Shown: positions 1 to 23,503 of the stretch, piece after piece | Layout: each line of letters starts with the position of its first letter | Position numbering within the stretch: the first letter of the stretch is position 1 | Virus record (IMG/VR): IMGVR_UViG_3300024339_000085 | Location: 1-23,503 of that record | Origin: a virus | Reading direction: 5' to 3' (one strand) | Length of the DNA: 23,503 bases | Translations under genes and position numbers: made by a program | The notes under the pieces: model-generated | The model's input: only the letters and a program-made list of their open reading frames with translations | Told to the model about the DNA's origin: nothing | Databases searched by the model: none

Positions 1-1077
1 GGGTTGACTAATGGAACAGCACAAATAAAAATAGTTGCATCTTCTGCCGATGCTGTATATTATGTTGATGATGTAAGTATCAAAGAAGTACAAGGCTTTG
101 AAGCTCCTAAAGTTGATGGAAGTGGAGATTTAGAAAGAGAGGCTTACAAGCTTGTTGAAGATACGAGTAGTGGTCTGCATTATATAACAAAAAGTTTAAC
201 ATCGGTACTTACCCCATCAGCTGATTACTCTCATTCATTTTTTGTTAAAAAGGGTGAAAGATATAAAATAAAAATAGTTGATGGTGCTGATGGTTCATAT
301 TACGCCTCTTATAATTTAGTTACAGGATTATTGATTGATGAGGGTAGTAATACAAATGGAAAAACTAAAATAACACAATTGTCTAATGGCTGGTATAGAT
401 TAACATTAACATCAAATCAGGCTACTAATGTAAGATATCCTACTCTTGTTATGTTAAATGATGATTATACTTCTGGTGGTAGCCCATCCTACACAGGCGA
501 TGGCACATCAGGAATATATATTGCCTACGCACAACTTGAAGAAAGCGATTATGCAAGTAGTCTAATGCTACCAACAACTGAGGGAAGCACAACAAGTAGG
601 GTAGCTGATGCAGTTACAAATGCTGGTAATCAAAGTTTGTTTAATAGTGAAAGTGGAGTTTTGTTTTTAAATATTGCTGCTTTGGTTGATGAAGGGTTAA
701 CTACTGACAAATGGATTGCATTGAGTGATGGAACTTCAAGCAGTAGTTTAAGGATTGCGTTTAGTGGAGGTGCGAATACTATTAGAGCATATCTAAATGT
801 TGGAGGTGCTGCACAGTCAGATATGACATTCACGATTGCTGATGTTACTGAATTTTCAAAGGTTGGATTTCGTTACGCAGTTGATGATTTCAGTCTTTGG
901 GTAAATGGTGTGGAAAGGGCAACCGATACAAGTGGAAGTGTATTTTCAGCAAACACATTAAATGAACTTGCTTTTAATAATGGAGGTGGCGGTACGGGGT
1001 TCTACGGCAAAACAAAAGCACTTGCAGTATTTGATTATTTGAGTGATGCAGAAATGGTAACATTAACAACAGTATAA
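1..1077 (+). CDS. Tail-tip / receptor-binding protein with lectin-like domain (5' partial)
   Basis: The reading frame is open from the first base, so the start lies outside the window; the TTG at 4 is unlikely to be the true start. The visible 358 residues are rich in Gly, Ser, Thr and Asp with few charged clusters, as in beta-sandwich domains of phage appendages. An early stretch (YYVDDVSIKEV) resembles the end of a carbohydrate-binding module. The last 140 residues (DGTSSSSLRIAFSG, FSLWVNGVERA, LNELAFNNGGG, FYGKTKALAVFDYLSDAEM) follow the pattern of concanavalin/LamG-like domains in Bacteroidetes phage tail proteins. A role in recognising a surface glycan is inferred from this and from its place before the lysis genes. 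No enzymatic motif was seen. The exact family is uncertain; a minor structural or decoration protein is the alternative. Confidence 0.6.
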   Translation, partial: GLTNGTAQIKIVASSADAVYYVDDVSIKEVQGFEAPKVDGSGDLEREAYKLVEDTSSGLHYITKSLTSVLTPSADYSHSFFVKKGERYKIKIVDGADGSYYASYNLVTGLLIDEGSNTNGKTKITQLSNGWYRLTLTSNQATNVRYPTLVMLNDDYTSGGSPSYTGDGTSGIYIAYAQLEESDYASSLMLPTTEGSTTSRVADAVTNAGNQSLFNSESGVLFLNIAALVDEGLTTDKWIALSDGTSSSSLRIAFSGGANTIRAYLNVGGAAQSDMTFTIADVTEFSKVGFRYAVDDFSLWVNGVERATDTSGSVFSANTLNELAFNNGGGGTGFYGKTKALAVFDYLSDAEMVTLTTV

Positions 1078-1080
1078 AAA

Positions 1081-1386
1081 ATGATATATAGGTTAAGTTT
1101 TACAACAAAAGATGAGTGGCTTTCGGTTAGAAATACTTTTGTATTACCTGATGAAGATGGTAATTATCCAAGTGGTTCAATATATACTGCTCAAATTGTA
1201 GATGGAACTATAACAGTTAGGGAAGTTGGTCATGTGCCATATCCACCAGAATACGATGAGGAGGGTAATATAATTAAGGAAGGTGGATTCTATACAGATT
1301 GGGCTGTGGATATTGTAAGCGATTATGACTTGCCTGTAAGCAAATATATAATAGAAGATAAACATTGGTATAACGAGTGGGTGTAA
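1081..1386 (+). CDS. Small phage protein downstream of the tail-tip gene, unknown function
   Basis: A 101-residue protein starting 3 bases after the preceding stop, so it is translated with the tail-tip gene. It has no signal peptide or membrane segment. It is acidic and aromatic-rich (EVGHVPYPPEYDEEG, GGFYTDWAVDIVSDYDLP), compatible with a small soluble beta-rich protein. Small proteins in this position often accompany the receptor-binding protein as a chaperone or are a tail-tip component, but nothing here proves either. Its stop codon overlaps the ATG of the next gene (TAATG). Confidence 0.6.
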   Translation: MIYRLSFTTKDEWLSVRNTFVLPDEDGNYPSGSIYTAQIVDGTITVREVGHVPYPPEYDEEGNIIKEGGFYTDWAVDIVSDYDLPVSKYIIEDKHWYNEWV

Positions 1387-1586
1387 TGGAACATTTAAGG
1401 ACTGTTTTAACAACTTTGGGGGGTGGTATTGTTTCTTTTGCCAACTTTAAATTGATGAGTATTTCTGTTACAGAACAAATGGAGGTGGCAAATGGAGTTA
1501 TTGGTATGCTAGTAGGTTTGTTAACTATGGCTTATTTAATGATAAAAATAGCTAAAATAAAAGATGATAAAAATCCCCGCAAGTAA
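1386..1586 (+). CDS. Small membrane protein, holin candidate
   Basis: The ATG at 1386 overlaps the previous stop (TAATG); a GTG nine bases upstream would be possible but lies inside the preceding gene. The 66-residue product has a moderately hydrophobic segment at about residues 5-28 and a clear membrane helix at about 36-57 (VIGMLVGLLTMAYLMIKIAK), then a basic/charged tail (KDDKNPRK). Small size, one or two membrane segments, a charged C-terminus and position three genes before the endolysin fit a phage holin. Holins have little sequence conservation, so the call rests on topology and context. It overlaps the next gene by 23 bases. Confidence 0.55.
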   Translation: MEHLRTVLTTLGGGIVSFANFKLMSISVTEQMEVANGVIGMLVGLLTMAYLMIKIAKIKDDKNPRK

Positions 1587-1767
1587 AAGATTAAGATTTT
1601 CAATTGCTGTTATTATTGTCAATTTCTTAATTGGTGGATTTGGAATTTATCATGTTGCTGATCTGTCAGATTTGGGAATGTTTTTAGCGTTATCCAATAG
1701 CCCGTTATATGTGTATATTTTGGGCGATACATTTAGACCATCAAATAATAAAAAGCATGAAATATAA
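1564..1767 (+). CDS. Small membrane protein (second holin/antiholin candidate)
   Basis: A 67-residue protein beginning inside the 3' end of the previous gene, in another frame. A basic N-terminus (MIKIPASKRLRF) precedes a hydrophobic helix at about 12-32 (SIAVIIVNFLIGGFGIYHVA), a short acidic loop and a second hydrophobic stretch at about 37-53 (LGMFLALSNSPLYVYIL). The two-helix hairpin with a basic N-terminus is holin-like. Being paired with another small membrane gene suggests a holin/antiholin or two-component holin, which is inference. It overlaps the next gene by 11 bases. Confidence 0.5.
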   Translation: MIKIPASKRLRFSIAVIIVNFLIGGFGIYHVADLSDLGMFLALSNSPLYVYILGDTFRPSNNKKHEI

Positions 1768-2209
1768 AATAAAGCGGGGAAACCATTTTGCAAATTTCAC
1801 ATGGAATCGGTTGTTTCCATTTGTATCAAATAAAATATCCGGGGTTGTTCATTTTTCTCATTCCAGTTTGATTAAAGAATTAATACCAGGGTGGAATAAA
1901 TTAACCGGTATTTCATCATTTAAAATCCATGAAAATTCTGCAAGATTAGTATGGCGGAGTGATGGCGGTAAAATAAATATTGCGGGATATGTTTATTATA
2001 ATGGTGTTAGGAATGAAATGTTGATTACATCATTACAACCTGGCATCTATTATAAATATTCCATTGAATATAAACATAAAAGTTATATCATTACAATAAA
2101 CAATAAAACAATCATGATGCCTGGCAAAATTGGGTTTTGTAAATTTAGATGTTACCCGTTTTTTGGGGGGCGAAGTACAGCCCCGGAAGACATATATATT
2201 GAATTATGA
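1757..2209 (+). CDS. Beta-sandwich-like protein of unknown function in the lysis region
   Basis: The start chosen is the ATG at 1757; an upstream start at 1709 would lie deep in the preceding gene and adds a sequence unlike the rest. The 150-residue product is basic and rich in aromatic and beta-forming residues. The phrase FFGGRSTAPEDIYIEL at the end has the look of the closing strand of a jelly-roll (FFGG then APxDI). There is no signal peptide. Similar small proteins occur next to endolysins in Bacteroidetes phages and prophages, and binding to cell-wall sugar is a reasonable guess, but I do not recognise a characterised family. It overlaps the endolysin gene by ATGA, suggesting translational coupling. 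Confidence 0.6.
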   Translation: MKYKIKRGNHFANFTWNRLFPFVSNKISGVVHFSHSSLIKELIPGWNKLTGISSFKIHENSARLVWRSDGGKINIAGYVYYNGVRNEMLITSLQPGIYYKYSIEYKHKSYIITINNKTIMMPGKIGFCKFRCYPFFGGRSTAPEDIYIEL

Positions 2210-2544
2210 AAATAAATTATTATCAACAACAATTTGTTTTAAATGTAGCAAAATTAATTTTATATGCTGATGCCATAGGAGTAAAATTAACATTTGGAGA
2301 AGCGTACCGATCAAAAGAACAGCAACAAATTTATTTTGATAAGGGGTTAACCCGGACATTAAACAGTAACCACATGAAAAGATTAGCGGTTGATTTTAAT
2401 TTTTTTATTCGCGGTGAATTAATATATCGGCATGATCTGATTGATCAGCTTGGAGAATTTTGGGAAAAGCTAAATGAAAAAAACAGATGGGGCGGTAATT
2501 TTAATTCAATCCTGGATACCCCACATTTTGAAATGCATTTATAA
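2206..2544 (+). CDS. M15-family zinc peptidase endolysin (VanY/L-alanyl-D-glutamate peptidase-like)
   Basis: The 112-residue product has the hallmark motifs of M15 peptidoglycan peptidases: GEAYRSKEQQ near residues 31-40, SNHMKRLAVDFN at 54-65 with zinc ligands H56 and D63, WGGNF at 95-99, and DTPHFEM at 104-110 with the third ligand H107 and the likely catalytic acid D104. The whole protein is the catalytic domain with no added wall-binding domain, typical for small phage endolysins. It cuts peptide cross-links or stems in peptidoglycan in the periplasm and needs a holin for release, which fits the small membrane genes around it. It has no signal peptide. Its start overlaps the previous stop (ATGA). 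Confidence 0.9.
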   Translation: MKINYYQQQFVLNVAKLILYADAIGVKLTFGEAYRSKEQQQIYFDKGLTRTLNSNHMKRLAVDFNFFIRGELIYRHDLIDQLGEFWEKLNEKNRWGGNFNSILDTPHFEMHL

Positions 2545-2546
2545 TT

Positions 2547-2717
2547 ATGGAAAAAGTAATGTTTTATACCCGTTTAAATTTAATGTATCTATTAATTTCA
2601 TCCGTTTTAATGTTAAATCCAAATCCAATAAAATACATGGCAATTTTATTTGTGTTCATTTTTGTTGCTGAAGTGATCCAGGGAATTTTTAACCATGATA
2701 AAAATTTTAAAGATTAA
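2547..2717 (+). CDS. 56-residue membrane protein, holin/spanin-like accessory
   Basis: A short frame two bases after the endolysin stop. The product begins MEKVMFYTRLNLMYLLISS, with hydrophobic segments at about 11-24 and 31-47 (MAILFVFIFVAEVIQGIF) and an Asn/Pro turn (NPNPIKY) between, ending in a charged tail (NHDKNFKD). Tight packing between the endolysin and the next gene (3-base gap), and its phage-like codon use (CCGTTT, CATCCG, GATCCAGG), support a real gene. A small two-helix protein here could be a holin, antiholin or Rz1-like accessory; I cannot tell which. Confidence 0.6.
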   Translation: MEKVMFYTRLNLMYLLISSVLMLNPNPIKYMAILFVFIFVAEVIQGIFNHDKNFKD

Positions 2718-2720
2718 AAT

Positions 2721-3218
2721 TTGGTAAATAATATAAAATATTTACTTTTTATAATTATTTTATTCCTGGTTATAATTCTACAAAGAAATTGTAACAACAA
2801 AAAAACAATTGTTGATCCTATAATAATTATTGATACTGTTTATAAAATCCATCCGGATACAATAATTTATAACCAAATAATAACAGATACAATTTTTGAT
2901 ACTGTTTTTATTGTCAAAGATTACCAGGCAAAAAAGGTTTTTATTGATACAATTTATTTTTATCAAAAATCATTTGCCATTTTAACCGATACAGTTAGCC
3001 GTAATAGAATAATTAACCGGCAATTAAAATTCTCATATTATAAACCAATTCCAAAAAATCAATATTATATCGGATTGGGCATTAATGGATCAGCGGTTGG
3101 TTTTGGTGCTGGTCCGCAATTTGCATTTATTAATAAGAAGCAGCATTTATATGTTGGCGGTTACGATATAATAAATAAAAGAGTTTTTATTTCAGTTTTT
3201 TGGAAAATAAAATTATAA
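2721..3218 (+). CDS. Membrane-anchored protein, possible Rz-like spanin
   Basis: The only plausible start is the TTG at 2721, three bases after the preceding stop; there is no internal ATG. The N-terminus is one strong membrane helix at about residues 5-21 (IKYLLFIIILFLVIILQ) followed by a 140-residue outside domain. Residues 30-95 carry a recurrent Asp-Thr motif (IDTVY, DTIIYN, TDTIFDTVF, DTIYFY, TDTVS), a pattern seen in small Bacteroidetes phage membrane proteins next to endolysins. The second half is Gly/aromatic-rich (YYIGLGINGSAVGFGAGPQF), recalling outer-membrane beta-hairpins. Anchor plus extended periplasmic part suits a spanin that disrupts the outer membrane at lysis, but this is inferred from context. 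Confidence 0.55.
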   Translation: MVNNIKYLLFIIILFLVIILQRNCNNKKTIVDPIIIIDTVYKIHPDTIIYNQIITDTIFDTVFIVKDYQAKKVFIDTIYFYQKSFAILTDTVSRNRIINRQLKFSYYKPIPKNQYYIGLGINGSAVGFGAGPQFAFINKKQHLYVGGYDIINKRVFISVFWKIKL

Positions 3219-3221
3219 AAA

Positions 3222-4412
3222 ATGAATTGTGAAAAATGCGGAAGTTCAAAGGTTATTAAAAAAGGAAGGCGGGGCGGTAAGCATAGAATTAAATGCAAAG
3301 AGTGTAAAAGCTGGTCCACATTATTAATTAATGATTCTGAAACATGCCAAAATGATACTGGTTATTCAGATTATTTAAATAATGATTCATTTAAAAATTA
3401 TTGTACAGAAAATGGGATTGATATGAAGCTGGTGAAATCGGCAAAATATGTCAATCACCAGGGGCAGCAAGCATTTAACATTGTTTTGGACTATGAAAAA
3501 AAAGATGATCTAAAAATTACAGAAAAATTAATTAGTAAAATTATAAATGATTCAGCTAAAAAGGTCAAGCGCAATGTAACATCCAAAAATAAGGCGGGAA
3601 AAAAGTTATTGCGATTAATAATAACAGATGTTCATATTGGAATGACAACCAACAAAGCTGGAAATTCTTTATATGGTGGAAAATGGGATCGTGATGAATT
3701 ATTTTTGCGATTAGATAAAATTATTTCTGTTTTAAAAGATTTGGCAAGTGATTTTGATGAATTACATATAATTGATTTGGGTGATTATGTTGATGGGTGG
3801 AATGGAAAAACAGTAAGAAAACAGCATGATTTGCACCAAAACATGACCAATGAACAAATGTTTGAAAATGCTGTTGTTTTTAAAGATCAGTTATTGAATA
3901 ACTGTTATCCATTATTTAATCATGTTGAAATGTTTAATATTTGCAATGATAATCATGCGGGGAGTTTTGGATATATTGTAAATTATGCCGTTAAGGAGTT
4001 AGCGAAAATTAAATATAATATAACTGTTACAAATTATCAAAAATTCATTAACCATTATACTTGGGGAAACCATGTTTTTGTTTTATCGCATGGCAAAGAC
4101 AGGGAAAATTTAAGATTTGGTTTTAAACCACATATTGATCCAGGCGGCATTTCCAAAATTGAAGAGTATTTAAAAGCAAATGATTTAATGAACCGGGATT
4201 TTAATGTAACTTTTGAAAAAGGTGATTCCCATCAATTATTATTGGATTATTCAGCATCAGATGATTTTGATTATTTTAATTACCTGGCATTATCTCCCAG
4301 CAGCGATTGGGTGCAAACTAATTTTAAAAAAGGATCATCCGGGTTTGTAATTATGGAAATATCCGGTAAAAACAAAAGAATTACCCCATATTTTTTTGAT
4401 TGGAAAGTATAA
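3222..4412 (+). CDS. Zinc-ribbon metallophosphoesterase (calcineurin-like)
   Basis: The 396-residue product has two parts. Residues 1-30 form a zinc ribbon (C3-x2-C6, C25-x2-C28) with a basic patch between. Residues about 128-390 carry the metallophosphoesterase motif set: D136-V-H138, G-D188-Y-V-D191, N242-D-N-H245 in the usual GNHD place, and S-H290-G later. These ligands bind two metal ions and hydrolyse phosphodiesters or monoesters. The ribbon suggests a nucleic-acid substrate, so a nuclease of the Mre11/SbcD type or a DNA 3'-end processing role is likely but unproven. It is the last gene before the attachment region and is followed by a terminator-like hairpin. An early DNA-metabolism enzyme in this place is unusual. 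Confidence 0.8.
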   Translation: MNCEKCGSSKVIKKGRRGGKHRIKCKECKSWSTLLINDSETCQNDTGYSDYLNNDSFKNYCTENGIDMKLVKSAKYVNHQGQQAFNIVLDYEKKDDLKITEKLISKIINDSAKKVKRNVTSKNKAGKKLLRLIITDVHIGMTTNKAGNSLYGGKWDRDELFLRLDKIISVLKDLASDFDELHIIDLGDYVDGWNGKTVRKQHDLHQNMTNEQMFENAVVFKDQLLNNCYPLFNHVEMFNICNDNHAGSFGYIVNYAVKELAKIKYNITVTNYQKFINHYTWGNHVFVLSHGKDRENLRFGFKPHIDPGGISKIEEYLKANDLMNRDFNVTFEKGDSHQLLLDYSASDDFDYFNYLALSPSSDWVQTNFKKGSSGFVIMEISGKNKRITPYFFDWKV

Positions 4413-4480
4413 AATAATTGTTTTTTGTTACTGACATGATACATATTGTGTTATAATGATTGATAATCAATAGTTTATTT

Positions 4481-4526
4481 AGTCCCGTCCAGACCGCTTC
4501 AGCCACCTTTTTAGGTGGCTTTTTTT
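4481..4526. other. attP core: 3' end of tRNA-Asp plus terminator
   Basis: A GC-rich island in AT-rich DNA. Bases 4481-4496 (AGTCCCGTCCAGACCG) read as the end of a tRNA: last T-loop bases AGT, 3' T-stem CCCGT, 3' acceptor strand CCAGACC and discriminator G. E. coli tRNA-Asp has the same T-loop/T-stem run (TTCGAGTCCCGT) and a G discriminator. The rest of the tRNA is absent upstream, where the DNA is AT-rich. A hairpin terminator follows directly, as after a host tRNA gene. With an arm-type integrase gene 230 bp away, this is best read as the attP core, identical to the 3' end of the host target. The left border is uncertain by a few bases. Confidence 0.7.
4501..4526 (+). terminator. Rho-independent terminator
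   Basis: A perfect 8-bp stem AGCCACCT / AGGTGGCT with a TTTT loop, followed by six T residues. It closes the lysis/phosphoesterase operon. It may also be part of the host-derived tRNA-Asp attachment sequence, in which case it would end the tRNA transcript after integration. Confidence 0.85.
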
Positions 4527-4543
4527 ATGCCCAAAAATCCTAA

Positions 4544-4743
4544 ATTGTATGTTATTGTATGTTATTGCATAGTTTTTGTACATTTACAGAGAAATGAAAT
4601 ACACATATAATATACAATATTATACAATAGTATATAATTTTTTTGTTACAATTGAGATACCGCACTAAATAAATAACTGCATATTGTACCACATTTTAAA
4701 ATTGTGTACCATATTTTAATATTTGTATCATATTTTTAAATCT
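4544..4743. repeat. Cluster of ATTGTAY repeats, candidate integrase arm-type sites
   Basis: Heptamers of the form ATTGTAT recur: direct at 4544-4550 and 4554-4560, with ATTGCAT at 4564-4570 (10-bp period). Inverted copies ATACAAT occur at 4612-4618 and 4622-4628 (again 10-bp period). Further direct variants lie at 4683-4689 (ATTGTAC), 4701-4707 (ATTGTGT) and 4722-4728 (TTTGTAT). The last three begin 19-20 bp imperfect repeats of the form GTACCATATTTTAA at 4686, 4706 and 4725. One-helical-turn spacing and position between the attP core and the integrase gene fit arm-type binding sites for the integrase N-terminal domain. Operators for integrase control are the alternative. Confidence 0.45.
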
Positions 4744-4755
4744 AATTCCTGGACC

Positions 4756-5904
4756 ATGAAAACAATTGTAACATATAAATTAATCTTTGATAGAAGAAAA
4801 CATGCAATTAAAACAGGATGTGGAGTTGTTGAATTGGTTGTTTATTTTAAAAATCAAAAAAGAATTTGGATTAATACAAAGCTAAAAATCAAAAAAGAAC
4901 ATTGGAATGATAGTAAAAAAATGGTAACCGCAAAAAATGATCAATATTATAATCACAATATATATTTGAATAATTTTAAAAATGAAATTATAGAATATGA
5001 ATATGATCTATTAAAAAAGGGATCAAAATTAACCCCGGATATTTTAAAAAGTTTTTTAAAAAAAGGTAATGATCCATCATTTATTGATTACTGTTTTGAA
5101 AAATTGAAGATTATAGATATTACAATATCAACAATGAAATCACAAAAAAGATCAATTAATATTTTAAAAGAATTTAATCCAGGATTAAATTTTAATGATC
5201 TTAACCCGGAATTTGTTGATTTATTTAATAATATGTTAAATAAACGCAAATACAGCCCTGGAACAAAATGGAAAATAAATAAGGATATTATAAAATTTGT
5301 AAACCTGGCAATTAGGGATAAAAAAATTGATCAAAATGAACATCCATTTGAATATTTTAAAAACATAAGACCAAAACCAAACCATGATTATTTAACTTTT
5401 AAAGAATTAGAACAAATTGAAATGCTGGAATCAACAGGATTTGAAAGGGTTGATTTAATAAAAGACATGTTTTTATTTGCATGTTATACCGGTTTACGAT
5501 ATTCAGATTTATTTGGGCTTAATTACAGCGATTTTAACAAGCGGGATGGCGGTTTGGTGCTGGTGCTGGAAAGAATGAAAAAAGTGGATAAGAGAGTATT
5601 TCTAAGGCTATATGAATTATTTGATGGTAAACCGGAAAGGTTGATATTACCATATTATAAACAGCATAAAAAAAATAAATTTATTTTTGGAAAAAAGATT
5701 TCCAACCAAGAAATGAACCAGGGTTTAAAAATTATTCAATCCGCTATAAATACTAACAAAACAATTACTGTTCATTTAGCGCGCCATACTTTTGGAACAT
5801 TATATTCCAAAACATCCGGATCAATTTTTGATGTTATGAAAGCAATGGGAATATCAAAATATGAAACAGCAAAAGTTTACATTGATTTAAGTTTAGAACT
5901 ATAA
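4756..5904 (+). CDS. int: Tyrosine-recombinase integrase (Bacteroidetes arm-binding type)
   Basis: The start chosen is the ATG at 4756 (MKTIVTYKLIFDRRK), which fits the usual arm-domain start; a TTG at 4723 would extend it by 11 residues into the repeat region. Of 382 residues, about 1-95 form the arm-type DNA-binding domain, about 105-195 the SAM-like core-binding domain, and about 205-382 the catalytic domain. Catalytic residues seen are R248 (TGLRYSD), H340-x-x-R343 (HLARHTFG) and nucleophile Y375 (KVYIDLS). At the position of the second histidine/tryptophan (normally LGHS) the sequence is MGIS, so I366 replaces it. It should integrate the phage at the tRNA-Asp-like attP just upstream. Its 3' end overlaps the convergent - strand operon by 6 bases, with no terminator between. 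Confidence 0.9.
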   Translation: MKTIVTYKLIFDRRKHAIKTGCGVVELVVYFKNQKRIWINTKLKIKKEHWNDSKKMVTAKNDQYYNHNIYLNNFKNEIIEYEYDLLKKGSKLTPDILKSFLKKGNDPSFIDYCFEKLKIIDITISTMKSQKRSINILKEFNPGLNFNDLNPEFVDLFNNMLNKRKYSPGTKWKINKDIIKFVNLAIRDKKIDQNEHPFEYFKNIRPKPNHDYLTFKELEQIEMLESTGFERVDLIKDMFLFACYTGLRYSDLFGLNYSDFNKRDGGLVLVLERMKKVDKRVFLRLYELFDGKPERLILPYYKQHKKNKFIFGKKISNQEMNQGLKIIQSAINTNKTITVHLARHTFGTLYSKTSGSIFDVMKAMGISKYETAKVYIDLSLEL

Positions 5905-6120
5905 CGCCATTGATTTTACTTTGCTTTTTTGGGGGTATATTTCTATAACTTTACCTGGTTCACAAACTTTAGATTCTGTCTTAAAAATTTCATTGCGTTT
6001 ATATGAAATATATCCTAGTGTTTTTGTTAAACTTGATATAATTAAATTTAATTTTTTAATCTGTAATTCTAAAGATTTAATGTAATTTTCATTAATCTCA
6101 TTTTTGGAGTCAGCTGCCAT
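5899..6120 (-). CDS. Small coiled-coil protein in the repressor operon
   Basis: A 73-residue protein whose ATG lies inside the 3' end of the repressor gene (11-base overlap), so both are probably on one leftward transcript. Residues about 8-40 are a heptad-like amphipathic helix (YIKSLELQIKKLNLIISSL), followed by a basic tail with a Pro/Gly turn (CEPGKVIEIYPQKSKVKS). No DNA-binding motif was recognised. Its coupling to the repressor suggests a lysogeny partner, perhaps a co-repressor or antirepressor that pairs through the coiled coil; this is inference only. Confidence 0.5.
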   Translation of the reverse strand: MAADSKNEINENYIKSLELQIKKLNLIISSLTKTLGYISYKRNEIFKTESKVCEPGKVIEIYPQKSKVKSMAL

Positions 6121-6472
6121 TTTTTAATACTTTTTTGGTTACTTTTTCATTTTCTTGAGTTGATTTGGTTGTTAAATTTTGAATTATTTCTGCTAATTTT
6201 TCTAATTGGTCATTTGAAAATTCAATTTGTTTTAATAATTTTTCAATGGTCGTTTGTAAATGTTTTGATAACTCTTTGTATTCATTTTGATCATCAGAAA
6301 TTTCATTAATCATATCCAACATTTCAAATAATTTTAACCTGGAATTGTAATTTAAAGTATTGGTTTTAATTCCTTTAATTAATCCCGCATAAGTATAGCC
6401 TAATTTTTTAGCTACATCCTGGATTCTTAATCCTTTGGATTTTATTACCGCTTTTATTTGATTGTATTCCAA
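6110..6472 (-). CDS. HTH transcriptional repressor with C-terminal coiled coil
   Basis: The 120-residue product has an XRE/lambda-type helix-turn-helix in residues about 3-52 (IKSKGLRIQDVAKKLGYTY, then a recognition helix and LKLFEML). It is followed by a long charged helix at 60-105 (YKELSKHLQTTIEKLLKQIE, LEKLAEIIQNL) that should form a coiled coil. There is no LexA/CI-type self-cleaving protease domain, so RecA-triggered cleavage is not expected. It is transcribed away from the early operon next to the integrase, so it is the likely lysogeny repressor. Candidate operators are the ATATCAACTTT repeats in 6497-6569. Confidence 0.75.
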   Translation of the reverse strand: MEYNQIKAVIKSKGLRIQDVAKKLGYTYAGLIKGIKTNTLNYNSRLKLFEMLDMINEISDDQNEYKELSKHLQTTIEKLLKQIEFSNDQLEKLAEIIQNLTTKSTQENEKVTKKVLKNGS

Positions 6473-6619
6473 TTATTTATAAATTAATTTAATATTATAT
6501 CAACTTTTTATCAATTATGTTGATTTTTTGTTTATATTTGTACAATATTATATACTTAATATCAACTTTGTTCAAATATATATAAAATATATAATATACA
6601 TCATATAATTTATAAAAAT
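6473..6619. promoter_or_regulatory. Divergent control region with operator-like repeats
   Basis: A 147-bp, extremely AT-rich gap between the leftward repressor and rightward early genes. ATATCAACTTT occurs twice as a perfect 11-bp direct repeat (6497-6507 and 6559-6569, 62 bp apart, about six helical turns). Between them 6510-6524 is an inverted repeat ATCAA-5-TTGAT sharing the same core. Bacteroidetes -7-like boxes (TATATTTG) occur rightward at 6533-6540 and, as CAAATATA, leftward at 6573-6580. Neither has a well-placed TTG at -33. The repeats are candidate repressor operators. Confidence 0.5.
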
Positions 6620-6877
6620 ATGGAAAATATTACAGATAATGTTTTAATCAGATTGGAAAAAAAACTGGATTATATCATTGAAAAGGGATTATTGGCAGAA
6701 AAAAAAGAAGATAAAATTTTAACTGCTGGTGAAATCCTGGCTGCGTTAAATGTGAGTTCTTATGGATCATTTTTGAACCGGAAAGAAAAATTAATTGAAT
6801 TTGGGATGTTTAAAAATGGGCATTGGCGCATGAGATCAACAGATTTGGAACGATATTTAAATGCTAAACAAAAATAA
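6620..6877 (+). CDS. Small HTH DNA-binding protein (Cro/excisionase-like)
   Basis: The first gene rightward of the control region, 85 residues. Residues 1-30 are a charged helix (LIRLEKKLDYIIEKGLLAEK). Residues about 33-83 look like a small winged helix: KILTAGEILAALNVSSYGSF (HTH), then EFGMFKNGHWRMRSTDLERYL, where the wing and final helix recall excisionase/MerR-type domains. As the first early gene opposite the repressor, it could be the Cro-like switch or the excisionase partner of the integrase. The order fits either. Confidence 0.65.
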   Translation: MENITDNVLIRLEKKLDYIIEKGLLAEKKEDKILTAGEILAALNVSSYGSFLNRKEKLIEFGMFKNGHWRMRSTDLERYLNAKQK

Positions 6878-6884
6878 TTTTATT

Positions 6885-7130
6885 ATGAAATCTTTAATGA
6901 CAATTAACCAACTTTTGGATGAAATTAATGAATTAAAAATTGATTCCATAACCCCAGCAATTGGGAAAATCCGCCAAAACTTAATAAACCATAAAAAAGA
7001 AAGCGCAAAAGGTGGTTTAATAAAAGTGGACCAAACCCATTCAATTATGTTATTAATATCACATGCTAAATTAATGTCTATGGACATTAAAAGAATAGCG
7101 ATTGAAACCGCTGCGCACACATATAATTAA
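6885..7130 (+). CDS. Early protein of unknown function
   Basis: The start is taken as the ATG at 6885, 7 bases after the previous stop; an ATG at 6861 would overlap the previous gene and add eight Asn/Lys-rich residues. The 81-residue product is mostly helical and basic (LMTINQLLDEINELKIDSI, IRQNLINHKKES, IKRIAIETAAHTY). It has no membrane helix, signal or recognised motif. Position in the early operon between two HTH proteins suggests a role in early control or host takeover, but nothing specific can be said. Confidence 0.55.
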   Translation: MKSLMTINQLLDEINELKIDSITPAIGKIRQNLINHKKESAKGGLIKVDQTHSIMLLISHAKLMSMDIKRIAIETAAHTYN

Positions 7131-7142
7131 TAAATCTGTATT

Positions 7143-7349
7143 ATGCAAAAAAGAACACAAAATGATTTAATTATTGATGCTTTGGAAGATGGGAATAAAT
7201 TAACCGGGCTGGATATTTTTACCCGTTTTAACTGCATTTCTTACAAAGATCGTATTTGGGAATTAAGAAAACAAGGTTATGCGATCAAAACAGAATGGAT
7301 TAAAACCAAATCCGGAAAAAGAGTTGCACTATATTCTGTAAATAATTAA
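7143..7349 (+). CDS. Winged-helix protein (HTH_39-like)
   Basis: A 68-residue protein that is a single small winged HTH. The pattern LIIDALEDGNKLTGLDIFTR, then FNCISYKDRIWELRKQGYAI and KTEWIKTKSGKRVALY matches the phage HTH_39-type domain: helix, a turn ending in a recognition helix with IxELRxxGxxI, and a beta wing. Such proteins occur in early operons of many phages. It could regulate the replication genes or assist initiation. It is followed 2 bases later by the DnaA-like gene. Confidence 0.75.
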   Translation: MQKRTQNDLIIDALEDGNKLTGLDIFTRFNCISYKDRIWELRKQGYAIKTEWIKTKSGKRVALYSVNN

Positions 7350-7351
7350 AT

Positions 7352-7690
7352 ATGCCAGGAATAGTTTACTTAAATACATTTATGAATGTATTAGAATCCG
7401 CGCCAAAACTGCAAAAAACTTTTAATGTTAGCCGGGATAATATACTGTCAAAAAAACGAACCAGGAAAATTGTAATGATCAGACATATTTTAATGTATTT
7501 GGAGCACAAAGAACATTATAGAGAATGGGAGCAGCCCGGTTGGTCCATTATTGGGAAATATTATAACCGCCATCATTGCTCAATTATGCATGCGACAAAG
7601 GTTGTTGAAAATGAAATCAAACATTACCCGGATTTTAAATTGCTAGTTGATGAAATCCAGCAAATAATTTGGGGTGAAATAAGATATTAA
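7352..7690 (+). CDS. Stand-alone DnaA domain IV-like DNA-binding protein
   Basis: The 112-residue product matches the C-terminal DNA-binding domain of DnaA and little else. Residues about 34-55 (KKRTRKIVMIRHILMYLEHK) correspond to its first long helix (usually RQxAMYL). Residues 67-84 (IIGKYYNRHHCSIMHATK) correspond to the signature IGxxFgxRDHSTVxHA that reads the DnaA box. There is no AAA+ ATPase domain or Walker motif, so it cannot form the usual ATP-dependent oligomer. It lies directly before the O-like initiator, so it may bind origin or host DnaA boxes and help or redirect initiation; a transcription factor is the alternative. Confidence 0.8.
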   Translation: MPGIVYLNTFMNVLESAPKLQKTFNVSRDNILSKKRTRKIVMIRHILMYLEHKEHYREWEQPGWSIIGKYYNRHHCSIMHATKVVENEIKHYPDFKLLVDEIQQIIWGEIRY

Positions 7691-7711
7691 TAAAATTAAG
7701 ATTGTAATAAT

Positions 7712-8494
7712 ATGGGAAAAAGATTTATTGATACCGAAATGTTTAAAGATACATTTATTAGGGGCTTGGAAGCCCCTTTAAAGCCCCTTTGGGTGTACCT
7801 TTTTTGTGATTGTAATGCCGCGGGAATTTGGAATGTTGAAATGGATGTTGCCAAATTGCGCTGCGGGATCAATATTGATTATCCGGATGATAAAATTTTA
7901 GCTGCATTTGAAAGTAAAATTATGTTAATTGCGGATGGTGAAAAATGGTTTATCCCCAGCTTTGTTAAAATCCAATATAACAATGAATTAAGGACCAATA
8001 ACCCAGCATTAAAAAAGGTAATAAAAGAGTTGGATTTTTATGGTTTATTAACTGAAATTGATGATGAAACTTTTACTTTAAAACAAAGCCCCTTTGAAGC
8101 CCCTTTAAAGCCCCTTTTGTATTTAAAAAAAGGTAGTAAGGAAGAAGAAAAAGAAAAGGAAAAGGAAGAAGAAAAGGAAAAAGAAAAAGAAAATAAAAAA
8201 GAAAAAGAAAAAGTTTTAATAATGCCATTTACATCTGATAATTTTATTCACCATTGGCAGCTTTGGAAAAATTACCGGAAAGAAATGGGAAAGAAAAAAT
8301 ATCAAATAATTGGTGAACAATCAGCATTATCATCATTATCAAAAAAGAGTGATGGTAATGAAAACACAGCGGTTAATATAATCAACCAATCAATGGCAAA
8401 TGGTTGGCTGGGGTTTTTTGAACTTAAACAAAAAAATGATCATGGAACAACAACTGATTTACTTAAAAGAACATTACAAAGAATTAACAGTTAA
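7712..8494 (+). CDS. Replication initiator, lambda O-like, with internal iterons
   Basis: Three parts are visible in 260 residues. About 1-125 (RFIDTEMFKDTFIRGL, LWVYLFCDCNAAGIWNV) match the winged-helix N-domain of Bacteroidetes phage replication proteins. About 142-167 is a Lys/Glu-only linker from a purine-only DNA tract. About 172-240 (WQLWKNYRKEMGKKKYQI, NIINQSMANGWLGFFEL) resemble the C-terminal domain of DnaT/O-type proteins that recruit the helicase or loader. The peptide EAPLKPL occurs twice (20-26 and 129-135), encoded by identical GC-rich iterons. Initiator plus internal repeats mirrors lambda gene O with its origin. The 3' end overlaps the next gene by 53 bases. Confidence 0.75.
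   Translation: MGKRFIDTEMFKDTFIRGLEAPLKPLWVYLFCDCNAAGIWNVEMDVAKLRCGINIDYPDDKILAAFESKIMLIADGEKWFIPSFVKIQYNNELRTNNPALKKVIKELDFYGLLTEIDDETFTLKQSPFEAPLKPLLYLKKGSKEEEKEKEKEEEKEKEKENKKEKEKVLIMPFTSDNFIHHWQLWKNYRKEMGKKKYQIIGEQSALSSLSKKSDGNENTAVNIINQSMANGWLGFFELKQKNDHGTTTDLLKRTLQRINS
7760..8213. other. Candidate replication origin inside the initiator gene
   Basis: Five direct copies of the 11-bp iteron RAAGCCCCTTT lie in the gene: 7769-7779, 7780-7790, 8085-8095, 8096-8106 and 8107-8117. One inverted copy at 7760-7767 makes a palindrome (AGGGGCTT-GG-AAGCCCCT). The iterons stand out as GC-rich in AT-rich DNA. The second cluster is followed 20 bp on by a purine-only tract (8138-8213, one T at 8194) that should melt or bend easily. 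Iterons next to an easily melted tract inside the initiator gene is the lambda ori arrangement. No experimental support is visible from sequence. Confidence 0.55.
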
Positions 8495-9035
8495 AAATGC
8501 CGGCAAATTAAGTAAGCGGGCAACTAGCTTGATGGAAGTTTGGGAATCTAATGAACTATCATTTGCTCAAATAAAATTATTACGCGGTGAAAAAGAAGTA
8601 AAATCAATTTTAGCGGTTGAAATTGCAATTATGGTTGATCTGTTAAAGGCTGATGTCCAGGATCGGCAAATGATTTACATGGTTGAAATCATTTTAAAAG
8701 ATTTTTATCATTACACAATCAGCGATTTAACGGCATTAACATCCAGGTTGGCAAAAAATAATCCATACGGCAAACCGGTGCTGCAAAATATTTTGCATGA
8801 ATTAAATCAATATTCTGTTGAAAAAGATGAATTTGCTGTTACCCAAAGAATAAAAGAGTGCAGCAAACATAAAATTGAACATCCAAATGAAGATAAATTT
8901 TTTAAGATGTACCAAAGATTAAAAAATAAAACTAAAAAACCCGAAATGGACCAAAAACAAAAAGACCAAATTGCGATAAAAGAAAACCAGGTTAAAATTG
9001 AAGAAATGAAAAAACTTTATGGAATCAATATTTGA
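8442..9035 (+). CDS. Putative replication accessory protein in the helicase-loader position
   Basis: The start taken is the ATG at 8442 (MEQQLIYLKEHYKELTV), so the first 53 bases are shared with the initiator gene in another frame. The 197-residue product is helical. A core at about 75-140 (QMIYMVEIILKDFYHYTISD, AKNNPYGKPVLQNILHELNQ) resembles a domain seen in Bacteroidetes mobile elements, possibly the DUF6633 type (from memory). A charged coiled-coil tail (about 165-195) follows. There is no Walker A motif, so it is not a DnaC-type AAA+ loader. Its place after the O-like gene is that of lambda P, which also lacks ATPase activity; a loader role is inference. Confidence 0.55.
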   Translation: MEQQLIYLKEHYKELTVKNAGKLSKRATSLMEVWESNELSFAQIKLLRGEKEVKSILAVEIAIMVDLLKADVQDRQMIYMVEIILKDFYHYTISDLTALTSRLAKNNPYGKPVLQNILHELNQYSVEKDEFAVTQRIKECSKHKIEHPNEDKFFKMYQRLKNKTKKPEMDQKQKDQIAIKENQVKIEEMKKLYGINI

Positions 9036-9288
9036 ATGGGAAATGGTAATTAATGCAAAGGATTGTGATTGGGATGGAAAAGAATTAAAATATGTGATGA
9101 GTACAAATTTTACAAAATGGTTTTTAGGAAATATAAAAAATGAAGGATACCCAAACCAAATCAGCGTACAAGGTAAAACATTAAAAAAGTTTAAACGCGT
9201 TGGTTTATCTTTTGGGTATGATTTATATGTAAATGGTGAATGGTTGTTAAAAATATATAACAGAAAGAATGAAGAAAAAGATGGATAA
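9019..9288 (+). CDS. Small early protein of unknown function
   Basis: An 89-residue protein whose ATG lies 17 bases inside the preceding gene. It contains alternating polar and aromatic stretches (FEWEMVINAKDCDWDGKEL, YDLYVNGEWLLKIYNRK) suggesting a small alpha/beta or beta fold, and no membrane segment or known motif. Tight overlap on both sides shows it belongs to the replication operon. No function can be assigned. Confidence 0.6.
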   Translation: MESIFEWEMVINAKDCDWDGKELKYVMSTNFTKWFLGNIKNEGYPNQISVQGKTLKKFKRVGLSFGYDLYVNGEWLLKIYNRKNEEKDG

Positions 9289-9802
9289 TATAATGGTTGA
9301 CATTGAAACTTTGGGTAACAAATCCAATTCTGTAATATTATCAATAGCAGCTGTTTATTTTGATTTGCAAACTGGGAAAACGGGAAAAGAATTTACAACA
9401 AATATTGATATTCAAAGCTGTTTGGATGCTGGTTTAAAAATTGATGCAGATACTGTTAAATGGTGGTTATCTCAAAATGAACAAGCCAGGGAAAAAATAT
9501 TATGTAATGATGCACCATTATTGATTGCCGGTTTAAAAAACTTTGGAAGATTTTTAAATTCTGATGCATTTGTTTGGGGTAATTCAGCGCGATTTGATTT
9601 GGGTATTTTAGAAAATGCATACCAAGCATTTAACATTAATATCCCCTGGAAATGGCATAGGGAAATGGATGTGCGAACATTGGCACTATTATATCCAAAA
9701 ACGAAATCATCAATTGATTTTATTGGATTAAAACATTATCCGATTGATGACTGTAAACATCAAATAAAATATTTGTGCGAAATATATAATCAACTTAATT
9801 AA
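9281..9802 (+). CDS. DEDDh 3'-5' exonuclease (RNase T / Exo VIII-like)
   Basis: The start taken is the ATG at 9281, giving MDNIMVDIETLG as usual for the family; an ATG four codons upstream is possible. The 173-residue product carries all DEDDh residues: D7-x-E9 (VDIETLG), D106 (SARFDLGIL), H152 and D157 (KHYPIDDCKHQ). WWLSQNEQAR at 61-70 and WGNSARFD at 99-106 are typical of the phage 3' exoribonuclease/Exo VIII branch. The reaction is metal-dependent removal of nucleotides from 3' ends of RNA or single-stranded DNA. Placement with an SSB-like gene suggests recombination or replication support, but an RNA substrate is equally possible. Confidence 0.88.
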   Translation: MDNIMVDIETLGNKSNSVILSIAAVYFDLQTGKTGKEFTTNIDIQSCLDAGLKIDADTVKWWLSQNEQAREKILCNDAPLLIAGLKNFGRFLNSDAFVWGNSARFDLGILENAYQAFNINIPWKWHREMDVRTLALLYPKTKSSIDFIGLKHYPIDDCKHQIKYLCEIYNQLN

Positions 9803-9813
9803 AATTTAATACA

Positions 9814-10083
9814 ATGAGTAAATTATTAAAAGGATCAATTGATCTAAATAAAATTAATGAATCAGTAGTTTTTAAAGGTGCTAAAGGTGCTAAATATATT
9901 AATGTTGATATATGGATAAATGAAGATGCTGATAATTATGGGAATCATGCCGGTATAAAACAATCAACAAATGATGGTGAAAGTTTTAAAAGCCATTATA
10001 TTGGAAATGCAAAAAAAAGTTTTGGATGGGCTGATGTTGTTGAAAATGAAAAACCAAGTGATTCAAAACCATTGCCATTTTAA
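9814..10083 (+). CDS. Putative single-stranded DNA-binding-like protein
   Basis: An 89-residue protein with a small beta-rich body: SIDLNKINESVVFKGAKGAK, YINVDIWINEDADNYGNHAG, then SHYIGNAKKSF. A charged tail ends in SDSKPLPF. Many similar small proteins occur in Bacteroidetes phages beside replication nucleases. The body is compatible with an OB fold. The terminal PLPF after an acidic stretch (ENEKPSD) recalls the DDDIPF tip by which SSB recruits partners. I infer an SSB-like function; a direct family match could not be checked. It is followed one base later by the HNH gene. Confidence 0.5.
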   Translation: MSKLLKGSIDLNKINESVVFKGAKGAKYINVDIWINEDADNYGNHAGIKQSTNDGESFKSHYIGNAKKSFGWADVVENEKPSDSKPLPF

Positions 10084-10084
10084 T

Positions 10085-10417
10085 ATGCCAATATTTCCAA
10101 AATCAAAAAAAAGATCATGGGTTGCTGAAAACAAACCCCAGGTTGGGCGAAAGGTAACAAACCCATTTTATCACACAACACCCTGGCGCAAATTTAGAAA
10201 TGCATACATAAAAGAAAATCCCCTTTGTGTAGATTGTTATTTAAATGATAAAATTAAACCTGGGAAGGTGGTGGACCACATTAAACAGATCAACCGGGTT
10301 GATGCTTATAATACGGAATTTGGATATTATGGTGATCCATTAAGTGAATCAAATGTTCAAACATTATGTACCCATCACCATGCGATTAAAAGTGGAAAAG
10401 AAAGGTGGAATAAATGA
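10085..10417 (+). CDS. HNH endonuclease (phage packaging-associated type)
   Basis: The start taken is the ATG at 10085, one base after the preceding stop, giving 110 residues. Motifs are FYHTTPWRKFRNAYIKENP, a first Cys pair (LCVDC), the HNH core VVDHIKQI, an Asn (SESNVQ) and a second zinc pair LCTHHHAIKS. This is the small HNH type normally found just upstream of terminase genes in HK97-like phages, where it helps terminase cut cos DNA (HK97 gp74 family). Here a recombinase gene separates it from the terminases. Its stop overlaps the next start (ATGA). Confidence 0.85.
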   Translation: MPIFPKSKKRSWVAENKPQVGRKVTNPFYHTTPWRKFRNAYIKENPLCVDCYLNDKIKPGKVVDHIKQINRVDAYNTEFGYYGDPLSESNVQTLCTHHHAIKSGKERWNK

Positions 10418-11331
10418 AACATGCTTTGGATGATTTAATAAATCTGTTTATCCAGGAAAAAGATGTATCAAAAATTTCATTGGTCCAATATTCATTTGGG
10501 TTAAATAAATTTTATAAATGGGCGGTTAATGAAAATAAATTATTGACAGGGTTAACAACAGCCGACATGATCAAATATAAAAGATATTTATCTGAATTAA
10601 AATATACACATTTAACAATCAGTAATTATTTGGGATCGGTTAGGTTGTTTTATAAATGGGTTGAACTAAATGAATTTGGAAATGATATTACTAAAACATT
10701 GCGGATCAACAAAAATTATTCAACATTTAGAAAAAAATCATTAAACATTAATCAATCAGTAAAGTTTTTAAAACAATTTAACACAAAAACATTAATGGGC
10801 AAAAGAAATTTTGCCATTGCAAATTTACTTTTACGGAATGGATTACGAGAAATTGAAGTTGCCCGGATGGATGTTGAAGATGTATTTGAATATAATGATC
10901 GCTGGGCAATTAGGTTGCAAAGAAAAGGGAGAAGCGGGAAGGATGATGTATTGCCATTGAGTGAAAAAGCAAAAGAAGCCATTGAAGATTATTTATTGCA
11001 CAGAAACACAGATTTCCAGGATAGCAGCCCGCTATTTGTTAGCTTATCAAAAGCGAATAAATACAAAAGAATCTCAACACATTTTATCAGCGTTATGATT
11101 AAACAAAAGCTAATCCAGGCGGGTATTGTTGGCAAAATGTTTACTGCCCATTCATTGCGCCATACATGTGCAACATTATTAATTGCTGATGGGCATTCTG
11201 AATATAGTGTAAAAACTTTCATGGGGCATAGAAATTTTACATCAACCCAAATTTATACAAGACAAAAAGAAACTGAAATGATATTTAATAACAGCCCGGC
11301 AAAACTGTTGGATGAGATGATAAGTAATTAA
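10414..11331 (+). CDS. Second tyrosine recombinase (XerC/D-like)
   Basis: A 305-residue XerC/D-sized protein without an arm-binding domain. About 1-95 is the SAM-like core-binding domain (SLVQYSFGLNKFYKWAV). About 120-300 is the catalytic domain with the complete set: R145 (NGLREIEVARM), K171 (RKGRSGKDD), H246-x-x-R249 (HSLRHTCAT), H272 (MGHRNFTST) and nucleophile Y281. The start overlaps the HNH stop (ATGA), so it is co-expressed in the replication/packaging operon rather than with the lysogeny genes. Possible roles are dimer resolution of circular genomes, DNA inversion, or the real integration reaction. Confidence 0.9.
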   Translation: MKHALDDLINLFIQEKDVSKISLVQYSFGLNKFYKWAVNENKLLTGLTTADMIKYKRYLSELKYTHLTISNYLGSVRLFYKWVELNEFGNDITKTLRINKNYSTFRKKSLNINQSVKFLKQFNTKTLMGKRNFAIANLLLRNGLREIEVARMDVEDVFEYNDRWAIRLQRKGRSGKDDVLPLSEKAKEAIEDYLLHRNTDFQDSSPLFVSLSKANKYKRISTHFISVMIKQKLIQAGIVGKMFTAHSLRHTCATLLIADGHSEYSVKTFMGHRNFTSTQIYTRQKETEMIFNNSPAKLLDEMISN

Positions 11332-11527
11332 TCAACTAATTTAATGAGTTATAGCGTTTTTAATGCTTTTTTAGTAGATAACAAATTGATTGATATGATG
11401 TTAATAATAAAAAATGGTGGCTAACAGACTGAAAATTATTTATATGGGTAGGGGGTTTAAAAAATTTGAAAGATTGATCTAGTAATCGGTTGCCAAGCCT
11501 TTTTTATATACATGCAAAAATACCAAA
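11332..11527. other. Non-coding gap before the terminases, possible cos region
   Basis: A 196-bp stretch without a convincing gene; a 26-codon frame at 11344-11424 has little support. It includes a G-rich patch (GGGTAGGGGG at 11446-11455) and ends in TTGCCAAGCC followed by six T. In HK97-like phages the cohesive-end site commonly lies just upstream of the small terminase gene, so this is the natural place for cos. No clear promoter or hairpin was seen. Confidence 0.3.
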
Positions 11528-11986
11528 ATGACCAAAGGAAGAAAACCGATACCAACAGCGATTAAAAAAATAAGGGGTACAAATCAACCATGCCGGACCA
11601 ATAAAAATGAAATAAATATTGATCCGGTTATAAAGTTGCCGCCAGCCCCAGGTTGGTTCAGTAAAACATCTAAAAAAATATATAAACAAAAGGGGCAACA
11701 GTTGCAATTACTGGGAGTATTAACACCATTGGATTTTGAACTGTTTATTTCATTTTGCCAAGAATATGGAAATTATATTGATACATCAATTGAACTTTCA
11801 AAAGTGCCGCACAATGCAGCATTATCTGATCAAAGTGAAATGGTATTTTTAAGAATAGCAAAAATAAATAAGATCTCATGGGAAAGAAGTAAATCAATTG
11901 CTGCTGAATTTGGGTTTACACCATCAGCCAGGGCAAAAATGATATTGCCGGAAAAAGAAAATAATAATGATAATGATTTTGATTAA
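11528..11986 (+). CDS. terS: Terminase small subunit (P27 family)
   Basis: The 152-residue product follows the P27-type small terminase pattern: N-terminal KGRKPIPTAIKKIRGTNQPC, a Pro-rich bridge LPPAPGWFSKTSKKIY, the central helices around LGVLTPLDFELFISFCQEYG, and the C-terminal AAEFGFTPSARAKM. The small subunit forms a ring that recognises the packaging site and positions the large subunit. The acidic, Asn-rich end (ENNNDNDFD) is ordinary. It overlaps the next gene by one base (TAATG); in most relatives the large subunit follows directly, whereas here an HNH gene intervenes. Confidence 0.88.
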   Translation: MTKGRKPIPTAIKKIRGTNQPCRTNKNEINIDPVIKLPPAPGWFSKTSKKIYKQKGQQLQLLGVLTPLDFELFISFCQEYGNYIDTSIELSKVPHNAALSDQSEMVFLRIAKINKISWERSKSIAAEFGFTPSARAKMILPEKENNNDNDFD

Positions 11987-12576
11987 TGGGAGCAAGAAAT
12001 TTAGTTGATTATAAAGCTGGCAAAACAATATTAGAATGTGGAATGAATGTAAACAAAAGAAAAAAGATGCTGAAAACTACTTTAAGTCAAATTGCTGATT
12101 ATTGGATTATCAACAATGAGATAGATGAAACACAATTGAATTTTGATTGGTCAGATGCCCATACTCATTGTTGGAATTGTGGCGATAATAAATACAGAAA
12201 ATCAAAAAAAAATTCATTGCAAAGGTGTCATATAATACCACACTCGCTAAATGGGAATGACATACCCAGCAATTATGTTTTATTATGTAAAGAATGCCAC
12301 GCAGAAGCACCCAATACATCTAATCCACATAATATGTGGGAATGGATAAAATCTAACTATATACCATTTTCTTTTAATGATACATATAAAATAAGAAAAG
12401 CACTTGTGATGTTTGAGCAAAAAGAAGGGTATAGCTTTTTTGATAAGGAGATAAATATAGAAGATTTAGACACGGCTATTAAGTCAGAAATGTGTAAAAT
12501 TAGTACACACGGAAATAAAATTAATGTAGTTACATATTATTATATGTTTAAAAATATTATTAGGAATTACACATAA
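11986..12576 (+). CDS. HNH endonuclease inserted between terminase genes
   Basis: A 196-residue protein. The HNH/zinc core is at about 60-115: HCWNCGDNKYRKS, LQRCHIIPHSLNGNDIPSNY, VLLCKECHAEAP, then NMWEWIKSNY, giving CxxC, C-H-I-I-P-H, N and CxxC-H. The flanks have no known domain. It separates terS from terL, which normally adjoin. By eye it contains no GATC or CCWGG sites although neighbouring phage genes have many, and it uses more TCT and GAG codons, so it looks like a later arrival. A stand-alone homing endonuclease is likely; a restriction-type or packaging nuclease is possible. Confidence 0.8.
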   Translation: MGARNLVDYKAGKTILECGMNVNKRKKMLKTTLSQIADYWIINNEIDETQLNFDWSDAHTHCWNCGDNKYRKSKKNSLQRCHIIPHSLNGNDIPSNYVLLCKECHAEAPNTSNPHNMWEWIKSNYIPFSFNDTYKIRKALVMFEQKEGYSFFDKEINIEDLDTAIKSEMCKISTHGNKINVVTYYYMFKNIIRNYT

Positions 12577-12580
12577 CATT

Positions 12581-12646
12581 ATGGGATTTAAAAAAGGAAA
12601 TAAATTTGGTAAAAGAAGTATTTATATATTTTTAAAAGCATTATAA
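12581..12646 (+). CDS. Mini-ORF (21 residues) coupled to terL, possible gene remnant
   Basis: Reads MGFKKGNKFGKRSIYIFLKA, ending in a stop that overlaps the terL start (TAATG). The FKKGNKFGK start resembles the beginning of some phage nuclease-associated or small terminase-like proteins that continue GRP, so it may be the truncated head of a gene lost at the HNH insertion edge. It could also be a leader peptide for terL. Too short to be sure. Confidence 0.3.
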   Translation: MGFKKGNKFGKRSIYIFLKAL

Positions 12647-14223
12647 TGGAAATGCCAAGTAAATATTTTTATGATAAAAAAGCAGCAGAAAAAGCTGTTA
12701 ATTGGATTGAAAAATATGTTACCCATGTAAAGGGTGAATTACAAGGTAAACCCGTAATTTTAGAAGATTGGCAAAAAAATGATATTGTAAAACCATTGTT
12801 TGGTTGGAAAAATAAACAAACTAAATTAAGAAAATACAGAACTATTTATATTGAATTACCCCGGAAAAATGCGAAATCAACCCTGGCAGCAGCAATTGGA
12901 TTATATCTATTAACAGCAGATGGTGAACCCGGTGCTGAAATATATAGTGCGGCAGCTGATCGCGGGCAGGCTGGGATTATTTTTGATGTTGCCAAAAGAA
13001 TGGTGATCCAAAGAAAAGCATTATCAATGAGGGTTAACACCTGGAGAAATTCAATTGAATATCCAAAAACCGGATCACATTACAAAGCCATATCCGCAGA
13101 TGCATCAACAAAGCATGGTTTTAACGCGCATGGAATTATTTTTGATGAACTGCATACACAAAAAAACAGGGAATTATTTGATGTACTAACAACATCGGTT
13201 GGTTCAAGGCGGCAACCGGTAACCCTGTTACTAACAACAGCTGGTACAGATCGCAATTCAATTTGTTATGAAATGCATGAATATGCGCGAAAAGTAAAGG
13301 ATGGAGTAATTAAAGATGATACATTTTTAGGCATAGTTTATTCTGCACCCAAAGAAATGGATATTTTTGATCTTAAAACTTGGAAGCTGGCAAACCCTGG
13401 TTTTGGATCAATAGTTAAAGCTGATTATATTGAATCCGAAGCACAGCGAATAAGAAACAACCCAAACCGCGAAAATGCGTTTCGGCAATTACATTTAAAT
13501 CAATGGACCAGTTCAATTTATTCATGGGTTTCAGATGATGTATGGATGGCATGTAATTTAGAAAAAATTAATGAAGCTGATTTTTATGGTTCTGATGTTG
13601 TTTTGGGATTGGATTTAGCATCAACGGATGATACAACATCTTTAATTTGTTTGTTTGTTGATGGTGCAAATATATTGGGGATTATGCCATTTATTTGGAT
13701 ACCCCAGGAAATGATTGAAACAAGGCAAAACCGGGGTGATCTACTCTATAAAAATTGGCATGACCAGGGCTATTTATTATCAACACCTGGAAATGTAACT
13801 GATTACCGGATAATAGAAGATACCATTTTAAAAATACATGATAAATTTAATATTAAAAAAATTGGTTTTGACAAATGGAACAGCAGCCAACTAATTATTA
13901 ATCTAACTGATTCAATTGATCCAAATGTATTTGATAAGGTTGAAATGAATATTGGTAATTTATCCGAACCAACAAAGCGTTTTTATTCACTTATAAAAAA
14001 CAAGAAAATAAATCATGGCGGGCATCCAGTATTGCGCTGGATGATGTCAAATGTGATGATATGGCAAGATACAAATGAAAATATAAGACCATCAAAAAAA
14101 AGCAGTACAGATAAAATTGATGGAATTATGGCAATCATTATTGCCCTGGCATCCTTTTGGAGTAACCCGGAAAATGATGATATTGATAAAAGATTTTTAA
14201 ATGATGGTTTCACTAAAATATAA
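12646..14223 (+). CDS. terL: Terminase large subunit (HK97-type)
   Basis: The 525-residue product is a complete Terminase_1-type packaging motor. ATPase domain: adenine-binding LEDWQ near 40, Walker A PRKNAKST at 72-79, Walker B IIFDELH with D167/E168, and coupling motif LLLTTAGTDR near 196. Nuclease domain: D323 (VLGLDLAST), DKWNSS near 409 and DKIDGIMAI near 490 supply the metal-binding acids. It pumps DNA into the procapsid using ATP and cuts concatemers. The start overlaps the mini-ORF stop; MEMPSKYFYDKKAAEKAVN fits relatives. TerL of this group usually goes with cos-type packaging. Confidence 0.95.
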   Translation: MEMPSKYFYDKKAAEKAVNWIEKYVTHVKGELQGKPVILEDWQKNDIVKPLFGWKNKQTKLRKYRTIYIELPRKNAKSTLAAAIGLYLLTADGEPGAEIYSAAADRGQAGIIFDVAKRMVIQRKALSMRVNTWRNSIEYPKTGSHYKAISADASTKHGFNAHGIIFDELHTQKNRELFDVLTTSVGSRRQPVTLLLTTAGTDRNSICYEMHEYARKVKDGVIKDDTFLGIVYSAPKEMDIFDLKTWKLANPGFGSIVKADYIESEAQRIRNNPNRENAFRQLHLNQWTSSIYSWVSDDVWMACNLEKINEADFYGSDVVLGLDLASTDDTTSLICLFVDGANILGIMPFIWIPQEMIETRQNRGDLLYKNWHDQGYLLSTPGNVTDYRIIEDTILKIHDKFNIKKIGFDKWNSSQLIINLTDSIDPNVFDKVEMNIGNLSEPTKRFYSLIKNKKINHGGHPVLRWMMSNVMIWQDTNENIRPSKKSSTDKIDGIMAIIIALASFWSNPENDDIDKRFLNDGFTKI

Positions 14224-14228
14224 TTAAA

Positions 14229-14435
14229 ATGTTAGATGAAAAAGCAAAATTATTAATGACCGCAAAAGGATATGACAAAGCATTTACCAATATTTTATCC
14301 AGCGCAAAAGTAACAACCCAGGTTGAAGCATTTAAAATTTTGGAACAGGAATATAAAAGTTATTTTGGAAAAACTAAATATACCAATTTTCAGAGTTACC
14401 GACAAGCCAGGGATAAAAGATTAAAAAGAAAATAA
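14229..14435 (+). CDS. Small protein downstream of terL, unknown
   Basis: A 68-residue basic helical protein (LMTAKGYDKAFTNILSSAKV, QVEAFKILEQEYKSYF, SYRQARDKRLKRK) starting 5 bases after terL. It has no motif or membrane segment, but codon use and spacing are those of the operon. A DNA-packaging accessory role is a guess from position only. Confidence 0.6.
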   Translation: MLDEKAKLLMTAKGYDKAFTNILSSAKVTTQVEAFKILEQEYKSYFGKTKYTNFQSYRQARDKRLKRK

Positions 14436-14580
14436 TAAATGTATTTTTTGTGGTTCACATAAAACGCGGAGATTTAAAATATATTTGAAGGGAAAATCAA
14501 AGTCTTTGTTTAATTAATGATCTTATTGATGCAATCCAACAATGGTGCGAAAAACCCACATAATTTTATAAGTTATCAAC

Positions 14581-14634
14581 AAAGGTTGTTCAAAGAAAGG
14601 TAACATGATGTTGATAGAAAGGTAACCAAGTTAC
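14581..14634. repeat. AAAGGT repeats upstream of the late promoter
   Basis: AAAGGT occurs at 14581-14586, 14596-14601 and 14618-14623. The last two lie within a perfect 10-bp direct repeat GAAAGGTAAC (14595-14604 and 14617-14626, 22 bp apart, about two turns). The second copy forms GTAAC-CAA-GTTAC (14622-14634), ending just before the -33 element. This is a natural place for a late-gene activator to bind. Confidence 0.45.
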
Positions 14635-14635
14635 A

Positions 14636-14666
14636 TTGACAAATTTTTAATCCCGCCATATTTTTG
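14636..14666 (+). promoter_or_regulatory. Bacteroidetes-type late promoter for the head/tail operon
   Basis: TTG at 14636-14638 (within TTGACA) and TATTTTTG at 14659-14666, separated by 20 bp, match the Bacteroidetes primary-sigma consensus TTG / TAnnTTTG with correct spacing. Transcription would start near 14671, leaving a leader of only about 20 bases before the portal ATG at 14690. Confidence 0.65.
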
Positions 14667-14667
14667 C

Positions 14668-14694
14668 GCCATACATTTTTTAAAAAAGTATGGC
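14668..14694 (+). promoter_or_regulatory. Hairpin covering the portal start codon
   Basis: Arms GCCATAC (14668-14674) and GTATGGC (14688-14694) pair perfectly, and the interior (TTTTTTAAAAAA at 14676-14687) can pair with itself, giving a nearly full 27-base palindrome with one unpaired A. The ATG at 14690 lies in the right arm. The hairpin would sit at the very 5' end of the late mRNA; alternatively the DNA palindrome binds a protein. Confidence 0.5.
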
Positions 14695-15925
14695 ATCAAC
14701 AAAATATAAAATTTTTGGCATTCCTGTATGGGAAAAACGAAGTTCAGATTTAGGAACTTATAAAAACCCATCTTCCAGGTTAGTTGATATTATGGGCGGT
14801 GAATCATCAACCGGTATTGCAGTTACCCAACAAACTGCATTAACATTTTCAGCAGTTTGGGCATGTGTTAGAATATTATCAAATACAGTTGCCATGCTGC
14901 CATTTGGTGTTTATAAACAATCAAATGGAGAAAAACAATATTCACCAAAACATCCCATTCATCCAATAATTCATTCAGAACCCAATAAAATAATGTCTGC
15001 GTTCACCTGGCGGCAGGTAATGCAATCACATGCTACTTTGAAGGGAAATGCATATTCAATAATAAAAAGAAACGGATCATACCGACCAACAGAATTAAAA
15101 TTAATTCAAAACCCGGATGATGTGCAGCCGTTTGAATATAATGATGATCTGTTTTATAAAATAAAGGGTTATGATAATCCTTTCCAGGCAGATGATGTTT
15201 TTCATATTCGCGGGATTGGATTTGATGGAATACAAGGTAAATCAGTTTTAACTGTTGCCAGGGAAAGCATTGGATCAGCTTTAGCAATGCAGAAATATGG
15301 CGGCACTATTTTTAAAAATGGTGGGGCAAAGCGGGTTGCATTAACACATAATAGTGTTGTAAAGGATGTAAATGCGCGTAAAAACATTTTGAACAGTTGG
15401 AATGATACCTATGGCGGAGCTAATAAATTAAATGATGTTGCATTAATTGATGGTGGTTTTGATGTTAAGGAAATTGGAATGAATCCGGAAGATGCGCAAT
15501 TTATTGGATCGCGTGAATTTTCAGTTAATGAAATTGCAAGGTATTTTGGTTTGATCATGGATTTATTGGCAACCGATAAAAACCCAACCTATGCATCAGC
15601 AGAACAAAGAGCAATTGATTTTATAAAATATACAATGACACCCTGGCTGGTAACATGGGAAAGTGAAGTTAACAGAAAATTATTTAATGAATCTGAAAAA
15701 TCAGATTATTATTCAAAATTTACATTGGAAGGATTATTACGCGGAGATGCAAAAGCCAGGGCGGAATATTACAAGGATATGTTTTATATCGGTGCATTAA
15801 ACCGGGATGAAATACGAGCATTGGAAGAAAGAAATAAAATAGTTGGCGGTGATAAATATTATTTGCAAACCAACATGGCAGAAGCAAATGATTTAGAAAA
15901 AATACATGATAAAACCAAATCATAA
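14690..15925 (+). CDS. Portal protein (HK97-type)
   Basis: The 411-residue protein follows the phage portal pattern: AVTQQTALTFSAVWACVRIL near 44-63, SNTVAMLPFGVYK, WRQVMQSHATLKGNAYSII, LKLIQNPDDVQPF, DDVFHIRGIGFDGIQGKS, the KNGGAKRVAL segment, VNEIARYFGL near 280, then FTLEGLLRGDAKARAEYYKD and the C-terminal ALNRDEIRALE. It forms the 12-subunit ring at the capsid vertex through which DNA enters and leaves and where terminase and tail attach. The length is typical. It is the first gene after the late promoter, and its start codon lies within a hairpin. Its stop abuts the protease ATG. Confidence 0.95.
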   Translation: MASTKYKIFGIPVWEKRSSDLGTYKNPSSRLVDIMGGESSTGIAVTQQTALTFSAVWACVRILSNTVAMLPFGVYKQSNGEKQYSPKHPIHPIIHSEPNKIMSAFTWRQVMQSHATLKGNAYSIIKRNGSYRPTELKLIQNPDDVQPFEYNDDLFYKIKGYDNPFQADDVFHIRGIGFDGIQGKSVLTVARESIGSALAMQKYGGTIFKNGGAKRVALTHNSVVKDVNARKNILNSWNDTYGGANKLNDVALIDGGFDVKEIGMNPEDAQFIGSREFSVNEIARYFGLIMDLLATDKNPTYASAEQRAIDFIKYTMTPWLVTWESEVNRKLFNESEKSDYYSKFTLEGLLRGDAKARAEYYKDMFYIGALNRDEIRALEERNKIVGGDKYYLQTNMAEANDLEKIHDKTKS

Positions 15926-16534
15926 ATGGAAACAAAAAACAAAATATTACAGCGTTTTTCTGATTGTGAAATAAAAGTGGAGCAGCGCGAAGATGGCGAA
16001 GAAACCAGGAAAATTACAGGATATGCAGCTGTTTTTAACAAATGGTCCAATCCCCTGGGAATGGATGGCTGGTTTAGGGAAAAAATTGATGCGCGAGCAT
16101 TTGATAATGTTTTAAATGATGATGTTGTTGCGGTTTTTAACCATGATAATAATATCATTTTAGCCAGGAATAAAAAAACATTAAATCTTTTAATTGATGA
16201 AATTGGTTTGCGCTATGAATTTGATGCACCTAAATCACCAAATGGAGATAATATTTTGGCAGCTGTTGAACGCGGGGATATTGTTGGATCATCATTTAGG
16301 TTTATTCCTAAAACAACACAATGGCAACCAAGTGATCAAGATGGAATTGAAGAAGATAGAACAATTACTGAAATCAGTAATTTAATTGATGTTGGACCGG
16401 TAACTTTTCCGGCATATCCGGACAGCACAGCCAGCGCAGATATGCGTGATTTTGAAGCTGCTAAAAACGAAAGAAAACAACCGGATCAATGGCAAAGAAA
16501 AATAAAAGAACAGGAGTTAAAACTATATAAATAA
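15926..16534 (+). CDS. Prohead maturation protease (HK97 gp4-like, S78/U35)
   Basis: The 202-residue protein carries the catalytic signature of HK97-type prohead proteases: ITGYAAVFNKWSNPLG at the start of the fold, VFNHD with the catalytic His near 72, VGSSFRF with the nucleophile Ser near 117, and VGPVTFPAYPDSTAS near 152-166. It cleaves the N-terminal delta domain of the capsid protein and then itself during head maturation. It starts immediately at the portal stop with no gap. The charged C-terminal helix (ERKQPDQWQRKIKEQEL) may be the part trimmed off. Confidence 0.93.
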   Translation: METKNKILQRFSDCEIKVEQREDGEETRKITGYAAVFNKWSNPLGMDGWFREKIDARAFDNVLNDDVVAVFNHDNNIILARNKKTLNLLIDEIGLRYEFDAPKSPNGDNILAAVERGDIVGSSFRFIPKTTQWQPSDQDGIEEDRTITEISNLIDVGPVTFPAYPDSTASADMRDFEAAKNERKQPDQWQRKIKEQELKLYK

Positions 16535-16558
16535 AAGAGTTTTTAATTAATAATTATT

Positions 16559-17845
16559 ATGAAAACAAGTAAATCGTTAAATGAATCAAAAGCTGCCGTA
16601 TGGGAACGCGCCCAGGGGCTTGTTGATGCTGCAAAAGCAGAAGAACGCGAAATGAACACAGAAGAAATAAAAAATTATGACAGTTTGCTTTCAGAAATGA
16701 ACAGCATGGATACTGAAATAAAAAGAGCAGAAGCCACAGAAAAAAGACAAATTGAAATGGCTGGATCATTTATTAATTCTGAAACATCAAAACAAGAAAA
16801 AAAAGAAGTAGGAAATTATTCATTTGTTCGCGCAATCAGATCAAAAGCTGAAGGTCGTGAATTGGATGGTTTGGAAAAAGAAATGCATGATGAAGCAAAA
16901 CGCGAAGCACAACAAAATGGTGTTTCTGTTTCCGGCATTGGTATTCCATCACTTGTTTTAGGTGAAAAAAGAGATTTGACAGTTGGAACAGATAGCCAGG
17001 GGGGTTATACAGTACCAACAGCTGTTGATGGTTTTATTGATGCACTGCGCGCAAAAATGTTAACTACACAATTGGGTGGGCAATTAATGACAGGATTAAG
17101 CGGCAACATTGATATACCAAGACAAGCAACAGCAAGTTCTGCAGCTTGGGAAGGTGAAAATGATGCAAACGCAGAGCAATCACCAACATTTGAAAAAATT
17201 AGTTTATCCCCAAAAAGATTAGGTGGTTATTCAGAGATTTCAAAACAGCTTATCATGCAATCATCAATTGATGTTGAGAATTTTGTAAGAAATGATCTTA
17301 TGATGGCAATAAGTTTGGCAATTGATTCAGCTGCTATTAATGGAAGCGGTTCATCAAATCAACCAACTGGAATATTAAACACAACTGGAATTGGTTCTGT
17401 TGCTGGTGGAACAAATGGAGCAGCCCCAACATATGCAGATATTATAAATCTTGAAAGAGAAGTTGCGGTTGATAATGCTGATTTGGGTAACCTAGCATTT
17501 TTAACAAATCCAAAAGTAAGAGCAAAATTAAAAGGCACAGCATTAGATTCCGGTAGTGGTCTATTTGTTATGCAGTCAAATAATGAATTAATGGGATATA
17601 AAGCTGGGGTTTCAACCCAAGTTCCAAGCGATTTGACAAAGGGAACAGGCACAGCATTATCAGCAATAATATTTGGTAATTGGAATGATCTGATGATAGG
17701 ACAATGGGGCGGTTTAGATATAGTTGTTGATCCTTATACATTGGCTACAACAAACATGTTACGCGTTGTTGCCAATTCATGGTGGGATGTAGCATTGCGC
17801 CATCCGGAAAGTTTTGCAGCAATGGTTGATGCTGTTACAACATAA
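16559..17845 (+). CDS. Major capsid protein (HK97 fold)
   Basis: The 428-residue protein has a helical charged N-terminus of about 120 residues (ERAQGLVDAAKAEEREM, LLSEMNSMDTEIKRAEA), the scaffold-like delta domain. The HK97 fold follows: DSQGGYTVPTAVDGFIDAL, the E-loop region with SAAWEGENDA, KRLGGYSEISKQLI, NGSGSSNQPTGIL, and the P-domain/A-loop ending IFGNWNDLMIGQWGGLDIVV and VALRHPESFAAM. It builds the icosahedral shell after delta-domain removal by the protease. Two hairpins directly follow its stop codon. Confidence 0.96.
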   Translation: MKTSKSLNESKAAVWERAQGLVDAAKAEEREMNTEEIKNYDSLLSEMNSMDTEIKRAEATEKRQIEMAGSFINSETSKQEKKEVGNYSFVRAIRSKAEGRELDGLEKEMHDEAKREAQQNGVSVSGIGIPSLVLGEKRDLTVGTDSQGGYTVPTAVDGFIDALRAKMLTTQLGGQLMTGLSGNIDIPRQATASSAAWEGENDANAEQSPTFEKISLSPKRLGGYSEISKQLIMQSSIDVENFVRNDLMMAISLAIDSAAINGSGSSNQPTGILNTTGIGSVAGGTNGAAPTYADIINLEREVAVDNADLGNLAFLTNPKVRAKLKGTALDSGSGLFVMQSNNELMGYKAGVSTQVPSDLTKGTGTALSAIIFGNWNDLMIGQWGGLDIVVDPYTLATTNMLRVVANSWWDVALRHPESFAAMVDAVTT

Positions 17846-17867
17846 GCAACCAAATTATTGCTTTTTT
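17844..17867 (+). terminator. Terminator-like hairpin at the capsid stop codon
   Basis: AAGCAA (17844-17849) pairs with TTGCTT (17858-17863) around an 8-base loop, followed by four more T. The stem starts inside the TAA stop codon. The 6-bp stem is weak, so partial termination or mRNA end protection is more likely than full termination. Confidence 0.45.
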
Positions 17868-17868
17868 G

Positions 17869-17901
17869 ATAGTTCCGCGCAATTTTGCGCGGGGCTATTT
17901 T
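17869..17901 (+). terminator. Strong GC-rich hairpin after the capsid gene
   Basis: Left arm ATAGTTCCGCGC (17869-17880) pairs along 12 positions with GCGCGGGGCTAT (17887-17898), including two T-G pairs, around loop AATTTT, followed by a short T run. It is by far the most stable stem in the late operon. It should reduce read-through or protect the capsid mRNA, giving more capsid than connector proteins. Confidence 0.7.
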
Positions 17902-17915
17902 AAAAATTTAAAACT

Positions 17916-18224
17916 ATGAATGATAAAATAAAAGTAATTTTTTTAAAAAATGCAATCGGTGTTGGATTGGCATATTTTAAAGATGATGTTGCTTTTTTAA
18001 ATCCGCCAAGTTATGATGATCTGTTTGATATGGGTTATGTTGAAAAATATGATGGTGATGTGCCAAATGATGGATCATTACCTTTTGACATTCCGGGGCA
18101 TCAGAAATTAATCACAGCGGGTTTTGAATCACTTGATGAAATTGCCAAAGTTGAAGATTTAACAATTATCCAGGGGATTGGCAAAGTTTTATCAAAACAA
18201 ATTATTGAGTATATAAATAAATAA
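17916..18224 (+). CDS. Head protein with C-terminal helix-hairpin-helix motif
   Basis: A 102-residue protein. The first 60 residues are acidic with aromatic residues (VAFLNPPSYDDLFDMGYVEK). The last 35 form a helix-hairpin-helix (GFESLDEIAKVEDLTIIQ, GIGKVLSKQIIEY), where GIGKVLSKQI is the hairpin that usually contacts DNA backbone. Proteins of this length and position occur between capsid and connector genes in HK97-like phages. It may sit at the capsid or connector and touch packaged DNA; this role is inferred. It lies just downstream of the capsid hairpins. Confidence 0.65.
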   Translation: MNDKIKVIFLKNAIGVGLAYFKDDVAFLNPPSYDDLFDMGYVEKYDGDVPNDGSLPFDIPGHQKLITAGFESLDEIAKVEDLTIIQGIGKVLSKQIIEYINK

Positions 18225-18226
18225 CA

Positions 18227-18793
18227 ATGGTTTACAAGCTAAAAACAGCAGCCACATCAGAACCGGTTACATTAACAGAAGCAAAAGCACATTTACAAGT
18301 TACAGTAAGTGATGATGATACTTTTATAGGATCATTAATTACCGCTGCGCGTATGCATGTGCAAAGCTATATGCATAGGCAGCTTATGCCATCAACCTGG
18401 CAACTGTTTTTGGATGTATTTCCAAGTGATACAATTTATATAAAAGAATGTCCGGTAACGGCAATAAGCTCAATAAAATATGTTGATGAAAATGGTAGTG
18501 AACAAACATTATCATCATCATTATATTCTTTGGATAAAGAAAGTGAACCAGCGCGGCTAAACCCTGTTTATGGCGAAAGCTGGAAAACTACACAAACCCA
18601 AAACAATGCCGTTACAATTGAATTTACTGCCGGATATGCAGATGCTGATTCTGTACCTGGTGCAATTAAAGCGGCAATATTATTATTGGTTGGGTTTTTA
18701 TATGAAAACAGAGGGGATGAAGGTCATAGGACCATTCCAAAAAGCATATATCATTTAGTTGATCCATATAAATCATTTGATTTTTATGAATAA
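18227..18793 (+). CDS. Head-tail connector (gp6-like adaptor)
   Basis: The 188-residue protein matches the gp6/gp15 connector pattern: VTLTEAKAHLQVTVSDDDTF, IGSLITAARMHVQSYMHRQL, a beta middle (CPVTAISSIKYVDENG, YSLDKES, AVTIEFTAGYAD), then VPGAIKAAILLLVGFLYENR. Such adaptors ring the portal and receive the tail completion proteins. Length and order (after capsid, before the closure protein) are standard. It overlaps the next gene by 8 bases. Confidence 0.9.
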   Translation: MVYKLKTAATSEPVTLTEAKAHLQVTVSDDDTFIGSLITAARMHVQSYMHRQLMPSTWQLFLDVFPSDTIYIKECPVTAISSIKYVDENGSEQTLSSSLYSLDKESEPARLNPVYGESWKTTQTQNNAVTIEFTAGYADADSVPGAIKAAILLLVGFLYENRGDEGHRTIPKSIYHLVDPYKSFDFYE

Positions 18794-19112
18794 AAACATT
18801 CCAAATATTAGTGCATTTTATCATTCAATTAATATTGAAACGCCAACATTGACAAAACAGTCAAATGGTGAAGATGTAAAATCATGGGGTGTTTTTTTGT
18901 CAACAATGGCAGCGATCCAGGTAAATAAAGTTAATGAAAAAGCTGAAAACAACATGTTATATTCTGATGATACTTTTAATTTTTACATCAGAACAAAAAC
19001 CGGGATAAACCGAAAAATGCGGGTGGTTTATAACAGCGATTATTATAATATAGTTGGTATAATTACAATTGGCAGAAGATACCAAATCATTAAAACAAAA
19101 CTTGTGGAGTAA
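18786..19112 (+). CDS. Head closure / head-tail joining protein
   Basis: The start taken is the ATG at 18786 (MNKNIPNISAFYHSINIETP), not an earlier one at 18759 deep inside the connector gene. The 108-residue product has the head-tail joining pattern of SPP1 gp16-type stoppers: IETPTLTKQSNGEDVKSW, AAIQVNKVNEKAENNMLY, MRVVYNSDYYNIVGIITIGR. It sits under the connector and closes the channel until DNA ejection. Its stop shares a base with the next ATG (TAATG). Confidence 0.85.
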   Translation: MNKNIPNISAFYHSINIETPTLTKQSNGEDVKSWGVFLSTMAAIQVNKVNEKAENNMLYSDDTFNFYIRTKTGINRKMRVVYNSDYYNIVGIITIGRRYQIIKTKLVE

Positions 19113-19636
19113 TGAACATAACTTTTGAAATAAAAGATTTAAAACGCGTTAGGCGGCAAATGGATGCATTACCCGATAAACTGCAAAGACAAACAATATT
19201 GCCAATATTAAGAAAAAGTACGCGCCCATTAATTAACACAGCTAAATCAAAGCTGTTAAGTCATGGGCAAAATTACTCATCACTTGCAAAAAGTATAGGC
19301 AACATAACAGCCAAAAGTAAAAACGCAATTATTTATGTTGGTCCAAGAGTAAAAGGCAAATGGAAGTATATTGGTTATTATGCAGCATGGGTGGAATATG
19401 GTGTAAAAGGTATTAAAAAATCCCGCGGTGGGAGTGCTAAAAAAGCAAAAGATAATAGCTATGCCGGTTATGTGGCTGGCATAAAAAAAGGCGGCAGATA
19501 TAGAAAAGATCAACCAGCGCGCCCATTTATGCGCCCAGCAATTGATAATCAAAAATCAAATATTGGTGGTTTGTTAACTAAAAATTTTGCAAAATATTTG
19601 GATAGGGTAATTCAAAGAAATCTGAAAAAATTATGA
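19112..19636 (+). CDS. Tail completion protein (HK97 gp10-like)
   Basis: The 174-residue protein is basic. It opens with FEIKDLKRVRRQMDALPDKL, typical of gp10-family proteins, followed by RKSTRPLINTAKSKL, a beta section (AIIYVGPRVKGKWKYIGYYA) and AWVEYGVKG, then a Gly/Lys/Ser-rich loop (SRGGSAKKAKDN) and RPFMRPAIDNQKSNI near the end. The EYG...RPFMRPA pair is the family signature. It helps join the tail tube to the head. The loop at 109-135 is longer than usual. Confidence 0.9.
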   Translation: MNITFEIKDLKRVRRQMDALPDKLQRQTILPILRKSTRPLINTAKSKLLSHGQNYSSLAKSIGNITAKSKNAIIYVGPRVKGKWKYIGYYAAWVEYGVKGIKKSRGGSAKKAKDNSYAGYVAGIKKGGRYRKDQPARPFMRPAIDNQKSNIGGLLTKNFAKYLDRVIQRNLKKL

Positions 19637-20019
19637 TCGGGGATATTGTTTATAATATACTTTCAAATGATTCAAATGTTACCGGTTTGGTTGGAACAAA
19701 GATTTATCCATTAATGGCAACCCAGGGAACTGAATTGCCATATATAACATACCAAGTAATTTCAACATCACCCAATAAAAATAAGGACCGGGAAATATCA
19801 TTAAAAGCTATTAGGTTGCAAATTGATATAATTGGCAATACATATTCATCAGTAACAAATATATCTGATAAGGTTGTTGATGCAATATCATATAAAACGG
19901 GAAATTATAGTGGTTATGATGTTGATATAATAACTTTTGAAGATGAAAATGATTTATCTGATATTGAAAATGATTTTTACCGAAAAGAACAGGATTATAT
20001 AATTAGAATAAAAATATAA
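19633..20019 (+). CDS. Tail completion protein (DUF3168 type)
   Basis: A 128-residue protein overlapping the previous gene by four bases (ATGA). The pattern IYNILSNDSNVTGLVGTKIY-type start, PLMATQGTELPYITYQVIS, LQIDIIGNTYSSVTNISDKV and the long C-terminal strand RKEQDYIIRIKI are those of DUF3168 tail terminators (gpU-like fold). Such proteins cap the tail tube at its head end and set its length together with the tape measure. The order next to a gp10-like gene is standard. Confidence 0.88.
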   Translation: MIGDIVYNILSNDSNVTGLVGTKIYPLMATQGTELPYITYQVISTSPNKNKDREISLKAIRLQIDIIGNTYSSVTNISDKVVDAISYKTGNYSGYDVDIITFEDENDLSDIENDFYRKEQDYIIRIKI

Positions 20020-20021
20020 AC

Positions 20022-20231
20022 ATGGCAAAGAAAAAACAAGAATCTGATCCGCAATATATAGGCGGGGGATACCAGGTAACATTAACCAGGGATTTTCAGC
20101 GTTTAGATGGGAAGGTGATCCCAGCGGGTAGAACTTTTTATGTAACTGGGGATTTTTATACCCAATTAAAAAGTGATGGATATTTAGAAAAAAAAATTGA
20201 TAAACAAAACAAAATAAAAATTAAAGAGTAA
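20022..20231 (+). CDS. Small tail-region protein, unknown
   Basis: A 69-residue protein starting with a Lys run (MAKKKQESDPQYIGGGYQVT) and containing LTRDFQRLDGKVIPAGRTFY and VTGDFYTQLKSDGYLEKKID, a beta-rich pattern ending in a charged tail. It overlaps the major tail gene by one base. Small phage proteins of this type before the tail tube gene may be head-tail fittings; no family is recognised. Confidence 0.65.
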   Translation: MAKKKQESDPQYIGGGYQVTLTRDFQRLDGKVIPAGRTFYVTGDFYTQLKSDGYLEKKIDKQNKIKIKE

Positions 20232-20641
20232 TGGCAACAGCGGGAACAATAAACGGAACTATTTTGGCGATCTACATAGGCGGCACAAAAATAGACAAAC
20301 AATTATCAGCATCATTTAGTTTTTCACATGAACCAAGAGAATCCATAACAAAAGATGATGGTGGCTGGGGTACTAAAAGACCAGGAAAAAAATCATGGGA
20401 AGCATCCGGAGATGCTGAAACAGCATTTGATGCGACTGAAGGCTATGATGAATTATCAACAGCTTTAATAAATGGAACTGCATTAACATTATTATTTTCA
20501 ACTGAGGTTTCCGGTGATACAACATTTACCGGAACAGCTTATATAACAAAATTTGATGTTGAAGCTGGTGTTGAAGAAGATAGTAAAATCAGTTATGCAT
20601 TTGCTGGAAGTGGTTTACCAACAAAAGGAACAGTAACTTAG
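20231..20641 (+). CDS. Major tail tube protein (TP901-1-like)
   Basis: The 136-residue protein shows the tail tube pattern: MATAGTINGTILAIYIGGTK, LSASFSFSHEPRESITKDD, GGWGTKRPGKKSWEASGDAE, then a long beta hairpin (ALTLLFSTEVSGDTTFTGTA) and ITKFDVEAGVEEDSKISYAF. It forms stacked hexamers around the tape measure. This is shorter than many relatives but within the range of Bacteroidetes phages. A strong terminator follows its stop, as expected for a gene needed in many copies. Confidence 0.9.
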   Translation: MATAGTINGTILAIYIGGTKIDKQLSASFSFSHEPRESITKDDGGWGTKRPGKKSWEASGDAETAFDATEGYDELSTALINGTALTLLFSTEVSGDTTFTGTAYITKFDVEAGVEEDSKISYAFAGSGLPTKGTVT

Positions 20642-20661
20642 TAATTTTTTCTCATACTTTG

Positions 20662-20698
20662 AACCCCATCTGCTATTTTGGTGGGTGGGGTTTTTTTT
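20662..20698 (+). terminator. Terminator after the major tail protein
   Basis: AACCCCA (20662-20668) pairs with TGGGGTT (20686-20692); the T run extends from 20691 to 20698. The intervening bases form the loop. It should lower transcription of the chaperone and tape measure genes relative to the tube protein. Confidence 0.75.
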
Positions 20699-20718
20699 AA
20701 AATTAAAAAATAAAAGCA

Positions 20719-21072
20719 ATGAATGAAGTAATAATTAATGGTAAAAAATATCCGGTGAAATTCGGATTAAGTAGGATCAAATCCTTTGCATTATCTAAAA
20801 ATTTAAAAACAATTGAACAATTTGATAAATGGGTTGCAAAATTATCAGATGGAAGTTTTGAATCAATTCAAAACATGGGTGAGTTACTTTTAACAGGAAT
20901 CCAAAGGGGTTGTCAAAAAAGTGATATTGATTGTGATGTTGATGTTGATGATGTTATTGATATGGCATTTGAAAATGCAGATGAATTTGGTAAATTAACT
21001 ACAATATTAAAATTATCAATGGATACTGGTGAATCATTAAATGTTTCAAAGCAAACAAAAAAAAAGAAATAA
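20719..21072 (+). CDS. Tail assembly chaperone (gpG-like)
   Basis: The 117-residue acidic protein (INGKKYPVKFGLSRIKSFAL, ESIQNMGELLLTGIQRGCQK, SDIDCDVDVDDVIDMAFENA) lies between the major tail gene and the tape measure gene, the fixed place of the G chaperone. It keeps the tape measure soluble and recruits tube subunits. Its last codons are AAA AAA AAG AAA TAA, containing a slippery heptamer that leads into the next frame. So most product stops here, and a fraction should be extended. Confidence 0.85.
   Translation: MNEVIINGKKYPVKFGLSRIKSFALSKNLKTIEQFDKWVAKLSDGSFESIQNMGELLLTGIQRGCQKSDIDCDVDVDDVIDMAFENADEFGKLTTILKLSMDTGESLNVSKQTKKKK
21060..21066 (+). promoter_or_regulatory. Programmed -1 ribosomal frameshift site A AAA AAG
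   Basis: The heptamer is in the correct phase (A, AAA, AAG in the upstream frame), two codons before its stop. Slipping back one base continues as GAA ATA ACA ACC TGG into the downstream frame, which stays open to 21371. A AAA AAG is a classic bacterial slippery sequence, as in dnaX. Confidence 0.85.
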
Positions 21073-21371
21073 CAACCTGGCTTTGGATTGAACAGCAAGC
21101 GTTGGGGGTTTTGAATTTAAGTTTGGATGATTACCAAAACATTGAGTTGGGTGAGTTCTTTAATAAAATGATGGGGTTTTTTGATCACAAAAAAGAAACC
21201 GAAAAACGAGAATGGGAACGCAGTAATTATTTGGTGTATTCTATTATGATGAATAATCCATATATAAAAGAGAATAAAAAACCAAAATCGTTTGCTGATT
21301 TCTTAAAAGGAAATAAAAAACCCACAATAAAAAATACAAATCAATTGAAGCAATTTATTGATTTTGAATAA
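21066..21371 (+). CDS. Frameshift extension of the tail chaperone (T part of gpGT)
   Basis: Read by -1 frameshift from the upstream gene, giving a fusion of about 217 residues (116 plus 101). The extension begins EITTWLWIEQQALGVLNLSL and continues helical and charged (GEFFNKMMGFFDHKKETEKR, SNYLVYSIMMNNPYI), ending KQFIDFE. There is no ATG near its start; the only in-frame initiator is a TTG at 21102, inside the conserved-looking part. The T part binds tube subunits in lambda. It lies 7 bases before the tape measure gene. Confidence 0.85.
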   Translation, partial: EITTWLWIEQQALGVLNLSLDDYQNIELGEFFNKMMGFFDHKKETEKREWERSNYLVYSIMMNNPYIKENKKPKSFADFLKGNKKPTIKNTNQLKQFIDFE

Positions 21372-21378
21372 ATAAAAC

Positions 21379-23503
21379 ATGGCAAGAAATTTATCTTCAT
21401 TAACTTTATTGGTTGGAGCAAATATAAAAGGTTTCCAAACGCAAATGCGGAAAATGTCGCGGGACATGAAGCGGGTTGGTGGTCAGATGAAAAATATGGG
21501 CAAATCAATGTCCATGTATGTAACCGCGCCAATAATTGCCCTGGGTGCTGCATCGGTTAAAACATTCGCCAATTTTGAACAAGAAATGGCAAAAGTTAAT
21601 GCCGTTAGTGGTGCAACAAATGCTGAATTTCAAAAATTAACAAAAAATGCTAAACTGCTGGGAGAATCAACCCGATTTACTGCCAGCCAGGTTGCCGCGT
21701 TGCAGCTTAATTACTCAAAATTAGGATTTAAACCCGATGAAATATTAAAAGTTACTGATGCAACATTAAATTTGGCATTGGCTACTGGTTCAGATTTGGC
21801 AGAAAGTGCCACAGTTGCAGCATCAACATTAAGGGGTTTTGAATTATCAGCCAGCGAAATGCAAAGGGTTACCGATGTAATGGCATTAAGTTTTTCATCC
21901 AGCGCGTTGGATTTGGAAAAATTTAAAACCGCGATGGCAACAGTTGCCCCGGTTGCTAAAAATGCCGGGATGTCGTTGGAACAAACAACCGCCATGCTGG
22001 GGGTTTTGGTTAATCGCGGGGTTGATGCATCAACAGCCGGCACATCATTAAGGAATATATTTTTAACCCTGGCAAAAGATGGAATTACTTTAGAACAAGC
22101 ATTTAGTAGAATAAATAATGCAAGTAATAAAAATAAAGAATCATTAGCTTTATTTGGAAAAAGGGGGGCAACAGTTGCCACTATCCTGGCGGAAAATACA
22201 GAAGAAGCGGGAAATTTAGCTGTTAAATTTGATAATGCAGCCGGATCAGCAGCATCTATGGCTGGGGTAATGGATAACACATTACAAGGTTCATTTTTAA
22301 AAGTGCAATCAGCGTTGGAAGGTTTGGCAATTGAATTTGGAAAAACATTAAAACCGGTTGTTGAAGATGGTATTAAGGTGGTCCAGGAATTAATTGGAAA
22401 GTTTAGAAGTTTAACCCCACAGGGTAAAAAAATGGCAGTTATGTTTAGCTTAATAGCTGCTGCCATTGGTCCATTAATGATGGTGTTGGGTTTATTTGTA
22501 ATGTCAGCCGGGGCGATTGGATCAGCTTTTACAGCTGCATTTGGTCCAGTTGGATTAGCTGTTGCCGCAATTGTAGCTTTAGCGGCAGCATTTATTTATG
22601 TTTATGATAATTTTGAAGCATTTAAAGAAAGATTATCGGATTGGGATTGGTTGAGTAATGCTGCCATTGATGCCTTTATAGTGCTAATAAAAGCATCATC
22701 ATTTTTTATGAATGAAGTTGCAAAATTGTTTGGGTATGATTTTGTTGCGCCAATGGTTGAAAAATTAGAAGGTTTAAAAACCGAACCCAAAAATATAACC
22801 ACAGAATTTAAATCATTTGGTGATTCAGTAAAAAATGTTTTTTCTGATGTAATGGGCTATTTAAATTTATTTGAAGGTAATTTAAAAAGCGCAACAAAAA
22901 CCCGTACAATAAAAATTCAGACAAAGATTGAAACATCATCCATGATTGCCAAAAAAACTGGGGATGATACATCAATGGCTGATGGTGGTGATAGGTCAAT
23001 TAAACTAATTCCGCCAAGTTTTGATGAATATGCTGAAAAAACAATTAAAAACTGGGATGATGCAACAGATTCAATAAACCAATCATTTTCAGCATCATTT
23101 GCTCAAATGGCAACAACAATTGGTGAAGGTTTGGGGGATATGATTTCCGGTATTGATCCACAATTTGGCAGCCGGATATTGGAAGTAATTGGTGGATTTT
23201 TAAAATCATTGGGTGCTGCTTTAATAACTTACGGCACAACCATGTTGGCATTTACTATATTAAGTTCAAATCCCTGGACCGCTGGGGCGGCAATTGCGGT
23301 TGGTATTGCGGCAGTTGCAGCAGCTAAAATTATCAGCAACATGAATAAAAAAGGGTTGGAAGGTGCTAAAATGAAAGATGGCGGAATTGTGCCGGGTGGA
23401 TTTCCAAATGATACATATCCAGCATTATTAACATCCGGGGAAATGGTTGTTCCATCACCAATTCCATTATCCGGGGGCATGGGTGCTGGTGGTAATATGA
23501 ATT
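21379..23503 (+). CDS. Tape measure protein (TP901 type, 3' partial)
   Basis: I read the frame from the ATG at 21379 and it stays open to the window edge (708 codons seen). The start MARNLSSLTLLVGANIKGFQ and VTAPIIALGAASVKTFANFE are typical of TP901-type tape measures. NFEQEMAKVNAVSGATNAEF, LGESTRFTASQVA and AASTLRGFELSASEM follow the conserved core. Hydrophobic segments lie at about 353-410 (MAVMFSLIAAAIGPLMMVLG, then PVGLAVAAIVALAAAFIYVY) and 625-655. The last visible part (GGFPNDTYPALLTSGEMVVP) is the usual phrase near the C-terminus, so little is missing. It sets tail length and enters the host envelope with the DNA. Confidence 0.93.
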   Translation, partial: MARNLSSLTLLVGANIKGFQTQMRKMSRDMKRVGGQMKNMGKSMSMYVTAPIIALGAASVKTFANFEQEMAKVNAVSGATNAEFQKLTKNAKLLGESTRFTASQVAALQLNYSKLGFKPDEILKVTDATLNLALATGSDLAESATVAASTLRGFELSASEMQRVTDVMALSFSSSALDLEKFKTAMATVAPVAKNAGMSLEQTTAMLGVLVNRGVDASTAGTSLRNIFLTLAKDGITLEQAFSRINNASNKNKESLALFGKRGATVATILAENTEEAGNLAVKFDNAAGSAASMAGVMDNTLQGSFLKVQSALEGLAIEFGKTLKPVVEDGIKVVQELIGKFRSLTPQGKKMAVMFSLIAAAIGPLMMVLGLFVMSAGAIGSAFTAAFGPVGLAVAAIVALAAAFIYVYDNFEAFKERLSDWDWLSNAAIDAFIVLIKASSFFMNEVAKLFGYDFVAPMVEKLEGLKTEPKNITTEFKSFGDSVKNVFSDVMGYLNLFEGNLKSATKTRTIKIQTKIETSSMIAKKTGDDTSMADGGDRSIKLIPPSFDEYAEKTIKNWDDATDSINQSFSASFAQMATTIGEGLGDMISGIDPQFGSRILEVIGGFLKSLGAALITYGTTMLAFTILSSNPWTAGAAIAVGIAAVAAAKIISNMNKKGLEGAKMKDGGIVPGGFPNDTYPALLTSGEMVVPSPIPLSGGMGAGGNMN

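Follow-up and report, generated by a model that had tools for sequence, protein, structure and literature searches.

The question raised by this locus is whether short repeats lying inside a phage replication initiator gene could be the very origin at which that initiator acts. The window analysed here (the whole stretch of viral DNA, 23,503 nt) carries on its plus strand a 260-aa replication initiator gene (7712..8494), recognized from a match to PHROG 678 and an AlphaFold2 model, which the original prediction had taken for an O-like gene with a lambda-like origin hidden within it. A search of the whole window for the 11-bp repeat RAAGCCCCTTT returned five exact copies (7769, 7780, 8085, 8096 and 8107), and the sole additional match with at most one mismatch was at 10216; shuffled sequences contained 1.07 matches on average and none out of 100 reached six. 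The 22 bp at 8096-8117 are an exact repeat of those at 7769-7790 (GAAGCCCCTTTAAAGCCCCTTT), so that the base-for-base duplication reported from first inspection is confirmed.

When the repeat is re-read as a 9-bp quasi-palindrome, AAG(CCC or GGG)CTT, the gene contains six such sites, organized in two clusters of three with an exact 11-bp pitch in both (starts at 7759/7770/7781 and 8086/8097/8108). The five direct copies and one inverted copy in two clusters noticed originally are thus all found, the actual layout being three plus three. In the cluster lying in the N-domain code, the first site (TAGGGGCTT, 7759..7767, minus strand) is the inverted one, with one mismatch to AAGGGGCTT and in the same 11-bp register as the other sites, and is followed by two plus-strand copies of AAGCCCCTT (7770..7778 and 7781..7789). 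The linker cluster includes three plus-strand copies of AAGCCCCTT (8086..8094, 8097..8105 and 8108..8116), and since a step of 11 shifts the reading frame, the same 11-mer is translated there in three frames, i.e., as SPF, EAPL and KPL, respectively.

Coding constraint alone had been suspected to be insufficient to account for these repeats, and the codon analyses agree. Reshuffling the gene's own synonymous codons left an average of 1.4 sites (six observed) and 0.24 pairs at 11 bp (four observed), and none of 5,000 such shuffles matched the observed numbers. Across relatives of the initiator, proline is encoded by CCC in 117 of 118 cases at the linker motif vs. 33 of 461 in the remainder of these genes; Ser, Gly and Lys show comparable preferences, for AGC, GGG and AAG, respectively. 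Homologues retaining the peptide with scrambled codons, which had been named beforehand as a pattern that would refute the idea, were looked for in this comparison, and the codons at the motif are strongly biased rather than scrambled. Overall, every frame and either orientation is used where the sites are translated, the peptides derived from the same DNA differ (SPF, EAPL, KPL, EGASKGL), and the N-domain peptide varies among relatives while the DNA sites hold their register. Oddly conserved low-complexity peptides of these initiators, such as SPLQG, EGASKGL and EAPSKPL, are then explained as by-products of DNA sites.

The protein itself is predicted to consist of a winged-helix N-domain (about aa 1-123), a charged linker and a helical C-domain (about aa 171-246). 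Only the C-domain is matched by the PHROG 678 "replication initiation O-like" profile (residues 143-245, E 1.3e-5), which leaves residues 1-142 uncovered. In the AlphaFold2 model, the N-domain has a pLDDT of about 90-95, and linker residues 128-165 fall below 50. Searched against the PDB for similar folds, the N-domain model gave only weak matches (top Z 5.7, with an ORC subunit), most of them to winged helices of a generic kind, and no Rep structure was among those listed; no sequence relative was found in the PDB either. Membership in the lambda O family (Phage_rep_O) was considered and rejected: at an E threshold of 0.1, no PF04492 was detected in the window protein, whereas lambda O matches this domain with an E of 5.7e-36, and profile comparison with lambda O returned a probability of 0.2%.

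Downstream of the linker cluster, the predicted 76-nt purine tract with a single T was found at 8138..8213 (plus strand), where it encodes the K/E-rich linker. The description of this tract as easily melted is not specifically supported: by direct count it is 24% G+C vs. about 29-31% around it, i.e., it is more purine-skewed than unusually A+T-rich. Among relatives, counterpart tracts (AAGGAT, CAGGAA and similar) also come after the linker cluster, and in GC-richer relatives the tract encodes QEQEQE; given this and the only mildly higher A+T content, easy melting does not appear to be a conserved property. The purine skew could also originate from the protein, K, E and Q being encoded by purine-rich codons in any case. 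In several proteobacterial relatives (L056, L328, L074 and others), the linker sites are followed by a tract that repeats with hexamer periodicity; the residues it encodes differ by family (KEKE, DKDM, QEQE), and its coding strand stays purine-rich. The GC-skew turn anticipated at about 8.1 kb did not materialize, the skew being positive throughout. DnaA boxes (TTWTNCACA) were also considered as an explanation and rejected, as they are not enriched and none occurs near the initiator gene.

The gene directly upstream of the initiator, on the plus strand (7352..7690), encodes 112 aa that include a C-terminal DNA-binding domain of DnaA (domain IV-like; PF08299, E 1.6e-11), and the same run of genes continues downstream with a plus-strand gene lacking any family match (8442..9035), so that no helicase or loader can be named next door. 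Elsewhere in the window, Pfam identifies two different tyrosine integrases in this one phage record (4723-5904 and 10414-11331), one with the arm-binding domain Arm-DNA-bind_5 and the other without. A 396-aa protein (3222-4412) without Pfam match includes an N-terminal CxxC zinc-ribbon-like stretch and, read by eye, phosphoesterase-like motifs (DVHIG, GDYVDG, NDNH). Finally, two HNH-type frames occur near the small terminase gene (11986-12576 and 9971-10417), the latter overlapping the preceding gene.

Relatives of the window N-domain are numerous: 569 were detected in the scanned part of the viral collection, of which 80 were kept, and 18 further loci were added from bacterial MAG records. 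The 87 distinct relatives contain 272 sites, vs. about 60 expected from shuffles, and 141 pairs at 11 bp, vs. 3 expected. Spacings between sites are 11, 22 or 33 bp, other values being represented by single counts, and almost all sites are positioned at nt 30-90 and 300-390 of the gene. The arrays are confined to the gene, with 160 pairs at 11-bp pitch within it and none outside in the loci searched, flanking DNA included. The commonest distances between the two clusters, 276 and 287, are one site step apart, which reflects variable detection of the outermost sites (first or last). The MAG sources of relatives with the same site span several bacterial phyla.

The statement in the original prediction that relatives have a different peptide in the N-domain is correct (SAPYKLL, KAPYKLL, QGAYKLL and also EAPYKAL), but most of them retain DNA sites there in the same register, so that the N-domain copy is not peculiar to the window phage: a second cluster is common to many relatives. 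The sites of this N-cluster frequently point the other way (AAGGGGCTT nn AAGGGGCTT nn AAGCTCCTT). One branch (CCGCAACCT CAGCACCTT AAACTTCTA) has no recognisable cluster in its N-domain code, the N-domain motif used to set the register is absent from 9 of the 87 relatives, and some relatives lack recognisable sites. Divergent relatives carry other site sequences, some at 12-bp pitch. Examples include alternating AAGGGTA/TACCCTT at about 11 bp (L325:4001-4828) and GACTATA at 11 bp (L321:4001-4846), both at the same place as the sites; L319:4001-4804 and L322:4001-4453 are likewise divergent, with other sequences at that place.

A natural exchange links the sites to the N-domain. Relatives of a third type have an N-domain of Lin1244 type (PF14297) and C-domains 72-88% identical to that of a window-type relative. 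These genes have no AAGSSSCTT site; they carry instead CGCAATGC-type sites at nt 140/151/162 and 356/367/378, again at 11-bp pitch (187 sites vs. 47 expected, 72 pairs vs. 6, and 36 triples vs. 1.6), with the three frames used about equally. Two phages, L030 and L269, share about 91% nucleotide identity in both flanks (1.9 kb on the upstream side, 2.7 kb on the downstream side), and a single block of ~580 bp sets them apart. The upstream edge of this block is about 160 bp ahead of the start codon (at the start codon itself when L030 is compared to L252), its downstream edge is the end of the charged linker, and it contains the N-domain, the sites and the tract. The sites thus go with the N-domain rather than with the host, the C-domain or the remaining phage genome.

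The same architecture is found in a second family of initiators. When the viral collection was scanned for pairs of AGCCCCTT separated by 1-5 bases, 162 of the 195 pairs among the matches listed were at 11-bp pitch, and a control 8-mer showed no preferred spacing (19/11/19/18/8 over the five spacings, again among the matches listed). Many of the AGCCCCTT matches belong to proteobacterial initiators affiliated to PHROGs 1701, 12196 and 25210, some members of which independently carry the annotation "DNA replication protein O", in one phage of Acinetobacter and one of E. coli; in the E. coli phage, the gene is part of a cI-cro-cII-O-DnaC block. The 35 distinct members contain 171 sites (39 expected) and 83 pairs at 11 bp (2.9 expected), in two clusters; as these members were collected via the site, its presence is partly selected, a bias that affects neither the pitch nor the frames nor the second cluster. 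Their early cluster lies at the code for EGASKGL, near residues 59-72, in the helix-turn-helix region. AGCCCCTT also forms arrays at 12-bp pitch in other repetitive open frames (L092:130-185 and L093:2827-2918), which look like ordinary in-frame tandem repeats.

No similarity between the window-type and proteobacterial-type N-domains was detected by profile comparison. The AlphaFold2 models of both N-domains have the same order of elements, however (helices, strand, two helices, two strands, helices), which in these models is as in a winged helix. The second-family model matches the plasmid Rep initiators 5kbj, 4pt7 and 4pql with Z of about 8 over 84-85 residues (2.6-2.7 A).

Taken together, these observations make it very likely, in our view, that the two clusters are the phage replication origin, with iterons placed inside the coding sequence of their own binding protein, the initiator, although both the binding and the origin activity are inferred, and no binding or replication experiment on this initiator family was found. 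The winged-helix N-domain would bind AAG(CCC/GGG)CTT sites one helical turn (11 bp) apart, a pitch that would align neighbouring initiator subunits along the same face of the double helix. The three sites in the N-domain code and the three in the linker code may then be bridged by one oligomer, with the DNA between them bent or looped. Binding of both clusters could lead to the adjacent purine-skewed tract (8138..8213), a candidate region for strand opening or helicase entry, being opened, exposed or used for entry of the helicase, which the C-domain would presumably recruit from the host, directly or via a loader.

The best-surviving alternative, though an unlikely one, is that the sites are operators controlling the initiator's own transcription or copy number and that the origin lies elsewhere. 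A repression loop could form between two clusters separated by about 300 bp, and a binding protein co-inherited with its sites as a cassette would give the same sequence picture; however, both clusters are part of the coding sequence (30-90 and 300-390 nt), any promoter of the gene being upstream of them, no 11-bp pair was seen in the flanking DNA of the loci examined, and the lambda and pSK41 precedents at such a position are origins (PMC5043065, PMC5703833). It is more doubtful still that the sites are bound by another protein, either a host factor or the product of the neighbouring DnaA-domain-IV gene. The latter is immediately upstream in the window, yet a homologue is found in only 2 of the 98 relative loci that carry the initiator, those of the two closest relatives, and it was rejected as a general binder on this count. 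Same-site relatives also come from MAGs of several bacterial phyla, and a host factor does not predict that the site changes with the N-domain in otherwise near-identical phages. A very improbable third reading sees in the sites recombination junctions retained because they help phages to swap domains: the N-domain and sites are indeed exchanged as one block ending near the linker, but the swapped versions have different sites, which therefore provide no shared homology, and recombination has no need for a strict 11-bp pitch. Finally, selection on the peptide EAPLKPL or simple sequence duplication is barely tenable, for although this peptide does recur in the window protein, one DNA sequence is read in three frames and both orientations into different peptides, its register stays constant while peptides change, and synonymous shuffles do not reproduce the sites, so that peptide-level constraint is ruled out.

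If the clusters are indeed origins, sites at 11-bp pitch within an initiator gene and unexplained by codons would provide a sequence rule for candidate origins in uncultured phages, one that predicts which initiator reads which site, and the natural N-domain/site swaps make initiator-origin specificity directly testable. It is tempting to go further and propose that the three N-domain types (window, proteobacterial "O" and Lin1244) obey one rule, general to a large class of phage initiators, with two intragenic clusters, each of two or three sites exactly one turn apart, the first within the code for the DNA-binding domain and the second within that for the linker, and that the N-domain, the clusters and the linker tract form an exchangeable cassette of replicon specificity; in the proteobacterial type, the early cluster would even specify some residues of the predicted helix-turn-helix by which it is recognized. 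We consider the chances of this generalization to be about even. As far as our searches reach, the one-turn pitch, the second cluster in the DNA-binding-domain code and the breadth across N-domains without detectable similarity are new, but priority is uncertain: the site arrays queried were absent from the open-access papers searched, and the subscription literature was outside this search.

Among known systems, lambda has the layout named in the original prediction, with four 18-bp iterons in gene O followed by an A+T-rich region that is opened on O binding (PMC5043065). The likeness holds for the layout (sites in the linker code of the initiator gene, then a tract; a purine-rich stretch also follows the annotated lambda iterons in the sequence we inspected) and probably for the mechanism, but not for the family, as PF04492 is missing and the window initiator has no sequence similarity to lambda O. 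The lambda iterons are also 18-bp palindromes, 20-24 bp apart, in one cluster bound by O dimers, whereas the window sites are 9-bp quasi-palindromes at 11-bp pitch, and no cluster comparable to that in the N-domain code exists among the annotated lambda iterons. The PHROG 1701/12196/25210 initiators resemble the window in site, 11-bp pitch, two intragenic clusters and predicted order of N-domain elements, but their early cluster lies at the helix-turn-helix region and not between the first two helices. Further afield, the rep boxes of pSK41 are central in rep and bound by the N-domain, the linker encoded there being dispensable, and in pPR9 the N-domain is swapped and the C-domain kept (PMC5703833). 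As proposed for the window, Rep of pSK41 (RepA_N) thus combines a winged-helix N-domain with boxes in its own gene, but these systems are staphylococcal plasmids, and the window N-domain model has only weak structural matches (Z under 6). In the PLE satellites of Vibrio, the RepA_N DNA-binding domain of RepA changes together with the iteron origin, the C-domain being conserved (PMC8263062); that origin is intergenic, with semi-palindromic iterons of about 30 bp, whereas the window sites are intragenic.

Follow-up and report, generated by a model that had tools for sequence, protein, structure and literature searches.

Introduction

In the transposable elements IS10 and IS50, read-through RNA folds over the transposase start, and RNA from the inner promoter lacks one arm of the fold. 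At class II activator-dependent promoters, and with phage late activators such as P2 Ogr, a palindrome lies at a fixed spacing beside the -35/-33 element. In phage T4 (e, soc, 49, I-TevI and segB) and phage Aeh1 (mobE), the translation start is sequestered in the long early RNA and freed in the late RNA (PMC3014915, PMC2988022). Bacteroidota ribosomes are not reliant on Shine-Dalgarno pairing, and in Flavobacterium johnsoniae the structure around the start codon modulates initiation (PMC6847099). A masked start codon could therefore plausibly act as a brake on translation in these hosts.

The portal locus of the window, the whole 23,503-nt stretch of viral DNA analysed here, can be compared with each of these systems. 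As in T4, a predicted hairpin lies over the translation start in longer transcripts, the RNA of the putative late promoter would lack the 5' arm, and the fold is kept in close relatives; the pairing of the start region in longer transcripts is a prediction. Unlike the T4 cases, the locus belongs to other phages and hosts, and its promoters carry the -7 element TAnnTTTG of Bacteroidota rather than the gp55/gp33 late promoter. The start codon itself would be masked, without a Shine-Dalgarno sequence, the portal is the first structural gene of its operon, and the -7 box is often part of the arm. The predicted portal hairpin occurs in many divergent phages, not in one group, and shares no sequence with the T4 cases. 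The likeness to IS10 and IS50 consists in protection from external transcription by the arm-less RNA of an inner promoter, whereas their arm comes from the terminal inverted repeat at the ends of a transposable element and has no homology to the portal hairpin. The portal hairpin is not a member of the T4 or the IS10/IS50 system by descent. Like a class II promoter, the portal promoter has a palindrome at a fixed distance beside the -33 region (peak at 23/24 bp), and the -33 element is dispensable in many members; it differs in being of the Bacteroidota type with the palindrome at -42/-43. A literature search of incomplete coverage found no description of such an arrangement, and no described late promoter, in Bacteroidota phages.

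We consider it likely that the palindrome at the portal start of the window is this phage's version of a conserved RNA switch that masks the portal AUG in read-through mRNA.

Results

Promoter and palindrome at the portal start

The features of the locus are collected in Table 1. A sequence-only reading had described a promoter with TTG and TATTTTTG 20 bp apart, followed after 2 bp by a near-perfect 27-bp palindrome with the ATG of a portal gene in its right arm. The promoter-like sequence (14636-14666), the palindrome (14668-14694) and the identity of the gene are borne out; the gap is 1 nt (14667). The arms of the inverted repeat are 13 bp long, with 12 of 13 positions complementary around a centre of 1 nt, and the ATG occupies 14690-14692.

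Table 1. Features of the portal locus in the window, in order of position.
Feature	Position	Strand	Remarks
terL	12646-14223	+	TerL_ATPase, TerL_nuclease; upstream gene of the proposed read-through transcript
ORF68, small conserved all-helical protein	14229-14435	+	Between terL and portal; part of the proposed read-through source
GGTAAC, second operator half-site copy	14599-14604	+	Direct reading; possible second site
Perfect 13-bp palindrome GTAACCAAGTTAC	14622-14634	+	Putative activator operator, centre ~-43; palindromicity peak in relatives
TTG, -33 element	14636-14638	+	Direct reading; absent in many relatives
Left arm 1, GCCATATTTTT	14655-14665	+	Overlaps the -7 box, ahead of the predicted start; partner 14684-14694
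TATTTTTG, -7 element	14659-14666	+	Fits TAnnTTTG; equally placed with respect to the operator in relatives
Left arm 2, GCCATACATTTTT	14668-14680	+	Inverted repeat I6; GCC of the arm precedes the predicted start
Predicted transcription start, A	14671	+	Flavobacterium promoter spacing (PMC6847099)
Right arm, AAAAAAGTATGGC	14682-14694	+	Inverted repeat; contains the portal ATG
Portal protein gene, 411 aa	14690-15925	+	PHROG 12, E 2e-101

By count, neither element stands out. The motif TTG-N20-TAnnTTTG is not above chance (one in the window versus 1.4 expected from shuffles), and palindromes with 13-nt arms and at most one mismatch are not significantly enriched (one versus 0.42 expected in window shuffles). 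The latter count fits an origin by chance, in which AT-rich DNA yields palindromes and the TTTG of the -7 box pairs with CAAA near start codons. The unusual part is the position of the palindrome exactly on the start codon, for which motif counts give an estimated chance of roughly 0.001.

The G of the -7 box lies at -5 in Flavobacterium promoters (PMC6847099), which places the predicted start at A14671; transcription would therefore leave out the GCC of left arm 2 and give a 19-nt leader. The earlier reading had called the 5' end near-leaderless. A predicted leader of ~19 nt is ordinary, the most common length in Bacteroides thetaiotaomicron being 23 nt (PMC7366714) and the mean in F. johnsoniae 33 nt (PMC6847099).

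For read-through RNA spanning 14640-14705, the predicted fold has an energy of -11.8 kcal/mol (z -3.4; matched by 1 of 200 shuffles), with a predicted value of 0.00 for the unpaired start codon. Left arm 1 gives the best duplex, at -13.9 kcal/mol (shuffle p 0.010). Late RNA of the window, starting at A14671, is predicted to be no more stable than its shuffled versions (z 0.17). A weak AUAC/GUAU stem is predicted to stay in it, with values of 0.15 for the unpaired codon and 0.51 for the unpaired region, and because this stem leaves the AUG mostly paired, release in the window is predicted to be partial. Elsewhere in the terL-portal gap, TATATTTG at 14480-14487 (+ strand) is a possible second promoter, whose long-leader RNA would include the hairpin.

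Start-codon pairing in relatives

Relatives were obtained from portal searches of viral contigs and genomes of marine, saline and gut origin. The set comprises 36 relatives, with 23 representatives below 70% identity in the promoter-start region. Membership was decided by operator or portal kinship plus a -7 box and not by the hairpin, except for L568, a poor scorer in the pairing test; for GTG and TTG starts the codon was picked by homology and position. Pattern scans of all viral contigs, unguided by the portal, brought up the same arrangement ahead of additional portal genes (L266, L382). No close cultured phage with the same arrangement was found, the best portal identity being below 60%.

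Five near-identical contigs (L001-L004, L014) keep the promoter and the palindrome, three of the five differing by one A in an A-run; being near-identical, they do not discriminate between explanations. At 79% portal identity (L005/L019), the exact palindrome is absent and a different start-codon inverted repeat is present. A conserved palindrome sequence acting as operator was rejected, since it is gone already at this identity.

Across the relatives, the portal start codon finds its complement in promoter DNA that precedes the predicted start, whether within the spacer, across the -7 box or directly behind it. The sequences vary, as do the loops (1-32 nt), and the geometry is kept. In L600, CCACCTCAT in the spacer pairs with ATGAGGTGG at the start. 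The corresponding partners are CACTTCAT and ATGAAGTG in L597, CTGTTTCAT and ATGAAGCGG in L619 (two G-U pairs), ATCCGTATC and GATGCGGAT in L604 (one G-U pair, left arm in the spacer), ATATTGCCGT and ACGGCAATAT in L025, and CCATACATTTG and CAAATGCATGG in L019. L071 pairs CATGGTGC with GCGCCATG, its left arm ending upstream of the -7 box, which lies in the loop; L591 pairs GTTTGCACCG with CGGTGTCAAAC at a GTG start, and L618 pairs TTTGCATC with GATGCAAA. The clear hairpin cases are L597, L600, L100, L025, L071, L604 and L591. Pairing is not significant in the tested regions of L021, L266, L382, L011, L599 and L568.

A portal-like arrangement was also seen at a second gene, which encodes an unknown protein of at most 110 aa in the marine L029-type phage L279. 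Here, AAGTAATAAAGCTTATC, TATATTTG and ATGGATGAGCTTTATTACTT follow each other on the minus strand (~5690-5590; -26 kcal/mol, z -6).

Pairing strength and covariation

Among the 23 representatives, own arms pair at -15.5 kcal/mol and swapped arms at -10.0 kcal/mol (z -8.4, p 5e-6; none of 200,000 permutations was better). The Fisher combined value over dinucleotide shuffles is 1.6e-12, and 247 control gene starts average -8.1 kcal/mol (Mann-Whitney 4e-8). The own-versus-swapped signal persists in non-gut phages only (z -5.3) and after clustering at 60% (z -4.4). This test retains the compositional biases on which an origin by chance depends, and still reaches z -8. Moreover, the other TAnnTTTG-plus-start pairs of the same phages (n=51) show nothing, with a median z of -0.09 versus -1.95 at portals (p 1e-5). 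Chance is refuted for the family, and we hold it to be a highly improbable account of the palindrome.

Compensatory changes accompany the pairing. Four pairs are altered on both sides within the group of L597, L600, L601, L619, L100 and L169; for L597, L600 and L619, 91% of cells are paired, and covariation exceeds that of 500 of 500 shuffles and of all slid registers. Folding favours the coding strand over its complement in 19 of 23 representatives (p 7e-4), and in 16 of 23 with the strictest left boundary (p 0.011), which argues for RNA over DNA. Rfam gave no match above the gathering score, only chance-level hits.

These results bear on an operator at the DNA level, which the sequence-only reading had offered as its alternative together with a comparison of compensatory changes against strict base conservation. 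A repressor dimer covering the -7 box, the start site and the start codon would then block the late promoter. Such a role would suit palindromic DNA that directly follows the -7 box, and the direct repeat of GCCATA at 14655 and 14668. Against it, neither arm sequence nor spacing is conserved (loops of 1 to 32 nt), the stems contain G-U pairs, the coding strand is preferred in folding, and in several phages the left arm already ends before the -7 box (L071) or within the spacer (L604). We regard a DNA operator over the start codon as unlikely.

The position of the left arm indicates which transcript carries the hairpin. Pairing stays significant when the left region is truncated at the predicted start site (z -7.9) or at the end of the -7 box (z -7.0), and when it is confined to the spacer (z -5.1). 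Given the start assumed from Flavobacterium (PMC6847099), most or all of the left arm in relatives, and only part of arm 2 in the window, precedes it. The promoter's RNA would therefore lack all or part of the left arm, and the hairpin would belong to the read-through RNA. The earlier reading had placed it in the promoter's own transcript, with translation control or coupling to a factor. This would be classical translational control at the 5' end, in which a phage or host factor would have to open the hairpin. Most of the window palindrome does lie downstream of the predicted start, the late RNA retains its weak stem, and in the prophage L626 three of seven pairs are downstream. However, the late RNA of the window is indistinguishable from shuffles, the pairing in relatives is significant with a left side that ends at the -7 box or spacer, outside the promoter's transcript, and L071 and L025 would have almost no leader. 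A hairpin in the promoter's own transcript is, in our estimate, quite improbable. Of the original interpretation, the masking of the AUG by RNA structure is thus the part that the compensatory changes support, and the promoter's own transcript as hairpin carrier is the part without support.

Exposure of the start is likewise predicted to differ between the two RNAs. For the region -6 to +8, the median predicted unpaired value is 0.31 in read-through RNA and 0.58 in late RNA (p 2e-7); for the start codon in read-through RNA the predicted median is 0.03.

Later broad genome searches yielded few new Bacteroidota prophages. L626 is the sole later Bacteroidales prophage with a recognisable promoter and has the geometry of the window: GCGACaatGTCTA at 23 bp, TACGTTTG, and an inverted repeat CCATAGA/TCTATGG whose right arm contains the ATG. 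Its hairpin is visible by folding; it does not stand out in the strict left-arm duplex test (z 0.6) because the left arm straddles the start site. In L625, a terminator-like repeat was read by eye in place of the hairpin.

A second palindrome upstream of the promoter

The conserved 13-bp palindrome upstream of the promoter is a second conserved part of the locus, which the sequence-only reading missed. A distance of 23 or 24 bp separates it from the -7 box downstream, which puts it 1 bp before the -33 position, with its centre at -42/-43 if transcription starts 4 nt after the -7 box. An offset scan in the relatives gives 3.1 of 5 pairs at 23 bp versus an average of 1.4, and at most 2.1 outside 23/24. 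The arms vary symmetrically (GTAAC/GTTAC, GCAAC/GTTGC, GGAAC/GTTCC, TTAAC/GTTAA, TGAAC/GTTCA), which fits the site of a dimer. Examples are GTAACattGTTAC (L019), GCAACattGTTGC (L011), GGAACattGTTCC (L012), GGAACaatGTTCC (L025), TTAACattGTTAA (L382), TGAACattGTTCA (L618) and TGACCgatGGTCA (L591). The additional GGTAAC half-site of the window lies 22 bp upstream of the copy at 14621-14626; The complete site occurs twice in each of two phages (L025:2270-2330, L027:3430-3490); the copies are 26 bp apart in both, although the intervening sequence differs.

Judging from the symmetry and placement of this site, a dimeric activator probably drives the portal promoter. The TTG at -33 is missing in many members; this would fit activator dependence and is only suggestive, since F. 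johnsoniae promoters have a weak -33 motif in general (PMC6847099), and the absence of TTG is no proof of an activator. An operator-pattern match, GTAACCCTGTTAC, was also noted inside terL (13219-13231). TATCAAC/GTTGAT repeats, possibly repressor sites, occur between divergent early genes (6473-6619) and upstream of the portal promoter (14573-14617).

Upstream genes and terminators

terL and the small gene lie upstream of the portal and are co-directional with it. ORF68 has an equivalent place in the window, L019, L266, L011, L012 and gut phages, from marine to gut, and belongs to no Pfam or NCBIfam family. Its four-helix AlphaFold model (pLDDT 93) matches only uncharacterised phage proteins, so the fold gives no support for a DNA-binding role. 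The small gene reaches close to the promoter in gut phages such as L618, L591 and L612, where just 30-37 nt separate its stop from the -7 box. L597, L600 and L604, also from the gut, carry extra genes in either orientation between terL and the portal promoter.

Proteins with DnaA domain IV are encoded in the window, L019, L025 and L027, and a similar sequence was recognised by eye in L266; in L025 and L027 the gene takes the place of ORF68 just upstream of the promoter. As a possible portal regulator, suggested by its gene position, this protein was set aside. Two tyrosine-recombinase-like proteins (4723-5904 and 10414-11331, from sequence and cross-hits) have counterparts in L019, and the gene of the second lies just upstream of terS.

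No intrinsic terminator (G+C-rich stem plus U-run) is present in 14200-14720 of the window, and none precedes the portal in 35 of 36 members. The exception is L021, in which a terminator is present and the hairpin absent. With near-duplicates removed, the mutual exclusion of terminator and hairpin is only suggestive (4 vs 25, p 0.026). The marine phages L029, L030, L049, L052, L056, L076, L082 and L087 carry a terminator-like stem and T-run immediately before the portal -7 box. Marine phages of the L029 type have weak pairing alongside terminators.

Discussion

We propose that RNA reading through from terS, terL and ORF68 into the portal gene would fold such that the AUG pairs with an arm encoded in the late promoter, and that portal translation would thereby be blocked. 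The portal promoter would then fire, probably through a dimeric activator at the -42/-43 palindrome. Late mRNA starting inside or downstream of the left arm would lose or weaken the hairpin, and the portal would be translated. The outcome would be insulation of the structural genes from early or lysogenic read-through without a terminator. With regard to timing, we infer that structural protein is probably made only once the phage switches the portal promoter on.

More tentatively, a general rule may apply to Bacteroidota siphophages, though we would not yet lean on it: the terL-portal border would be insulated by either a terminator or a promoter-split hairpin, and the promoter would be driven by late activators of a single palindrome-binding family. 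If this rule were true, one promoter DNA would hold three overlapping codes, namely the operator, the -7 box and the anti-start-codon RNA arm.

If true, the switch would supply a logic by which late genes are controlled in Bacteroidota phages. On this view terL and the portal, adjacent and co-directional, should be uncoupled at translation, and the location of the operator tells where to seek the late activator. In L597, L600 and L604, the hairpin would shield the portal from transcription of the inserted genes, and prophages could keep the portal silent while the upstream neighbour gene is transcribed. The T4 trick of a promoter-split start-codon hairpin would thus occur in many lineages, presumably independently, with ribosomes that do not use Shine-Dalgarno pairing; where such pairing is unused, masking of the start codon may be the main handle.
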